From the NCBI RefSeq assembly GCF_017901175.1, contig NZ_CP072793.1, positions 744,001 through 808,000 of the forward strand: 64,000 nt of DNA. Reading direction: 5' to 3'. Source of the DNA: Thiothrix unzii (GTDB lineage Bacteria; Pseudomonadota; Gammaproteobacteria; Thiotrichales; Thiotrichaceae). Below, piece after piece: positions 1 to 64,000 of the stretch; within the stretch, counting starts at the first letter, position 1; every line of letters begins with the position of its first letter. The position numbers were made by a program, and so were the translations under genes. The notes under the pieces were generated by a model. That model worked only from the letters and a program-made list of their open reading frames with translations. It ran no database searches and was not told the origin of the DNA.

Positions 1-36
1 CTGGTTACTGGCCTGACGTGCGCCGATGGATTGCAT
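1..36 (-). CDS. 5' end of a gene running off the window
   Basis: The first 36 bases, read on the minus strand, start with ATG and stay open for 12 codons (MQSIGARQASNQ) to the window edge. The sequence before the ATG is an AGTGAGAAATAACC stretch, which could hold a weak ribosome site. Divergence from purL and a shared A+T-rich spacer make a real gene start plausible. Twelve residues are too few to identify a family, so no product is proposed. Confidence 0.3.
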   Translation of the reverse strand, partial: MQSIGARQASNQ

Positions 37-68
37 GGTTATTTCTCACTAAGTTGTATTGATAGTAG

Positions 69-86
69 CTATTGTAGCTACAGTAG
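69..86. promoter_or_regulatory. 18-base near-perfect palindrome between divergent starts
   Basis: CTATTGTAGCTACAGTAG is a palindrome with one mismatched pair and a perfect 10-base core (TGTAGCTACA). A second copy of the GTAGCTA half lies just upstream (65-71) as a perfect 7-base inverted repeat with 75-81. It sits between the minus-strand start at 36 and purL, where an operator would be expected. It does not match the PurR box I know from enterics. The regulator is unknown. Confidence 0.35.
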
Positions 87-207
87 GTCTTTCGAGCAAA
101 TTTATCAGAGGACGCATCCGCCACAGTTGGCAGGGCAATCGCCTACAATCCCATCCCACTTTCCGTTATTATAACCTCCTTGATGAACTGCCCGTTGGTT
201 GACCCCT

Positions 208-3200
208 ATGCTGATCCTCTCCGGTAGCGTTGCTCTTTCTGATTTTCGCCGCGCCAAGTTGTTGAATGCTTTGCAAACTGTTGTGCCTAGCGTGACGGCT
301 GTGCAAGCGGAATATGTCCATTTCGTGCGCACTCGCTGTGAATTGGGGGCGGATGAACACGCCCGTTTACAAGCACTGCTGACTTACGAGGAAGTGCAGG
401 GTGATCATAATGTGCGCGGCACATTGTTTTTAGTGACCCCGCGCACTGGCACAATTTCGCCTTGGTCAAGTAAGGCCACCGACATTGCGCACAACTGCGG
501 TTTGAATACGGTGGAGCGCATTGAGCGCGGCATTGCCTACGATGTGCAAACCAGCGAAGCGTTGACGGATGCGCAAAAAACCGCGATTGCCGCCCGCTTA
601 CACGACCGTATGACTGAAATGGTGCTGGCAGACAAGCAAGACGCGGTGGTGTTATTTAGCCAAGCGGAACCTGCGCCGCTGCGTTACGTGGATATTTCCG
701 AAGATCCGAAAGCAGCACTGGCAAGTGCGAATAGCGCGTGGGGTTTGGCACTTTCCCCCGATGAAATCGACTATTTGGCAGAAAATTACGCGGAACTGGG
801 GCGCAATCCGAGTGACGTGGAATTAATGATGTTCGCGCAAGCTAACTCCGAACATTGCCGCCACAAAATCTTCAACGCCGACTGGATTATTGACGGTAAG
901 GAACAGCCCAAATCGCTGTTTGCCATGATCCGCAATACCCACGCGCACGCGCCCGAAGGTATCCTTTCCGCCTACCATGACAATGCCTCCGTTATTGAAG
1001 GGCCTTTGGCGACGCGCTTTTTGACGGATGTAAAAACCGGCGAATACCATTACACCAATGAGCCTGTTCACATTCTGATGAAGGTGGAAACCCACAATCA
1101 CCCGACAGCCATTTCGCCCTTTGCCGGGGCAGCAACGGGTTCGGGTGGGGAAATTCGTGACGAAGGCGCGACCGGCAACGGTTCCAAACCCAAAGCGGGT
1201 TTGAGCGGTTTCTCGGTGTCTAATTTACGGATTCCGGGTTACGGACAGCCGTGGGAACACGATTTCGGTAAGCCGGGGCGCATCGTTTCCGCGCTCGATA
1301 TTATGCTGGAAGGGCCGATTGGCGCTGCGGCGTTTAACAATGAATTTGGTCGTCCCAACATTACCGGCTATTTCCGTACCTTTGAAATGCAGGCTCCCGG
1401 CGCGAAAGGCATGGAGCTGCGCGGCTACCACAAGCCAATCATGATTGCTGGTGGCATGGGCAATATCCGCGAACAAAACATCAACAAAAATCCGCTGCCA
1501 GAAGGCACACCAATTGTGGTATTGGGCGGGCCAGCGATGTTAATCGGTTTGGGCGGCGGTGCGGCTTCGTCAATGGCGAGCGGCACGAGTGCTGAAAATC
1601 TCGACTTTGCCTCAGTGCAACGCGGCAACCCGGAAATGCAACGCCGTTGTCAGGAAGTGATTGATCGTTGCGTGGCCTTGGGTGCGGAAAACCCGATTCT
1701 GTCGATTCATGACGTGGGCGCGGGTGGCATTTCCAACGCGATTCCTGAAATCATTAACGATGCCGGACGCGGCGGACGCTTTGAATTGCGCACCGTACCA
1801 AACGATGAACCGGGCATGGCTCCGATGGAAATCTGGTGCAACGAAGCGCAGGAACGTTATGTGTTGGCGATTGCCGAAGACCGATTGGAAACCTTCCGAG
1901 CGTTATGTGAGCGTGAACGCGCGGTGTATGCCGTGGTGGGCGCGGCGACGGTGGAACAGCAATTACTGGTGGGTGACTCGCTGTTTGACAACAATCCGGT
2001 CAATTTACCGATGAACGTCTTGCTGGGTAAACCGCCGAAAATGTTGCGCGATGTGCATCATCAAACCTTCCATAAGCCTGATTTGGATTTGAGCAATATC
2101 GTGCTGACGGAAGCTGTGGAGCGCGTCTTGCGTTTGCCAACGGTTGCGTCCAAAGCGTTTTTAATCACCATCGGCGACCGCAGCGTAACGGGCATGGTGG
2201 TGCGCGATCAAATGGTTGGCGCATGGCAAGTGCCGGTGGCAGATGTAGCGGTAACGTCCAGCGATTACACCACTAATTTCGGCGAAGCAATGGCAATGGG
2301 CGAACGCACCCCGATTGCGCTGGTGAATCCGGCAGCCTCCGGGCGCATGGCGATTGGGGAAGCACTCACCAATATTGCAGCGGCAGATATTGCTGACATT
2401 CGCCACATTCGATTGTCGGCTAACTGGATGGCGGCGGCAGGTTATCCCGGTGAAGATGCGGCCTTGTTCGACACCGTAAAAGCTGTCGGCGAAGAATTAT
2501 GCCCGCGTTTAGGTTTGGCGATTCCGGTGGGTAAAGACTCGCTGTCAATGAAAACCGTGTGGCAGCAAGACGGTGAAAATCGCGAAATGGTTGCACCCTT
2601 GTCGCTGATCGTGACTGCGTTTTCGCCAGTGCAGGACATTCGCAAAACCTTGACTCCGGCAGTGCGTACCGATGTGGGTGATACCGATTTATTGCTGGTG
2701 GATTTGGGCAAAGGTCGTAACCGCTTGGCGGCTTCGGCGTTGGCGCAGGTGTACGGGCAAGTCGGGCATTACGCCCCGGATGTGGATAACCCGGATGCGT
2801 TAAAAGCGTTCTTTGAGACGGTGCAGGATTTGCTGAGTGACGAGTTGTTGCTGGCGTATCACGACCGTTCCGATGGCGGTTTGCTGGCGGTATTGGCGGA
2901 AATGAGTTTCGCAGGGCATAGCGGGATTACCGCACGTTTGGGTGATATTGGCGCGGATTTGTTGCCCATTTTGTTCAACGAAGAACTCGGTGCAGTGCTG
3001 CAAGTGCGCCATTGCGATACGGATGCGGTGTTAGAGGCTTTCCGCGAAGCTGGTTTAGCGCATTGCACCCACGTTATTGGTGAACTCAACGACAGCGACG
3101 AATTGGTGCTGACCTTTGGGCATGAAACGGTGTTTAGTGCTGCGCGGGCAAGTTTGCAGCAGATCTGGGCTGAAACCAGCTACCAGATGCAGGCGTTACG

Positions 3201-4101
3201 TGATAATGCCGATTGTGCCGCACAGGAGTTCGAGCGGTTAGCGGATGCGCAAGACCCCGGTTTGCCAGTGCATCGCACTTTTGACCCAGATGATAATATT
3301 GCCGCGCCTTACATTAGAACGGGTGTGCGCCCGACGATGGCGATTTTGCGCGAACAAGGTGTTAATGGGCAGGTGGAAATGGCGGCGGCGTTTGACCGCG
3401 CAGGCTTTAAAACCATCGACGTACACATGACCGACATTATTAGCGGGCGGGTGAGCCTGAAAACCGTGAAAGGCTTGGTAGCGTGCGGTGGCTTCTCTTA
3501 CGGTGACGTATTGGGCGCGGGCGGCGGCTGGGCAAAAACCATCCTGATGAATCCGCGTGCCAGTGACGAATTCGCGGCCTTTTTCGAGCGGCAAGATGCG
3601 TTCGGCTTGGGTGTGTGCAACGGCTGTCAAATGTTCTCGCAATTGCGTGACATGATCCCCGGCGCGGCACACTGGCCTCGTTTTTACCGTAACCGTTCCG
3701 AGCAATTTGAAGCACGTTACGCTGCTGTTGAGGTGTTGGAATCACCGTCATTGTTCTTGCTGGGCATGGCGGGTTCGGTGTTGCCTATCGCGGTGGCGCA
3801 TGGCGAAGGGCGTGCGGTATTCGACGGTGGTGTGGCAGCGGCTGATGTGTTGGCTGAAGGTTTGGTTGGGTTGCGTTACGTGGATAATTACTGCCATGCG
3901 ACTGAACATTACCCTGAAAACCCTAACGGTTCACCACTGGGTATCACGGGCGTTACCACGGCTGACGGGCGTTTCACGATTATGATGCCGCACCCTGAAC
4001 GCTTATTCCGTGCGGTGCAACACTCGTGGTTGCCGCAGGAATGGGGCGAAGACGGCGCGTGGCTGCGGATGTTCCGCAATGCGCGGAAGTGGGTGGGTTA
4101 A
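208..4101 (+). CDS. purL: Phosphoribosylformylglycinamidine synthase, single-chain PurL
   Basis: This enzyme uses ATP and glutamine to convert FGAR to FGAM, the fourth step of purine synthesis, in the cytoplasm. About 1297 residues is the usual length of the fused form of gamma- and betaproteobacteria. The N-terminal segment begins LILSGS; the AIRS-like synthetase halves follow, including [13 protein letters not shown] and IHDVGAGG. The C-terminal glutamine amidotransferase carries the nucleophile motif [16 protein letters not shown] and MPHPERL. I chose ATG at 208, which gives the family-typical start; a TTG three codons earlier is also open. No clear Shine-Dalgarno sequence is visible. A strong hairpin follows the stop, so it is probably transcribed alone. 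Confidence 0.97.
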
Positions 4102-4124
4102 CCCGCTCCAATGCACGTTACTAA

Positions 4125-4182
4125 CTAGCCAAGCTACCCTACCGTTTATCCGGTGGTAGCTTGGCTAGAGTCTTGAATTTTT
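4125..4182 (+). terminator. Terminator after purL
   Basis: A perfect 14-bp stem (CTAGCCAAGCTACC at 4125-4138 with its complement at 4155-4168) is followed about ten bases later by a run of six T. It separates purL from the phosphate transport pair. Confidence 0.75.
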
Positions 4183-4270
4183 TAATCAAATTGTCATCTT
4201 TGCCCTTTACTTGTGCAGCTAGGGCTTCATACTATCCCGGTTTTTTTCTAGCTTTGAAAAGGTAAGTGTC

Positions 4271-4948
4271 ATGCCTAGGAACCACATTGCGGGCTTGTTC
4301 GGTAAATCGCCGATTCGCCCCCTTCAGGAACACATGTATTGTGTTTATAAAGGAATCAAGCATTTAGTCATGTTGGCAGAGGGGATGAATAGCGACGATG
4401 AGCAGCAAATTACCGCCGCACATCAAGCTATCGTTGAAAGCGAACATCTCGCCGACGACATGAAAAAGGATTTGCGCCACAACTTGCCGCGCGGCTTTTT
4501 CATGCCGGTAGATCGCCGTGATTTGCTGGACGTATTGTGGATGCAGGATCAGATCATCAATCAAGCCAAGGATATTGCAGGCATGGTGGTAGGGCGCAAA
4601 ATGCGTTTGCCGGAAAACATGCGCGAGCTGTTTTTGCAATATACCCAACGTTGCGTGGCAGCGGTGAAGCAGGCTCTTGAGGTGATCAATGAGTTGGATG
4701 AGTTGGTGGAAACCGGCTTTAGGGGCATGGAAGTTGAGCACGTTGAGGAGATGCTCAAGGAATTGAGCCGCATTGAACATGAGACGGATGAGTTCCAGAT
4801 TGAATTACGCAACATATTGTTTACGTTGGAAGATAGTTTGCGAGCTACCGACGTGATGTTTACTTACCGCCTGATCGAGTGGACTGGGCGGGTCGCTGAT
4901 GATGCCCAACGTGTGGGTAGCCGTTTACAACTGATGCTGGCACGTTAA
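4271..4948 (+). CDS. DUF47 / TIGR00153 PhoU-like protein paired with PiT
   Basis: The 225-residue, mostly helical cytoplasmic protein belongs to the DUF47 family, distant relatives of PhoU that are routinely encoded immediately before PiT phosphate transporters. They are thought to control the transporter, although the mechanism is not settled. The family-typical N-terminal segment (FGKSPIRPLQEHM) and the acidic helices (ELSRIEHETDEF) are visible. A ribosome site (AAAAGG) precedes the ATG, and the pit gene begins 12 bases after the stop, so the two form an operon. Upstream, TTGTCAT at about 4189 resembles one half of a Pho box, but the second half is poor. Confidence 0.88.
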   Translation: MPRNHIAGLFGKSPIRPLQEHMYCVYKGIKHLVMLAEGMNSDDEQQITAAHQAIVESEHLADDMKKDLRHNLPRGFFMPVDRRDLLDVLWMQDQIINQAKDIAGMVVGRKMRLPENMRELFLQYTQRCVAAVKQALEVINELDELVETGFRGMEVEHVEEMLKELSRIEHETDEFQIELRNILFTLEDSLRATDVMFTYRLIEWTGRVADDAQRVGSRLQLMLAR

Positions 4949-4960
4949 AGGGGAATTGGC

Positions 4961-6223
4961 ATGGAATTTTTTACTGATACCACAATGGTGTATATCACCC
5001 TCGCTGCTGTTTTTGGGATTTTCATGGCGTGGGGGATTGGGGCGAATGACGTTGCCAATGCGATGGCGACTTCGGTTGGCTCGAAAGCAATTACGATTAA
5101 GCAGGCGTTGATCCTTGCCGCGATTTTTGAGTTTGCAGGCGCGTATCTGGCGGGCGGGCAAGTGACCGAAACCATCCGTAAAGGTTTGGTGGATATGAGT
5201 GCCTTTGATGCCAACCCGGAAATGTTGGTGTGGGGGATGTTGGCATCCTTGCTGGCAGCGGGTACGTGGTTGTTGATTGCTTCCATGCGCGGTTGGCCGG
5301 TTTCTACCACGCACAGTATCGTGGGCGCGATTGTGGGTTTTGCTGCCGTTGGTGTCGGCGTTGATGCTGTCAACTGGAGCACCGTGGGGACAACCGCCGT
5401 GAGCTGGGTCTTTTCTCCGGTAATTGCGGGTGTGGTGGCTTTTTTGATCTTCATGAGCATTCAAAAGCTAGTGATGAATACCAAAAATCCATTGCAAAAT
5501 GCGATTAAATACGGGCCTTTCTATCTGTTTTTAGTGGGTTTTGTACTGTCATTGCTGACCACCAAAAAAGGTTTGAAGCACGTTGGCTTGGATTTGAGCG
5601 AAAGCATGGAATTCGTTCTCGCGGTGGCGATTGGTGCTGCGATTGCTTTGGTTGGGCGTATTCTGATCAGTAAAGTCAAGTTTGACCAACAGGCGGAAAA
5701 GCGTTTCCATTATGCGAATGTGGAAAAAATATTCGCGGTATTGATGGTGTTCACCGCTTCGGCAATGGCATTTGCGCACGGTTCAAACGACGTAGCCAAC
5801 GCCGTAGGGCCAATGGCAGCGGTGATTGATGTGGCACAAAGCGGCACAATGGCAGCAAAAGCGAATGTGCCACCGTGGGTATTGTTAGTAGGTGCTATCG
5901 GTATTGTCATTGGTTTGGCGACTTACGGCTACAAAGTTATCGAAACCGTGGGGCATGATATTACGGAATTGACACCTAGCCGGGGTTTTTCGGCGGAAAT
6001 TTCTACAGCAATGACGGTTGTTATGGCTTCCTATACGGGGATTCCGGTATCTACCACGCATACCTTGGTGGGGGCAATTCTGGGCGTAGGCTTTGCGCGA
6101 GGCATTGCGGCCATTGATTTGCGTGTGGTTGGCGGTATTTTCATGTCATGGGTAGTCACTTTGCCTGCGGGTGCGTTACTATCAGTGATGTTCTTCTATT
6201 TATTGCGTGGGATATTTGTTTAA
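4961..6223 (+). CDS. pit: Low-affinity inorganic phosphate transporter, PiT family
   Basis: This inner-membrane carrier imports phosphate, probably as a metal-phosphate complex with protons, complementing the high-affinity Pst system encoded nearby. The 420 residues hold about ten hydrophobic segments and the internal duplication of PHO-4 proteins: GANDVANAMATSVGS near residue 27 and its echo GSNDVANAVGPMA near residue 270. Each half also has a PVSTTH motif. AAAGGGGAATTGGC gives a good ribosome site. It is translated after the DUF47 gene, and its end overlaps the start chosen for the downstream sensor kinase. Confidence 0.93.
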   Translation: MEFFTDTTMVYITLAAVFGIFMAWGIGANDVANAMATSVGSKAITIKQALILAAIFEFAGAYLAGGQVTETIRKGLVDMSAFDANPEMLVWGMLASLLAAGTWLLIASMRGWPVSTTHSIVGAIVGFAAVGVGVDAVNWSTVGTTAVSWVFSPVIAGVVAFLIFMSIQKLVMNTKNPLQNAIKYGPFYLFLVGFVLSLLTTKKGLKHVGLDLSESMEFVLAVAIGAAIALVGRILISKVKFDQQAEKRFHYANVEKIFAVLMVFTASAMAFAHGSNDVANAVGPMAAVIDVAQSGTMAAKANVPPWVLLVGAIGIVIGLATYGYKVIETVGHDITELTPSRGFSAEISTAMTVVMASYTGIPVSTTHTLVGAILGVGFARGIAAIDLRVVGGIFMSWVVTLPAGALLSVMFFYLLRGIFV

Positions 6224-8939
6224 GAACATTTCATCGTTCAAGCCAGCGAGCCTAGCGATTTGTCGCTGGGCGTTGCTGGCTTGCTTGTCTTTGTTGCTCT
6301 CGCCTGTAGGTGCTTCCGCACCGCCTTTAGAACCCGTTATCGTGCAATTGAAGTGGCAGCCGCAGTTCCAGTTTGCGGGGTATTATGCCGCGCTGGAATA
6401 CGGCTTTTTCCGTGAGGAGGGGCTGGATGTCACCTTATTGCCTGGTGGTTCGGACATTGCGCCGCTGATTGAGGTGTTGGAAGGTCGGGCGGACTACGCG
6501 ATTGAGGCGGGGGAATTGGTGTACTACCGTTTGCAAGGCAAGCCGGTGGTGGCGTTGGCGAGTATTTTCCAGCATTCGCCCGCGATGTTAATGACCGAGG
6601 GCAAAGCAGGTTTGCGCACCCCGCACGATTTAGCCTACAAACGCATTGGAATGCAGGTCGGCGGGCAGCCGATTGTGGAAATCGCCGCAATGTTTGTGAA
6701 CGAAGGGGTGGCGTTGGATGCGCTGGCATTGCAACCGAATCGACCGGGCATGGACGCGTTGCTGTCCGGGCAGGTGGATGCGGATTACGGTTATATGACC
6801 AGTGAGCCTTTCTTCAATAAGCAGGCGGGGCGCGACATTCACTATATCCAGCCAATCACTTACGGGGTGGATTTTTACGGCGATACTTTGTTTACCAGTG
6901 AACGCCACCTAGAAGAACATCCCGCGCAAGTGGCGGCGTTACGCCGTGCGGTGGTGCGCGGTTGGCAATACGCGCTGGAAAATCCCAATGATGTGATCAC
7001 GGTTTTGCTGAAACATTACCCGCAGTTGAACCGTGAGGCGTTGCAGTTTGAAGCGGCGCGTATCCACGAGTTGGTGAAGCCGGATATTGTCAAAATCGGT
7101 CACATGAATTCGGAACGCTGGCTGCGCATGGCGGATACCTTCGTCAAGTTGGGGATGGTCAAAGACACCAGCAAATTGTATGGCTTTATCTATGACCCTG
7201 ATCAAAAACCTGATTATCGCTGGTTGTGGTGGATACTCGGCGGGTTTGGGGTGGTTGCACTGTTGGGCTTTGTCGGTAGTGGTTTAGTGGCGTGGGTAAA
7301 TGGGCGTTTGCATGAGAAAAACACCCTGTTACAACAGACCACACAAGCTCAGGCAGAAATTGAGCTTTTATTGCAGGAAAGCCAGCGTTCCTTGCAAAGC
7401 TTGATTAGTAATCTACCGGGAATGGCCTACCGTTGCCGCTATGATCGCGAATGGACGATGGAGTTTGTCAGCGATGGGTGTGAGGCACTTATCGGTTGTC
7501 CTGCTAATTACTTGCAAGGAAAGAAAGGGGTAGCACTCAATGACTTTATACATCCCGAAGACCAACAACATGTGTGGGACGAAATCACCGTAGCTGTTAC
7601 GCAGCGGCAGTCATTCGGTGTGAATTATCGAATGAAGCATTATGATGGTTCATGGCGTTGGGTGTGGGATCAAGGTCACTGTGTGGAGTGGTCGGGAGAT
7701 GGTGTGCCGCTGATGCTGGATGGTTTGATCATGGACATTACCTCACAGGTCGATGTTCAGCAGAAATTGCAGCAAGCTAAGGAACAAGCCGATGCAGCGA
7801 CTCGTGCCAAATCCATTTTCCTAGCCAATATCAGCCATGAAATCCGCACGCCGTTGAATGCAGTCACGGGTTTGGCGCAATTGCTGCAACAGGAAAGTTT
7901 GCAGGGTAAGCAGCGGGATTACGCGGAAAAACTGCATAGCTCCTCACGCTTATTGCTGGGAATTGTGGAAGATGTGATGGATTTTTCCTGCATCGAAGCG
8001 GGGGAGGTGGTGTTACGTCCAGTACCGTTCAATGTGCGCGGGATTCTGCAAAGTGTCCAGCACATTGTGCAAGAACCTATTGCGGGCAAGGGCTTGGCGT
8101 TTCGTTTAGAGGTGCAAGACGCTATTCCGGCGGTGTTGGTGGGTGATCCGCTGCGTTTGAGCCAAGTGCTGAATAATTTGCTGATTAATGCGGTTAAATT
8201 TACCAATAAGGGCAGCATTTCTTTGCATGTGAGCTTGCAAGCGCACACAGCGGCTAAAGTTCGGTTGCACTTCAGTGTGCGGGATACGGGGATCGGGATT
8301 CCGGCGAATCAGCGTGAGAGCTTGTTTGAGCCATTCGTGCGGATTGATTCCGGCGAACATGAAGCGGTGAAAGGCGCGGGCTTGGGCTTATCCATCAGCC
8401 GCCATTTGGTGGAGTTGATGGGCGGCGCGATTAGCGTGGAAAGCATTCCCGGCGTGGGCAGTGAATTCGCTTTCAGTGCGGATTTTGAGTGTGAAGCTGC
8501 CTCTACGCTGTTGCCCGATACACAGCCAAGCCATGCCACTGATGACACGAAGGCGTTGCTCAAGGGCGCGAGGATTCTGGTGGTGGATGATGATGAATTA
8601 AACCTGATGATCAGCACAGAGTTGTTGCGCATTTTTGGTTGTGTTACCGAACGTGCGGAAAATGCTACGCAAGCGCGGACAGCATTGATGGCGAATACCT
8701 TCGATCTGGTGTTAATGGATATTGAGATGCCGGGGATGACGGGCGATGCCTTGACCCGTCAATTGCGGACTAATCCGCGTTGGCAAACTTTGCCGATTAT
8801 TGCGATGACCGCTCATGCTTCGACCACAATCCGTGAACATTGCCTCGCCAGTGGGATGAGCGATTATTTGGCGAAACCGTTTGATGTGGCGCAATTGCGG
8901 GCGATGTTAGTGCGGTGGCTGGCGGAGAGAGTCGTTTAA
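6207..8939 (+). CDS. Hybrid histidine kinase with NMT1/THI5-type periplasmic sensor domain
   Basis: The product is a membrane sensor. A signal peptide (about 1-37) leads to an NMT1/THI5-like solute-binding domain (about 40-320, with FQFAGYYAALEYGFFREEGL). A membrane span follows (about 349-374), then a PAS domain (about 400-515), a HisKA domain with phospho-accepting His544 (NISHEIRTPL), an ATPase domain (DTGIGIP, GAGLGLS) and a receiver with Asp838 (LVLMDIEMPG). NMT1-like domains bind small ligands such as pyrimidine precursors, but this ligand cannot be read from sequence. The GTG start at 6207 overlaps pit by 17 bases and is the first that keeps the whole signal peptide; TTG at 6216 is an alternative. 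The 3' end overlaps the phoR stop by three bases. Confidence 0.88.
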   Translation: MGYLFKNISSFKPASLAICRWALLACLSLLLSPVGASAPPLEPVIVQLKWQPQFQFAGYYAALEYGFFREEGLDVTLLPGGSDIAPLIEVLEGRADYAIEAGELVYYRLQGKPVVALASIFQHSPAMLMTEGKAGLRTPHDLAYKRIGMQVGGQPIVEIAAMFVNEGVALDALALQPNRPGMDALLSGQVDADYGYMTSEPFFNKQAGRDIHYIQPITYGVDFYGDTLFTSERHLEEHPAQVAALRRAVVRGWQYALENPNDVITVLLKHYPQLNREALQFEAARIHELVKPDIVKIGHMNSERWLRMADTFVKLGMVKDTSKLYGFIYDPDQKPDYRWLWWILGGFGVVALLGFVGSGLVAWVNGRLHEKNTLLQQTTQAQAEIELLLQESQRSLQSLISNLPGMAYRCRYDREWTMEFVSDGCEALIGCPANYLQGKKGVALNDFIHPEDQQHVWDEITVAVTQRQSFGVNYRMKHYDGSWRWVWDQGHCVEWSGDGVPLMLDGLIMDITSQVDVQQKLQQAKEQADAATRAKSIFLANISHEIRTPLNAVTGLAQLLQQESLQGKQRDYAEKLHSSSRLLLGIVEDVMDFSCIEAGEVVLRPVPFNVRGILQSVQHIVQEPIAGKGLAFRLEVQDAIPAVLVGDPLRLSQVLNNLLINAVKFTNKGSISLHVSLQAHTAAKVRLHFSVRDTGIGIPANQRESLFEPFVRIDSGEHEAVKGAGLGLSISRHLVELMGGAISVESIPGVGSEFAFSADFECEAASTLLPDTQPSHATDDTKALLKGARILVVDDDELNLMISTELLRIFGCVTERAENATQARTALMANTFDLVLMDIEMPGMTGDALTRQLRTNPRWQTLPIIAMTAHASTTIREHCLASGMSDYLAKPFDVAQLRAMLVRWLAERVV

Positions 8940-10231
8940 TCCAACACCCGTTTCGCCGGAAAACACGCCTTAAACTCTGTATTTCCCGGCTTGCTGGTAA
9001 TCGCCAGCTTGCCGTTATGCCATTGCATCACATGTTTCACAATCGCTAACCCCAAACCCGTGCCACCGCTGGCACGCGAACGCCCTTCATCCACGCGGTA
9101 AAAGCGTTCGGTCAAATGCGGCAAGTGCTTTTCAGGAATGCCGGGGCCGTTGTCGATAATGCTCAAACACGCCTGCCCATCGTCAGTGCTTTCCCAATGA
9201 ATGCGGATGGTTGTGCCGACTGGGGTATGTTTCACCGCATTTGCCAGCAAGTTGGTAATGACGCTGTTAATGTCCTTTTCCGAGCCGCATACGCATAAAT
9301 CGGGTTCGATTTGGGTTTCCAAATGGTGCGTATCGCTTGCCAAAGTATCGCGGATGGCTTGAATGCTGCTTTCCAGCATCGCCGGTACATCAATCCGGTT
9401 GCCCATCAGCGGAGTGGTTTCCTGACTTTCCAGTCGTGACAAGGCCAGCATGTCGCTGATGATTTGCTGCATTCGGGCGGCTTGTTCGCGGGATTGCTGC
9501 AAGGGGCCGAGTAAATACTCCGGCAATTCCGGGTCTTGTTCAAACAGCTCTATGTAGCCGGTTAGCACCGTCAGCGGGGTACGTAATTCATGGGAAGCGT
9601 TGGCAATGAACGCTTTACGGGTTTTCTGCAATTGCACGCCTTCGCTAATGTCGCGCACACTTAATACACGGGAGCCGCCTTGCAACGGTAATAACCGCGC
9701 CCGTAAGGTCAGGTTACTATTACGTGGCGAGGGAAGCGTGACTTTGCGTTCGCTGTTTTCTTCCAGCAATTTGTGCAAATCCGGGTTGCGCAACAGCGTG
9801 TCAATGCGTTTGCCACGGTCGGCAGCATCTTGTACGCCTAATAATTTAGCGGCGGATTTGTTCGCCCACTGAATGTGATTGTCGGCATCCAGCAACACGG
9901 CGGCATCCGGCAACGCCGACAGCACATTATCAAAGCGGGTAAGCAATTCCTGTTGTTTGCGTTTACGTTCAGCACTTTTTTGCTGCGACTTGTGGAACAG
10001 GTAAGCAATTTGTTCCCACGCGCCATCGCTATCCGGCATTTCTTCGGGCTTTTGCCCATTGGTAAGCCAACGTTGCAGTTGATACAGTTTCTGCAACATC
10101 CAGCCGATATAGCCCAGCAATACCAGCAACATAATGACTAAAGGGTAGGGGGTAAACCACGCGACTAATGCACCACAGCCAATCACTAGGCCAAAGCGGT
10201 AACGCTCGACGCTCCAATAATCCACGACCAT
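8936..10231 (-). CDS. phoR: Phosphate regulon sensor kinase PhoR
   Basis: PhoR senses phosphate sufficiency through PhoU and the Pst transporter and phosphorylates PhoB. The 431 residues show two N-terminal membrane segments (about 12-48), a PAS-like domain (about 95-200, ALPDAAVLLDADNHI), HisKA with His214 (NASHELRTPL) and an ATPase domain (DNGPGIP, GGTGLGLAIV). This is the classical PhoR layout, with no large periplasmic domain. Its ATG shares one base with the phoB stop (TAATG), implying coupled translation. It is the last gene of the pst-pho run. Confidence 0.95.
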   Translation of the reverse strand: MVVDYWSVERYRFGLVIGCGALVAWFTPYPLVIMLLVLLGYIGWMLQKLYQLQRWLTNGQKPEEMPDSDGAWEQIAYLFHKSQQKSAERKRKQQELLTRFDNVLSALPDAAVLLDADNHIQWANKSAAKLLGVQDAADRGKRIDTLLRNPDLHKLLEENSERKVTLPSPRNSNLTLRARLLPLQGGSRVLSVRDISEGVQLQKTRKAFIANASHELRTPLTVLTGYIELFEQDPELPEYLLGPLQQSREQAARMQQIISDMLALSRLESQETTPLMGNRIDVPAMLESSIQAIRDTLASDTHHLETQIEPDLCVCGSEKDINSVITNLLANAVKHTPVGTTIRIHWESTDDGQACLSIIDNGPGIPEKHLPHLTERFYRVDEGRSRASGGTGLGLAIVKHVMQWHNGKLAITSKPGNTEFKACFPAKRVLD

Positions 10232-10935
10232 TATTCACCTGTTGTTTCGGTAGCACTAAACAAATAGCCTGCGCCCCGAATGGTTTGAATCACATTATCG
10301 GCGGCGTAGGTCTTCAAGGTTTTGCGCAAGCGTAGCACATGCACATCAACGGTGCGTTCTTCGATATAGGTATTTTGACCCCACACAAAATCCAGCAATT
10401 GAGCGCGGGAATAGACTTTTTCGGGGTGCTGCATGAAAAATTCTAGCAGGCGGTATTCGGTCGTGCCGAGATGCACAGGTGCGCCGTCAATGCGCAATTG
10501 GTGAGCATCTTGGTTGAGTTGCAAGCGTCCGGCGTTGATCACCCGCAGCTCGTCGAAACCGTCGGTACGGCGCAACAGAGCTTTGATTCGTGCACTCAGG
10601 GACTTGAGCGACACGGGTTTGATCAGGTAATCATCCGCACCCGCATCCAGCCCGTGGATCATGTCATCCTCTTCGCTTTTGGCGGTCAGCATAATGATCG
10701 GAATGTCACGGGTCAGCGGGTCACTGCGAAACCGCCGAATGAGTTCGGGGCCGGAAAGATCCGGCAGCATCCAATCCACCAACATTAAGTCGGGTAACTG
10801 GTCTGCTGCCAGATCACGTGCCGCCCGTGCATCAGCGGCTTCCATCACCAAATAGCCTTCGCGCTCCAGCGAAAAGCGGATCATGCCCCGGATGGCGGCT
10901 TCATCCTCAATGCACAGAATGCGTTTCTTACTCAC
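10231..10935 (-). CDS. phoB: Phosphate regulon response regulator PhoB
   Basis: PhoB is an OmpR-type transcription factor that binds Pho boxes when phosphorylated. The receiver domain has the acidic pocket (IEDE) and phospho-acceptor Asp54 (LVDWMLPD), with Lys in the LIKP motif. The C-terminal winged helix (about 130-230) includes RTVDVHVLRLRKTL. The start is GTG at 10935, inside the last codons of phoU, giving an 8-base overlap. At 234 residues it has the usual length. Its likely binding sites in this window precede pstC, olsB, btaA and the pyruvate-kinase-like gene. Confidence 0.95.
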   Translation of the reverse strand: MSKKRILCIEDEAAIRGMIRFSLEREGYLVMEAADARAARDLAADQLPDLMLVDWMLPDLSGPELIRRFRSDPLTRDIPIIMLTAKSEEDDMIHGLDAGADDYLIKPVSLKSLSARIKALLRRTDGFDELRVINAGRLQLNQDAHQLRIDGAPVHLGTTEYRLLEFFMQHPEKVYSRAQLLDFVWGQNTYIEERTVDVHVLRLRKTLKTYAADNVIQTIRGAGYLFSATETTGE

Positions 10936-11644
10936 CCAACAACGCTTCGCGGATGCTTTCTAAATTGGTGTGGCGCACATCTTTGCCTTTCACCAGATAA
11001 ATCACGTATTCGCAAATGTTTTTGCAGTGATCACCGACCCGTTCCAGTGACCGCGCACACCAGGTGACGTTCAGACTGTCTTTGATATAGCGCGGGTCTT
11101 CCAACATGCGGGTGTAGAGCTGGCGCGTAATGGAATCGAATTCGTCATCCACTTGCTGGTCGTTTTTCACCACTTGCATGGCTTGGGCAACGTCCAAACG
11201 CGCCAATGCATCCAGTGTATCGCCCAACATGACCTTGACGTGTTCGCCCAAGTGACGCAAGGAATTGTGCAAGTCGCCGTAGGTAGCGGATTCTGTCATT
11301 TCCACTGCGTAACGCCCGACTTTTTCGGCTTCGTCACCAATGCGCTCAAGGTCAGTAATGACTTTGATAATGGTGATCAGCAAGCGTAAATCGCTGGCGG
11401 TAGGTTGACGACGTGCAATGATTTCGGCGCAATGTTCATCGAGGGCGACTTCCATTGCGTTGATTTCATGGTCGGAATACGCGACTTTTTCACCTAAAGC
11501 ACTGTCACGATCCAGCAAGGCTTTGATGGCATTGGTGACTTGCGCTTCGACCAAGCCGCCCATTGTCATCAATTTGCTACGGGCTTCTTCCAGCTCGTGA
11601 TTGTATTTTTGAGACGTATGTTGTGTTGTGTTCATCTTTTCCAT
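10928..11644 (-). CDS. phoU: Phosphate signalling protein PhoU
   Basis: PhoU is a peripheral cytoplasmic protein of two three-helix bundles that connects the Pst transporter to PhoR and limits phosphate uptake. The 238 residues include family motifs such as the repeated ERIGDEAEKVGRYA and ERVGDHCKNICEYV, which bind metal clusters in known structures. The ATG at 11644 lies 14 bases after the pstB stop; a second ATG three codons in is also possible. It sits in the usual place between pstB and phoB. Confidence 0.95.
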   Translation of the reverse strand: MEKMNTTQHTSQKYNHELEEARSKLMTMGGLVEAQVTNAIKALLDRDSALGEKVAYSDHEINAMEVALDEHCAEIIARRQPTASDLRLLITIIKVITDLERIGDEAEKVGRYAVEMTESATYGDLHNSLRHLGEHVKVMLGDTLDALARLDVAQAMQVVKNDQQVDDEFDSITRQLYTRMLEDPRYIKDSLNVTWCARSLERVGDHCKNICEYVIYLVKGKDVRHTNLESIREALLGE

Positions 11645-11658
11645 ACCCCGTACCGCCT

Positions 11659-12546
11659 TTAGCCGAAGCGGCCTGTGATGTAGTTTTCAGTTAATTGATG
11701 TTGCGGGTTGGTGAACACGGTTTTGGTGTCGTTCAATTCAACCAGATAACCCATGTGGAAGTAAGCGGTGCGTTGCGAAATCCGCGCGGCTTGTTGCATC
11801 GAGTGGGTTACGATGCAAATAGTAAAGCTTGCCCGTAATTCGTCAATCAATTCTTCGATAGTCGCGGTTGCAATCGGGTCAAGCGCGGACGTTGGTTCGT
11901 CCATCAGGATCACTTCCGGGCTGACGGCGATGGTACGCGCAATGCACAGACGTTGCTGCTGACCACCGGAAAGCCCAGTGCCAGGTGATAACAGGCGGTC
12001 TTTAACTTCCTTGAACAAACCGGCTTTGATTAAGCTTTGTTCCACAATATCATCCAGTTCGGCACGATTGGCTGCCAGACCGTGCAGGCGCGGGCCATAC
12101 GCTACGTTGTCGTAGATGGATTTCGGGAACGGGTTCGGCTTTTGGAATACCATGCCAACACGGGCGCGGAGCAATACCGGGTCTTGCTCTTTGTCGTGGA
12201 TGTCTTCACCGTCAAGTTTGATGTCACCCGTGACTTTACAGCCTGCAATGGTGTCATTCATACGGTTTAAGCAACGCAGGAAGGTGGATTTGCCGCAGCC
12301 AGACGGGCCGATCATGGCGATTACTTCATTGCGCCCGATGTCCATGCTCACATCGAAAATCGCTTGTTTCGCGCCTGCGTAAAATACGTTTACGCCACGG
12401 CAGAAAAATTTCGCGTCTTTGCCATCCAGATACGGCTTACCAATGGTGCCGTTAATGGTGTGGGCAAATTCTTCGCGTCCGCCACTGGTGGCAGTATGAG
12501 CTTTAGGTACGGTTGTCGTTGTCATGTCAATGGTCGCTTCAGTCAT
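11659..12546 (-). CDS. pstB: Phosphate ABC transporter ATP-binding protein PstB
   Basis: PstB hydrolyses ATP to power phosphate import through PstA and PstC on the cytoplasmic face. It has Walker A (GPSGCGKST), the ABC signature ([13 protein letters not shown]), Walker B ([13 protein letters not shown]) and the switch histidine (CIVTHSMQQ). At 295 residues it is about 35 longer than usual because of a Thr- and Ala-rich N-terminal tail before the ATPase core. A shorter start inside the tail is possible, but ATG at 12546 is the first good one. It follows pstA after 76 bases. Confidence 0.95.
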
Positions 12547-12622
12547 TAGATTTACCTTCGCATGTTAAAGGGTAAAAGAGTTCAGGTTAATAGTCATGCA
12601 CCATGAATGCAGTGATTAGGTC

Positions 12623-13906
12623 TTACCACCGTCTCTCAAATCGCTTGCGGAGAATGACTGCCAGCAAATTCATCAGAATCAGGAAAGCAAGCAGCACGAT
12701 AATGGCAGCCGAGGTGCGTTCCATAAAGGCACGTTCCGGGCTGTCTGACCAAAGGAAAATCTGCACGGGTAAGGCCGCAGCGGGGGAGGTCACACCGCTA
12801 GGCACATCCATAATGAAAGCCACCATGCCGATCATCAGCAGCGGGGCGGTTTCCCCCAAGGCGTGCGCCATGCCGATGATTGCGCCAGTCATAATACCGG
12901 GCATCGCCAGTGGCAACACGTTTTGGAATACCGATTGCGTTTTGGATGCACCCAAGCCCAGTGCGCCTTCACGAATGGAGGGTGGCACAGCCCGCAATGC
13001 GGCACGCGAGGCAATAATAATGGTCGGTAACACCAGCAAGGTCATGACTAAACCGCCCGTTAGTGGCGCGGAACGTGGTGAGCCAAAGAACTGGATAAAC
13101 ACCGCTAACCCCAGCAAACCGAAGACAATCGACGGTACGGCTGCGAGGTTATTGATATTGACCTCGATCAAATCCACCCAGAAATTATTCTTGGGTGCAA
13201 ACTCTTCCAGATAAATCGCCGCAGCTACCCCAATCGGGAAGGATAGTAATAGTGTTACCAGCATGGTGTAGATCGAGCCGATTAAAGCACTCATAATCCC
13301 CGCCTGTTCCGGTTCACGCGAATCACCGTGCGTAAAGAAAATGGTATTGAACTGGCTTTCAATACGGTCTTCGGCTTCCAGTTTATCCAACCAAGTGAGC
13401 TGGAAATCCTTGATGCGGCGGTCGGCTTCTGGCAAAGCGCGGTCTACCCCACCTTTGTGGAATACGTCGATTTCATCATCTGCCAGCAACCACAGCGATT
13501 GCGTCGTGCCAATCAAACTGGGATCAGCTACCACTTGATCACGCAGGGTGTATCCAGCCGCATCACTAATCATCGCTTTCAGGGCTTTCTTTTGCTTACG
13601 CTCTTCTACACCGGGGAATAGCGTCTCTAAACTGGTATTGATGGCTTTGTTGTAATTCGCCGCATTCAATTGTTCCTGCGTAGGGTTCGCCTCCAGCCCA
13701 AGGGTTGGCGCATCCAACACCACATCCAACTTAATGTAAGTACTAGTGAACGCAGGCAAGCCTTTGCTGAAAATATCCAGCAATAAAATCGCCAAAAACA
13801 TAATGCTCAAAGCAATCGAGATAAAACCGTAGGCGCGGAAACGTTTTTCCCGTGCGTACCGCTTAGCCAATGTGGCCTTAACTTTTTCAGTATTGGTGGT
13901 ACTCAT
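12623..13906 (-). CDS. pstA: Phosphate ABC transporter permease PstA
   Basis: PstA is one of the two inner-membrane channel subunits of the Pst importer. The C-terminal 260 residues are the usual permease, with the ABC-contact EAA loop (REGALGLGASKTQSV). The protein is 427 residues rather than about 290. Between the first and second membrane spans it carries roughly 160 polar residues, the layout of PstA proteins with an N-terminal DUF3333 region. The start follows the pstC stop by 11 bases. Confidence 0.93.
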   Translation of the reverse strand: MSTTNTEKVKATLAKRYAREKRFRAYGFISIALSIMFLAILLLDIFSKGLPAFTSTYIKLDVVLDAPTLGLEANPTQEQLNAANYNKAINTSLETLFPGVEERKQKKALKAMISDAAGYTLRDQVVADPSLIGTTQSLWLLADDEIDVFHKGGVDRALPEADRRIKDFQLTWLDKLEAEDRIESQFNTIFFTHGDSREPEQAGIMSALIGSIYTMLVTLLLSFPIGVAAAIYLEEFAPKNNFWVDLIEVNINNLAAVPSIVFGLLGLAVFIQFFGSPRSAPLTGGLVMTLLVLPTIIIASRAALRAVPPSIREGALGLGASKTQSVFQNVLPLAMPGIMTGAIIGMAHALGETAPLLMIGMVAFIMDVPSGVTSPAAALPVQIFLWSDSPERAFMERTSAAIIVLLAFLILMNLLAVILRKRFERRW

Positions 13907-13917
13907 ACAGCCTCCGG

Positions 13918-15309
13918 TTAATCGTATTGTTCACGGTATTTGCGCACAATATGCAACGCAAGCACGTTAAGAATCAGAGTGATAATAAACAGGCTCAAGC
14001 CAAGGGCAAAGGCCGCCAAGGTTTTCGCACTGTCAAATTCTTGGTCGCCTTTCAGCAAGGTCACAATCTGCACCGTAATCGTGGTAACAGCATCCAAGGG
14101 GTTGAAGGAAATATTAGCCGCCAAACCAGCCGCCATCACCACAATCATGGTTTCACCGATAGCCCGCGAAGCCGCTAACAAAAACGCGCCCACAATCCCC
14201 GGTAACGCTGCCGGTAACACGACTTGCTTGATGGTTTCCGACTTGGTAGCACCCATGCCATAAGAGCCGTCGCGCATGGCCTGCGGCACTGCATTGATAA
14301 TGTCGTCAGACAAAGAGGACATGAACGGGATGATCATTACGCCCATTACAATGCCAGCGGCTAAGGCACTTTCCGAGGCCACGCTTAAACCCACGCTTTC
14401 ACCGAGTCCGCGAATCATCGGGGCAACCGTTAGTGCGGCAAAGAAGCCGTAAACCACGGTTGGAATACCAGCCAGAATTTCCATCGCAGGTTTTGCGTAA
14501 GCCCGCATCATGGGGCTGGCGTATTCGGATAAGTAAATCGCCGACATCAAACCCAAGGGAACTGCAATCAGTAAAGCGATGGAGGAGATCAGCAACGTAC
14601 CAACGAATAAAGGAACCGCACCGAATGCCCCAGAACTGCCCGCTTGGTCTGCCCGCAGCGCGGTTTGCGGACTCCAGTGTGTGCCGAAGATAAAGTCAAA
14701 AATATTGACGTGTCCAAAAAAGCGAATCGATTCAAACAAGACCGAGAACACAATCCCCACCGTGGTCAAAATCGCGATGGAGGCGCAGCCAATCATAATG
14801 TACTGCACCACCCGTTCCACCTGATTACGCGCGCGGGTTTTGGGTTTGACGTAACGCAAGCCAATGAATATCCCTGCAATCGCTAACGCCAGCACTAGCA
14901 CCGTTTTGATGGTATTGCTCAGGGATTGCATTTGCTGATATTCCTCAGCGGCTGCTTTGAGTGTGGGGTCAGCCGTCGCCAGTTGCGCTGGGTCATTTGC
15001 CAGATTGTGGATACGGTTGGTGACAAGACTCAGCTCATCAGCCGATTTACCCTGATATTCCGTAGGCAAGTGCGACATTATGCTGGAGGTTAACAGCGGC
15101 TTTTCCAAACTTGACCACAATACAAACACCAACAAAGCAGGAACAATCGCCCAGATCACCACCAGATACCCGTAGTAACTAGGCAAGGAATGCAGGTCAT
15201 TACCGCCACGCTTCACCGGGGTGGCGAGTGCGAGAGAGCGTTTGCGGCCGATGTAATAGCTGAATGCCGCTAACACCGTTAGCGTCAGCAAGATACCCAA
15301 GGTACTCAT
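13918..15309 (-). CDS. pstC: Phosphate ABC transporter permease PstC
   Basis: PstC is the second channel subunit of the Pst phosphate importer. The 463 residues comprise an extended N-terminal part (membrane span near 1-20, another near 50, a periplasmic stretch and a span near 140) and the permease core, with the EAA loop containing RDGSYGMGATKSET. Extended PstC commonly accompanies the long PstA found here. A good ribosome site (CAGGAGTTTTC) precedes the ATG. It is the first gene of the pst-pho run and has its own Pho-box promoter. Confidence 0.94.
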   Translation of the reverse strand: MSTLGILLTLTVLAAFSYYIGRKRSLALATPVKRGGNDLHSLPSYYGYLVVIWAIVPALLVFVLWSSLEKPLLTSSIMSHLPTEYQGKSADELSLVTNRIHNLANDPAQLATADPTLKAAAEEYQQMQSLSNTIKTVLVLALAIAGIFIGLRYVKPKTRARNQVERVVQYIMIGCASIAILTTVGIVFSVLFESIRFFGHVNIFDFIFGTHWSPQTALRADQAGSSGAFGAVPLFVGTLLISSIALLIAVPLGLMSAIYLSEYASPMMRAYAKPAMEILAGIPTVVYGFFAALTVAPMIRGLGESVGLSVASESALAAGIVMGVMIIPFMSSLSDDIINAVPQAMRDGSYGMGATKSETIKQVVLPAALPGIVGAFLLAASRAIGETMIVVMAAGLAANISFNPLDAVTTITVQIVTLLKGDQEFDSAKTLAAFALGLSLFIITLILNVLALHIVRKYREQYD

Positions 15310-15359
15310 GAAAACTCCTGATTGGGACTGTTCGGTCAGGTTGAAAGATCGCGGCTCGG

Positions 15360-15393
15360 ATTGTAGGCGCGTAATATGACAGTATTATTACAA
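15360..15393 (-). promoter_or_regulatory. Pho box and -10 element of pstC
   Basis: On the minus strand, 15393-15376 reads TTGTAATAATACTGTCAT: half-sites TTGTAAT and CTGTCAT separated by four bases, the 7-4-7 spacing of a Pho box. Ten bases downstream is TACAAT (15365-15360), a good -10. This is the spacing expected where PhoB replaces the -35 contact. It lies about 50 bases upstream of pstC. Confidence 0.75.
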
Positions 15394-15406
15394 ACTGATA
15401 ATGCTT

Positions 15407-16216
15407 TTATGCAGCTTGTAATAAACCCACGTCGCTTACCGGACGGCGTTGCAAACTGCCTTGCACAAAATGGCGGTGATAACGGGTATTGAGATTGTTC
15501 ACGTCCAGCAGGATGAAAATATCAGCGACGTTGAAATCAGGGTCGAGGCACGGTTCGCCCGCTACCCACGCACCGAGTTTCAGGTAGGCTTTCAGCAGTG
15601 GTGGCATATTCACTTTAGCAGCGGGTTGCGTGGGCAGTAAATGCATTAAAGGTTTGACGCGCAGTTCGGCGGGGGCGATGTTGTTGGCACGGGCTTCCTG
15701 CATAATCGCTGAGGCTTGCGCACCGCCGTCGTTCATGCTGATGCTGGCACAACCGAACATGAAGTCGACACGGTGCATTTCCATGAATTGCGCCAACCCT
15801 AACCACAACATGCCGATGCCCGCGCCATTGCGGAAGTCGGGGTGAATGCAGGTGCGCCCGATTTCAATGGCGTTGCCTTTGAGTTGCGGGAACAGGCCGC
15901 GCAGGTCGAATTCATTTTCGGAGTAAAAGCTGCCCGCTTTCCGCGCATTCGGGGTGGTGAGAATGCGGGTGGAACCAACCACTGCATTATTATCCGTGCG
16001 ACGCACCAGCAAATGATGGCAGTAGTCGTCGTAATGGTCACGGTCGATGCCTTCACTGGCACTTTCTAGCTGTGCGCCTTGCTCTTTAGCGAAGATTTCA
16101 TAGCGCAGGCGTTGCGATGCGTACACATCAGCGGGGGTGGCAGCGAGTTCTACCCGCAATTGCGGCAGATGCGGGCGTAAGTTTTGGTGGCTGTCGTGGT
16201 GAATAGCGGCGGTCAT
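15407..16216 (-). CDS. olsB: OlsB-like ornithine N-acyltransferase
   Basis: The product resembles the GNAT-fold family of OlsB, which transfers a 3-hydroxy fatty acid from acyl carrier protein to ornithine, the first step of phosphorus-free ornithine lipids. Visible family features are RLRYEIF (about 36-42), the buried core VGSTRIL and the cofactor-binding stretch EIGRTCIHPDFRNG. I chose ATG at 16216 because AGGAG lies 7 bases before it; the upstream ATG at 16234 overlaps that site. The gene has its own strong Pho box and lies just upstream of pstC on the same strand. No OlsA acyltransferase for the second step is in the window. Other GNAT-fold acyltransferases are the main alternative. Confidence 0.75.
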   Translation of the reverse strand: MTAAIHHDSHQNLRPHLPQLRVELAATPADVYASQRLRYEIFAKEQGAQLESASEGIDRDHYDDYCHHLLVRRTDNNAVVGSTRILTTPNARKAGSFYSENEFDLRGLFPQLKGNAIEIGRTCIHPDFRNGAGIGMLWLGLAQFMEMHRVDFMFGCASISMNDGGAQASAIMQEARANNIAPAELRVKPLMHLLPTQPAAKVNMPPLLKAYLKLGAWVAGEPCLDPDFNVADIFILLDVNNLNTRYHRHFVQGSLQRRPVSDVGLLQAA

Positions 16217-16247
16217 AGGTTGCACTCCTTTCATAATATCGCGCCAG

Positions 16248-16279
16248 CTTATGAAAGGTGTGTGACAGGGGAATGACGG
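16248..16279 (-). promoter_or_regulatory. Pho box and -10 element of olsB
   Basis: On the minus strand, 16279-16262 reads CCGTCATTCCCCTGTCAC: half-sites CCGTCAT and CTGTCAC with a 4-base spacer. A CATAAG hexamer (16253-16248) follows after 8 bases and can serve as -10. The predicted leader to the chosen ATG is about 25 bases. The box matches the Pho box consensus better than most in this window. Confidence 0.75.
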
Positions 16280-16299
16280 TTATTTTGCAGGAAGGTTAA

Positions 16300-16428
16300 A
16301 TGTATGTAAGCAGCCCCATTTACAACCTATCCTACTCTGGCAAATCGGGATTGCTATCCAGCCTGAAACGCCACGGTGTCAGCGAAGAAGTGATTACCGA
16401 AGCGTTGAATGAGGTAGCGCACGGCTGA
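16300..16428 (+). CDS. Possible 42-residue orphan ORF, RecX-like helix
   Basis: ATG at 16300 opens 42 codons ending at TGA 16428. The C-terminal half (LLSSLKRHGVSEEVITEAL) resembles one helical repeat of RecX-type proteins, but one short helix is weak evidence. No convincing ribosome site is visible. It lies in the spacer between the olsB promoter and the nucleotidyltransferase gene, which also holds a gene remnant downstream. It may be debris or chance. Confidence 0.2.
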   Translation: MYVSSPIYNLSYSGKSGLLSSLKRHGVSEEVITEALNEVAHG

Positions 16429-16511
16429 TTCCGCCCTCCAAATACCATTCGCTATTCGCAAATCACGAATGATTGTTTTTCGGTAGGTATCGTTGCGCTA
16501 CACTCCCATTG

Positions 16512-16555
16512 AAAAGTCCCAATTCAAGACCTATAGTACCCACTAAGGGACTTTT
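16512..16555 (+). promoter_or_regulatory. Inverted repeat flanking the promoter of the HTH-nucleotidyltransferase gene
   Basis: AAAAGTCCC (16512-16520) and GGGACTTTT (16547-16555) form a 9-base inverted repeat. Between them lies TATAGT (16532-16537), a good -10 hexamer. The right arm ends just before the start codon, so a protein bound to both arms would block the promoter. Autoregulation by the encoded HTH protein is an inference from this layout. Confidence 0.45.
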
Positions 16556-16559
16556 TCGG

Positions 16560-17174
16560 ATGAATATCATGAATACCACCAGCATCGCCGATGCCTTGTT
16601 CACCAAAACCCAGCAGCGTGTATTAGCCACGCTCTTCGGCAAGCCGGATCAGAGCTTTTACCTGAATGAAATCGTGCGGCTGGCGAATATCGGCAAAGGC
16701 ACGGTCAAGCGCGAACTGGAGCGGATGACCGCCGCTGGCTTGCTCACCATCAAACGCATCGGCAACCAGAACCACTACCAAGCCAACCCGGACAGCCCCA
16801 TTTACAGCGAATTGCTCGGCATCACCCGCAAAACCTTTGGCATTGCCGACGTGATCAAAACAGCCCTGCTACCGCTGGATGCGCAGATTGAGCAAGCCTT
16901 CATCTACGGCTCAGTTGCCAAACAACAAGACACCGCCAGCAGCGACATCGACCTGATGGTGATCAGCGACACATTGCCCTACGCCACCCTCATGACCGCC
17001 CTGATTGAAGCAGAACCCACTGTGGGCAGACCGATTAACCCGACCATCTACACCGCCCAACAAATCCGCGATAAACTGCACGGCAATAACGCATTCATCA
17101 CCCGCGTTTTGGCACAGCCCAAACTCTGGATAAAAGGTGAAAATGGTGTGTGCTGGATAAGTGCCACAAACTGA
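16560..17174 (+). CDS. HTH plus MNT-type nucleotidyltransferase (antitoxin-like)
   Basis: The 204-residue protein joins an N-terminal winged-helix domain (about 8-75, FYLNEIVRLANIGKGTVKREL) to a minimal nucleotidyltransferase domain with the active-site pattern YGSVAKQQDTASSDIDLMV (Gly-Ser, then Asp-x-Asp). In known MNT-HEPN pairs such proteins modify and neutralise a HEPN RNase toxin. Here the expected HEPN gene survives only as a fragment overlapping the 3' end. ATG at 16560 and ATG at 16569 are both possible; the second has GGA better placed. The gene sits between olsB and btaA without any obvious link to phosphate. Confidence 0.8.
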   Translation: MNIMNTTSIADALFTKTQQRVLATLFGKPDQSFYLNEIVRLANIGKGTVKRELERMTAAGLLTIKRIGNQNHYQANPDSPIYSELLGITRKTFGIADVIKTALLPLDAQIEQAFIYGSVAKQQDTASSDIDLMVISDTLPYATLMTALIEAEPTVGRPINPTIYTAQQIRDKLHGNNAFITRVLAQPKLWIKGENGVCWISATN

Positions 17175-17287
17175 GAAATCTAGCGGAATACGAAGGCCAG
17201 TTAGACATTACCCCGCAACTGTCGCAGGAACTCATCGTGATTACGAAGGAGCTGTTGCAGATTGTGGAGGCATTCGCGCCTGTCTAA
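17147..17287 (+). pseudogene. C-terminal remnant of a HEPN-domain gene
   Basis: A frame offset from the nucleotidyltransferase gene stays open from about 17147 to TAA at 17287. It encodes CHKLRNLAEYEGQLDITPQL and a final helix ending in FAPV. This resembles the end of HEPN proteins paired with MNT nucleotidyltransferases (an RN-x-x-EYEG-type segment). A full HEPN protein has about 130 residues, so roughly two thirds is missing, along with any proper start. The join looks like an internal deletion fusing the end of the MNT gene to the end of the toxin gene. Confidence 0.55.
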
Positions 17288-17381
17288 CCGCATCCGTCAG
17301 CAATGAAGCGAGTGGTTGCAAATCTTCAAAGCGGTTGCGGGGGCACGAGTTGCTGTTAGCACATCCCCGCTGATGCGAAAC

Positions 17382-17421
17382 CCATAACACAACCATCATA
17401 TAACCGTCATTTTGCCGTCAT
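17382..17421 (+). promoter_or_regulatory. Tandem Pho boxes (four half-sites) upstream of btaA
   Basis: Four 7-base half-sites repeat at exactly 11-base intervals: CCATAAC (17382), CCATCAT (17393), CCGTCAT (17404) and CCGTCAT (17415), each separated by four A/T-leaning bases. This equals two adjacent Pho boxes, room for two PhoB dimers. The -10 region downstream is weak (TAGCCT near 17432), suggesting dependence on an activator. The btaA start lies 51 bases beyond. Confidence 0.75.
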
Positions 17422-17472
17422 TCCCAAGCCTTAGCCTCAAGCCCACGATTAGATTTTGTTAGCGAGAGTTTC

Positions 17473-18687
17473 ATGGCAGGTATTTCCGACGCAATGCGCG
17501 ATGCTGTGCATCAACATGCCCCCACGTCCTTGATGGGGATGCAGCAACGTTTGTTCAGTTTTTGGTTCAATAGCTTCATTTACAACCAGATTTGGGAAGA
17601 CCCCACGGTTGACATGCAAGCCTTGCAACTGACTTCGGAAAGCCGCGTACTGACAATTGCTTCGGGCGGCTGTAACGTGTTGAATTACTTGACCGCAAGC
17701 CCTGCGCATATCACCGCGATTGACCTGAATCCCTACCATTTGTCCTTGACGCGCTTGAAGCTGGCAGCAATGAAACATTTGCCAAATCACGCCACCTTCT
17801 ACGATTTCTTTGGTTACGCTGACCGCGATACCAATCCGGCGCATTACGAGCAATACATCCGCCCGCATTTGGATGATGCGTTGGATGGATTTTGGCAAGG
17901 CCGCAGCATTTTGGGGCAAAAGCGGATTCATATGTTCCGTGACGGGCTGTATCGGCAAACGCGCTTTGGCTACTTCATGCGCTTCTTGCATTGGATTGCC
18001 CGCCGCACCAATTACCACCCCGAAAAGCTCCTCACTGCCACCAGTTTGTACGAACAGAAAGCGATTTTTAGCCAGCACATTGCGCCGTTTTTCGACAATA
18101 AACTGGTGAAGTTTTTGGGCAAATTGCCGATGTCGGTGTTCAGCCTCGGCATTCCGCCACAGCAATACAAGGCGATGAAAGAGCAAGGCAATCTGATTGA
18201 GCAATACCGCGAGCGTGTCGAACGCTTGGCGTGTGATACCCCAATTCAGACCAATTATTTTGCATGGCAAGGTTTTAGCCACAGCTACGATCATGAAAAG
18301 CGTCAGGCGATTCCCGATTACCTGAAAGCCGAAAACTACGACGCTATCCACAGCCAGTTGGGCAAGGTCGATACGCACCTCGGTTCCATGATCGACTTCC
18401 TTGAGCAGCAAGCCCCGCACAGTTACGACCGTTTCGTGTTCCTCGATGCACAGGACTGGATGACGGATGAAGTCCTCACTCAGTTATGGACGCAGGTTGC
18501 TCGTGTGGGCAAGCCGGGGACGCGCATTATCTTCCGTACCGCCGCCGCCGAATCACCGTTGGAAGCCGCGTTGCCCGCCGAGTTACGCAGCCAGTTTGTG
18601 TACGAAGCCGAGCTTTCCGCGCAACTGTTCCAGCAAGACCGTTCGGCGATTTACGGTGGTTTCCACCTCTACCGTAAGGCTGATTGA
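17473..18687 (+). CDS. btaA: BtaA, S-adenosylmethionine:diacylglycerol 3-amino-3-carboxypropyltransferase
   Basis: BtaA moves the aminocarboxypropyl group of S-adenosylmethionine onto diacylglycerol, giving diacylglyceryl-homoserine, the first step to the betaine lipid DGTS. The 404 residues show the hallmark QIWEDP (39-44), the cofactor site ASGGCN (63-68) and DLNP (84-87). The DUF3419/BtaA length is as expected. Translation from ATG at 17473 is favoured, although the ribosome site (GCGAGAG) is modest. It is the first gene of btaA-btaB-plcP and follows tandem Pho boxes, fitting the known induction of DGTS by phosphate starvation. Confidence 0.88.
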   Translation: MAGISDAMRDAVHQHAPTSLMGMQQRLFSFWFNSFIYNQIWEDPTVDMQALQLTSESRVLTIASGGCNVLNYLTASPAHITAIDLNPYHLSLTRLKLAAMKHLPNHATFYDFFGYADRDTNPAHYEQYIRPHLDDALDGFWQGRSILGQKRIHMFRDGLYRQTRFGYFMRFLHWIARRTNYHPEKLLTATSLYEQKAIFSQHIAPFFDNKLVKFLGKLPMSVFSLGIPPQQYKAMKEQGNLIEQYRERVERLACDTPIQTNYFAWQGFSHSYDHEKRQAIPDYLKAENYDAIHSQLGKVDTHLGSMIDFLEQQAPHSYDRFVFLDAQDWMTDEVLTQLWTQVARVGKPGTRIIFRTAAAESPLEAALPAELRSQFVYEAELSAQLFQQDRSAIYGGFHLYRKAD

Positions 18688-18689
18688 CG

Positions 18690-19388
18690 ATGGATGCCGC
18701 ACAGAAAATGGATCAGCAGTACCGTTACCAGCGGTACGTTTACGACTTGTCGCGCAAGTATTATTTGCTGGGGCGCGATGCCTTGCTGGCGGAAATCCCG
18801 TTGCAGTCGGGTGAAACCTTGCTGGAAATCGGCTGTGGCACGGGGCGTAATTTAACCAAGCTGGCTTACCGCCATCCGCACGCCAAACTCTACGGCATGG
18901 ATGCGTCGGCGATGATGCTCGACACTGCCCGCGATAATTTGCGTAACACCTTGTATGCACAACAAATTACCTTGCAGCAAGGCTTGGCGGGGCAGGTCGA
19001 CCACACCAGTTTTGGGCTGGAAAAACCGTTTGATCACATTGTGTTTTCGTATGTGCTGTCGATGATCCCCGGTTGGCAGGATGCGCTGGAACATGCCTTG
19101 AGCATCCTTAAACCCGGTGGTTGTTTGCATGTGGTGGATTTTTCCGACCAGCAAACCATGCCCGCGTGGTTTCGCAAGCTGCTGTTGCAGTGGTTGGATT
19201 GGTTCAACGTCCACCCTGATCCGGCAGTCCCGGCGTATTTGGAGCAAATGGCAGCCCGTCACCATGACCAATTGCGTATCCGCCACCTAAGTGGGCGTTA
19301 CGCGATGCTTGCGCATTACCAGAAAGGGGGGATTCCCAATGACCATCAACCAGAACTTCCGCAAATATCGCAGTATCTGGATTTCTGA
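18690..19388 (+). CDS. btaB: BtaB, diacylglyceryl-homoserine N-methyltransferase
   Basis: BtaB adds three methyl groups to diacylglyceryl-homoserine to finish DGTS. The 232-residue class I methyltransferase has motif I LEIGCGTGRN (45-54), an acidic ribose contact (YGMDAS) and a VDFSDQ motif after strand 5. ATG at 18690 starts two bases after the btaA stop; the 3' end overlaps the next gene by 50 bases. Identification rests on the methyltransferase fold plus adjacency to btaA, the usual arrangement. Confidence 0.87.
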   Translation: MDAAQKMDQQYRYQRYVYDLSRKYYLLGRDALLAEIPLQSGETLLEIGCGTGRNLTKLAYRHPHAKLYGMDASAMMLDTARDNLRNTLYAQQITLQQGLAGQVDHTSFGLEKPFDHIVFSYVLSMIPGWQDALEHALSILKPGGCLHVVDFSDQQTMPAWFRKLLLQWLDWFNVHPDPAVPAYLEQMAARHHDQLRIRHLSGRYAMLAHYQKGGIPNDHQPELPQISQYLDF

Positions 19389-20145
19389 TACGCACCTCGG
19401 TTCGCGTGGGTGCAAAGCCGAGTTCTTGCTCGATTTCCTGCAACACAATCAAGCCGATCATTTGTATTTGGTCGGCGATATTATCGACGGTTGGGCACTG
19501 CGCAAACGCTGGTATTGGGATACGTTCCACGACCAGATTTTGCACTTGCTGTTTGAACGGGCGCAACGCGGCACGCAAGTGACTTATGTCAGCGGCAATC
19601 ACGATGAGTTTTTGCGTCCATTTATCCATCACCGGATTACGGCGATCAGTCTGGAAGACGAAGTGGTGCATACCACGGCCGATGGGCGCAAGTTTTTGGT
19701 GCTGCATGGCGACCAGTTCGATGGCGTGATGCAGTTTGCGCGGTGGCTGGCGGTGGTGGGGGATTGGGTTTACGAGCGTTTACTGGTGGTGAACAATGTG
19801 TATAACCGTTTGCGGCGGCGCATGGGTTATCCGTATTGGTCACTCTCGGCTTACCTTAAGCACAAAACCAAGTCGGCGGTGAATTTCATCTCGGCATTCG
19901 AGGAAACGTTGGCAAAAGAGGCCAAGAAACGTCAGTTGGATGGGATTATTTGCGGTCATATTCACCATGCTGAAATCCGCGATATTGATGGCGTGTTGTA
20001 TTGCAACGATGGCGATTGGGTCGAAAGTTGTACCGCACTGGTGGAAGAGTGGGATGGAAGTTTGCATGTGGTGCGTTGGAGTGCGGTAAATGATTCAGTA
20101 AAACAAATAGATGCATTAATTCCAACCAATGCAGTGGTTGTATAA
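19339..20145 (+). CDS. plcP: PlcP-type phospholipase C (metallophosphoesterase)
   Basis: PlcP removes the phosphate-bearing head group from phospholipids under phosphate starvation and supplies diacylglycerol for phosphorus-free lipids. The 268 residues contain the calcineurin-like metal motifs in order: SDTHLG (16-21), GDIIDGW, GNHDE, HGDQFD and GHIHHAE. Two stretches typical of PlcP rather than LpxH are also present: YWSLSAYLKHK and GDWVESCTALVE. Databases often call this family UDP-2,3-diacylglucosamine diphosphatase. ATG at 19339 has a strong ribosome site (AAAGGGGGG). Position directly after btaAB supports the lipid-remodelling role. Confidence 0.82.
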   Translation: MTINQNFRKYRSIWISDTHLGSRGCKAEFLLDFLQHNQADHLYLVGDIIDGWALRKRWYWDTFHDQILHLLFERAQRGTQVTYVSGNHDEFLRPFIHHRITAISLEDEVVHTTADGRKFLVLHGDQFDGVMQFARWLAVVGDWVYERLLVVNNVYNRLRRRMGYPYWSLSAYLKHKTKSAVNFISAFEETLAKEAKKRQLDGIICGHIHHAEIRDIDGVLYCNDGDWVESCTALVEEWDGSLHVVRWSAVNDSVKQIDALIPTNAVVV

Positions 20146-20221
20146 CAGTAAAAAGAAAAGTACTGGGGAAAGATTGGGGCGGATTTCCGCCCTTTATTTT
20201 TGCTTGTGTTTTTTGTGAAAA

Positions 20222-20251
20222 TAAAAAAAGGGGACGAGTAACCGTCCCCTT
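20222..20251 (-). terminator. Bidirectional terminator between plcP and pstS
   Basis: GGGGACG (20230-20236) pairs with CGTCCCC (20243-20249) around a 6-base loop. On the minus strand the hairpin is followed by seven T, a classic terminator for pstS. On the plus strand the T run is short, so plcP termination there would be weaker. Confidence 0.85.
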
Positions 20252-20278
20252 CAATCTCATCAAGATGAAGAGACTTTT

Positions 20279-21319
20279 TTATTTCAGAGAGCTAACAGAA
20301 ACCGTTTTCATGTTGGCTGCTGCATCTTGAGAAGCTTTCAAATCGCCTGCTGGCAGAGGAATTAAGCCTTTGTCAGCCAAATAGCCGTCTGCACCCATTG
20401 CTGTATCGCTAGTGAATTCAGTTAAGAATTCTTTCAAGCCAGCAACTTGACCCGCGTGGCTGTTCTTAGCGTAGATGAACATAGAACGCGCCATTGGGTA
20501 TTGACCGCCAATAACTGTTTCTGGCGTTGGTACGACACCATTGATTGAAACGGCTTTCAGAGAGTCAGCATTCTGTTCGAGGAAGCTGTAACCAAATACG
20601 CCAACCGCTTTAGGGTTAGCTTGCAGCTTTTGTACGATCAGGTTGTCGTTTTCGCCAGCTTCAACGAATTTGCCATCTTCACGCAGGGTGTGGCACTTTT
20701 CCTTGAACATCTTTTCGTCTTTCTTTTTCAGGGCAGGGATGCCTTGGAACATCAAGCAGCCTTTTTCAATGCCCAGTTCTACGAAAGAGTCGCGTGTACC
20801 GGAAGTTGGTGGTGGCCCGATAACTTCGATTTCGTGCGCTGGCAGATCAGGGTTAACGTCTTTCCAAGTTTGGTAAGTGTTTGGAACAAACGTGCCATCT
20901 GGCATTGGGATTTCTTTAGCAACAGCCAAGAACAGTTCGCGTGCTGTCAGGTTGATTGGCTCGCCAGTTTTGGATTGTGCGATAGCCAAACCGTCATAAC
21001 CGATTTTGATTTCAGTAACATCGGTAACGCCATTTTTGATGCAGGTTTCCATTTCGCCTTTTTTCATGCGGCGGGAAGCGTTGGTGATGTCTGGCGTTTC
21101 AATGCCTGCACCTGCGCAGAACAATTTCATACCACCACCAGTACCAGTGGATTCTACTTTAGGGGCAGCACCGCCGCTTTTTTTAGCAAACTGTTCAGCA
21201 ACAGCCGTACTGAAAGGGAATACGGTGGAAGAACCGACGATTTCGATACTATCGCGTGCTTGTGCTACGCCAGATGCAGCGACCAAGCCCAGTGCGACTG
21301 CCAATGTGAGTTGTTTCAT
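20279..21319 (-). CDS. pstS: Phosphate ABC transporter substrate-binding protein PstS
   Basis: PstS is the periplasmic high-affinity phosphate receptor of the Pst importer. The 346 residues start with a signal peptide (about 1-22, ending GVAQA) followed by the phosphate-binding strand-loop IVGSSTVFPF. STGTGGGM and PPPTSGTRDSF supply further ligand contacts. AAGGAG precedes the ATG. The gene is split from pstCAB by about 5 kb and lies convergent to plcP. Upstream on the minus strand, ATGTCAT is followed ten bases later by TATATA, like one half of a Pho box with a -10; the other half is degenerate. Confidence 0.95.
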   Translation of the reverse strand: MKQLTLAVALGLVAASGVAQARDSIEIVGSSTVFPFSTAVAEQFAKKSGGAAPKVESTGTGGGMKLFCAGAGIETPDITNASRRMKKGEMETCIKNGVTDVTEIKIGYDGLAIAQSKTGEPINLTARELFLAVAKEIPMPDGTFVPNTYQTWKDVNPDLPAHEIEVIGPPPTSGTRDSFVELGIEKGCLMFQGIPALKKKDEKMFKEKCHTLREDGKFVEAGENDNLIVQKLQANPKAVGVFGYSFLEQNADSLKAVSINGVVPTPETVIGGQYPMARSMFIYAKNSHAGQVAGLKEFLTEFTSDTAMGADGYLADKGLIPLPAGDLKASQDAAANMKTVSVSSLK

Positions 21320-21430
21320 TTAAAAGCTCCTTAAAAAGAATCCGAGTGGATTTGCGCGAATCGTAGAGCGTTTCTATGAAACTTTTATGGCATATATATT
21401 AATAATTGATGACATGCATCATCTCGTCGG

Positions 21431-21462
21431 CTGTCATTAAATTGCCACAATGACGGCATAAT
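21431..21462 (+). promoter_or_regulatory. Pho box and -10 element of the pyruvate-kinase-like gene
   Basis: CTGTCATTAAATTGCCAC (21431-21448) matches 15 of 18 positions of the common Pho box consensus and is oriented on the plus strand. CATAAT (21457-21462) follows after 8 bases and fits a -10. The predicted start is about 24 bases before the ATG at 21493. It lies between divergent pstS and the pyruvate-kinase-like gene and might influence both. Confidence 0.7.
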
Positions 21463-21492
21463 ATTAAAGTCCCCAAAAATGGAATTCAGTCG

Positions 21493-23289
21493 ATGGATGA
21501 TAACGACTTACTGCACCGCTTGCGCCGGTTACGTGAACAAGCGGTTGATTTTTCAGAAGAACATCCCGACAGGGGAAATATTCATCCCAACCACGTTCTG
21601 TCGGCACAAAATTTATTGCACTATTTGGCTTTGCGTAGTCATGAACTGCGTGACGTACAACTTGCCTTGATTGAACGCGGTTTAAGCTCCCTCGGTATCC
21701 TTGAAGCCCATACGCTGGCAACCCTCAATAGCGTGATTGCCGCCTTGGAATGCTTGCATGGTTGCACCCCTTCCGTTGCGCCCATAGCTCCTATCCACGT
21801 CACCGAAAGTCAGCAGCTATTGGAGCAAGCCAGTTGTTCATTGTTTGGAAAACGCCCCAACCAACGTGAAGCCCGCATTATGGTCACAATGCCCACCGAA
21901 GCAGCGGATGGACATAAGTTGCTCAGTGATTTATTGGAAGCAGGCATGGATGTGATGCGTATTAATTGCGCCCACGATAATGCCGACACTTGGCAGCAAA
22001 TGATTGGCAATCTGCGACTGGCTGAATCCCAAACGCATACTCTGTGCAAAACTCAATTGGATTTAGCAGGGCCAAAACTCCGTACCGGTGCGTTGGGTGC
22101 TGCGGGGCGGGTATTAAAACTGAAACCTGTCCGCGACTTATTTGGGCAGGTGCAAACCCCCGCGCGGGTTTGGTTAATCCCTCCCGGTGACGATGCGGTG
22201 ATACATGATATTCCCAGTTTAACGGTGAGTGGCGATGTCTTGGCAGAGACTCGCATCGGGGATTCCATCCTGTTAAACGATACGCGCGAGGCCAATCGTG
22301 AATTAACCATTGTTGCCGAACACCAGCACGCCCGTTTGGTCGAAACCAACCAAACCATTTATTTGGTGGAAGACACCCCACTTTTTTTCATGCGTAACGG
22401 TGACAAGCTGGGCAAGGGCAGGCTGACGGATGTTCACGAAGTAACCCTGCCACTGGTTTTACAGTGCGGCGACTATCTGACGCTAACCCGTGAAAATAAA
22501 CCGGGTAGCAGCTCACCCGCACGTATCCACTGTACTTTGGAGCAAGCTTTTGATGTGGTGCAGGCAGGCCAGCCCGTGTGGCTCGACGATGGCAAAATCG
22601 GCGGGATAGTTGAACACAATGATGGCGCGGAAATCCTTGTGCGTATTACTCAAACCCCACCCGGCGGTGCGAAATTGCGGGCGGAAAAAGGTATTAACTT
22701 CCCCGATACCATTTTTGAGTTACCCGCATTAACGGCTAAGGATTTGGCTGATTTGGAAACAATGGCTGGCAAAGTGGATATGGTTGCCTTGTCTTTCGTG
22801 CGCTCACCGCAAGACGTGGCGGATTTGCAGCAACATTTTCAACGTTTAGGCATCCCGGAAACCGGGATCATCCTCAAAATTGAAAACCGTGCTGCTTTTG
22901 AGAATTTGCCTGCGATTTTGCTGACAGCCATGCGCTCGCCTCACATTGGAGTCATGATTGCGCGGGGAGATTTAGCGGTAGAAGTGGGTTTTGAACGCTT
23001 ATCGGAAGTACAGGAGGAAATCCTCTGGTTGTGCGAGGCCGCCCATATTCCGGTCATTTGGGCTACTCAAATCTTGGAGGGCATGGCGAAAAAAGGTGCG
23101 CCATCCCGTGCGGAAGTTTCTGATGCCGCCATGAGCATTCGCGCCGAGTGCGCCATGTTGAACAAAGGGCCGAATATCGTAGAAACCGTGCGTTTTCTGG
23201 ATGGCATCCTGCAACGTATGGGCAACCATTACCATAAGCGACGGCTGATGATGCGCCCCTTAAGCGTATGCCGAAATGCAGGTTTATGA
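21493..23289 (+). CDS. Pyruvate-kinase-like protein lacking the C-terminal domain
   Basis: Residues from about 125 onward match the pyruvate kinase barrel and B domain: MRINCAHD, DLAGPKLRTG, the catalytic-lysine strand IILKIEN, MIARGDLAVEV and the segment WATQILEG followed by SRAEVSDAAMS. The allosteric C-terminal domain is absent; the protein ends soon after the barrel. An N-terminal region of about 120 helical residues has no counterpart in ordinary pyruvate kinase. In the signature after Lys-Ile-Glu-Asn the usual acidic residue is Ala, so catalysis of phosphoenolpyruvate plus ADP to pyruvate plus ATP is possible but unproven. It has a Pho-box promoter and diverges from pstS. Confidence 0.8.
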   Translation: MDDNDLLHRLRRLREQAVDFSEEHPDRGNIHPNHVLSAQNLLHYLALRSHELRDVQLALIERGLSSLGILEAHTLATLNSVIAALECLHGCTPSVAPIAPIHVTESQQLLEQASCSLFGKRPNQREARIMVTMPTEAADGHKLLSDLLEAGMDVMRINCAHDNADTWQQMIGNLRLAESQTHTLCKTQLDLAGPKLRTGALGAAGRVLKLKPVRDLFGQVQTPARVWLIPPGDDAVIHDIPSLTVSGDVLAETRIGDSILLNDTREANRELTIVAEHQHARLVETNQTIYLVEDTPLFFMRNGDKLGKGRLTDVHEVTLPLVLQCGDYLTLTRENKPGSSSPARIHCTLEQAFDVVQAGQPVWLDDGKIGGIVEHNDGAEILVRITQTPPGGAKLRAEKGINFPDTIFELPALTAKDLADLETMAGKVDMVALSFVRSPQDVADLQQHFQRLGIPETGIILKIENRAAFENLPAILLTAMRSPHIGVMIARGDLAVEVGFERLSEVQEEILWLCEAAHIPVIWATQILEGMAKKGAPSRAEVSDAAMSIRAECAMLNKGPNIVETVRFLDGILQRMGNHYHKRRLMMRPLSVCRNAGL

Positions 23290-23421
23290 GCTTGGGCATA
23301 AAAATTTATTAGAAACATATGGTTACGCGCTAAACGGTGTGGATGGGGAAAATTCCATTGTGCGTGTATGAAGCAAAATAGGGTATAACGCAGGTTTCCA
23401 TAGCTTGATAAAGGAGCACGG

Positions 23422-24381
23422 ATGCCAGCCAGTTTTACTCATGGTTTTGCTTTTGATCCCAGTTATGATTATTCACTGGATGAACTGCTGAATGTTGGTG
23501 CACCACTTGCACCAACGGATTTCCGCGAATTCTGGCAAGCACGCTATGCGCGAGCGTTGCAGGTGCATCCTTGCCCGCGAATTAGGCATACGGGTACGTC
23601 ACACGCGGGTTTTGAAGTCTATAGCCTGCGCTATTTTTCTACCGATCATGTGGTTATCCGGGGTTGGGTGCTGATTCCGCAAGACCAGCCCGTCACGCGG
23701 GGAATGGTGTTCGGACACGGCTACGGTGGTTGTGATGGACCGGATTACCGTTTATGCCCGAAGGGAGCCGCGCTACTATTTCCGTGTTTCCGGGGCTTGG
23801 CTCGTAGCCAGCACCCGCCTATTTCCACCAACCCTGCTTTCCATGTCTTGCATGACATCGACAAGCCGCAACAATACATTATTGGCGGCTGCGTGGATGA
23901 TGTGTGGCTGGCGGTGTCGTCCATGCAAATGTTGTTTCCGGCCACGCAAGGGCATATTGGTTATTCGGGTGTCAGTTTCGGGGGCGGGATTGGTGCATTG
24001 GCCTTGCCCTGGGAGCCGCGTATCCAGCGGGCGCATTTGAATGTTCCCACGTTTGGTAATCAGCCGTTACGTTTGCAATTACCGACTATTGGTAGTGGGG
24101 CGGCAGTGCAACGCTATCAGCAGCAACACGGTAACGTGCTGGCAACCTTGCAATATTACGACGCTGCCAGTGCTGCCACTTTCATCCGGCAACCGATGCA
24201 CGTAGCCGCTGCATTGTTTGACCCGGCAGTTGCGCCACCGGGGCAGTTTGCTATTTACAACGCACTGCCTGGTGAAAAATCGCTGTTTACGTTGGATGCG
24301 GGGCATTTTGCCTACCCGCAACAAGCTGCACAGGAACAGGCATTACAGGGGGAACTGGAAGAGTTTTTCTCACGCTTGTGA
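23422..24381 (+). CDS. Acetyl xylan esterase (AXE1) family alpha/beta hydrolase
   Basis: The 319-residue protein has the AXE1/cephalosporin-C deacetylase layout. An N-terminal lid segment includes DFREFWQAR, an oxyanion strand region has FGHGYGG, and the nucleophile elbow is GVSFGG with Ser185. An Asp near 272 (ALFDPAVAPPGQF) and a His near 300 (DAGHFAYP) complete the triad. Members deacetylate sugars or other small esters; the substrate here is unknown. There is no signal peptide, so it is cytoplasmic. AAAGGAG precedes the ATG. A second hydrolase follows after about 80 bases. Confidence 0.82.
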   Translation: MPASFTHGFAFDPSYDYSLDELLNVGAPLAPTDFREFWQARYARALQVHPCPRIRHTGTSHAGFEVYSLRYFSTDHVVIRGWVLIPQDQPVTRGMVFGHGYGGCDGPDYRLCPKGAALLFPCFRGLARSQHPPISTNPAFHVLHDIDKPQQYIIGGCVDDVWLAVSSMQMLFPATQGHIGYSGVSFGGGIGALALPWEPRIQRAHLNVPTFGNQPLRLQLPTIGSGAAVQRYQQQHGNVLATLQYYDAASAATFIRQPMHVAAALFDPAVAPPGQFAIYNALPGEKSLFTLDAGHFAYPQQAAQEQALQGELEEFFSRL

Positions 24382-24459
24382 TAGGGGTTTGTCAGTCATC
24401 AAATTGCAATATTGCCTGTTTATTGTGCCACTCATGTGAGTACGCAATTTAGGTGCAGG

Positions 24460-25188
24460 ATGCGCAGGGAATATCACCGTTGGTACAGTGCCCGTGTCGG
24501 GCGCATGATGGAATTGTTGGTATTTGGACATGCCGGTGCGAAAGTGCTGGTATTTCCTACCCGTGACGGGCGTTTTTACGAGTATGAAAAACTGCGCGTG
24601 GTGCAACAGCTTGCCCATAAAATTGAGGCGGGGCAGTTGCAACTGTTTTGCGTGGATAGCCTTGATCATGAGTCACTGTACTGTTTCTGGAAACATCCGG
24701 CTGAACGTATCCGCTATCATATTCGTTTTGAAGAATACATTCTGCATGAAGTGCTGCCGTTTATGCAGCACAAGAACCACCACCCTTGCACCATTGCGCA
24801 CGGGTGTAGTCTGGGGGCGTTTCATGCTGCCAATATTGCGTTTCGGCATCCGCATTTATTCCAAAAATTGGCAGCATTTTCCGGGCGTTACGACTTGACC
24901 ATGCAGGTGGAAAGTTTCACTAATTTGTTTGATGGTTATTACGACAACGACATTTATTTTCACACGCCTACCCACTTTTTACCGGATTTGCATTGCGACT
25001 GGCGGCTGCATCATTTGCGGCAAATGGATATTGTGTTGGTGATTGGTAAAGAAGATCCATTTCTGGGCAATAACCACCATCTCAGCCATATTTTGCATAG
25101 CAAGGGTATTCGCCATCAGTTGCACGAATGGGACGAGCGGGCGCACCGTGGTTACTATTGGCGGCGCATGGCAACATTGTATTTGTAA
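24460..25188 (+). CDS. Esterase-like alpha/beta hydrolase
   Basis: The 242-residue protein resembles the putative esterase family (esterase D and PHB-depolymerase relatives). It has an N-terminal strand region with VLVFPTRDGRFYEYE and the nucleophile motif HGCSLGAFHA (Ser117). Asp in GKEDPFLG and His in DERAHRGYYW are plausible triad partners. No signal peptide is present. ATG at 24460 is preferred; an in-frame TTG at 24412 would add 16 residues without better ribosome binding. The substrate cannot be predicted. It probably shares a transcript with the preceding hydrolase. Confidence 0.75.
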   Translation: MRREYHRWYSARVGRMMELLVFGHAGAKVLVFPTRDGRFYEYEKLRVVQQLAHKIEAGQLQLFCVDSLDHESLYCFWKHPAERIRYHIRFEEYILHEVLPFMQHKNHHPCTIAHGCSLGAFHAANIAFRHPHLFQKLAAFSGRYDLTMQVESFTNLFDGYYDNDIYFHTPTHFLPDLHCDWRLHHLRQMDIVLVIGKEDPFLGNNHHLSHILHSKGIRHQLHEWDERAHRGYYWRRMATLYL

Positions 25189-25204
25189 TTGCACACTACG
25201 CCGC

Positions 25205-25534
25205 TCAATGTTTCACGATTTTCGAGAATAATTGGATGATCATGACTCCAGCAATGATCATGCCCATGCCGAGTGCGGCAGCTAAATCCAAGCGTTCGTC
25301 GTAAAAAATAATGCCAATAACGCTGATCAGTACAATGCCTAAGCCCGACCATACGGCGTAAGTGAACCCCAGTGGCAGAGTGCGTAATGCCAGTGTCATG
25401 AAATAAAATGCCAGCCCGTAACCGATTACCATAATCAAGGTGGGAATCGGTTTGGTGAATTCTTCGGTAGCTCGTAGTGAACTGGTGGCGATAACTTCAG
25501 CAATAATGGCGAGTGTAAGGTAAAAGTAAGCCAT
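25205..25534 (-). CDS. Small multidrug resistance (SMR) family exporter
   Basis: The 109 residues form four membrane helices, the size of EmrE-type proton-coupled exporters. The essential membrane glutamate is present as Glu13 (IIAEVIAT), and the helix 3 signature (LPLGFTYAVWSGLG) is clear. Members export quaternary ammonium or guanidinium compounds. It starts four bases after the stop of the upstream DUF155 gene, so the two are probably co-transcribed. Confidence 0.9.
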   Translation of the reverse strand: MAYFYLTLAIIAEVIATSSLRATEEFTKPIPTLIMVIGYGLAFYFMTLALRTLPLGFTYAVWSGLGIVLISVIGIIFYDERLDLAAALGMGMIIAGVMIIQLFSKIVKH

Positions 25535-25538
25535 AAGT

Positions 25539-26354
25539 TTAATGTTGCCCGCGAAAAAATAATTCGTAGAGTGTTAAGCCAATTTCTACCACAATCAAGA
25601 TAGTTATATACCATTCGACGCGGTGGCTTTGCCGAGTTTGCAATAAATCTAACAAGGTTTCAGCGGTGTTAGAAATGACTTGCAGCTTGCGTTCTAGGCC
25701 AAGGTGGCGTTCGCGAAGCTCGAATTCATCCTCTAAACGCAAATACAAGCCTTCCAATTCGGGGCGTTCCCATAATAAATCCGGTTTTTCAGCGACTTCT
25801 GCACGTCCCACCATGCGTTGCTGGCTGAGCAGTGAATCACCAATGTAACTGAGTAATTCATGCCGTTTACGCCCACCGTGCCCGCCTTTGCTTAAGTTCT
25901 GTGCCAACGGTTCAATTTGCTCAAAGGTTTTCGCCACCCGCGCTTCATCATCGGATAGCACGGAGCTACGCGCCAGCATTTCGGCTACCAATTGCAAGCG
26001 TTGAATAGAGGTGTCGTGTAACCACAAACACCCTTGCGCATCCACACCTTCGAGCTGTTCGGTATCAATGCGTACCTCGATCAATTCATCGTCAGGCCAA
26101 GTGCGCGGTTCATTGGTCAAAGGTAACAGTCGTTCTAAAAATTGGGTTTCTTGCTCACTGTTCATGCCAAAAAATACTACCACCCCATAGCGAAACAGGA
26201 CGACACAGCCCCCGCCGGGAATCGCCACCGTCAGTGGGTTAATGGCAAGCGTTTCATCCGCACGAAACGGTTTTGCGTCAATGCGACTACCGATTAATGC
26301 GGCACGCACACGAATCTGCACGGTATTTTGTAAGTTCAAGGTGACGTTATTCAC
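25539..26354 (-). CDS. RMD1/DUF155 family membrane protein
   Basis: The 271-residue protein belongs to the Rmd1/YagE (DUF155) family. It has the core strand GGGCVVLFRYGVVVFFGM (about 49-66), a middle helical region with a conserved LARSSVLSDDE-type segment and a single C-terminal membrane span (about 248-266). Eukaryotic relatives act at mitochondria; the bacterial role is not established. The long predicted helix before the anchor (residues 190-245) is family-typical. It is the first gene of a two-gene minus-strand unit with the SMR exporter. Confidence 0.8.
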   Translation of the reverse strand: MNNVTLNLQNTVQIRVRAALIGSRIDAKPFRADETLAINPLTVAIPGGGCVVLFRYGVVVFFGMNSEQETQFLERLLPLTNEPRTWPDDELIEVRIDTEQLEGVDAQGCLWLHDTSIQRLQLVAEMLARSSVLSDDEARVAKTFEQIEPLAQNLSKGGHGGRKRHELLSYIGDSLLSQQRMVGRAEVAEKPDLLWERPELEGLYLRLEDEFELRERHLGLERKLQVISNTAETLLDLLQTRQSHRVEWYITILIVVEIGLTLYELFFRGQH

Positions 26355-26529
26355 ACGAATACTCTGTTTGGTTATCGGGTTGCAGGTTGATTACCTATGC
26401 ATGGTAAAGGTGAATAGTTTGTTTGGCGATGACTGACATCATTTCTTAATCTAAATGAAACAAATACGTCAACAATAGCGCGTAGTCTGCACGACGGAAT
26501 AACTTTAAGTGTGACAAGAGGATTTCGGC

Positions 26530-28701
26530 ATGAGCGACGTACACAACACGTCTAATAATCTGACCTTTGAACAAGTATTACAGGCACGGCTGAGTCGTCG
26601 TCACTTACTTAAAGGCGGTTTTTACTTGATGACCGCATCCGTGTTGGGGGCTGGCTTAAGTGGTTGTGATACGGCGGAAAAAACCGTTGCCGACGTTCCA
26701 GCACAAAGCTTGGCGTTGACGTTTAAACCTGTCGCGAAAAGTGTTGCTGACGTGCTCAGTGTTCCTGAAGGCTATACCGCAACGGTGTTATTAGCGACAG
26801 GTGACCCGCTTAAAGCCGGAGTGACTGCGTATAAAAACGATGGCACAGACCATGATTTTAATAACCGTGCAGGCGACCACCACGATGGCTTGTTTTATTT
26901 CGGCTTGAATGCCGCCGGTAACGGTTGGGATGCAAGCAATGCGCAACGGGGCTTGCTGTGTATTAACCATGAAGTTGCGGAAGATTTAGGCTTTATGCAT
27001 CCGGCAGGGGCGACGGATTATGGTAAAGACAGTACCAATCAACGTCCCACTCAAGAAATTGGTAAAGAAGTGGCAGCTCACGGCGTTACGGTGGTCGAAG
27101 TTACTAAAACTGCAACGGGTTATCGGATTAATCCAGAAAATCCGTTGAATCGCCGGATTACTGCCGCAACGCTGTTTGAATTGGCTGGCATTGCAGCCGG
27201 TAGTGACGCAATGAAAACCGCATTTTCACCCACGGGTCAACAAACGCGAGGCACGGTTAATAATTGTGCTAATGGTTATACCCCGTGGGGTACTTACCTG
27301 ACATGTGAAGAAAACTGGGCAGAATATTTCTACCGGCGCGAAGATGACAGCGTGCGTACTCCGAAAGAGTTGGCAGGTTTTAAACGTTACGGTATCAAAG
27401 GTGATACCTCCGGGCGTTATAACTGGGCGCGTGCTGGTGCAAATGATAGTTCCGACTTATACCGTCGTTGGAATACAGGGGTTAGCGGTGCGACTGCGGC
27501 AGAAGATTTCCGCAATATTGCCAATACGTTTGGCTGGGTAGTCGAAATTAACCCCTTCAAGCCTGATGAAACACCCAAAAAGCGCACATCATTAGGGCGT
27601 TTTGCCCACGAAGGTGCGTGGCCTGCGCCAGTAACTGCGGGAAAGCCAGTGGTGTTTTATATGGGGGATGATTCACGCAATGAATATATTTACAAATACG
27701 TGTCGGATGCGCTGTGGAACGAAGCTGATGCTAACGGCGGCATGGCTGCGGGCGATAAATATTTGAATGCCGGAAAATTATACGTTGCTCAATTTAACGC
27801 TGATGGCACGGGAGCGTGGTTATTGCTGGCAATGGACAATAAAGCGATTACTGCTTACCCCGACTACGCTTTCAATGATGCGGCGGATTTGCTGATTCAT
27901 GCCCGGCTTGCTGCGGATGCGGTCGGTGCAACTAAAATGGATCGCCCGGAATGGGGCGCGATTAATCCGCTGAACGGCGAGGTTTACATGACCTTGACCA
28001 ATAATGTTTCTGAGAAAAATGGACGCGGGGTAGCAACACCTTTGGATGCGGCTAATCCACGTTATTACAACGGTGTCAAAGGTGAAAAAGCCGTTGCGGG
28101 CAATCTTAACGGACACATTATCCGTTGGCGCGAAGCCAGCAATGATCACGCAGCTACGCAGTTTCAGTGGGATGTTTATTTGTTCGGTGCACCTGCATCC
28201 GCTGCTGTGGACACCAATATTTCTCAGTTGACCGCAGATAATGATTTTTCCAGCCCTGATGGTTTGTGGTTTAGCGCGGTAAATCCGGGGCTTTTGTGGG
28301 TGCAAACGGATGATGCTTATTACACCGATACCACTAACTGCATGATGTTGGCAGCGATTCCGGGGCAGGTTGGTGACGGCGTGTCAACGACGCTGACCAA
28401 TAAAGCCGTAGCCACTAATAATGGTGCAGATCAGGACGTGAATACTCGTGTTGGCAAGCAACCGGGCGATAATTTGCGCCGCTTTCTTGTGGGGCCAAAA
28501 GATTGTGAAATTACCGGCATGACAGAAACCCCGGATGGCAAAGCACTGTTTATCAACATTCAGCATCCCGGCGAAAATAGCAGCGAAACTTGGGCAACCG
28601 ATGGCAATATGACCAGCCATTGGCCTGATGGTGGCAACGCCCGCCCACGCTCCGCAACCGTGGTCATTACCCGCAATGATGGCGGTAAAATTGCCGTCTA
28701 A
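26530..28701 (+). CDS. phoX: PhoX-type alkaline phosphatase, Tat-exported
   Basis: PhoX enzymes release phosphate from organic monoesters in the periplasm using calcium and iron. The 723 residues open with a Tat signal (SRRHLLKGG near 18-26, then a hydrophobic run ending GAGLSGCD, which could also be lipidated). The DUF839 beta-propeller follows, with typical pieces such as CINHEVAED, PWGTYLTCEENWAEYF, GRFAHEGAW and YMGDDSRNEYIYKYVS. A weak Pho-like element (CTGACAT at 26433) lies upstream, but its second half is poor. Function fits the phosphate cluster upstream. Confidence 0.9.
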   Translation: MSDVHNTSNNLTFEQVLQARLSRRHLLKGGFYLMTASVLGAGLSGCDTAEKTVADVPAQSLALTFKPVAKSVADVLSVPEGYTATVLLATGDPLKAGVTAYKNDGTDHDFNNRAGDHHDGLFYFGLNAAGNGWDASNAQRGLLCINHEVAEDLGFMHPAGATDYGKDSTNQRPTQEIGKEVAAHGVTVVEVTKTATGYRINPENPLNRRITAATLFELAGIAAGSDAMKTAFSPTGQQTRGTVNNCANGYTPWGTYLTCEENWAEYFYRREDDSVRTPKELAGFKRYGIKGDTSGRYNWARAGANDSSDLYRRWNTGVSGATAAEDFRNIANTFGWVVEINPFKPDETPKKRTSLGRFAHEGAWPAPVTAGKPVVFYMGDDSRNEYIYKYVSDALWNEADANGGMAAGDKYLNAGKLYVAQFNADGTGAWLLLAMDNKAITAYPDYAFNDAADLLIHARLAADAVGATKMDRPEWGAINPLNGEVYMTLTNNVSEKNGRGVATPLDAANPRYYNGVKGEKAVAGNLNGHIIRWREASNDHAATQFQWDVYLFGAPASAAVDTNISQLTADNDFSSPDGLWFSAVNPGLLWVQTDDAYYTDTTNCMMLAAIPGQVGDGVSTTLTNKAVATNNGADQDVNTRVGKQPGDNLRRFLVGPKDCEITGMTETPDGKALFINIQHPGENSSETWATDGNMTSHWPDGGNARPRSATVVITRNDGGKIAV

Positions 28702-28750
28702 AACTGACGGACGTTAACGATAATTACCTCTCCCATGTCTTTAAGATGAT

Positions 28751-28771
28751 AGCCCGGTGCAATGCCGGGCT
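28751..28771 (+). terminator. Hairpin after phoX
   Basis: AGCCCGG (28751-28757) pairs with CCGGGCT (28765-28771) around a 7-base loop. Only a short pyrimidine stretch follows, so it may end transcription inefficiently or protect the 3' end. Confidence 0.5.
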
Positions 28772-28813
28772 TACCCCTTGCTTAGCACCAATCATCTAAT
28801 CATCACGCTGCAT

Positions 28814-28831
28814 GTATCATCGGAATATCAT
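28814..28831 (+). promoter_or_regulatory. Weak Pho-box-like element upstream of the GT4 gene
   Basis: GTATCAT (28814-28820) and ATATCAT (28825-28831) repeat at the 11-base spacing of Pho boxes, each matching five of seven consensus positions. No good -10 is seen at the expected distance, and the gene starts 131 bases downstream. The match could be chance. Confidence 0.3.
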
Positions 28832-28962
28832 GAAGAAGGTGTTACTTGTCACGAAACATGGTAAGAAAATACGCCTCATCAAAAATTTCAGCCTGATGAA
28901 ATAATACCTTAACGCAAATGTAATAGAGTCTTGAAGCACTTATCCAGCAAGGTTCAAGAGTC

Positions 28963-30123
28963 ATGCGTATATTGATGGTTTCCGACGTATATTTCCCGCG
29001 TGTCAACGGCGTTTCCACCTCGATCCAAGCGTTCCGGCAAGCATTGCAGGCGGCAGGGCACAGTGTCACGTTGATTGCCCCGGATTATGGGCAAGCCGTG
29101 GAAGATGAGGCAGGCATTATCCGTATTGCTTCGCGGGGCGTGATTATTGACCCGGAAGACCGCATGATGCGCATCCGCCATATTCATCGTTTGACGGCGG
29201 AGTTACAGGCGGAACATTACGACATTATTCACATCCATACCCCGTTTGTGGCGCATTACGCCGGGTTAAAACTTGCCCGTAAACTCAAGCTACCTGTGGT
29301 AGCGACTTACCACACGTTTTTCGAGGAATACCTCTACAACTACATTCCTTGGTTGCCGAAGTCGTGGCTGCGTTATGTCGCACGGCGGTTTTCGCGGACG
29401 CAATGCGCAGATTTGGATGCCTTGGTAGTGCCGTCCACCGCAATGAAGCAGGTGTTGGAAAATTACGGCATTACCACCCCAATGGCTGTGTTACCGACGG
29501 GTCTGGATTTGCGAATGTTTGATAGCGGTGATGGAGCGGCATTTCGTCAACATCACAGTTTGGCTGCGGATCGCCCGTTATTGTTGTTTGTAGGGCGGGT
29601 AGCATTTGAGAAAAACATCGGCTTTTTACTGGAAGTTGTTGAGCAATTGTTGCCCTCATTACCGGATGTATTGCTGCTGATTACCGGCGAAGGCCCTGCT
29701 GAAAAATCCCTGCACGCTCAGGTTCAGCGGAGTGGCTTGGAGCAGAATGTACGTTTCATGGGCTATTTGCGGCGTGACGGTGATTTGCAAGCCTGTTACA
29801 AAGCGGCTGATGTATTTGTCTTTGCTTCGCGGACTGAAACCCAAGGTCTGGTGTTATTAGAGGCAATGGCGTGCGGCACGCCGGTGGTTTCAACGGCGGT
29901 ACTGGGTACAAAGGATGTGATTGGGGCAGGTATCGGTGGTTTAGTTGCGCCGGAAAATGCCGCGTCGTTTGCAGCACAAGTGAAGCGTTTGATGATAGGT
30001 AAGACGTTACATGCGCAAAAAGCCAAGGAGGCTCGTCAGTACGCTGCTACTTGGTCACATACCGCGCAGGCGGAAAAGTTGCTGGCATTTTATCAGGACA
30101 CATTGAACGCGAAGCGAGGTTGA
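28963..30123 (+). CDS. GT4 glycosyltransferase, candidate diacylglycerol glucosyltransferase
   Basis: The 386 residues form a GT-B fold retaining glycosyltransferase. The N-terminal PRVNGVSTSI (12-21) and VATYHTFFEEYLYNYIPWLP segments resemble bacterial monoglucosyl-diacylglycerol synthases more than polysaccharide enzymes. The C-terminal half has FVGRVAFEKN and the EX7E motif in ETQGLVLLE. If the lipid substrate is right, it would glucosylate the diacylglycerol released by PlcP. A weak Pho-like element lies upstream, and phoX is the preceding gene. Other acceptors, such as mannosylation of inositol lipids or cell-surface glycans, cannot be excluded. Confidence 0.78.
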   Translation: MRILMVSDVYFPRVNGVSTSIQAFRQALQAAGHSVTLIAPDYGQAVEDEAGIIRIASRGVIIDPEDRMMRIRHIHRLTAELQAEHYDIIHIHTPFVAHYAGLKLARKLKLPVVATYHTFFEEYLYNYIPWLPKSWLRYVARRFSRTQCADLDALVVPSTAMKQVLENYGITTPMAVLPTGLDLRMFDSGDGAAFRQHHSLAADRPLLLFVGRVAFEKNIGFLLEVVEQLLPSLPDVLLLITGEGPAEKSLHAQVQRSGLEQNVRFMGYLRRDGDLQACYKAADVFVFASRTETQGLVLLEAMACGTPVVSTAVLGTKDVIGAGIGGLVAPENAASFAAQVKRLMIGKTLHAQKAKEARQYAATWSHTAQAEKLLAFYQDTLNAKRG

Positions 30124-30128
30124 GAACA

Positions 30129-30166
30129 TAAAAAAAGCCCAAGTTGTTAAGACTTGAGCTTTTTTA
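30129..30166. terminator. Bidirectional terminator between the GT4 gene and tRNA-Leu
   Basis: An inverted repeat with A6 and T6 ends (AAAAAAGC...GCTTTTTT) and a CAAGT/ACTTG inner stem forms a terminator usable from both strands. It serves the glycosyltransferase on the plus strand and tRNA-Leu on the minus strand. Confidence 0.8.
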
Positions 30167-30195
30167 TTAGTCCGGTGTGAGCCAGACTATGAATT

Positions 30196-30282
30196 TGGTG
30201 CCGGGAGCGAGACTCGAACTCGCACAATGTTACCATCGGCGGATTTTGAATCCGCTGCGTCTACCGATTCCGCCATCCCGGC
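30196..30282 (-). tRNA. tRNA-Leu (anticodon CAA)
   Basis: Read on the minus strand, the acceptor stem GCCGGGA (from 30282) pairs with TCCCGGC near 30200, followed by discriminator A and an encoded CCA (30198-30196). The anticodon arm is stem GCGGA/TCCGC around loop TTCAAAA, giving anticodon CAA for UUG codons. The long variable arm of class II tRNAs is present, and the T arm has GTTCGAGTC. All paired regions are intact. Confidence 0.97.
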
Positions 30283-30361
30283 AGGATGTCGTGGAGGCGC
30301 ATTATAGGGATGTTTTTTACATTTGTCGAAACAAATTTGCGACTCATGTTAAAATACTTCC

Positions 30362-31396
30362 ATGCAATTAAGTGACTTTTACTACGATCTTCCACCGGAA
30401 TTGATCGCCTCCGAGCCGTTATCAGAACGCACTGCCAGCCGCTTGCTCCAAGTGGGGGCTGATGGTGCGTGTCGTGACGGGAAATTTACTGACGTGTTAG
30501 AGCTGATTCAGCCTAATGATTTGTTGGTGTTTAACAATACGCGCGTTATTCCCGCTCGGCTGCACGGTCAAAAAGCGTCCGGGGGGAAGGTTGAAGTTTT
30601 GATCGAACGTGTGTTGGACGCACATACCGCGTTGGCGCATGTTCGTGCCAGTAAGTCGCCCAAACCCGGAACCCGGTTGCGCTTAGAATCAGCAGTGGAT
30701 GCGGAAGTGGTGGGGCGGCAGGGCGAGTTGTTCGAGCTGCGTTTTTTGCACGAAGCAACGGTATTGAATCTGCTGGATCAATACGGGCATGTGCCGTTGC
30801 CACCTTATATTGAGCGGCAAGACACAGCGGCTGACCGCGAACGTTACCAAACCGTATTTGCGCAAACACCGGGGGCAGTGGCAGCACCGACGGCGGGGTT
30901 ACATTTTGATGAGGCACTTTTAGCAGCATTGCGTGCTAAAGGCGTGGCGACTGCGGCGGTGACATTGCACGTGGGGGCGGGTACGTTTCAGCCTGTGCGG
31001 GTGCAAGATTTGTCGCAACACATTATGCACGCCGAATACGCGGATGTTTCCCTGGAAACCTGTGAAGCGGTGGCTGCGTGTAAGGCGCGTGGTGGGCGTG
31101 TGGTGGCGGTAGGAACAACTTCGGTGCGTAGTTTGGAAAGTGCTGCGCAACAGGGCACGTTACAGCCGTTTCAAGCGGATACACGCTTATTTATTACCCC
31201 CGGTTATCGCTTTAAGGTTGTGGATGCGATGATCACCAATTTTCACTTGCCGGAATCGACATTGTTAATGTTGGTGTCAGCGTTTTCTGGCTATGACGCG
31301 ATAATGAAAGCTTATCAACATGCCGTTTGTCGAGGTTATCGCTTTTTTAGCTACGGTGATGCTATGTTCCTTGTGCCTTCATGCAACAATTGTTAG
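30362..31396 (+). CDS. queA: S-adenosylmethionine:tRNA ribosyltransferase-isomerase QueA
   Basis: QueA adds the epoxycyclopentanediol precursor to 7-aminomethyl-7-deazaguanine in tRNA during queuosine synthesis. The 344 residues start [11 protein letters not shown] and carry family motifs [33 protein letters not shown] and [10 protein letters not shown]. tgt and yajC, the common downstream partners, are absent here; a secreted protein follows instead after about 230 bases. Confidence 0.96.
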
Positions 31397-31623
31397 CGTT
31401 GTTGGCTATAATGTGATGTAACTTTTTTACAACTTGTCGTGTAAAACGCAACACTTGTTGCGAAAGTTATATAGTTTTCGTGAAAGGTAACGTATTTTTA
31501 CCTACACTTAGTATCGAATGTGGCGTAATTGGAAGTCCCCCTCTTCTGATAAACGCTTTTTAGCTTTGTTTCAGGTGACTCGCCCCGTAGTCAGACGGGA
31601 TCATGGTCGGAGGTTAATTGATT

Positions 31624-32451
31624 ATGAAGAAAGGAATGACAATAAAGCCAGTATTGGCTTTGGCAGCAGGTATTCTGTTGTTTGCAGCACCAATGATTAG
31701 CCAAGCAGCACTCGAAATGCCTGCTGATAGCAAACTGGTATACCGTGTTCAGGGCATGACTCCGGGTAATGTCCTTAAAATGTACCAAGAGCCGGGTAAG
31801 GGTGTCATCGTGAACATCCCCCACAATGCAACGTGGATCGTGCGCCGCAACGCGCAAAAAACTGTCGATAAAGTCGTTTGGGAAAGAGTCAGTTGGGATG
31901 ATCAAACCGGTTGGGTTGCATCTGACGCGCTGGCATTTGACCCAGAAGCAACCGATGTTGCTAAGGCTCGTCGTGAATGCATGGCAGACCCTAAAGTCCA
32001 AGACAAAGAGTGCTGTGGCTACCCTGAAGCGGCTAAAGGCGGCGTGTTCCGTTCAGTGCCTATCTACGCGGTCGAGCAATTGACAGCAGGCGAAAGTTTG
32101 ATGATGTACGTCGACAAAGGTACTGATGCGATTGCGGTTGAAATCCCACACAATGCAACATGGGTTGCGAAACTGGGTCAACGTGCAGAAGCAGGTAAGT
32201 TTGCGATGGAACGGGTACGCTGGGCAGGTCAAAATGGCTGGGTAAATGCAGCGAATTTGAAGTTTGATGCTGACACCACTAAAGAAGGTGATCGTAAGCG
32301 TCAAAAATGCGGCGGCATGACCTCTGGTGAAGTGGACTTCCGTAAATCTGATGTAGTTTGTCTGCCAGCTCCGGTTATTCGTCGCTTGCAAGAGTCCGGT
32401 GCATTGGATGCTGAGACCATTAATAAATTACAGGCTCAAGGCAATAAATAA
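31624..32451 (+). CDS. Secreted protein with two SH3-like repeats
   Basis: The 275-residue protein has a signal peptide (about 1-28, ending ISQAA). Two homologous modules follow at about 35-106 and 146-215; the core reads VNIPHNATWIVRR in the first and VEIPHNATWVAKL in the second, each ending in a GWV strand. This matches bacterial SH3-type domains, which often bind cell-wall or protein ligands. Paired cysteines (ECC in the linker, CGG and VCLP near the end) suggest disulfides. GGAGG lies 10 bases before ATG 31624. A small hairpin (31584-31599) sits in the leader. Specific role unknown. Confidence 0.75.
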   Translation: MKKGMTIKPVLALAAGILLFAAPMISQAALEMPADSKLVYRVQGMTPGNVLKMYQEPGKGVIVNIPHNATWIVRRNAQKTVDKVVWERVSWDDQTGWVASDALAFDPEATDVAKARRECMADPKVQDKECCGYPEAAKGGVFRSVPIYAVEQLTAGESLMMYVDKGTDAIAVEIPHNATWVAKLGQRAEAGKFAMERVRWAGQNGWVNAANLKFDADTTKEGDRKRQKCGGMTSGEVDFRKSDVVCLPAPVIRRLQESGALDAETINKLQAQGNK

Positions 32452-32582
32452 TACTGAATGGCAAAAGTCGAGGTCTTGTACCAGACTCTTTGCCAGTAAG
32501 TATTAATTATAAAATCAATCATGGGGTGCAGGGTTAGTAAAGCAAAAACACGAAAACCCGTACCACGATAATTAAAAGATTT

Positions 32583-32613
32583 AAGGCATCCTTCTGGGAT
32601 GCCTTATTTTTTT
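32583..32613 (+). terminator. Terminator after the SH3-like protein gene
   Basis: AAGGCATCC (32583-32591) pairs with GGATGCCTT (32597-32605), followed by A and seven T. This is a strong intrinsic terminator on the plus strand, just before the convergent folD stop. Confidence 0.9.
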
Positions 32614-32623
32614 GCACAAGCGA

Positions 32624-33481
32624 TTAAAATGAATGTTTTTCGCACGCTTCTAAGGTGTTTTGCATTAACATCGCGACGGTCATAGGCCCCACACCACCCG
32701 GAACCGGGGTAATCCATGCGGCGCGTTCAGCAGCACTTTCAAATTCCACATCACCTGTCAGTTTGCCATTTTCCAAGCGATTGATGCCCACGTCGATGAC
32801 GGTTGCGCCCGGTTTAATCCATTCACCTTTTACCAAGCCCGGTTTGCCTGCCGCTGCCACCACAATATCCGCCTGACGCACTAATTCGGGGGTCATGCTG
32901 CCGCTGAAACGGTGGGTGACGGTGACAGTTGCACCCGCCAGCAGTAATTCCAATGCCATTGGACGACCGACGATATTGGACGCGCCGACGATGACCGCAT
33001 GACGGCCTTTGTAAACTTCGCCGGTACTATCGAGCAAGCGCATAACCCCGTAAGGTGTGCAAGGGCGCAGGCTGGGGATGCGTAAGGTGAGTCGCCCAAC
33101 GTTGGTGGGGTGAAAACCGTCAACGTCTTTGCTGGGGTTGATTTGCTCAATGATTAATGAGGCATCCAAATGCGCTGGCAATGGAAGTTGCACTAAAATG
33201 CCGTCAATCAACGGGTCACGATTGAGTTCGTTGATGAGCTCAATCAGTTCGTGTTGAGTGGTTTGCGGGGGCAGGTCGTAAGAGCGCGACAAAATGCCCA
33301 CTTCTTCGCAGGCTTTACGTTTGTGGCTGACATACACCTGCGATGCGGGGTCGGAACCAATCAGTATGACAGCGAGGCCGGGGCGACGTTTGCCGCTGTC
33401 GAGACGGGCAGTAACCCGTTGTTGCACTTCGAGACGAACTTCGGCGGCTACTTTCTTTCCATCAATAATTTGGGCTGTCAT
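32624..33481 (-). CDS. folD: Bifunctional methylenetetrahydrofolate dehydrogenase/cyclohydrolase FolD
   Basis: FolD interconverts 5,10-methylene- and 10-formyl-tetrahydrofolate with NADP, supplying formyl groups for purines. The 285 residues contain the catalytic region [13 protein letters not shown] with the active-site Lys, the signature [26 protein letters not shown] (shown here in part: [10 protein letters not shown]), the dinucleotide loop GASNIVGRP and the C-terminal [15 protein letters not shown]. It lies 43 bases after ppsR on the same strand and may be read with it. Confidence 0.96.
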
Positions 33482-33524
33482 GGTGTTTCCGGGGCAAGGA
33501 AAAGCGCGTATTGTCGCATTGGAC

Positions 33525-34355
33525 TCACTCTCCGTACAACTGCCGTTTCAGCCCGCTACGATTCAAGATAGTGGTAGCAATCTCTTCAATTGAAATCGCA
33601 GTGGTATTGACGTAGGGAATATTTTCGCGGCGATACAAACTTTGCTGCCACTCCAATTCCTGTTGGCATTGGCTCAAGGATGCGTACCGGCTGTTAGGTT
33701 TGCGTTCCTGACGAATACGCTGCAATTGTTCCGCACTGATGGTTAGTCCAAACAACTTATTGCGGAAAGGATGCAGGAGTTTAGGCAAGCCTGATGCATC
33801 CATGTCTTCTTCCGTCAGTGGGTAGTTCGCGGCGTAAATGCCGTACTGCATCGCCAGATACAAACACGTAGGGGTTTTACCGGAGCGCGATACGCCCACC
33901 AAAATAATCTCGGCTTCGGCGAAATTTTTCGCACTGATACCATCGTCATTGGCTTGCGCAAAATTAATCGCGGAAATGCGTTTGGAATAGGACGCATCGT
34001 TGTGCAGCCCGTGCGAACGACCGATAGCGTGGGAAGAGGGTTGCCCCAGTTCTTTTTCCATCGAGTCGATAAAGCTGTCGAAAAAGTCGTAAATCGCGCA
34101 ATCTGCCGCTTCGATATGCTGACGCACAATAGGATTGATTAAGGTGCTGAATACCAGAGGGCGGCAACCATCCAGTTGCGCCATCAGGTTGATTTGTTCA
34201 GCGGTTTCCCGTGCTTTTTCCTCGGAGTCGAGAAACGGGATGCTAACTTTGCGCCATTGGATGCCGTCGAACTGGGTCAGCAAGCTGTGACCCAGTGTTT
34301 CGACGGTAATCCCGGTGCGGTCAGATAGGTAAAATACTGTCCGCCGACTGCTCAT
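33525..34355 (-). CDS. ppsR: Phosphoenolpyruvate synthase regulatory protein PpsR
   Basis: PpsR is a dual kinase and phosphorylase that inactivates and reactivates PEP synthase by modifying a threonine. The 276 residues open with [17 protein letters not shown] and carry the P-loop [10 protein letters not shown] and the following YLAMQYG helix, typical of DUF299. Its ATG shares one base with the ppsA stop, so the enzyme and its modifier are translationally coupled. Confidence 0.95.
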
Positions 34356-36736
34356 TATTTACCATCCAGACTGGCAAGGTGCAGCCAAGTATCCACCACG
34401 GTATCCGGGTTCAACGACAAGCTGCTAATGCCTTGCTCATGCAACCACACCGCGAAATCGGGGTAATCCGATGGCCCTTGCCCACAAATGCCGATGTACT
34501 TACCTTGCTTGTGGCAGGCATCAATCGCCATTTTCAGCAGCTTTTTCACCGCTGGGTTGCGCTCATCGAACAGGTGCGCAATCAAGCCGGAATCGCGATC
34601 CAGACCCAGCGTCAACTGCGTCATGTCGTTGGAACCGATAGAGAAGCCGTCGAAGTATTCGAGGAATTCTTCCGCCAGCACTGCGTTGGAAGGAATTTCG
34701 CACATCATAATCAAGCGCAAACCGTTTTCGCCACGCTTAATGCCTTGGGTTGCCAGCAATTCGGTGACTTGCTGCGCTTCTTCCAAGGTACGGCAGAACG
34801 GGATCATGATTTCGACGTTGGTTAAGCCCATGTCATTGCGGACTTTGCGCAACGCACGGCATTCCAGCTCGAAGCAATCGCGGAAATTGGCAGACAAATA
34901 GCGCGAAACGCCACGGTAGCCGATCATCGGGTTTTCTTCGTGCGGCTCGTAACGGTCGCCTGCCATCAGGTTGGCGTATTCGTTCGACTTGAAGTCGGAC
35001 ATGCGCACGATGACCTTGTTAGGCGCGTAGGCAGCAGCAAGAGTGGCGATGCCTTCGACCAGTTTTTCCACGTAGAAATCGACTGGGCTGGCGTAACCGG
35101 CGATCTTCGCGCCGATTTTAGCTTTCAGATCCGCAGGCAGGTTATCGAATTCCAGCAAGGCTTTCGGGTGGATGCCGATGGTATTGTTAATGATGAATTC
35201 CAGTCGCGCCAGACCCACACCCGCATTCGGCAGGCGCGAGAAGGCGAAGGCGCGGGACGGGTTGCCCACGTTCATCATGATTTTGACGGAAAGGTCGGGC
35301 AGGTTGCCGGTGTCAGCAGTGCGCACTTCAAACGGCAGCAAGCCGCTGTAGATGAAACCGGTGTCGCCTTCCGCGCAAGACACGGTGATTTCGTCGCCAG
35401 CATTGATGCGCTGGGTGGCGTCGCCACAGCCGACGACGGCGGGGATGCCCATTTCACGCGCAATGATTGCCGCGTGGCAAGTGCGTCCGCCGCGATTGGT
35501 GACGATGGCGGATGCGCGTTTCATGATCGGTTCCCAGTCGGGGTCGGTCATGTCTGTTACCAATACGTCGCCTTCTTTCACCTCGTTCATCTGGCTGATG
35601 CTCATAATGATGCGAGCAGGGCCTTGACCAATTTTTTGACCGATAGCGCGGCCTTCGGCAACCACTGTGCTTTTTTCTTTGAGCTGGTAGCGTTCGATAA
35701 TGGTGGCAGAAGCGCGGCTTTCGACGGTTTCAGGGCGGGCTTGCACAATGTAGAGCTTGCCGTCGCCGCCATCGAGTGCCCATTCAATGTCCATCGGACG
35801 CTGGTAGTGCTTTTCGATAATCATGGCTTGGCGGGCGAGAGATTCGACTTGCTCTTCGCTCAGGCAGAAACGTTCGCGGCGGGCTGCATCGACTTCACGA
35901 GTCAAAGTGGCTTTATTGTGTGCGTCGCCAGCCGAGGCTGCATACACCATTTCAATCGCTTTGCTACCCAATCGGCGTGACAAAATCGCCGGGCGACCCG
36001 CTTCAATATTGGGCTTGTAAACGTAGAATTCGTCGGGGTTGACCGCGCCTTGTACCACGGTTTCGCCCAAGCCATACGCGCCCGTAACGAATACCGCATC
36101 GCGGAAGCCGGATTCGGTGTCGAGGGTGAACAATACGCCGCTTGCGCCGATGTCACTGCGTACCATTTTTTGTACGCCAGCCGACAGGAACACTTTGTCA
36201 TGTTCAAAATGCTGGTGGACGCGGTAGGCAATCGCACGGTCGTTGTACAATGAGGCAAACACTTCCTTGATGGCGGCAATAACATTATCTAGCCCGCGCA
36301 CATTGAGGAAAGTTTCTTGCTGACCGGCGAAGGATGCATCCGGTAAGTCTTCAGCAGTGGCGGAAGAACGTACTGCGAAAGAGGCAGTATCACCTGAACC
36401 CGCTGCGAGTGTGTCGTAGGCTTCGCGCACGGTTTCTAACAATTTTTCGGGTAATGGTGTATCCATGACCCAACCACGGATGGTTTTACCGGCATTAGTG
36501 AGGGCGTGGATGTCGTCTACGTCGAGGGAGTTCAGGAGCGCGTTGATGCGGTCAGCGAGACCGTCAGCGCGGATAAAATCTTGGTAAGCGTGTGTGGTTG
36601 TGGCAAAACCGTTCGGGACGCTAACGCCCACATTTGCCAAGTTACTGATCATTTCCCCAAGGGAGGCGTTTTTGCCGCCGACGATGTTAACATCGTGCAT
36701 CCCCAATTGATCAAACCAAAGAATGTAATCTGCCAT
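34355..36736 (-). CDS. ppsA: Phosphoenolpyruvate synthase (pyruvate, water dikinase)
   Basis: PpsA converts pyruvate and ATP to phosphoenolpyruvate, AMP and phosphate for gluconeogenesis. The 793 residues have the ATP-grasp N-terminal domain ([31 protein letters not shown]), the swivelling phosphohistidine domain ([13 protein letters not shown], His acceptor) and the C-terminal PEP-binding barrel ([23 protein letters not shown]). Length is standard. The 5' leader holds two terminator-like hairpins, which may attenuate expression. It is divergent from a LysR regulator. Confidence 0.97.
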
Positions 36737-36830
36737 TGCGCGATCTCCGTTTAGTCGAAGTTGGAAGTTTGGATCTTTATATTTTGGTTGGTATAGGTTG
36801 AAGGGTTATTGTTTCATAAGGGGCGGGGGA

Positions 36831-36862
36831 TAAAAAGAGCGGCGTTCTTTAGCGAACGCCGC
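36831..36862 (-). terminator. Terminator-like hairpin in the ppsA leader
   Basis: GCGGCGTTC (36839-36847) and GAACGCCGC (36854-36862) form a perfect 9-bp stem with a 6-base loop. Read on the minus strand it is followed by CTCTTTTTAT, a terminator-like U tract. No other minus-strand gene lies upstream before the divergent LysR gene, so the hairpin acts on the ppsA leader or ends a small RNA. Confidence 0.6.
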
Positions 36863-36882
36863 AAGCACCACAGTTAGCATGA

Positions 36883-36906
36883 GAAAAACATTCGGTGTGA
36901 ATGTTT
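36883..36906 (-). terminator. Second hairpin with T run upstream of ppsA
   Basis: AAACATTC and GAATGTTT form an 8-bp stem around a 5-base loop; the minus strand continues with further T (GAATGTTTTTCTC). It precedes the stronger GC-rich hairpin by about 25 bases in the direction of ppsA transcription. Confidence 0.45.
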
Positions 36907-36972
36907 AACTGGTGCGTAAGATAACCAAAAAGCCATACGTTAAAAAATCAATTGTTTCAATTATTACTATTG

Positions 36973-36992
36973 TATTGCACAATAATGCAATA
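36973..36992. promoter_or_regulatory. LysR-type operator between ppsA and the LysR gene
   Basis: TATTGCA (36973-36979) and TGCAATA (36986-36992) are perfect inverted arms around CAATAA, containing the T-N11-A pattern of LysR-family sites. The site lies about 20 bases before the LysR start and in the spacer shared with ppsA, so self-control and possibly control of ppsA are inferred. Confidence 0.5.
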
Positions 36993-37011
36993 ACTTAGAG
37001 GATCAATCCAC

Positions 37012-37923
37012 GTGGCAATGCACTACTACAAGCAGACACGCTATAAGCTGTTACGGACTTTTTGTGTGGTCGCACAAAAAGAAAATATTACCCATGCAGC
37101 AGAGCAGTTACACATTAGCCAGCCGACTGTTTCATTGCAAATTCAAGCACTTGAGCGTGAAATGGGTGAGCAGTTATTAGAGCGTCGCGGCCCCAGTGTG
37201 CGTTTAACCCCGGAAGGCAAAATACTTTACCAGCTTGTTCAGCCTATCGCCGCCGGAATTGACGGTTTGCGCGAAAGCTTTGCGGCGAATCTGGGCAAAA
37301 TGGAAAAGGGTGAGTTGAATATTGCAGCGGGGCAATCCACCGCGCTGTATGTATTGCCCGAATACCTAAAACGTTTCCACGAGGCTTACCCCGGTATCCG
37401 CATTAACCTGCATAACGTCGCAGGGCAAAGCGGTATGAAAATGTTGCTGGAAGATCAGGTGGATTTAGCCGTGGGGCCGTTGCTGCAAGTGCCAGAAGGT
37501 ATTATTTATCAGCCATTTGCATCGTTTGGGTCGATTTTGATTACAGCGCAAGATCATCCGTTGGCAACCCATGAGCGGGTAACGTTGGAAGATATTGGCC
37601 CTTACGGTTTGATTTTGCCGCCGCGAAATATGAGTACCTGGCGCATGGTGGACACGGTATTCCGCCAGCATGAAGTGCCGTATACGGTGGCAATGGAAGC
37701 TGGTGGCTGGGAAATCGTCAAAAAATACGTGGAAATGGGTTTGGGCGTGTCAATTGTCACCGAAGTGTGTCTGACTGGTAACGAAAAAGTCAAAGCCGTG
37801 CCGTTACACGACTATTTCCCCGCACGAAGTTACGGCTTGATTGTACGCCGTGGTAAGTTTTTCAGTCCTCAGGCTAAACGGTTCATTGAAATGTTTGATG
37901 AAAACTTTTTCATGCCAACGTGA
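37012..37923 (+). CDS. LysR-family transcriptional regulator
   Basis: The 303 residues comprise the N-terminal winged helix-turn-helix (about 10-70: ENITHAAEQLHISQPTVSLQ) and a periplasmic-binding-protein-like effector domain (about 95-298). GTG at 37012 is preferred because GAGG lies ten bases upstream; ATG two codons later is the alternative. The effector is not evident. Divergence from ppsA and the shared operator suggest a link to carbon flow. The last 55 bases overlap the 3' end of the convergent glycosyltransferase gene. Confidence 0.88.
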   Translation: MAMHYYKQTRYKLLRTFCVVAQKENITHAAEQLHISQPTVSLQIQALEREMGEQLLERRGPSVRLTPEGKILYQLVQPIAAGIDGLRESFAANLGKMEKGELNIAAGQSTALYVLPEYLKRFHEAYPGIRINLHNVAGQSGMKMLLEDQVDLAVGPLLQVPEGIIYQPFASFGSILITAQDHPLATHERVTLEDIGPYGLILPPRNMSTWRMVDTVFRQHEVPYTVAMEAGGWEIVKKYVEMGLGVSIVTEVCLTGNEKVKAVPLHDYFPARSYGLIVRRGKFFSPQAKRFIEMFDENFFMPT

Positions 37924-39104
37924 GCCAGAGCGGTTTCGCTGGTGCGTATTTCTTGCGTGGCACTGGCGTACAATTCCTGATACTGATGGGCAATGTTGTG
38001 AATGCTGTAGTGACGTTTGATGCGTTGCATCGCGCGTTGTCCTTGTTCATCCCGCCATGTTGCCCCGGCATTGATCCATTCTAACCAAGCAAAGGCCAGT
38101 GCCGATGGGCTGGCATCCCGCAAAATATGCCCGGTATTGCCGATAATACGCGGCACATCGCCGACATCGGTAGCAATACATGCTACACCACACGCCATCG
38201 CTTCCCCCACGACATTGGAAAAACCTTCCCCGTAGCTGGAAGTCAGGGTAAACACATCCAACGCATTGAGAATCGCCGGAATATCCTGACGTTCCCCGGT
38301 GAGGTGTAAGTTCGCTTGCAATGCGGGGAAGCGTTTTAGCAATTGCTGAATTTCACGGTTTTCGTGGGTAATTTCACGTCCGGTTAAAATGAAATGCACA
38401 TTTTTTTGATGTTTATTCAGCAGGTTGGCAGCTTCTAGGAACAGCGCGTGATTTTTCATAGGGTGGTAATTCGCCACCATGCCAATGACAAACGCTTCTT
38501 CGGGAATCGCTAGGCTGTGGCGAATGGTTTCGCGGCTGTAGGCATTCGGTGCAAAAACGTGAGTGTCAAAACCATTGGGAATAATGTGCGCGTTGTGTTC
38601 CTTGAAGCCGAAATCTGCGTGTTGTTCCGCCGCGCGGTACGCATTGTAAATAATCCCGGTCGGTTTGCCGGAACGTTTCGCGGAAAGCCGGATTGCCCAT
38701 TGCATCGCAGTGGATTCGAGGGTGATGTCGTACAGACTTTGGCGAATATTCCAAAACACCGGGTGACGGTTAGACAGCGCGAGATTGGCGATGGATGCGG
38801 CTAAATTACCGTGATACATCCAGCCCTGAATCACGTCGGGTTCCAGTTCCCGCAGCAGACGCACCAGTCGCAAAATGTGCCAGCCGGAGGTGAGGCTATT
38901 TGCCATATTCAGGCAATGCACCGGAATCCCGTGCGCCCGGATTTTGTCAGCACCGCCATTGTCATCATCCAAACTAATCACGACAGGGTAGTAATGGCTG
39001 CGGTTGGTGTGTGCCAGTATCCGGTACAGCATAGTTCCTGCACCATCGGCAGCAAGGCTGGTGATGATGTGCACAACGTAGATTTGGCTGGTTTTTTTTC
39101 GCAT
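37869..39104 (-). CDS. GT4 glycosyltransferase
   Basis: This 411-residue GT-B glycosyltransferase begins VVHIITSLAADGAGTMLYRIL, the glycine-bearing loop of sugar-transfer enzymes for exopolysaccharide or O-antigen. It has the acceptor-side GWMYHGNLAA and the donor site with IPNGFD, GMVANYHPMKNH and EX7E (EGFSNVVGE). Donor and acceptor are unknown. It is not closely like the GT4 at 28963. It stands alone on its strand, and its 3' end overlaps the LysR gene by 55 bases. Confidence 0.85.
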   Translation of the reverse strand: MRKKTSQIYVVHIITSLAADGAGTMLYRILAHTNRSHYYPVVISLDDDNGGADKIRAHGIPVHCLNMANSLTSGWHILRLVRLLRELEPDVIQGWMYHGNLAASIANLALSNRHPVFWNIRQSLYDITLESTAMQWAIRLSAKRSGKPTGIIYNAYRAAEQHADFGFKEHNAHIIPNGFDTHVFAPNAYSRETIRHSLAIPEEAFVIGMVANYHPMKNHALFLEAANLLNKHQKNVHFILTGREITHENREIQQLLKRFPALQANLHLTGERQDIPAILNALDVFTLTSSYGEGFSNVVGEAMACGVACIATDVGDVPRIIGNTGHILRDASPSALAFAWLEWINAGATWRDEQGQRAMQRIKRHYSIHNIAHQYQELYASATQEIRTSETALAHVGMKKFSSNISMNRLA

Positions 39105-39471
39105 TGGGGCGGCCTGAAGTCAAGTTCCGTAACGGTTTTGAGCATAGCATTCAATATCGTGATGACTGTGGCGGCGGGCGGTTAGCCGGATACGTTGTGG
39201 CGATAATCGGAAAAGAGTGCTGAGGTGCGCAAGGTGTTGATGCACTTGCTTATTCTTTGTTCCGTAGCGGTAGTTATTATTCTTGATATAAGTCATGGAA
39301 TCAGTGATTTTTTGAAATGTGGTCGCGTTGCCAGCCGCTATATTGACTTTAGTCAAGCATGACGACATCTCTCTGGTAGATGCTTCGGAAACCGGAGTGT
39401 GTGATTTCACGCAGTAGTTTGTGTGTTATGACCCGTCTCCGCGAGGTGTTTAACTCTTTCGGAGGGATTTT
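39105..39471 (+). promoter_or_regulatory. Promoter region of the cco operon
   Basis: This 367-base gap between the divergent glycosyltransferase and ccoN contains a perfect FNR-type box, TTGACTTTAGTCAA (39343-39356). TAGATG (39378-39383) lies where the -10 of a class II FNR-activated promoter would be, giving a start near 39391 and a leader of about 80 bases. A partial second box, TTGATATAAGTCAT, occurs at 39283. GGAGGG precedes the ccoN start. No further gene is seen. Confidence 0.65.
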
Positions 39472-40905
39472 ATGCAAAATCAGCAGACCTACAATTACAA
39501 GGTCGTGCGGCAGTTTGCCATTATGACGGTGGTCTGGGGGATCGTCGGCATGTTGGTAGGTGTGATTATCGCCGCACAGTTACGTTGGCCGGAGTTGAAT
39601 TTCGACACTCCGTGGCTGACGTTTAGTCGTTTACGCCCACTGCATACCAATGCGGTTATCTTCGCCTTCGGCGGTTCCGCTTTGTTTGCGACTTCGTTGT
39701 ACATTGTGCAGCGTACTTGCCATGTGCGTTTGATTTCCGACAAGCTGGCTGCTTTTGTGTTCTGGGGCTGGCAGTTGATTATCGTGCTGGCTGCCATTAC
39801 TTTCCCGCTGGGGATTACGTCTTCCAAGGAATATGCAGAACTGGAATGGCCGATTGATTTATTGATCACCGTCGTGTGGGTGGCTTACGCCATTTTGTTC
39901 TTCGGAACAATTATGAAACGTAAAACGCCGCACATTTACGTGGCGTTATGGTTTTTCGGTGCTTACATTCTGACTATCGCATTGCTGCATTTGGTCAATA
40001 ATGCGGAATTGCCAATTGCGTTGTACGGTGGGAGCTGGCTCAAATCTTACTCTGTTTATCCCGGTGCGATTGATGCAATGGTGCAATGGTGGTACGGGCA
40101 TAACGCAGTGGGCTTCTTCCTGACAGCAGCATTCTTGGGGATGATGTATTACTTCGTGCCAATGCAGGCAGGTCGTCCGGTGTATTCCTATCGTTTGTCA
40201 GTGGTTCACTTCTGGGCGTTGATTTCCACCTATATGTGGGCAGGCCCGCACCATTTGCACTACACCGCATTACCTGACTGGACTCAATCACTGGGTATGA
40301 TTTTCTCGTTGATTTTGCTTGCACCAAGCTGGGGCGGGATGATCAACGGTATCATGACGCTCTCTGGGGCGTGGCATAAATTGCGCACTGACCCGATTTT
40401 ACGTTTCTTGATTGTTTCCCTGTCTTTCTACGGCATGTCGACTTTTGAAGGGCCGATGATGGCGATCAAAACCGTTAACGAACTTTCCCACTACACTGAC
40501 TGGACAGTAGGTCACGTTCACTCCGGCGCGTTGGGTTGGGTGGCGATGGTTTCTATTGGTTCATTGTATGCACTGATTCCGAAATTGTTCGGGCGTGACG
40601 GGATGTACAGCTCCAAGTTGATCGAAGTACATTTCTGGGTCATGACCATTGGCGTGGTGTTCTACATCGCTTCCATGTGGATTTCCGGTGTGTTGCAAGG
40701 TTTGATGTGGCGTGCAGTGAATGCTGACGGTACGTTGACTTACAGCTTTGTGGAATCAGTAGAAGCAATGTATCCGTTCTACTTCGTGCGTTTCCTCGGT
40801 GGGGTTTTGGTGCTGGCAGGCATGTTTATCATGGCTTACAACGTCTGGAAAACCGTTGCGGATGCCAAACCTGCTAACGACGCGATTCCCGCTGTAGCCC
40901 ATTAA
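39472..40905 (+). CDS. ccoN: cbb3-type cytochrome c oxidase subunit I CcoN
   Basis: CcoN is the catalytic haem-copper subunit of the high-affinity oxidase used at low oxygen. The 477 residues include about twelve membrane helices, the low-spin haem ligand region [16 protein letters not shown], the copper-ligand region [16 protein letters not shown], the histidine pair in [15 protein letters not shown] and helix X with [11 protein letters not shown]. All expected histidines are visible. It is the first gene of ccoNOQP and is probably induced by FNR. Confidence 0.97.
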
Positions 40906-40917
40906 GGAGAAGTAACC

Positions 40918-41532
40918 ATGAGTAGCGGACATGACATTGTTGAAAAAAATACCGGGCTGATGGCTCTGTTGATTGTGCTGGTGGTGAGTATGGGGGGCTT
41001 GGCGGAAATCGTGCCATTGTTCTTCATGAAAGATACCACTGAGCCAGTCGCAGGTCTGAAGCCGTATAGCGCGTTGCAACTGGAAGGGCGCGACGTGTAC
41101 ATCGAAAACGGTTGCTATCTGTGCCATTCGCAAATGATCCGCCCGTTCCGTGCGGAAACTGAGCGTTACGGACACTATTCGGTAGCAGGCGAGTTTGTCT
41201 ACGACCATCCGTTCCAATGGGGTTCCAAGCGTACTGGCCCTGATTTGGCGCGTGTTGGTGGGCGTTACAGTGACGACTGGCACAAGGTGCATTTAAATAA
41301 CCCTCGTGACGTTGTTCCTGAATCCAATATGCCGGGTTTCCCTTGGTTGTCCACAACACTCATTGATGAGAGTGATACGGCGGCAAAGATGAAAACCATG
41401 AAGGCGTTGGGCGTACCTTACACCGACGAGGAAATCGCCAAGGGTGCAGAAGAGGTAAAAGGCAAGACTGAACAAGATGCCTTGATTGCTTATCTGCAAA
41501 ACTTGGGTACTGTCGTCAAGACCCAAAGGTGA
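40918..41532 (+). CDS. ccoO: cbb3-type cytochrome c oxidase subunit II CcoO
   Basis: CcoO is a membrane-anchored mono-haem cytochrome c that passes electrons to CcoN. The 204 residues have an N-terminal membrane span (about 10-35) and a haem motif CYLCH near residue 62, followed by [12 protein letters not shown] and a methionine ligand in [17 protein letters not shown] precedes the ATG. It starts 12 bases after ccoN. Confidence 0.96.
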
Positions 41533-41536
41533 TCTT

Positions 41537-41716
41537 ATGGATTACAACGATTTCCGTGGCATAACAACGCTGTTAGCAATGATCGCATTCCTCGGGGTGG
41601 TGTGGTGGGCGTACAGCAGCCGGAGCAAACGCCGGTTTGACAACGCTGCTAATTCCATCTTCGATACCGAGGAAAAGCAGTTGCACGATGCGTCAGTTAA
41701 GGAGGTAGACAAATGA
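41537..41716 (+). CDS. ccoQ: cbb3-type cytochrome c oxidase subunit CcoQ
   Basis: CcoQ is a small single-span subunit that stabilises the oxidase. The 59-residue protein starts MDYNDFRGITTLLAMIAFLG and has a basic patch (SRSKRRF) after the membrane helix, as in other CcoQ proteins. ATG at 41537 lies four bases after the ccoO stop. The stop overlaps the ccoP start (ATGA). Confidence 0.92.
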   Translation: MDYNDFRGITTLLAMIAFLGVVWWAYSSRSKRRFDNAANSIFDTEEKQLHDASVKEVDK

Positions 41717-42612
41717 GTGGTTTCTGGAGTGGTTGGATCATCCTGATCACATTGGGCAATATCTTTGCCTGTTACTGGCTGGTTCGCTGGACAACGAAAA
41801 AGCGTCCGGGTGAGTCAGCGATGGGAGATGTCACCGGGCATAAGTGGGATGGCTTGGAAGAGTTCAATAACCCGCTGCCGCGCTGGTGGTTATGGTTGTT
41901 TTACATCACCATCGTGTTTTCACTGGTTTATCTGGTGTTGTTCCCCGGTTTGGGCACGTTCAAGGGCGTGTTGAACTGGAGTTCACAAGGCAGTCAATAC
42001 GGTGCGGAAATGGAAAGCGCGGCGCAAACTTACGACCCGATTTTCAAGAAATACGCAGCGATGCCGATTGACCAAGTAGCGCAAGACGAGGAAGCCCAAG
42101 GTATGGGGCGGCGCATGTTCTTGAGCTATTGTGCGCAGTGTCATGGTTCAGATGCGGGCGGTGGTAAAGGCTTCCCAAATCTGACGGACAATGACTGGCT
42201 TTACGGTGGTGCGCCTGAGCAAATCAAGCAAACCATTATGGCGGGTCGTCAGGCAGCAATGCCAGCGCACAAAGAGCGTGTCGATGCGGCTGGAATCGAA
42301 TCCTTGGCGCATTACGTCATGAGCCTGAGTGGTCGTAAAGAAGCTGATGCTGCGAAAGTGGCACAAGGTCAGCAACTTTTTACCGCTAATGGCTGTTTGG
42401 CTTGCCACGGGGTTGATGGTAAAGGTAATCAGGCGATGGGCGCACCTAACTTGACCGACAGCACTTGGTTGTACGGTTCATCGTTAGACACCATTAAAGA
42501 AAGCATTGCCAACGGCCGTAACGGGCAGATGCCCGCGCAAGGTGACTTCCTCGGTGCGGACAAAGTGCATTTGCTGACGGCTTATGTGTATAGTTTGTCG
42601 CAGAAGAAATAA
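41713..42612 (+). CDS. ccoP: cbb3-type cytochrome c oxidase di-haem subunit CcoP
   Basis: CcoP is a membrane-anchored cytochrome that accepts electrons from soluble cytochromes. The 299 residues contain an N-terminal FixP domain with two membrane spans (about 5-25 and 58-80) and two haem c motifs, CAQCH and CLACH. Each is followed by the GxPNLTD segment and a distal methionine (AAMPAHK, GQMPAQG). A hairpin follows the gene. Confidence 0.96.
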   Translation: MSGFWSGWIILITLGNIFACYWLVRWTTKKRPGESAMGDVTGHKWDGLEEFNNPLPRWWLWLFYITIVFSLVYLVLFPGLGTFKGVLNWSSQGSQYGAEMESAAQTYDPIFKKYAAMPIDQVAQDEEAQGMGRRMFLSYCAQCHGSDAGGGKGFPNLTDNDWLYGGAPEQIKQTIMAGRQAAMPAHKERVDAAGIESLAHYVMSLSGRKEADAAKVAQGQQLFTANGCLACHGVDGKGNQAMGAPNLTDSTWLYGSSLDTIKESIANGRNGQMPAQGDFLGADKVHLLTAYVYSLSQKK

Positions 42613-42623
42613 GTGACCATTGA

Positions 42624-42651
42624 GAATAGGCCGTCACATGACGGCCTATTC
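42624..42651 (+). terminator. Hairpin after ccoP
   Basis: GAATAGGCCGTC (42624-42635) pairs with GACGGCCTATTC (42640-42651) around a 4-base loop, a very stable 12-bp stem. The following CTTTGATAAAT has only a short T run. It separates ccoNOQP from ccoGH and may give partial termination. Confidence 0.6.
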
Positions 42652-42779
42652 TTTGATAAATGTCGTGAAAGTTGTTTGCAAAACAATAAACTTTTTTCAA
42701 ACCGCTTTTTATCAAATTAATCTTACAGTTTGCGTGTTAGCTTACGAGCATTGTCATCAACAGGCAGGAAGGTATTGGA

Positions 42780-44177
42780 ATGTCTGAGAATCCCAACAAA
42801 GCAGATACAGCGGGAAGCACTGATAGCGGCTTTTACCAGAAACACACGATTATCCACCCACGAAAAACCAGTGGTCGTTTTACTGACTTACGCAAGTGGG
42901 CGGTATGGGCGTTGCTGGGGTTGTACTATGTATTGCCTTGGTTAACTTGGAAAGGGCAGCATTTGGTATTGTTCGATTTGCCCGCCCGTAAATTCTACAT
43001 TTTGGGGCAAACTTTTTGGCCTCAGGATATTTTCTATTTAGCGATTCTGCTGATTTTAGCTGCCTTGGTATTGTTTTTCGTCACCGCATTGGCGGGGCGG
43101 GTGTGGTGTGGCTATGCCTGTCCACAAACGGTATGGAGCGAAGTCTTCCTCTGGATTGAGCAATGGGTTGAGGGCGATCGTCCACAACAGATCAAACTCG
43201 ATAAAGCCCCTTGGAATAAAGATAAAATCACTAAGCGCACTCTCAAGCATGTGTTGTGGTTAGTGTTTTCCCTGCTGACCGGGTTTACCTTCGTGGGTTA
43301 TTTCGTACCGATGGAAACCTTGTGGACGGCGACCATTACCGGAACGCTTGGTGGCTGGGCATTGTTCTGGGTGTTGTTTTACGGTTTTGCCACTTATGGT
43401 AATGCGGGCTTCTTGCGTGAGCAGGTGTGTATTTATATGTGCCCCTATTCACGTTTCCAAAGTGCTATGTTTGACAAAGATACGCTGATTATTTCCTATG
43501 ATGAGGCACGCGGTGAGCCGCGTGGTTCACGCAAGCGTGGTGAAGAAAAACCCGGCGATAAAGGCGATTGTATTGACTGTACCTTGTGTGTGCAGGTTTG
43601 CCCGACAGGGATCGACATCCGTGATGGCTTGCAATACCAATGTATCAGTTGTGCGTTGTGTATTGATGCCTGCGATAGCATCATGGATAAAATGGGCTAC
43701 GAACGTGGGCTGGTGCGGTACACTACCGAACACGCTTTGCACGGTGGTGTAACCCATGTTTTACGTTTTCGCACCTTCGTTTACGCGGGATTGTTATTGC
43801 TGATTACCGCTGGTTTGCTGTATTCCATTTCGCAGCGAGTGCCGCTGGAAATGGATATTATCCGTGACCGTAACGCACTGTTCCGCGATACTGGCGACGG
43901 CAATATCGAAAATATTTACACTTTGAAAGTCATTAATATGGATGCCAAACCGCATGAATTCGCGGTCAGTGTTGCCGGGATTGAAGGTATTGAATTGCGC
44001 GGCGCAGAAACCATCAAAGTTGATTCGGGCAGAGTGGCAGAAGTGCCGGTAAAAGTTATCGTTAACCCGGATCACATGACTGAGCGCAGTCAAGAAGTCA
44101 TGTTCCACATTGAAGCCAAGGACGATGCGTCACTGGCGCAAACACAAAAAGCCCGCCTGTTAGGCCCGAAATTATAG
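42780..44177 (+). CDS. ccoG: CcoG/RdxA iron-sulfur oxidase assembly protein
   Basis: CcoG is a membrane ferredoxin-like protein needed for copper reduction during cbb3 oxidase assembly. The 465 residues have about five membrane helices, the GYACPQTVWSEVF motif, two 4Fe-4S clusters (CIDCTLCVQVCP and CISCALCIDAC) and a C-terminal periplasmic immunoglobulin-like domain (about 355-460). It is followed by ccoH after 9 bases. The copper ATPase ccoI and ccoS, often next in order, are not in this window. Confidence 0.95.
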   Translation: MSENPNKADTAGSTDSGFYQKHTIIHPRKTSGRFTDLRKWAVWALLGLYYVLPWLTWKGQHLVLFDLPARKFYILGQTFWPQDIFYLAILLILAALVLFFVTALAGRVWCGYACPQTVWSEVFLWIEQWVEGDRPQQIKLDKAPWNKDKITKRTLKHVLWLVFSLLTGFTFVGYFVPMETLWTATITGTLGGWALFWVLFYGFATYGNAGFLREQVCIYMCPYSRFQSAMFDKDTLIISYDEARGEPRGSRKRGEEKPGDKGDCIDCTLCVQVCPTGIDIRDGLQYQCISCALCIDACDSIMDKMGYERGLVRYTTEHALHGGVTHVLRFRTFVYAGLLLLITAGLLYSISQRVPLEMDIIRDRNALFRDTGDGNIENIYTLKVINMDAKPHEFAVSVAGIEGIELRGAETIKVDSGRVAEVPVKVIVNPDHMTERSQEVMFHIEAKDDASLAQTQKARLLGPKL

Positions 44178-44186
44178 GAGCTAGGT

Positions 44187-44690
44187 ATGTACGTTGAAGT
44201 GGAAGATACCAAACCGTGGTACAAGCAGTTCTGGCCTTGGGCGTTGATGGTAATGCCAGCCACTGCTGTTGTGGCGGGGCTTTACACTTATTCGCTGGCG
44301 GCTTCTGGCAGCAGTGGATTGGTCGTAGACGATTATTATAAAGCGGGCAAAGCGATTAACCGCTCGATGGAAAAAAGTCAAAAAGCCGCCGCTTTGGGTT
44401 TACACGCCAATCTTGCGGTGAACGACTCAGCCGTGCGTATTTTGTTGGATCATGTTGCCGTGCAGCCGGAGCAAACCCTGACCTTGAGTTTGTATCACGC
44501 TACCATACCGGGGCGCGATCAGACTGTGACCTTAACTCACAGCGGCGCGGGAATGTGGTCTGGGCAAATCCAGCCATTGTCGGCAGGTAAGTGGTTTGCA
44601 CATTTGTTGCCCGTTGATCAAAGCTGGCGGCTGGAGGGCGTTATCCCTACCCTAGAAACAGTGACGTTGGAATTGCAACCAGCACTGTGA
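44187..44690 (+). CDS. ccoH: CcoH/FixH cbb3 oxidase assembly protein
   Basis: FixH-family proteins help mature the cbb3 oxidase. The 167 residues have one N-terminal membrane span (about 13-33) followed by VVDDYYKAGKAINRSM, the family signature, and a periplasmic beta domain. TAGGAGCTAGGT gives a good ribosome site, and the gene is cotranscribed with ccoG. Confidence 0.9.
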   Translation: MYVEVEDTKPWYKQFWPWALMVMPATAVVAGLYTYSLAASGSSGLVVDDYYKAGKAINRSMEKSQKAAALGLHANLAVNDSAVRILLDHVAVQPEQTLTLSLYHATIPGRDQTVTLTHSGAGMWSGQIQPLSAGKWFAHLLPVDQSWRLEGVIPTLETVTLELQPAL

Positions 44691-44752
44691 GCATTCGATG
44701 ATTGTGACGTGTGGGGCGAACAGTGTTTCGCCCTTATGCGCATATAATAGGC

Positions 44753-44781
44753 AAAAAAAAGGCTCTCCAACGTGGAGAGCC
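44753..44781 (-). terminator. Strong minus-strand intrinsic terminator
   Basis: GGCTCTCC (44761-44768) and GGAGAGCC (44774-44781) form a perfect 8-bp stem around a 5-base loop. On the minus strand it is followed by eight T. No annotated minus-strand gene lies immediately upstream, implying a non-coding transcript. Confidence 0.8.
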
Positions 44782-44860
44782 TAAGTGCTTTAGGGTATGT
44801 AGAGCGTTGTGGAAACTGTTAACCAGAGGAGGTAACGAACATCGGTGTTAACAGCTTCCG

Positions 44861-44880
44861 AGGGTAATTAAACCCTTTTT
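44861..44880 (+). terminator. Weak plus-strand terminator
   Basis: AGGGT (44861-44865) pairs with ACCCT (44872-44876), followed by TTTT. The stem is only 5 bp (6 with a G-U pair), so it is weak alone. It would close a plus-strand RNA starting after TATAAT at 44743. Confidence 0.35.
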
Positions 44881-44914
44881 AAAGTAGGGATACAATCCAT
44901 GAGCTGTTGGTTTC

Positions 44915-44928
44915 TTGATGCATATCAA
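44915..44928. promoter_or_regulatory. FNR box upstream of hemN
   Basis: TTGATGCATATCAA matches the FNR consensus TTGAT-N4-ATCAA perfectly. It lies 93 bases before hemN. The site is symmetrical and may also drive the candidate minus-strand RNA. A clear -10 for hemN at class II distance is lacking. Confidence 0.75.
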
Positions 44929-45020
44929 TTTAGTAGAATCTTTCTTGGCGCAAACTTGCATTTTGCCCTGATATGCAGCATTTATGTGTTCTCCCATACT
45001 TGGGTACGAATGAGGTTGGT

Positions 45021-46406
45021 ATGAGTACAGTCCAATTTGATGCAGATTTGATCCGCCGTTATGACACGGCAGGGCCACGCTATACGTCTTATCCGACGGC
45101 GGTTGCATTTGGCGCATTTACAGAAGACGAATACAAAGCGCACGCTTATTTGAGCAATGAAGACCCCATTCCATTGCCGTTGTCGCTGTATTTCCACATT
45201 CCGTTTTGCGATACCGTGTGCTTTTACTGCGCCTGCAATAAGATCGTGACCAAAGACCGCAGCAAGTCAGAAACCTATTTGCAGTACCTGTTCCGCGAAA
45301 TCGAAATGCAAGCCAAGTTGTACGACCGTGATCGTATGGTGGAGCAGTTGCATTGGGGCGGTGGTACACCAACCTTCTTAAATCATGAGGAAATGCGGGC
45401 GTTGATGGCAAAAATCCGCCAGCATTTTTCTTTGTACGATACCGACGAAGGCGATTACTCCATTGAGATTGACCCGCGCTCAGTTACCCCGGAAACCATC
45501 GGTGTATTGCGTGAAATCGGTTTCAACCGTTTCAGTTTGGGCGTGCAGGATGTGGATAAGCGCGTGCAAATTGCGGTGAATCGGGTGCAGCCGATTGAGC
45601 AAACATTAGCAGTAATTGAAGCCTGTCGCGCTTACGGTGCGAAGTCGATCAGTGTGGATTTGATTTACGGTTTGCCGTTCCAAACAGCCGAAAGTTTCCG
45701 GCAAACGTTGGATACGATGATCGAACTTGCCCCAGATCGGATTTCGGTGTTCAACTACGCGCATATGCCCAATCTGTTTAAACCGCAACGCCGTATTAAC
45801 GATGCCGATTTGCCTTCTGCCGAAACTAAGTTGCAAATCATGCAGTTGGCGGTGGAACACCTGACTGCGGCTGGTTACGAATACATCGGGATGGATCATT
45901 TCGCCAAGCCTGACGATGAGTTGGCAATTGCCCAGCGTCAAGGTACGTTGCACCGCAACTTCCAAGGTTACACCACTCATGCGGATTGCGATTTGGTGGC
46001 AATGGGCGTGAGTTCGATCAGTAGTGTCGCGGAATGCTACAGCCAGAATGCGAAAACGCTGGAAGAATATTACGCGGCGATTGATGCAGAGCATTTGCCG
46101 GTAATCAAAGGGATTACGTTGGATGACGATGACGTGTTGCGTCGTGAAATTATTCAGCAACTTGCGTGCCATTTCCGTTTGGATTTTTCGCCGATAGCGC
46201 GTGCGTATAAGGTCGATTTTGAAGCGTATTTTGAACGTGAGCTGACATTATTGCAGCCAATGGCAGCGGATGATTTGTTGGTGTTTACCGAAGCGGGATT
46301 CGAGGTAACGCCACGAGGGCGTTTCCTGATCCGTAACATTTGCATGGTTTTTGACGTGAGTTTACGCAAAAACGGAGTGCAACAACGCTTTTCGCGAGTG
46401 ATTTAA
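45021..46406 (+). CDS. hemN: Oxygen-independent coproporphyrinogen III oxidase HemN
   Basis: HemN is a radical SAM enzyme that decarboxylates coproporphyrinogen III to protoporphyrinogen IX without oxygen, supplying haem under the conditions where the cbb3 oxidase is used. The 461 residues begin with a typical YDTAGPRYTSYPTA segment. They contain the cluster motif Cys63, Cys67, Cys70 (CDTVCFYC), the GGGTPTF loop and the HemN C-terminal domain. ATG at 45021 follows GAGG; an upstream in-frame start would lack a ribosome site. Its stop overlaps the convergent fnr stop by four bases. Confidence 0.95.
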   Translation: MSTVQFDADLIRRYDTAGPRYTSYPTAVAFGAFTEDEYKAHAYLSNEDPIPLPLSLYFHIPFCDTVCFYCACNKIVTKDRSKSETYLQYLFREIEMQAKLYDRDRMVEQLHWGGGTPTFLNHEEMRALMAKIRQHFSLYDTDEGDYSIEIDPRSVTPETIGVLREIGFNRFSLGVQDVDKRVQIAVNRVQPIEQTLAVIEACRAYGAKSISVDLIYGLPFQTAESFRQTLDTMIELAPDRISVFNYAHMPNLFKPQRRINDADLPSAETKLQIMQLAVEHLTAAGYEYIGMDHFAKPDDELAIAQRQGTLHRNFQGYTTHADCDLVAMGVSSISSVAECYSQNAKTLEEYYAAIDAEHLPVIKGITLDDDDVLRREIIQQLACHFRLDFSPIARAYKVDFEAYFERELTLLQPMAADDLLVFTEAGFEVTPRGRFLIRNICMVFDVSLRKNGVQQRFSRVI

Positions 46407-47155
46407 CGCGCTTCACTCGCGGGGCGACAAGTGTGGTGCGCCAGTTGTTTCAGGCGTGCCATGTCTTCAATCTTAATCAAGCGGTGTTGTACGGCAATAA
46501 TGCCGTCGTCTTGCAAGCGTGAGAACATCCGGCTCAACGTTTCGACCGCCATACCTAAGTAATTGGCAAGATCGTGGCGAGCCATTGGCAGGTTAAATTC
46601 CGTACAGGAAAAACCGCGTTCTTTATTGCGTTCCGATAAGCTGGAAAGGAATGTCGCCAGCCGTTCCTCAGTGCGCATTTGCCCCAAGGTCAATAACAGC
46701 ATGTGTTCGCGTTCAATTTCGGCACCGATTTGGCGCATCATTTGCCCGCGCATACTGCTGAGTTTGCCGCAAAGCTCTTGAAAACTATCCATATTGAGTT
46801 CGCAAACAAGGGTGTCATCCAATGCTTGTGCATCGCAGGTGTGGCGGTTGTTCGCAAACGCATCAAAGCCCAATAAGTCACCGGGCAGGTAAAATCCTAA
46901 AATTTGTTCTTCACCATCGGGGGTGGACAACGCAGTTTTCACCGCACCCGCTTTGACCGCGTAGATGGAATATTGCTGGTCATCACGGCGAAATAAGTAA
47001 TCTTTCTTCTTGATCTTAACTGTCTTGTTAATGGCATTTTCCAACAGCTCAAGTTCTTCGCGGTTCAGGCCGCGAGGTAAACAAAGCTCACTCAGGCTGC
47101 AATTGTGGCAGGCGACGGCTGATTTTTTGGCTGTTTGTATTGGCACTGTTTTCAT
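46403..47155 (-). CDS. fnr: Fnr-type oxygen-responsive regulator
   Basis: This Crp/Fnr activator uses a 4Fe-4S cluster to sense oxygen. Of the 250 residues, Cys16, Cys19, Cys25 (CHNCSLSELC) and Cys117 (DTLVCEL) match the four cluster ligands of FNR in position and spacing. The cyclic-nucleotide-like barrel is followed by the DNA-binding helix ETLSRMFSRLQ, with the Glu and Ser-Arg contacts that read TTGAT half-sites. ATG at 47155 with AGGA upstream is preferred over an upstream TTG. A perfect FNR box in its own promoter suggests autoregulation. Confidence 0.93.
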   Translation of the reverse strand: MKTVPIQTAKKSAVACHNCSLSELCLPRGLNREELELLENAINKTVKIKKKDYLFRRDDQQYSIYAVKAGAVKTALSTPDGEEQILGFYLPGDLLGFDAFANNRHTCDAQALDDTLVCELNMDSFQELCGKLSSMRGQMMRQIGAEIEREHMLLLTLGQMRTEERLATFLSSLSERNKERGFSCTEFNLPMARHDLANYLGMAVETLSRMFSRLQDDGIIAVQHRLIKIEDMARLKQLAHHTCRPASEAR

Positions 47156-47240
47156 AGAAATCCTGAACCGTGACAATTATCAACGATCTACGTGAAAGGT
47201 TGTGAATGCCCTCGCGTAGCACAAATAATTCGATAGTTTT

Positions 47241-47254
47241 TTGATGTAAATCAA
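47241..47254. promoter_or_regulatory. FNR box between fnr and the mini membrane protein gene
   Basis: TTGATGTAAATCAA is a perfect FNR consensus. Divergent fnr (starting 47155) and the small gene at 47329 flank it. On the plus strand TTAAAC (47275) lies near the -10 position for class II activation; on the minus strand no good -10 is seen at that distance, so repression of fnr is as likely as activation. Confidence 0.75.
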
Positions 47255-47328
47255 AGTTATGTGAGCATATTCACTTAAACTGTGCATTGTACACGTTTAT
47301 TTTCATTAGTATAGGAGAATAGGCTATC

Positions 47329-47448
47329 ATGGCAGAACTACTGTTTGGAAGCTGGATGGGCATCCTGAGCTTGTTGGTCATCGTGATTACGTTCGTTATC
47401 GTGTCGTATTTTGCTTGGTTATTTGTTAAAAAGTCCGGTGAGAACTGA
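47329..47448 (+). CDS. 39-residue single-span membrane protein, DUF3149-like
   Basis: ATG at 47329, preceded by AGGAGAAT, opens a 39-residue frame: an amphipathic start (MAELLFGSWMG), one membrane helix (about 10-33) and a basic tail (VKKSGEN). Size and pattern resemble the DUF3149 family of small bacterial membrane proteins, whose role is not known to me. The FNR box 75 bases upstream suggests expression at low oxygen. Confidence 0.6.
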   Translation: MAELLFGSWMGILSLLVIVITFVIVSYFAWLFVKKSGEN

Positions 47449-47482
47449 TCAGTCGCGTAAAAATACATTTCACTTTGGCAGA

Positions 47483-47662
47483 ATGCTGGCTAATATCCTG
47501 CTGGCAGCGAGTGCGTTTAGCCTTGCCTACACGGTCTGGATGATTTACCAAAATATTACCCAGACCGTGCGGCAGTCTGCGATAACGTCATCCGCTCCTA
47601 CAGAGTCATCAGTTACACCAGCTACTGGGAACGCAAAGTGGAAGAACAATCATCACAATTAA
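47483..47662 (+). CDS. Small membrane protein preceding pssA
   Basis: A 59-residue frame from ATG 47483 has one membrane helix (MLANILLAASAFSLAYTV) and a Ser/Thr-rich polar tail. The ribosome site is weak, and the frame is also open farther upstream into the preceding gene. It overlaps the pssA start by 25 bases, as in a coupled unit. No family is recognised. Confidence 0.4.
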   Translation: MLANILLAASAFSLAYTVWMIYQNITQTVRQSAITSSAPTESSVTPATGNAKWKNNHHN

Positions 47663-48417
47663 CAGCACGTCCGCGCCGGGGTGTTTACCTTTTACCTAAT
47701 TTATTGACCACAGGAGCGATGTTCTGTGGCTTTTACGCGGTTGTCGCGGCGATGCAAGGCAAATTTGAAGCTGCTGCTGTTGCCGTTTTTATCGCCATGA
47801 TTTTAGACGGTTTGGACGGGCGTGTCGCACGCATGACCAATACCCAGTCTGAATTCGGGGCGCAATACGACAGTTTGGCTGACCTCATTTCCTTCGGGGT
47901 TGCGCCCGGTTTGGTGATGTATCAATGGGCATTGGTGCATTTACAGGCTTACGGCACGGCATGGGGCAAGGCCGGGTGGCTGGTTGCTTTTATTTACGTG
48001 GCTTGCGCAGCATTGCGTTTGGCGCGTTTCAATACGCAAATCGGTAAGGTCGATAAGCGTTTTTTCGTCGGGCTACCCAGTCCGGCAGCGGCGGCCTTGG
48101 TCGTCGGCATGGTGTGGGTATTCCACGATCTTGAGGTCTTAGGGCGCAATGTACAGATGCCCGCGCTGTTTTTGACCTTCGCCGCTGGTTTACTAATGGT
48201 CAGCAACATCAGTTTCTACAGCTTCAAAGATTTTGACCTGCGTAATCGCGTGCCTTTCGTCGCGGTGTTAGTGATTGTGCTGCTGTTTGCGTTGACCACG
48301 ATTGACCCACCCAAAGTCTTGTTTGGGGTGTTCTTGTTGTACGCTTTGTCAGGGCCGCTATTATGGGCTTGGCGGCGTTATCGTAAATTGCAACGCCGCA
48401 AAAAAGGTGTCGAGTAA
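47638..48417 (+). CDS. pssA: CDP-diacylglycerol-serine O-phosphatidyltransferase PssA
   Basis: PssA makes phosphatidylserine, precursor of phosphatidylethanolamine, in the inner membrane. The 259 residues contain the full CDP-alcohol phosphotransferase signature from DGRVAR to the two final Asp in GAQYDSLAD, plus about six to eight membrane spans. This is the membrane-integral type (Bacillus/Helicobacter-like), not the soluble E. coli enzyme. The start is GTG at 47638. Confidence 0.94.
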   Translation: MEEQSSQLTARPRRGVYLLPNLLTTGAMFCGFYAVVAAMQGKFEAAAVAVFIAMILDGLDGRVARMTNTQSEFGAQYDSLADLISFGVAPGLVMYQWALVHLQAYGTAWGKAGWLVAFIYVACAALRLARFNTQIGKVDKRFFVGLPSPAAAALVVGMVWVFHDLEVLGRNVQMPALFLTFAAGLLMVSNISFYSFKDFDLRNRVPFVAVLVIVLLFALTTIDPPKVLFGVFLLYALSGPLLWAWRRYRKLQRRKKGVE

Positions 48418-48418
48418 T

Positions 48419-48670
48419 TCAGCGATGTACCACCGTGTGTAGCACGGTGTTACGCTCGAAATACACCGAAAATGTTCCGTAATTCCACACGGTAATGCGC
48501 GGCCACTGCTTTTTCACTTTGCCTTTAGAAACACGCACACTCTGCGGTTGACCGTATTGCGCCTTTACGCTGGTCATTTTTGTGCCGCGTGTGGGGTAAT
48601 CGGCAAACGCGGTGGTGGTAAAAAAAGGTACGCACAGTAGCGCGGCGGCAAACCATTTCGACAAACGCAT
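48419..48670 (-). CDS. Small exported protein, unknown function
   Basis: The 83 residues consist of a clear signal peptide (about 1-23, ending AFA) and a short basic domain with an SVKAQYGQPQSVRVSKG segment and aromatic strands (ITVWNYGTFSVYFE). Similar small periplasmic proteins with a GxPxxV motif are common in gammaproteobacteria without assigned function. It is convergent with pssA, one base apart. Confidence 0.7.
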   Translation of the reverse strand: MRLSKWFAAALLCVPFFTTTAFADYPTRGTKMTSVKAQYGQPQSVRVSKGKVKKQWPRITVWNYGTFSVYFERNTVLHTVVHR

Positions 48671-48756
48671 GTCTTAATCTCCGGTATTGGTTTTATTGAA
48701 CGGCACTCGTCAGTTAATGCTGTGTTTTTTTCATTGTCACGGTACAATCGCCAGCC

Positions 48757-50004
48757 ATGTTTACACCACTTGAATTATTTATCGGTCAGCGTTACACGCA
48801 TTCACGGCGGCGCAACCGTTTCATCTCGTTCATCTCGTTCGCTTCCATGCTCGGCATCATGCTGGGGGTCATGGTATTGATCACGGTTTTGTCGATTATG
48901 AACGGCTTTGAAAAGGAACTCAGGGATAAAATACTGGGTGTGGTTGCGCATGTCACGGTTTCGGGGACAAATGGGCAACTGTCCGATTGGGCGGCGCAAT
49001 TGGAGCGACTAAGGGACGCTGATCATGTTATCGGTGCGGCTCCTTACGTGCAAAAACAAGTCATGTTGACCAATGGCAATCAAATGCGGGCAGTCATGTT
49101 GCAGGGGATTGACCCCGCACAGCAAGGGCAGGTCAGCGATGTCGATTTCAAAATGCTTGAAGGCAGCTTTTTCAACCTGAAGCCGCGTGAATACGGCATT
49201 GTGTTAGGTGTGGAAGTGGCTTCGGGTTTGGGGGTAATCCCCGGTGATAAAGTCACGGTAATCGTGCCGCAAGTGCAGGTTACGCCTGCCGGGGTATTGC
49301 CGCGCGTCCGGCGGTTTACCGTGGTGGGGGTGTATCAAATCGGGCATCCCGAATACGATGGGATGACGGGTTTTATTGAGTTGGGTGATGCGTCGCGCTT
49401 GTTTAAATTGGGCGAAGACGTGGGTGGTATCCGTTTAAAATTGGATGATTTGTTTGCGGCGCAAGGCTTGCAGGCGGATTTACAACACAGCCTCGGTAAT
49501 GATTTTAAAGTCACTGACTGGAGTGAGGAACACGGTAGTTTGTTCCGCGCAGTGCGGATGGAACGCATCGCGATGACGATGATTTTGTTCTTGGTGGTGT
49601 GCGTGGCTTTGTTTAATTTGGTGGCATCGTTAATGATGGCGGTCAATGATAAAGAAGCCGATATTGCCATTTTGCGCACTTTTGGGATGCCGGGGCGACG
49701 TGTGATGCGCATTTTCATGATTCAAGGCAGCATTATCGGAGTATTCGGTACGCTCGTGGGCGTGGCGTTGGGCGTGTTGTTGTCACTGAATATCAGCGTG
49801 GTTATGGCATTTTTAGAAACCACCTTTGGGTTTAAAGTTTTTTCTGCCGATTTGTTTTACATCAGCGAAATTCCTTCGGATTTGCGTTGGGAAAATGTGA
49901 TCTGGATTACCATCGCGGCATTGATTGCGTCGGTACTCGCCACGGTGTATCCGGCACGCCGCGCCGCTCAAATTCAGCCTGCGGAGTCGCTGCGTTATGA
50001 ATAA
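48757..50004 (+). CDS. lolC: Lipoprotein-releasing permease LolC/LolE family (first copy)
   Basis: With LolD this protein extracts mature lipoproteins from the inner membrane and passes them to LolA. The 415 residues have the MacB/FtsX layout: one N-terminal membrane span (about 25-50) with SFASMLGIMLGVMVLITVLSIMNGF, a large periplasmic domain (about 50-265) and three C-terminal spans. The stop overlaps the next gene by eight bases. As the first of two paralogs it is labelled LolC by order; functional assignment of C versus E is inferred. Confidence 0.92.
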   Translation: MFTPLELFIGQRYTHSRRRNRFISFISFASMLGIMLGVMVLITVLSIMNGFEKELRDKILGVVAHVTVSGTNGQLSDWAAQLERLRDADHVIGAAPYVQKQVMLTNGNQMRAVMLQGIDPAQQGQVSDVDFKMLEGSFFNLKPREYGIVLGVEVASGLGVIPGDKVTVIVPQVQVTPAGVLPRVRRFTVVGVYQIGHPEYDGMTGFIELGDASRLFKLGEDVGGIRLKLDDLFAAQGLQADLQHSLGNDFKVTDWSEEHGSLFRAVRMERIAMTMILFLVVCVALFNLVASLMMAVNDKEADIAILRTFGMPGRRVMRIFMIQGSIIGVFGTLVGVALGVLLSLNISVVMAFLETTFGFKVFSADLFYISEIPSDLRWENVIWITIAALIASVLATVYPARRAAQIQPAESLRYE

Positions 50005-51262
50005 ATTGTTTCATCCGCTGGAATTGTCGGTGGGCTGGCGTTACACCCGTGCGCGTCGTCAAAAGCATTTCATCTCATTTATTTCATTGGCTTCGATTTT
50101 AGGCATTGCGATTGGCGTATTGGTGCTGATTACGGTGTTGTCAGTAATGAACGGTTTTGAGCAAACCATGCGCGAACGGGTATTGGGCATGTTTGCGCAC
50201 ATTACGGTGTCAGAAGGCGATACCGTGGTGTCAGATTGGCAAAAAGTGAGCGAGTCGCTGCAAGCATTTCCGCATGTGAAAGCGGTGTCACCGTTTGTAG
50301 AAAAGCCTGCGATGCTTAACCAAGGCGATGAAGCGCGAGGCGCGTTATTGCAAGGGGTATTGCCGGAACTGGAGGGCAGCGTAAGTTCGGTCTTCAAGCA
50401 CGTTACCAAAGGCGATATGCAGGCATTGCAGCCTGGTAGTTTTAAGATTGCCGTTGGCGCGACCTTGGCTAAAGAACTAAAAGTGGACGTGGGTGATTCG
50501 CTGACCTTGATTAGCCCGTCGGAAGGGGCGTTGGAAATGGGGGAATTGCCTGCGTTACAGCGTTTCACGATTGCGGCGATTTTTCGGGTTGATATGCAGC
50601 AGTACGATTCAGCATTTGCTTATATCCACCTCGCGGATGCGCAGGAAGTGTTTAAACTCGGCACGGATGTGACCGGATTGCGGATGAAATTGGATGATTT
50701 GTACCTCGCACCGAAAACTGCACAAAATATTTTAGGGCGGATGAGTGCCTCTTGGCCGGATATGTGGGTGAGTGATTGGACACGCCTCAACGAGAACCAA
50801 TTTAAAGCAATTCAATCGCAGAAATCGGTAATGTTTGTGATTTTATTGCTGATTATTGCGGTAGCTGCATTCAATTTAGTGTCAACTTTGGTGATGGTCG
50901 TGACCGATAAAGAGGGTGACATTGCAATTTTACGTACCTTGGGGCTGTCATCCGGGCGCGTGATGAAAGTATTTATGGTGCAAGGCACGTTAATCGGGGT
51001 GCTTGGCACGCTCATGGGGGTGGTGTTGGGCGTGTTGCTGGCGAGTAATGTGGATGTGATTGTGCAATTTTTGGAACGCTTGTTTGATACCCGTTTCATT
51101 AATTCAGAAGTGTATTTTATCAGCGAATTGGAATCACGCATTAACGTCGGCGACGTGGTGTTGATTGCCTTGAGTTCGTTACTGATGTCTGTGTTAGCGA
51201 CGCTTTACCCGGCTTGGCGTGCGTCCAAAGTTCAACCTGCGGAGGCTTTGCGCTATGAGTGA
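49997..51262 (+). CDS. lolE: Lipoprotein-releasing permease LolC/LolE family (second copy)
   Basis: This 421-residue paralog of the preceding permease has the same layout and very similar membrane segments ([25 protein letters not shown]). ATG at 49997 lies inside the last codons of lolC, and its own last codons contain the lolD start, so all three genes are translationally coupled. The order here is C, E, D rather than the E. coli C, D, E. Confidence 0.92.
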
Positions 51263-51938
51263 TGTGATTATTTCCTGCCAACAATTAAGCAAACGTTTTC
51301 AGGAAGGGCGTTTGGATGTGCAGGTGCTGCGCGGGGTTGATTTGCAAATCCATGCTGGCGAAAAAGTGGCAATTTTGGGCAGCTCTGGCAGCGGTAAAAG
51401 TACCTTGTTACACATCCTCGGTGGTTTGGATTTACCCTCAAGTGGGCACGTGGAAGTGTTGGGTAAACGCATGGATCAGCTTTCTGATACCGAACGTGGT
51501 CAATTGCGTAATGAATCGCTAGGTTTTATTTACCAGTTTCACCATCTGTTACCGGAATTTACCGCGCTGGAAAACGTGGCAATGCCTTTGTTGATTCGTG
51601 GTGTGAAAGTTGCCGAAGCGAGTCAGCAAGCGGCGGATATTCTCGAAAAAGTCGGTTTGGGTGAGCGTTTGGCGCATAAACCCGCTCAATTATCGGGTGG
51701 GGAACGTCAGCGAGCGGCGATTGCACGCGCTTTAGTGACACGTCCGCAAGCGGTATTGGCTGACGAACCGACCGGCAACCTTGATCAGCAAACGGCTGAG
51801 AATGTGTTCAATTTGATGCAAGGTTTAAACACCGCGATGAAAACCGCGTTCGTGGTTGTGACCCACGACTTGCAACTGGCAAGCCGGATGGACACGGTGT
51901 ACCGCATTACTGCCGGAACCTTGACGCGCGAACGTTAA
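51255..51938 (+). CDS. lolD: Lipoprotein-releasing ATPase LolD
   Basis: LolD powers lipoprotein release by the LolCDE complex. The 227 residues have Walker A (GSSGSGKST), the LolD-typical [18 protein letters not shown] region, the ABC signature ([15 protein letters not shown]) and Walker B ([12 protein letters not shown]). ATG at 51255 overlaps the lolE stop by eight bases. The stop overlaps the convergent DUF2062 gene by four bases. Confidence 0.94.
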
Positions 51939-52498
51939 TCCTGCGGTGGTGGCGTATCGTTGCTCTCAGCGGATTTTTTAGGGCGTAATTTACGCGCCCG
52001 GCGTTCTTTCAAATGTTGCAACAAGTGTAAACGCCACAATAAATGCACACCGTAATATCCCGCCAGCGAAGAAATGACTGCCATTAGCGCAATGCCCAGC
52101 ACAAACGGTTTCCAGATGAGGATTAACCCGTTCATCAGCCAGTCAAGGCTGGGTTCAAAGTTAAAGCCTGTGCCGGGGTGTCCGACGATCATTGCACCCA
52201 ATTCATAAGCGGCATACAGCATCGGCGGCATGGTCACTGGGTTGGTAACAAACACCAATGCGACTGCCAAAGGCAAATTAGCGCGAAAAAATACCGCTAA
52301 CAACGCGGCAATAATCGACTGGAATGGGATGGGAAGCCACATGGCAAACAAACCAATCGCAAACGCAGAGGCGACATTGCGTCGATTCAGATGCCATAAG
52401 TAGGGCAGGTGTAAAGTATCCCCCAAAAACTGGAGATGCTTATGCTGCTTTAGCTTGGCTGGATCTGGTGAGAATTTCCGTAAAAATTTCCGTGGCAT
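51935..52498 (-). CDS. DUF2062 membrane protein
   Basis: The 187-residue protein has three to four hydrophobic segments and the DUF2062 features: [40 protein letters not shown] and the C-terminal span with [13 protein letters not shown] at 52498 (MPRKFLRKF) is the common start; an in-frame ATG at 52540 adds 14 hydrophobic residues. Function is unknown; the family is often next to comEC, as here, where the two genes diverge. Confidence 0.85.
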
Positions 52499-52552
52499 GA
52501 AGCACAATAACACCAAAAGAAGAAGCACCACATTATCCATGGTTTCATTTCA

Positions 52553-54862
52553 ATGCGCACCTTTTCAGTGAGTTTTTTTATCGGCACGCTGCTGTTATTG
52601 CTGCTGCCGCACATGCCTAGCTTAGATGCGCTATTTTGGGGCGTATACCTTGGCGTTGCGTTGCTGTTTAGCGTGGGTTGTGTGGTGTGGCGACGGCGTT
52701 TGCGCTTGCCGCTGGTGTTGCTGCTATCCGGGCTATGGCTGGGTGGTGGTTACGCATTGCACACAGCGGATGGCGTATTAGCCAGTTGGTTGCCGGTGGC
52801 GTGGGAAGGTGAAGATGTGTTGCTAACCGGAACCGTGGCTGACGTGCCTGAGTTGGGGGTGGACGGACTGCATTTTGTGTTTGACGCAGAGCATCCCGCG
52901 TTTAACGGGCGGTTGCGTTTGGCGTGGTATGAGGATGAAACCCCGCCAATGCACGCTGGCGAACGCTGGCAATTGTTGGTGCGCGGCAAACGTCCGCACG
53001 GTTTTCGTAATCCCAACGGGTTTGATTACGAGCAGTGGTTATTTACTCAGCGTATTGGTGGCAGCGGGCATGTGCGTAAATCGACCGAGAATCAGCGATT
53101 AGCCGCCGCTCCGCCTTGGGCAGTGAATGCTTGGCGGCAGAATTTAAAGATGGCGATTGAAACCGCTTTGCCAGATTCGCCCGCGACGGGTTTGGTGCAG
53201 GGTTTGGCGGTGGCTTACACCAAAGCGATTACCCCGGAGCAATGGGCGGTGTTGCGCGATACCGGCACGATTCATTTGCTTGCGATTTCGGGGTTGCACA
53301 TTACGATGGTGGCGGGGCTGGGTATTTTGCCGGTGTGGGGTATTTGGCGGCTATTTCCGGTGTTGTATTTGTGGTTGCCGTTGCGGGTGGCAGCGGGTAT
53401 CGCGGGCGGAGGATTGGCGATTGGATATGCGTTGTTGGCGGGGTTTAATATTCCTACGCAACGCACCCTGTTGATGTTGCTGGTGGTGTTGCTGGGCTTG
53501 GTGTGGCGACGACAAATTCCGTTTAGCGTGACTTTGGCGACGGCGTTGCTGGCGGTGTTATTACTTGACCCGTTGGCTCCCTTGGCGGTGGGGTTTTGGT
53601 TGTCGTTTGTGACAGTGGGATTGTTGGCATGGTTGAGTTTGCGGCAACGGCGTGTGGGTAAAACGGCGGTGGTGTGGATGCAATTGGTATTGTCGTTGGG
53701 CACATTGCCGTTAACTGCTGGATTTTTTGGGATGGTGTCGCTGAGTTCACCAGTGGCAAATTTGTTGGCGATTCCGCTGGTCACGTTTGTGGTCACACCG
53801 TTGGTATTGCTGGGCATTGTATTGGTTGGTTGGTGGTCAACAGCGGCGACGTTGGTGTGGTCGGGTGCGGCGGTATTATTAACTTGGTTAATGGCGGCGT
53901 TGGAATGGTTGGCGGGGTTGCCGTTGGCGGCGGTTTCCATGCCCTTAGTGCCGTTGGTTTGGCTGGGGTTGGCATTGTTGGGTTTTGGGTTATTGTGTGC
54001 GCCACGTGGAATGCCGGGGCGGTGGTTGGGGCTGGTATTGATGTTGCCGATGCTGCTTTATCAACCGGAAAAACCCGCTGCGGGGGCGTTTCGGGCGAGT
54101 GTGTTGGATGTGGGGCAGGGCTTGGCAACAGTGGTGCAAACCGCGCAGCATACCTTGGTGTTCGATACCGGCCCGAAAACTTCCGACAGTTTTGATGCGG
54201 GGGAATTGGTGGTATTGCCATGGTTATACGGGCAAGGTTTGCGCAATGTCGATCGTTTGCTGGTTTCACACGCGGATAATGATCACAGCGGTGGTGCACA
54301 AGCGTTGGTCAACACCATGCCCGTTGGTGACATTTGGGTGGGAACGCCGGATATTTTACCGCAACAGCCAACCGCTTTGTGCGCAGCGGGGCAGCAGTGG
54401 GAATGGGATGGGGTGCAATTTAGCGTGTTGCACCCGTCGCCAGCGTTTCAAGAGCCGCGTGATAATAACCGTTCTTGCGTGTTAAAAGTGAGCAATGCGC
54501 ATCACAGTTTATTATTGACGGCGGATATTGAGCGTCCGGTTGAGCAGTGGTTGCTTAAACAGCGTGCAGATTTGGCGGCAGAAGTACTGTTATTGCCGCA
54601 TCATGGTAGTAAAACTTCATCGAGTCCGGCATTTATCAATGCGGTTGCACCACGTTTGGGTATTGTTACCAGCGGGTATCGCAACCGTTATCATCACCCG
54701 CATCCGTCCGTGACTGCACGTTATGAAGCACGCGGTATAAAATTACTGAATACCGTAAATAGTGGGGAATTGCGTTTGGATTTTCCTGATACAAATGCAG
54801 CGTTTGAGATTCGTGAATGGCGGCAAGTGCAACCGCATATTTGGCAGAAGACCACAATGTAA
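52553..54862 (+). CDS. comEC: DNA internalization protein ComEC/Rec2
   Basis: ComEC forms the inner-membrane channel that carries single-stranded DNA into the cytoplasm during natural transformation. The 769 residues include N-terminal spans, a DUF4131 periplasmic OB-type domain (about 60-180) and the competence membrane domain (about 205-500, with LLAISGLHITMVAGLG). A C-terminal metallo-beta-lactamase-like domain carries the HADNDHSGGA and LLLPHHGSKTSSS metal motifs. All motifs look intact, so the protein should be functional. Confidence 0.94.
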   Translation: MRTFSVSFFIGTLLLLLLPHMPSLDALFWGVYLGVALLFSVGCVVWRRRLRLPLVLLLSGLWLGGGYALHTADGVLASWLPVAWEGEDVLLTGTVADVPELGVDGLHFVFDAEHPAFNGRLRLAWYEDETPPMHAGERWQLLVRGKRPHGFRNPNGFDYEQWLFTQRIGGSGHVRKSTENQRLAAAPPWAVNAWRQNLKMAIETALPDSPATGLVQGLAVAYTKAITPEQWAVLRDTGTIHLLAISGLHITMVAGLGILPVWGIWRLFPVLYLWLPLRVAAGIAGGGLAIGYALLAGFNIPTQRTLLMLLVVLLGLVWRRQIPFSVTLATALLAVLLLDPLAPLAVGFWLSFVTVGLLAWLSLRQRRVGKTAVVWMQLVLSLGTLPLTAGFFGMVSLSSPVANLLAIPLVTFVVTPLVLLGIVLVGWWSTAATLVWSGAAVLLTWLMAALEWLAGLPLAAVSMPLVPLVWLGLALLGFGLLCAPRGMPGRWLGLVLMLPMLLYQPEKPAAGAFRASVLDVGQGLATVVQTAQHTLVFDTGPKTSDSFDAGELVVLPWLYGQGLRNVDRLLVSHADNDHSGGAQALVNTMPVGDIWVGTPDILPQQPTALCAAGQQWEWDGVQFSVLHPSPAFQEPRDNNRSCVLKVSNAHHSLLLTADIERPVEQWLLKQRADLAAEVLLLPHHGSKTSSSPAFINAVAPRLGIVTSGYRNRYHHPHPSVTARYEARGIKLLNTVNSGELRLDFPDTNAAFEIREWRQVQPHIWQKTTM

Positions 54863-54963
54863 CGTAGCGAAATTGGGTTATTTGTGCCAGAATCCTGCCT
54901 CATACCCCATCAATTAAAGACTCGCACAATCCCGCACGGGACAGTAGGCCAGCAGGAACCGAC

Positions 54964-57288
54964 ATGAATTTGGAAGAAAAGGACATCGAAATATTCAAGA
55001 AATTGGATTCCAATGTTTATCTCACATTTAATGATAAGCAAGCATTGAAATCCGGCTTGGATGAGCTGGATCGGCGTTTACAGGAGCGTGAGCGGCGTTT
55101 GCAGGAGTTTTCCGGGGTGCTGTTGGAAAAGGATGGGCATGTGCGGGTGCGTGATGCACGCATTGACGAGCGTGACAGGCGGGTGGCGGAGCTGGCGCAG
55201 TTACTCGCAGAAAAGGAACAGATTTTACTCAAAATCAGTCAGGCTACCGCTGAAAAAGACACCGTATTGCGGATTCGCGATGAGCATTTAAGTAGCAAAG
55301 ATAAAACCATTCACCAGCGCGATGCAGCGTTAGCCGAGCGTGAAGCACGGCTTAAAATTGTCGAACAAAATCTGGTCAATTACGAAAAATTATTGCAGGA
55401 AAAAGAGCTGCAAATCCAAGCGCGTGACCGCAGCATGGAGGATAAAGACCGCTCCTTAATGCGCATTGATCAGGCGATTCAAAGTAAAGATAAATTACTC
55501 CAAAGCCGCGACGACAGCATTAGTAAAAAAGATCAGCAATTGCTGGAGCGCGAAGCTCTGTTGCAAGAGCGTACCCGGCAGACGCTTGAACAGGAGCGGA
55601 TGCTTAAAGAGCGCGATAAACATTTAACCGAACGCGATACTCAAGTGGCGGAACGTGACCGCCAACTCGCGGCGCGTGACGAGCACATCAACCTTGTCAG
55701 CAAGCAGTTGCAAAACCGCGATACGCAATTGGATGAACGCGATCAGCAAATTCATAGCCGCGAACGCTTGCTGGCGGAAAAAGAAAACTTGCTGCAAGAG
55801 CGCGATCAAACCCTAGGCATTCAGCAGCAGCAGCTTGAAAAGCGTGACCATACTTTAAGCGAACGTGACCAACAACTCAGTGAGCGTGACCGTACCGTTG
55901 CCGAGCGTGATGCGGAATTACGCGCCCGTGAAGAAGCGATTCGCAACCGTGACCAACAAGGTCTGGAATTTCTGCAAACCATCCGCGAGTTAGAAACGCA
56001 CTTGCAAGAACGCGATGGGCAGATCAGTGAGCGTGACCGCCAGTTGTCATTACGCGATGAGCGCATTAATAAAGCTGATGAAGATTTGCGTGACCGCGAT
56101 ACCCGTTTGGGCAGTCGTGACCGCACCGTGGAAGAGCGCGACGCGCAAATGTCAGAGCGTGACCGGCGCATTAAAGAACGCGATATTTCCCTGCGTGAAC
56201 GTGACACCCGCATTAGTGGGCAAGATTTGCAACTGCGGGAGCGCGATAAACAGTTACAACTGCGTGATTCGCAAATCCAAAGCCGCGATGTCACCATCGG
56301 CGAGCGTGACCACAGCCTCAAGGAACGTGACAGCCACGTTTCCCAGCTCAATGCGCAAATGCAGGAGCGTGACGAAACCATTCACGACCGCGATTCCCTG
56401 ATTACTGAGCGCAATGCGGTGATTCAAGGGCGCGACGAAACCATTGGTGAGCGCGATTTACAACTGGCGGCGCGTGATTTGAGTGTGCAGCAGCGCGACA
56501 CCAGCGTGCAGCAACGCGATGTTAATATTGAAGGTTTGACCCTGCAAATTCACGAGCGCGATAAAAGCCTGCAACAGCGTGATAAAGAAATCGCCGCCCG
56601 CGATACCCAAGTGCGCGATTTGCAACTTGAAGTGCATTTGCGTGACCAAAGCGTGGCGGAACGCGATGTGCAATTGCAGTTACGCGATCAAACTGTGCAA
56701 GACCGCGATGAACAGCTTGATGTGCGCGATGAAACCGTGGCGGAACGCGATGCCAGCATTGCGGAGCGCGACGCACAATTAGAGCAGCGCGATTTACACA
56801 TCCAGAAAAAAGAAGAAGCGTTACAAGAGCGTGACCATCAAATCAAAACCCGCGATACGACGGTGGCGATGCGTGACCTCAGTTTGAATGAGCGTGACGG
56901 GCAACTAGCAAAGCGTGACGGGCAGTTAGCCGAACGCGATGCACAGATCAAAAACCGCGATGTCAGCCTGCATGACCGTGATCAAACCATCATCGCCAAA
57001 GAAGGCCACATTCGCCGCCGCGATGAGCGCATTCAAGAATTAACCTTACACATCCAGCATTTAGAAAACCTCTCGAAAGAACAAATGCAGCAATTGCAGC
57101 AGCGCGATGAAGCGTTACGCCAGCGCGATTTAATCGTTGCCCAGCGTGACCGTCAAATCGACAAGCTCGACAAAAGCGTGGTCAAGTACGCGGCTGGTGC
57201 GCAAAGCATCTTTATTAAAGGTGCGGTAACGGGGTTGCTGGCGGCGTTTGCGTTTGTGTTGGGGCTGCGGTTGTTGGCGATTCTCTAA
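54964..57288 (+). CDS. Giant Glu-Arg-Asp heptad-repeat protein with C-terminal membrane anchor
   Basis: The 774 residues are almost entirely a 7-residue repeat of the form E-R-D-x-x-hydrophobic-x, from about residue 35 to about 735, roughly 100 copies. Where I checked, imperfect stretches (for example RDQQGLEFLQ) keep the register in multiples of seven. Only one hydrophobic residue per heptad is conserved, with Arg and Asp fixed beside it, so this is a highly charged helix unlike a standard leucine coiled coil. The end is a membrane span (about 746-774, KGAVTGLLAAFAFVLGLRLL) with almost no tail. There is no signal peptide, so the rod is probably cytoplasmic and tail-anchored. No family is recognised. 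Confidence 0.85.
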   Translation: MNLEEKDIEIFKKLDSNVYLTFNDKQALKSGLDELDRRLQERERRLQEFSGVLLEKDGHVRVRDARIDERDRRVAELAQLLAEKEQILLKISQATAEKDTVLRIRDEHLSSKDKTIHQRDAALAEREARLKIVEQNLVNYEKLLQEKELQIQARDRSMEDKDRSLMRIDQAIQSKDKLLQSRDDSISKKDQQLLEREALLQERTRQTLEQERMLKERDKHLTERDTQVAERDRQLAARDEHINLVSKQLQNRDTQLDERDQQIHSRERLLAEKENLLQERDQTLGIQQQQLEKRDHTLSERDQQLSERDRTVAERDAELRAREEAIRNRDQQGLEFLQTIRELETHLQERDGQISERDRQLSLRDERINKADEDLRDRDTRLGSRDRTVEERDAQMSERDRRIKERDISLRERDTRISGQDLQLRERDKQLQLRDSQIQSRDVTIGERDHSLKERDSHVSQLNAQMQERDETIHDRDSLITERNAVIQGRDETIGERDLQLAARDLSVQQRDTSVQQRDVNIEGLTLQIHERDKSLQQRDKEIAARDTQVRDLQLEVHLRDQSVAERDVQLQLRDQTVQDRDEQLDVRDETVAERDASIAERDAQLEQRDLHIQKKEEALQERDHQIKTRDTTVAMRDLSLNERDGQLAKRDGQLAERDAQIKNRDVSLHDRDQTIIAKEGHIRRRDERIQELTLHIQHLENLSKEQMQQLQQRDEALRQRDLIVAQRDRQIDKLDKSVVKYAAGAQSIFIKGAVTGLLAAFAFVLGLRLLAIL

Positions 57289-57337
57289 AAGTGTTTTAAC
57301 ATTCTTTATTACAAGAAGTATTTCTGACCATTCATTC

Positions 57338-57364
57338 TATGCTGGACGATTTTAGTCCAGCATA
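57338..57364 (+). terminator. Perfect 10-bp hairpin after the heptad-repeat gene
   Basis: TATGCTGGAC (57338-57347) pairs with GTCCAGCATA (57355-57364) around a 7-base loop. No T run follows, so termination is possible but not certain. It lies 50 bases after the heptad-repeat gene. Confidence 0.45.
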
Positions 57365-57368
57365 ACTA

Positions 57369-57397
57369 AAGTTATATTTACAGGATAAATATAACTT
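57369..57397. promoter_or_regulatory. Perfect 12-bp inverted repeat upstream of the lipoprotein gene
   Basis: AAGTTATATTTA (57369-57380) and TAAATATAACTT (57386-57397) flank CAGGA. The A+T-rich arms make a binding site for a dimeric regulator more likely than a terminator. It is 64 bases before the lipoprotein start and four bases after the previous hairpin. Confidence 0.45.
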
Positions 57398-57460
57398 CTA
57401 TACTTAACCTCGTTCAATAAACAATATCAGCGTCCTATGATTTGCGAGGGATTTGCTATT

Positions 57461-58414
57461 ATGCAAAACAAAAATCTTTTTGTTTTTGGTAGCCTATTAA
57501 TTTTGAGTGGGTGTTTTGGTGGAAGTTCCAGTGGAAGTTCTAGTGGTAATGGATTATCTGTTGCTTTAACGCCGGAAAATGCTGCCACTGCTGCTCAACT
57601 TTCTATGGCTGCGCCAAAAGCGGTATCAGGTTTATTAGAAGGAATGATTGAAGATGTTCCTGATGAGGTGTTTACAGACATTGAAACACGGACAACTAAT
57701 CGGATGGCAGGTATTGCCGCCGCTATGGCACCAACGCGTGAAGAGGAAGCTTGTAGCCACGGCGGTAAGGTGATCGTTGAGGAAAGCGACACGACATTTA
57801 CTATTACCTTGGAAAACTGCACTGAGACGGAAAGCGTGGCGGCAACAGACACGACCCCAGCTTATTCCTCGACAGACATCAGTAATGGTTCAATTACCTT
57901 TTCTGACAGCACGATGGATGGCTACCCAGATGCTGAAAGCGTGACGATTGATTTGCGCGAATCATTTACCGATACCTTAGGTAAAGAAGAAAACTCAACT
58001 GAAAAAGGTTCATTTGTGACGGGTTACAGTGACACGGGATATGCGATTAAAAATATGAATATGAGTACCCGTTATTGGGGAAGAGATTCGGTAAATTCTC
58101 CCGTCTACGATTATACCATCGCTGCTCAAGATTTTAATGTAGTCATTGATGCTACGACGGATCAACAAACATTTAGTGGTATTGTGACTGCAACGGGTAC
58201 AGATGAGGAGGGAGATGCTATGTTAGGCGGTTCTTTCCGAGTGGATACCGTTGCTCCAATCAATAATGATCAAACCCAAGGTGAATACAAAATCACCGGC
58301 GCGGGAAATTCCAGTGTGATTACCCGCCTTGACCCCGCAGGTATTTATGTGGAAATCAATGGGGCATCTGTTGAATTCCATGCTTGGGATGATGTTGATG
58401 ATTATTTTGATTGA
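57461..58414 (+). CDS. Lipoprotein of unknown function
   Basis: The 317 residues start with a lipoprotein signal (LILSGC, lipidated Cys18) followed by FGGSSSGSSSG, a flexible Ser-Gly linker. The mature domain is acidic, rich in Thr, Asp and Ser, and predicted to be mostly beta strands (ITFSDSTMDGYPDAESVTID, FSGIVTATGTD). Two Cys (EEACSHGG and LENCTET) could pair. GAGGG before ATG 57461 decides the start over an ATG eight codons earlier. No family is recognised. It begins a plus-strand run with two secreted proteins and an Lnt homolog. Confidence 0.7.
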   Translation: MQNKNLFVFGSLLILSGCFGGSSSGSSSGNGLSVALTPENAATAAQLSMAAPKAVSGLLEGMIEDVPDEVFTDIETRTTNRMAGIAAAMAPTREEEACSHGGKVIVEESDTTFTITLENCTETESVAATDTTPAYSSTDISNGSITFSDSTMDGYPDAESVTIDLRESFTDTLGKEENSTEKGSFVTGYSDTGYAIKNMNMSTRYWGRDSVNSPVYDYTIAAQDFNVVIDATTDQQTFSGIVTATGTDEEGDAMLGGSFRVDTVAPINNDQTQGEYKITGAGNSSVITRLDPAGIYVEINGASVEFHAWDDVDDYFD

Positions 58415-58422
58415 GGTGCGTT

Positions 58423-58929
58423 ATGTTTTATAGGAACACAGTAAAGCGGTTTATTCTGATTTTTATGATGATGGTTATTACCCTTTTGTCTTTTGATACA
58501 TTTGCGGTACCTTCCGGCGGCTATGAAGGGAGCAGTGACTCTCGGTATTTTAAAGCCATGTGCAGTACAATGGTTTCTGATCTTAAGAACGGTGGTGTTG
58601 CTTTTATCAGTGATGGGTTTAGTCATAATTTAGGTTACTGCCTGATAGACGCAAGGGATAGGAGCATACGGCTTGTGAGAAATTACACGAACTGCGACAT
58701 TCTGGAATTGGCTGTCGCAGAATCATGCAGTGGAATATGGGGGTTTATGGGTGGGGATCATAAAGCGTGTGTTAATGAGAGAAGTAAAAAAATAGGACGA
58801 AACCCAGGATGGGTTTATAATTTTGGATACTGCCATACAGCCTGTCCTAGTATAAATCCTCCGGTTTTAAATGCACCTCCAGTCAATCTTCCGCCTTGTG
58901 GTTTGCATGTGATTCCACCTGATATTTAG
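58423..58929 (+). CDS. Cysteine-rich secreted protein, paralog A
   Basis: The 168 residues have a signal peptide (about 1-29, ending TFA) and a mature domain with eight cysteines. The segment CDILELAVAESC, then WGFMGGDHKAC, closely matches the next gene. Six cysteines are shared between the two, enough for three disulfides. A proline-rich tail (SINPPVLNAPPVNLPP) is unique to this copy. GAGGTGCG precedes ATG 58423. Function is unknown; the size suggests a small periplasmic or secreted binding domain. Confidence 0.65.
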   Translation: MFYRNTVKRFILIFMMMVITLLSFDTFAVPSGGYEGSSDSRYFKAMCSTMVSDLKNGGVAFISDGFSHNLGYCLIDARDRSIRLVRNYTNCDILELAVAESCSGIWGFMGGDHKACVNERSKKIGRNPGWVYNFGYCHTACPSINPPVLNAPPVNLPPCGLHVIPPDI

Positions 58930-59026
58930 TGGGATTGGATGGTTTTTCCACTGAGATAAACTGTTTGTCATGTGGATTTGATAGTGGTTGCTACGCCATT
59001 AATGGTTAAGTAGGAATAAATTCGTA

Positions 59027-59389
59027 ATGAAAAAGCTTATTTTGCACGGATTATCCGTTATTTTGTTTTTATTGCCACTCATAGCCGTTGGCGGCGGTGG
59101 CTATCAGCGAAGTGATGATGCGCGAACGGTACGTAATAATTGTGGGAGCTATTTGGATACTTGGGACATTACAGGGTTGGCGCGTTGCCTTGGGCGGGTA
59201 AAGCGTGACCACTTGCCGAATAAAAGTATCTGCGACGTGGTGGACATTGCTGCTGGTGAGGCGTGTGCTAATCGCTGGGGATTTCTTGGGCAAGACCATA
59301 AAAATTGTAAGTACAGCAGGAATGGCGGTGGGTTCATTTATAACTACAGTCTTGTATGGTGGGATGAACTTGGTGCGAATTGTAATTAG
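59027..59389 (+). CDS. Cysteine-rich secreted protein, paralog B
   Basis: The 120 residues have a signal peptide (about 1-21) and a mature domain starting GGGGYQRSDDAR, like the GGYEGSSDSR start of the preceding protein. The shared core CDVVDIAAGEAC, then WGFLGQDHKNC, has identical spacing between its three cysteines in both proteins. It lacks the proline-rich tail. The stop is 15 bases before the Lnt homolog. Tandem duplication with divergence is the simplest origin. Confidence 0.65.
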   Translation: MKKLILHGLSVILFLLPLIAVGGGGYQRSDDARTVRNNCGSYLDTWDITGLARCLGRVKRDHLPNKSICDVVDIAAGEACANRWGFLGQDHKNCKYSRNGGGFIYNYSLVWWDELGANCN

Positions 59390-59404
59390 GATTCGAGAGT
59401 ATTT

Positions 59405-61063
59405 ATGAAAAAGAAACCACCGTTGATGGCTTGTATTGTCTCGGTTTCAACAAGTTGCTTCGGTGGTAGTTCAGGTGATAGCTCTGGTATTAATTCATGG
59501 AGATGGTTGGGGTATCTATTACTAGCGGCACTACTGTACGGCTTGTCTTTTCCGTCGTGGGAAGGTGTTGAGTTATTCCCATTAGCGTGGATTTGCTTGC
59601 TGCCGTTGCTGTCGCCACCGATGGTTGCTCTCCCGTTTTGGCGTTACAGCGGCATTGCTTTGCTGTTTGGGGTGTTGGGTAGTCTGATTGCAGGGCATTG
59701 GACGCTGGGGCATAGCCTTGGATTTGGGATATTGGCAATCATTTGGCACGGGTTAATCGTTGCCCCGCCGTTGTGGTTTTTCCATTGGTTGCTGAAACGG
59801 TGCAGTTACGCGATGGCGTTGCTGTTATTGCCATTTGTCTGGACAGCGTGGGAGTGGATTGCTGCCAATAACCAACCTTTTTTTTGGGGGGCATTGGGGG
59901 CAACCCAAGCTAATCAAACGTGGTTGGTGCAATTCGTGGATTTGACCGGGGTGTGGGGCTTGAGTTTTTGGCTGGTGGCATTAAATGCTGCCTTGGCTTA
60001 CGCTTTATACCGCTATGCTGCCTTGGAAAAACGTCTGTTATGGCAGCGGTTTTCCTTAATCCTCACACTTTTTTTGTTGCCGCCGATACTGTATGGGCAG
60101 TGGCGCATCCATACGTTGCCATGGCAACCCACAGATATGGTGCAGTTAAGCCTATTACAGCCGAATGCTTCAGAAAAAGCGGGGCAAACAGCCCTTGCCA
60201 CACTGATGGATAATCTGGATAAAACCAAGGTGGATATGGCGGTATGGCCTGAATCCATTTTTGAGTCAATGCCTTTCCACGATAAGACATTTAATGAAAA
60301 TATTCAGCGTTGGAATATTCCAGTGATGATGGTGTTTATTGCTACCCAATCCAATATGCACCGCCCGGATTTCGTCGATGCCTATGGTGCTGCTATTATT
60401 ATGGACAATACGGTATTGGGGCGAATCTTAAAAGGGCCAGTATTGAGTTTATTAGAGCCACATTACCGTAAACAACGCTTAGTTCCCCATTCTGAATTGC
60501 AGTTAGTGCCTGACAGTATTTTATGGCGGTGGTCGGCATTACGGGAAGTTTTACCTTCCCGTATGTTGCATACCACCAAAAGTAGTCGACCTTTACGTTT
60601 TATCTCAAGGACAGGTCAGGAACACCGTTTATCCCCACTGATTTGTTATGAAGCCGTTTTTCCCCATTTGGCAGCTCAAGCGGTACGTGATGGGGCGGAA
60701 GCACTGTTTGTGTTAGCCAATGACATCCATTTTGGCGGGACAGAGGCATGGCAAGCTGCATCTTTTGCGCGTTTGCGGGCGATTGAAACCCGCCGCCCAG
60801 TAGTGCGAACCAGTACGTCCGGGGTTGTGGGCGTGATTGATGCCTTTGGTGAGTGGCAGATGATGGATAATCACCGGGTATTTGGGGGATTTTCGGCATC
60901 CTTGGGGTTGATTGCCACACCACCGACGGTCTATGTGCAGTGGATTGATCTACTGCCGAAGGTGTGTTGTGCAGTTGTGTTACTGGCGGGAGTCACTTGC
61001 CGGAGAAAGGTAAGTGCGGCGAATAAAAGTTTTAATTTTATCAATGGGACTAGCGTAGACTGA
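59405..61063 (+). CDS. lnt: Apolipoprotein N-acyltransferase homolog with lipoprotein-like N-terminus
   Basis: Lnt adds the third acyl chain to lipoproteins in the inner membrane. The 552 residues contain about six N-terminal spans, then a nitrilase domain with Glu283 (VWPESIFE), Lys356 (YRKQRLVPHSE) and Cys414 (LICYEAVFP), matching the catalytic triad. The first 30 residues are unusual: they end CFGGSSGDSSG with the Cys at position 18, like the lipoprotein at 57461, and lead straight into the first membrane span. Lipidation is uncertain because the lipobox (STSC) is poor. Being next to lipoprotein genes rather than ybeX or corC, it may be a specialised second copy. Confidence 0.82.
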   Translation: MKKKPPLMACIVSVSTSCFGGSSGDSSGINSWRWLGYLLLAALLYGLSFPSWEGVELFPLAWICLLPLLSPPMVALPFWRYSGIALLFGVLGSLIAGHWTLGHSLGFGILAIIWHGLIVAPPLWFFHWLLKRCSYAMALLLLPFVWTAWEWIAANNQPFFWGALGATQANQTWLVQFVDLTGVWGLSFWLVALNAALAYALYRYAALEKRLLWQRFSLILTLFLLPPILYGQWRIHTLPWQPTDMVQLSLLQPNASEKAGQTALATLMDNLDKTKVDMAVWPESIFESMPFHDKTFNENIQRWNIPVMMVFIATQSNMHRPDFVDAYGAAIIMDNTVLGRILKGPVLSLLEPHYRKQRLVPHSELQLVPDSILWRWSALREVLPSRMLHTTKSSRPLRFISRTGQEHRLSPLICYEAVFPHLAAQAVRDGAEALFVLANDIHFGGTEAWQAASFARLRAIETRRPVVRTSTSGVVGVIDAFGEWQMMDNHRVFGGFSASLGLIATPPTVYVQWIDLLPKVCCAVVLLAGVTCRRKVSAANKSFNFINGTSVD

Positions 61064-61089
61064 ACGTCAAATTTTGTTGAGGATCCCTT

Positions 61090-61707
61090 ATGCTTAAATT
61101 GCTTATCGCAGATGACCACTTACTGTTTATGGAAGGGCTAGCATTGGTATTGCGTGACCGCTTTCTGGGCAGTGTGATTCATCAGGCGAGTCATTTGCGA
61201 GAAGTGAAACAGCAATTGCAGGATAACGCCCCTTTCGATTTGCTATTGCTCGACCGTACCATGCCGGGGGTGGATAGTTTGCAGCATTTACAAGCTTTTT
61301 GGGACATCGTGCCTGATTTGCGGATTGCAGTCATTTCAGCCGCCGATGCCCCGCATTACATCCAAGAGGCTTTGGGTTTGGGGGTTGTGGGTTTTATTTC
61401 TAAAGCATCCCCTCCTGACGTTATGGTCGAGGCTATCCAGCATATTTTGCGGGGTGGGATTTACATACCAGCGTCGCCAAGTCATACGAATGGAAGCGGC
61501 ACTGTGGACAAAGCATTGCTTCCCCCCCGTTTGCTGGAGGTGCTGACTTTGGCAACGAATGGTTATTCTAATAAGCAAATTGCCGCCATGTTGGCGATAA
61601 CCGAAGGGACGGTCAAGCAGCATTTTCATGCAATATTAAAAACTTTAGATGCTTATAATCGCACGCAGGCTATTCAGAAGGCACGATTATTAGGTTTGGT
61701 GTCTTGA
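61090..61707 (+). CDS. LuxR/NarL-type response regulator
   Basis: The 205 residues comprise a receiver domain with acidic pair ADDH, phospho-acceptor Asp55 (LLLLDRTMPG) and the conserved Lys (FISKAS). A LuxR helix-turn-helix follows (about 145-200, NGYSNKQIAAMLAITEGTVKQHFHAILKTL, given here in part as NKQIAAMLAITEGTVKQH). The gene overlaps the downstream kinase start by one base (TGATG), so the two form a two-component pair. GAGGATCCCTT precedes ATG. Target genes are unknown; the nearby secreted proteins are candidates. Confidence 0.9.
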   Translation: MLKLLIADDHLLFMEGLALVLRDRFLGSVIHQASHLREVKQQLQDNAPFDLLLLDRTMPGVDSLQHLQAFWDIVPDLRIAVISAADAPHYIQEALGLGVVGFISKASPPDVMVEAIQHILRGGIYIPASPSHTNGSGTVDKALLPPRLLEVLTLATNGYSNKQIAAMLAITEGTVKQHFHAILKTLDAYNRTQAIQKARLLGLVS

Positions 61708-63464
61708 TGTTATGGCGTAAGTTATTTTATTCTTTACCTGGACTTTCTAGTGAAGCATTGCTGAATGAGCGTATTCGGTTAGAGCGAATCCAAACTAGCA
61801 TTGGTACGGTTGCAGCTACAGTCATGGCTAGTGTTGTTTATTCGACACACCCGTATGGTTATTTTCCAGATTATGTGGTCAGTTTGTGGTTTGCCTTCCA
61901 ATGTTTTTTGTTTGTGGCTTGGTTTTTGTTTTTGGGAGGGTTTCACTACAAATCATCTGTGTTTAAACCATTTTGGTCATATGCTTCTACCATAGCCAGT
62001 GTGTTGTATGGATTATCTTGGGGTATTGGTTGGGTATTGTTCGCGGAAAATAATCAGACAAATCATGCGATTTTGTATATTGTGATTTGCGCAGGTGTTG
62101 TTAGCGGTGGTTTTTTTGCTACTGCTTTTTATTTTCCTTCTATGCTGGCTTTTACATTTTCTTCTATTACACCCATTACGTTGAATGTCATTTTTAATGG
62201 CAGTTTATTGCACCCATGGTTGGCTGGGTCAATTGTTATTTACGCGCTGACCTTTTTTGGGTTTGCCTTAAACCTGCATTTCTTCTTGTTAGATGCCTTG
62301 GCACGGCGTGAGCGTGAAATCACATTATCCCGCCGTTTGGAAGAGGAAAAAAAGCAAACCGAATTAGCCCATCAAGAAAAAAACCGTTTTTTAGCGGCAG
62401 CCAGCCACGACTTGCGCCAGCCGTTGCAAGCTATCCACTTCTTTCAGTATGCTTTAGAAAAGCAACTTCCCACAGATCAAGACTGGGCTGTTTTCAGAAA
62501 GATGCAGGAATCCACCCAATCATTGACTGAGCTGCTGGATGCCTTGCTTGATATTTCCAAGTTGGATGCGGGTGGTATTGACATTAAACGTCAACCGCTG
62601 TTTTTACATGATTTGTTGCATCGCGTATATCAACGCTATTTTCCACTAGCAGCAAATGCAGGGATTGACTTGGAGTATATGCCTATTCGGGTTTGGGTTG
62701 ACTCTGACCCTAAAGTATTAGAGCGTATTATTCAAAATTTAGTGGTGAACGCCATTAAACACATGGGAAAACACGGGCGTATTGTTTTGGGTGCACGTCG
62801 GTGTGCGGGTGGAGTACGGGTTGAAGTGCATGATAATGGGGTTGGAATTCCAACTGCGGCACAAACTGCTATTTTTACGGAGTTTTATCAGCTAAATAAC
62901 CCAGAGCGTAATCGCAATAAGGGATTGGGTTTAGGGCTTTCCATTGTTAAACGGCTTGCGGGTTTATTGGGGCATGAGGTGGGCTTGGTATCCCAAGAAG
63001 GAAGGGGGTGTGTATTTTCCATTACGTTGCCACTTGCTTCCGTGATGGCACTTCCTGTCGTGACATCTAATCCAATAGATGCTGTATCAGTACCTATGCC
63101 GGGGCAGGTGTTGCTGGTAGAAGACGATAAAACAGTATTGGATGCTTTGATTTTATTATTTCAGTTGTGGGGCTTTTCCATCGTAACCGCAGAAATATTG
63201 GATGCTGCCACTATTTTACAGGAACACACTGACATTCAAATGATAGTCAGCGATTACCAGTTACAAGAAGGTTATGACGGTTTACAACTTATCCAACAAT
63301 TGCGTTTGCTTAGTGGTAGGGAAATTCCTGCGATTTTAATTACCGGGAATACGTCACCTGACGTACTGAAAATGATTGCATCATCAGGAATCGCACTTAG
63401 TTATAAACCCATTAATCCCCGCGTACTGCGAAGCTTAGCAGAGACGGTCATGAAAGCTTGTTGA
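61707..63464 (+). CDS. Membrane hybrid histidine kinase with receiver domain
   Basis: The 585 residues have about six membrane spans (30-200) without a large periplasmic loop. A HisKA domain with His234 (ASHDLRQPLQAIHFF), an ATPase domain (DNGVGIP, KGLGLGLSIV) and a C-terminal receiver with Asp516 (IVSDYQL) follow. The HDLRQPLQA variant is typical of the kinase family that pairs with NarL-type regulators. Integral-membrane sensing of a lipophilic or membrane state is inferred. Its 3' end overlaps the convergent flavoprotein by 17 bases. Confidence 0.88.
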   Translation: MLWRKLFYSLPGLSSEALLNERIRLERIQTSIGTVAATVMASVVYSTHPYGYFPDYVVSLWFAFQCFLFVAWFLFLGGFHYKSSVFKPFWSYASTIASVLYGLSWGIGWVLFAENNQTNHAILYIVICAGVVSGGFFATAFYFPSMLAFTFSSITPITLNVIFNGSLLHPWLAGSIVIYALTFFGFALNLHFFLLDALARREREITLSRRLEEEKKQTELAHQEKNRFLAAASHDLRQPLQAIHFFQYALEKQLPTDQDWAVFRKMQESTQSLTELLDALLDISKLDAGGIDIKRQPLFLHDLLHRVYQRYFPLAANAGIDLEYMPIRVWVDSDPKVLERIIQNLVVNAIKHMGKHGRIVLGARRCAGGVRVEVHDNGVGIPTAAQTAIFTEFYQLNNPERNRNKGLGLGLSIVKRLAGLLGHEVGLVSQEGRGCVFSITLPLASVMALPVVTSNPIDAVSVPMPGQVLLVEDDKTVLDALILLFQLWGFSIVTAEILDAATILQEHTDIQMIVSDYQLQEGYDGLQLIQQLRLLSGREIPAILITGNTSPDVLKMIASSGIALSYKPINPRVLRSLAETVMKAC

Positions 63465-64000
63465 TTGCCAACCACCGAATTACCCCCCGCCCCGCGTGAT
63501 ACCCACTCGCAAAACACCCTGTCAGCAAATACCCACCTGTCGGGGCTTCCCAGTCCAGCATTTCCCCCGCGCAAAACACTCCCGGCATGGCGTTTAACAT
63601 CAGATTGTCATCCATCGCCGTAAACGTCACACCACCCGCCGTACTAATCGCCTCATCCAGCGCGGTAGTGGCAGTCAGCGTGATTGGAACCGCTTTCAAC
63701 GCCGTCGCCACCCGCTGCGGGTCGTTACGTTGCGCGGCATCCAGCGTTTCAAACAACAGCGCGGCTTTTACCCCATCGAGTTTCAACCGGCTTTTGAGGA
63801 AATGCCCCAGCGTTTTGTGGGCGGGGCGTGTCGCCAGCACCGTGAGTAAGGTTTCTTGGCTGTGGTCGGGTAATAAATCGAGGTAAAACGTCGCGCTCCC
63901 GTGTGCCATCAAGGTGTCGCGCAAGCGTGCGGAAAATGCATAAATTAAACTGCCTTCCACGCCTTGTGCGGTGACGATCATTTCACCTTTGCGGCTTGCG
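63448..64000 (-). CDS. C-terminal part of an HI0933/TIGR03862-type flavoprotein (runs off the window)
   Basis: The 184 visible residues are the C-terminal part of a YhiN/HI0933-like FAD-dependent oxidoreductase. They include KGEMIVTAQGVEGSLIYAFS at the substrate-domain junction, GGVTFTAMDD and the final FAD-binding segment GVFCAGEMLDWEAPTGGYLL. The frame is open through the right edge, so the N-terminal FAD-binding domain lies outside. The internal ATG at 63981 is not the start, because it falls inside a conserved motif. Reaction is unknown for this family. Confidence 0.82.
   Translation of the reverse strand, partial: ASRKGEMIVTAQGVEGSLIYAFSARLRDTLMAHGSATFYLDLLPDHSQETLLTVLATRPAHKTLGHFLKSRLKLDGVKAALLFETLDAAQRNDPQRVATALKAVPITLTATTALDEAISTAGGVTFTAMDDNLMLNAMPGVFCAGEMLDWEAPTGGYLLTGCFASGYHAGRGVIRWLAINKLS

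Follow-up and report, generated by a model that had tools for sequence, protein, structure and literature searches.

A tail-anchored heptad-rod protein of near-constant length in Thiothrix and related genera

Described coils and rods

In eukaryotes, much work has been done on long coiled coils that serve as spacers of fixed length. The tail-anchored golgins, giantin and its kin, possess a short head, a long parallel cytoplasmic coil of conserved length and a C-terminal transmembrane anchor, and a coiled-coil length that is conserved without matching conservation of sequence is considered the mark of a spacer (PMC5082667). Charge-flanked heptad coils were described in plant BBR/BPC proteins by Wanke et al. 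in 2011 as alanine-zipper-like; these coils were shown to dimerise in parallel orientation in planta, and bacterial examples were also noted (PMC3037368). In sulfur-storing gammaproteobacteria, a partly helical structural protein, SgpD, is found in the sulfur-globule envelope of Allochromatium, where it is periplasmic and carries a signal peptide (PMC10386293). Here, we describe a 774-residue protein, termed rod A, encoded in a 64,000-nucleotide stretch of the Thiothrix unzii genome (the window; contig NZ_CP072793.1, positions 744,001 to 808,000, forward strand).

Rod A is similar to the group II alanine zippers of BBR/BPC proteins in its charge-stabilised heptads, with charged residues alternating around a small core. 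Where the plant coils place a basic core residue after an acidic one in every heptad, rod A has R/K in 80/101 heptads and E directly before it in about 44. It differs in that alanine rarely precedes the aliphatic residue (6/101, with Q, T or S instead), leaving the invariant alanine of the plant coils absent, and in its length of 102 heptads, where BBR/BPC coils have a few. The coil part of Pfam GAGA_bind (PF06217) matches rod A at 2.6e-16, above the cut-off, and RNase_Y_N (PF12072) matches at 64 bits against a cut-off of 32. Both matches come through the coil alone. Rod A lacks the pentacysteine DNA-binding domain of GAGA_bind factors because it has no Cys, and its similarity to RNase Y, another charged coiled coil, is one of coil composition: rod A has no KH or HD domain match, and its anchor is C-terminal whereas that of RNase Y is N-terminal.

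All NCBIfam matches to rod A are below cut-off. Among solved structures in the PDB, a set expected to include crescentin, no chain matches rod A at E 0.1 or better. Crescentin and FilP are likewise long bacterial coiled-coil rods with short ends, but rod A differs in lacking a PDB sequence match, in its membrane anchor and in its single unbroken register. The golgins are eukaryotic and share no homology with rod A, and their many breaks and divergent sequences contrast with its unbroken register and conserved sequence. SgpD was rejected as a relative because its signal peptide and periplasmic location (PMC10386293) do not agree with a signal-less, tail-anchored protein. A literature search found no described Thiothrix coiled-coil protein of this kind. 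The sequence-only reading from which this work started had recognised no described family, which holds for the whole protein; its view that the core is not that of a standard coiled coil is correct for the one core layer occupied by arginine but overlooks the charge-flanked coil type described in 2011 (PMC3037368). The coil type is thus already known. As far as these tools show, no description of the protein family exists, and an unbroken register of 102 heptads joined to a fixed length and a tail anchor is a new combination.

Architecture and heptad register

Rod A contains a single hydrophobic segment, located at the extreme C-terminus, and has no N-terminal signal, which is characteristic of tail-anchored proteins (Table 1). 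The best 19-residue hydropathy value is 2.24, at residues 755-773, with values elsewhere at or below 0.61; together with the list of open reading frames, this confirms the gene, coordinates and C-terminal hydrophobic anchor proposed earlier. A conserved FIKG precedes the anchor, and residue 769 is R/K. The head carries the motif K-[LI]-[DE]-x-N-x-[YF]-L-T-x-x-D-[KR]-Q, which alignment of the two heads shows in common with a soluble paralog in the same genome (paralog B), and is predicted with low confidence to form a helix at residues 4-14, a loop and a long helix from residue 22 onward. A promoter and terminator scan of the sequence gave no signal above shuffles.

Table 1. Features of the rod A locus and of paralog B. 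Coordinates are positions in the window, except for paralog B, where they refer to the locus named.
Feature	Coordinates	Strand	Basis or remark
comEC-like gene, directly upstream of rod A across a gap of ~100 bp	52553..54862	+	Adjacency conserved in Thiothrix only
Rod A gene (tail-anchored heptad-rod protein, 774 aa)	54964..57288	+	ORF, orthologs, dN/dS
N-terminal head, residues 1-31	54964..55056	+	A/B head alignment, structure prediction
Rod, residues 32-742, 102 heptads in one register	55057..57189	+	Register analysis
Length-variable stretch, residues ~40-115	55081..55308	+	Ortholog alignments
Length-invariant part, residues 116-774	55309..57285	+	Complete orthologs, genera g1 (Thiothrix), g7 and g8
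Conserved node, residues 133-151 (VEQNLVNYEKLLQEKELQI)	55360..55416	+	Both core layers hydrophobic; V133/Y140 non-R in all compared genera
Conserved node, residues 333-345 (GLEFLQTIRELET)	55960..55998	+	d layer hydrophobic at 336, 343
Conserved node, residues 686-702 (RDERIQELTLHIQHLEN)	57019..57069	+	d layer Leu at 693, 700
C-terminal membrane anchor, residues 753-774	57220..57285	+	Hydropathy, conservation
Paralog B	L002, 706-2415	-	Also loci L122, L123, L125, L126

From residue 32 to about residue 742, the heptad register continues with zero skips, a hallmark of coiled-coil spacers. Of the 64 Arg-Asp pairs, 62 are in one register, compared with at most 8 in 1000 residue shuffles, and the aliphatic position is L, I, V or M in 98/102 heptads, the exceptions being T95, T207, G333 and S704. 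These counts bear out the earlier observation of an Arg-Asp pair every seven residues with one hydrophobic residue per heptad. The accompanying description, about 100 unbroken E-R-D heptads, is accurate for the register, which spans 102 heptads, but not for the literal motif: E precedes R in only about 44, so the register rather than E-R-D is the invariant feature.

The residue types at the exceptions point to the orientation of the core. Position 1, directly after the R position (position 0), is D/E in 88/101 heptads. At position 0 the non-basic residues consist largely of L, Y, I, V, F and Q, and at position 1 T, Q and N make up most of the non-acidic ones. The mostly aliphatic exceptions make position 0 core position d, giving the assignment a = L/I/V, d = R or aliphatic, and e = D. 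The same residue types disfavour the alternative in which the aliphatic residue would occupy d and Asp would occupy a.

AlphaFold2 models full-length rod A as helices with poor overall confidence (pTM 0.23) and with breaks at residues 180-189, 364-443 and 573-586. A 121-residue slice covering the largest break (residues 345-465) is modelled as a single helix with very high mean confidence (pLDDT 96), indicating that the 364-443 break is a long-chain artefact, and it was rejected as a real hinge. A composition count finds no Pro, Cys or Trp in residues 32-742.

Length constancy, distribution and conserved nodes

Rod A is present in 16/16 Thiothrix genomes searched. In 14 of the 15 intact copies it is exactly 774 aa long and aligns without gaps, and the remaining copy has 764 aa; length and register thus do not vary freely between close strains. 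The copy in a Candidatus Thiothrix singaporensis metagenome-assembled genome (MAG) is split by frame changes, which may be sequencing errors or mark a pseudogene. Within the same family, genera g7 and g8 also carry rod A, as does a single g6 MAG; all 34 genomes of genera g2-g5 lack it. Rod A of T. eikelboomii (genus g8) again has exactly 774 aa, at 55% identity. Among complete orthologs, length changes are confined to residues 40-115 and the first few residues, with none after 115. The exception to this spacer-like conservation of length is the g6 copy (G052), a distant sequence that lies across two contigs and has a minimum length of about 1017 aa. In a quick PurL species tree, unfinished and with poor outgroups, rod A presence clusters in g1, g7, g8 and the one g6 MAG.

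The wider survey covered an evenly drawn class sample (369 genomes) and a phylum sample (398 genomes) at E 1e-10. Only four matches lie outside the family, and the two examined are convergent coiled coils. The head motif has no other occurrence in the class sample, and a plasmid collection gave no match at 1e-20. Two kinds of similar sequence were set aside: a glycosyltransferase with ERD stretches (L004), which has an unrelated head and no rod, and the class matches in f52 (L098 and L099), which have an N-terminal transmembrane segment and MotA-like neighbours and belong to a different family with similar heptads. The latter (L098, 829-2934; L099, 1030-2883) represent a gammaproteobacterial family that combines an N-terminal membrane segment with a long ERD-like coiled coil and adjoins a MotA-like gene.

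Over Thiothrix, rod A has a dN/dS of about 0.07, a rough estimate because dS is saturated in a third of pairs, and its mean column identity of 83% is high along the full length. The neighbouring comEC, at 68% identity, has a dN/dS of 0.15 and 2.3 indels per pair; the 774-aa Thiothrix copies of rod A have zero. The proposal of selection for one continuous rod is therefore upheld by the constant length, the lack of indels after residue 115, the low dN/dS, the absence of proline and the helical slice.

Paralog B, which may serve as a natural control for the length of rod A, is a 569-aa protein in T. unzii that carries the head motif of rod A, lacks a membrane anchor and is conserved at its C-terminal end. 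Its gene adjoins rpoH in Thiothrix and, in g8, has rpoH on one side and an hrcA-like gene on the other, neighbours that we take to be RpoH and HrcA by eye from their sequences. It ranges from 373 to 681 aa in Thiothrix and reaches about 900 aa in g8 open frames. The gaps between copies are whole heptads (7, 56, 63, 91, 98 or 112 residues) apart from one of 110, and the head is missing in several species, including some Thiothrix. The constancy of rod A is informative because paralog B shows that such rods can change length in these genomes.

The departures from arginine at position 0 are also conserved. All 17 non-R sites (17/17) are common to two genera (Fisher p = 2e-16), occupying the same 17/89 heptads in Thiothrix as in the T. 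eikelboomii group, where two to four further exceptions occur. Because these exceptions recur at the same sites across genera, rod A has fixed axial addresses. Clear clusters occur at residues 133-151, 333-345 and 686-702, and the segments around 140-151, 336-344 and 686-700 are near-invariant.

The comEC-like gene is probably not a functional partner of rod A, given that the two genes are neighbours only in Thiothrix. The lol-comEC-rodA block of T. fructosivorans is found in a record titled plasmid pTfr446 (446 kb; L088); since it carries this block, that replicon may be a chromid or misnamed. Two small adjoining ORFs (169 and 120 aa) at window positions 58420-59389 both begin with a hydrophobic leader and resemble each other in the segments GGY, SDxR and WGFxGxDHK; a Pfam search of both gave no match, and they possibly form a duplicated secreted family. 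An apolipoprotein N-acyltransferase-like gene follows at 59405-61063, with a partial nitrilase match only (residues 402-498). Its product starts with CFGGSSGDSSG, an unusual leader of lipoprotein type similar to that of the upstream lipoprotein ORF at 57437-58414.

Possible roles of the rod

We lean towards rod A being a parallel dimeric, tail-anchored cytoplasmic spacer or tether; its near-identical length between species suggests such a role inside the cell. Rod A would be anchored in the inner membrane by its tail, and its cytoplasmic part would form a single parallel coiled coil without interruption, most probably as a homodimer, with a length of about 105 nm when fully extended (711 residues at 0.1485 nm). 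Aliphatic layers at a would alternate with arginine layers at d. Each Arg(d) probably leans to Asp e' of the partner helix, a geometry taken from general coiled-coil knowledge, forming a salt-bridge ladder that may fix both register and stiffness. The 17 fixed d sites with a non-basic, mostly aliphatic residue may act as nodes for nucleation, flexing or binding. The rod would position the small hairpin head at its N-terminus a defined distance away from the inner membrane, or tether the ligand of the head there, and paralog B, in which this head sits on a rod of variable length, may share that ligand or pair with rod A. Several observations count against this reading. The full-chain AlphaFold2 model is poor and contains breaks, of which the slice accounts for the largest. 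Sequence conservation exceeds the needs of a pure spacer. The g6 copy and the variable first 115 residues argue against a fixed length. Rod A has no conserved operon partner outside Thiothrix. Because coiled coils as a class are less variable in length than other regions, a constant length does not by itself prove a ruler.

Rod A could instead be a membrane-attached filament former resembling intermediate filaments or crescentin, assembling laterally and end to end into a cortical filament or mesh, with its length set by lattice packing and not by the distance to a partner. Crescentin (PMC10873595) and FilP (PMC6599971) are bacterial precedents for coiled-coil filament formers, and the long rod with short ends, the high identity throughout, the nodes at fixed axial sites and a soluble paralog with the same head that could co-polymerise are all consistent with a filament. 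However, the long-range charge periodicity that drives staggered packing is absent from rod A (p = 0.28), no solved structure matches it at E 0.1, and a tail anchor is atypical of filament formers, making this alternative unlikely. Less likely again is a membrane-scaffold stalk that binds partners at its nodes rather than its head, with selection keeping node spacing: the sharing of every non-basic d site between both genera and the near-invariant segments argue for it, but each node spans only a few residues and may simply be a site where dimers nucleate. A low-complexity slippage product without length-dependent function is highly improbable and is refuted for rod A by the ortholog comparison, since, despite the strong protein-level repeat and the whole-heptad variation of paralog B, the gene contains only two weak DNA tandem arrays of about two copies each, and the absence of indels after residue 115 across genera, the low dN/dS and the retention of exceptions at the same sites all oppose it.

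For rod A as a spacer or tether, the tail-anchored golgins would be the nearest functional likeness, by analogy of C-terminal anchor, parallel rod and small distal head. A bolder and more tentative possibility is that rod A is a bacterial golgin counterpart: a stiff ruler in the cytoplasm, about 100 nm long and bearing fixed axial addresses, that arose in the Thiothrix-Thiolinea lineage and sets the distance of a cellular body from the inner membrane. Candidate bodies would include the nucleoid, a storage body, the septum or a partner structure to which paralog B contributes. If this is true, the same residue count across genera, set against a paralog in the same genome that drifts by heptads, would provide a clean natural experiment in length selection, and sulfur-oxidising filamentous bacteria would possess a previously unrecognised distance-setting structure.
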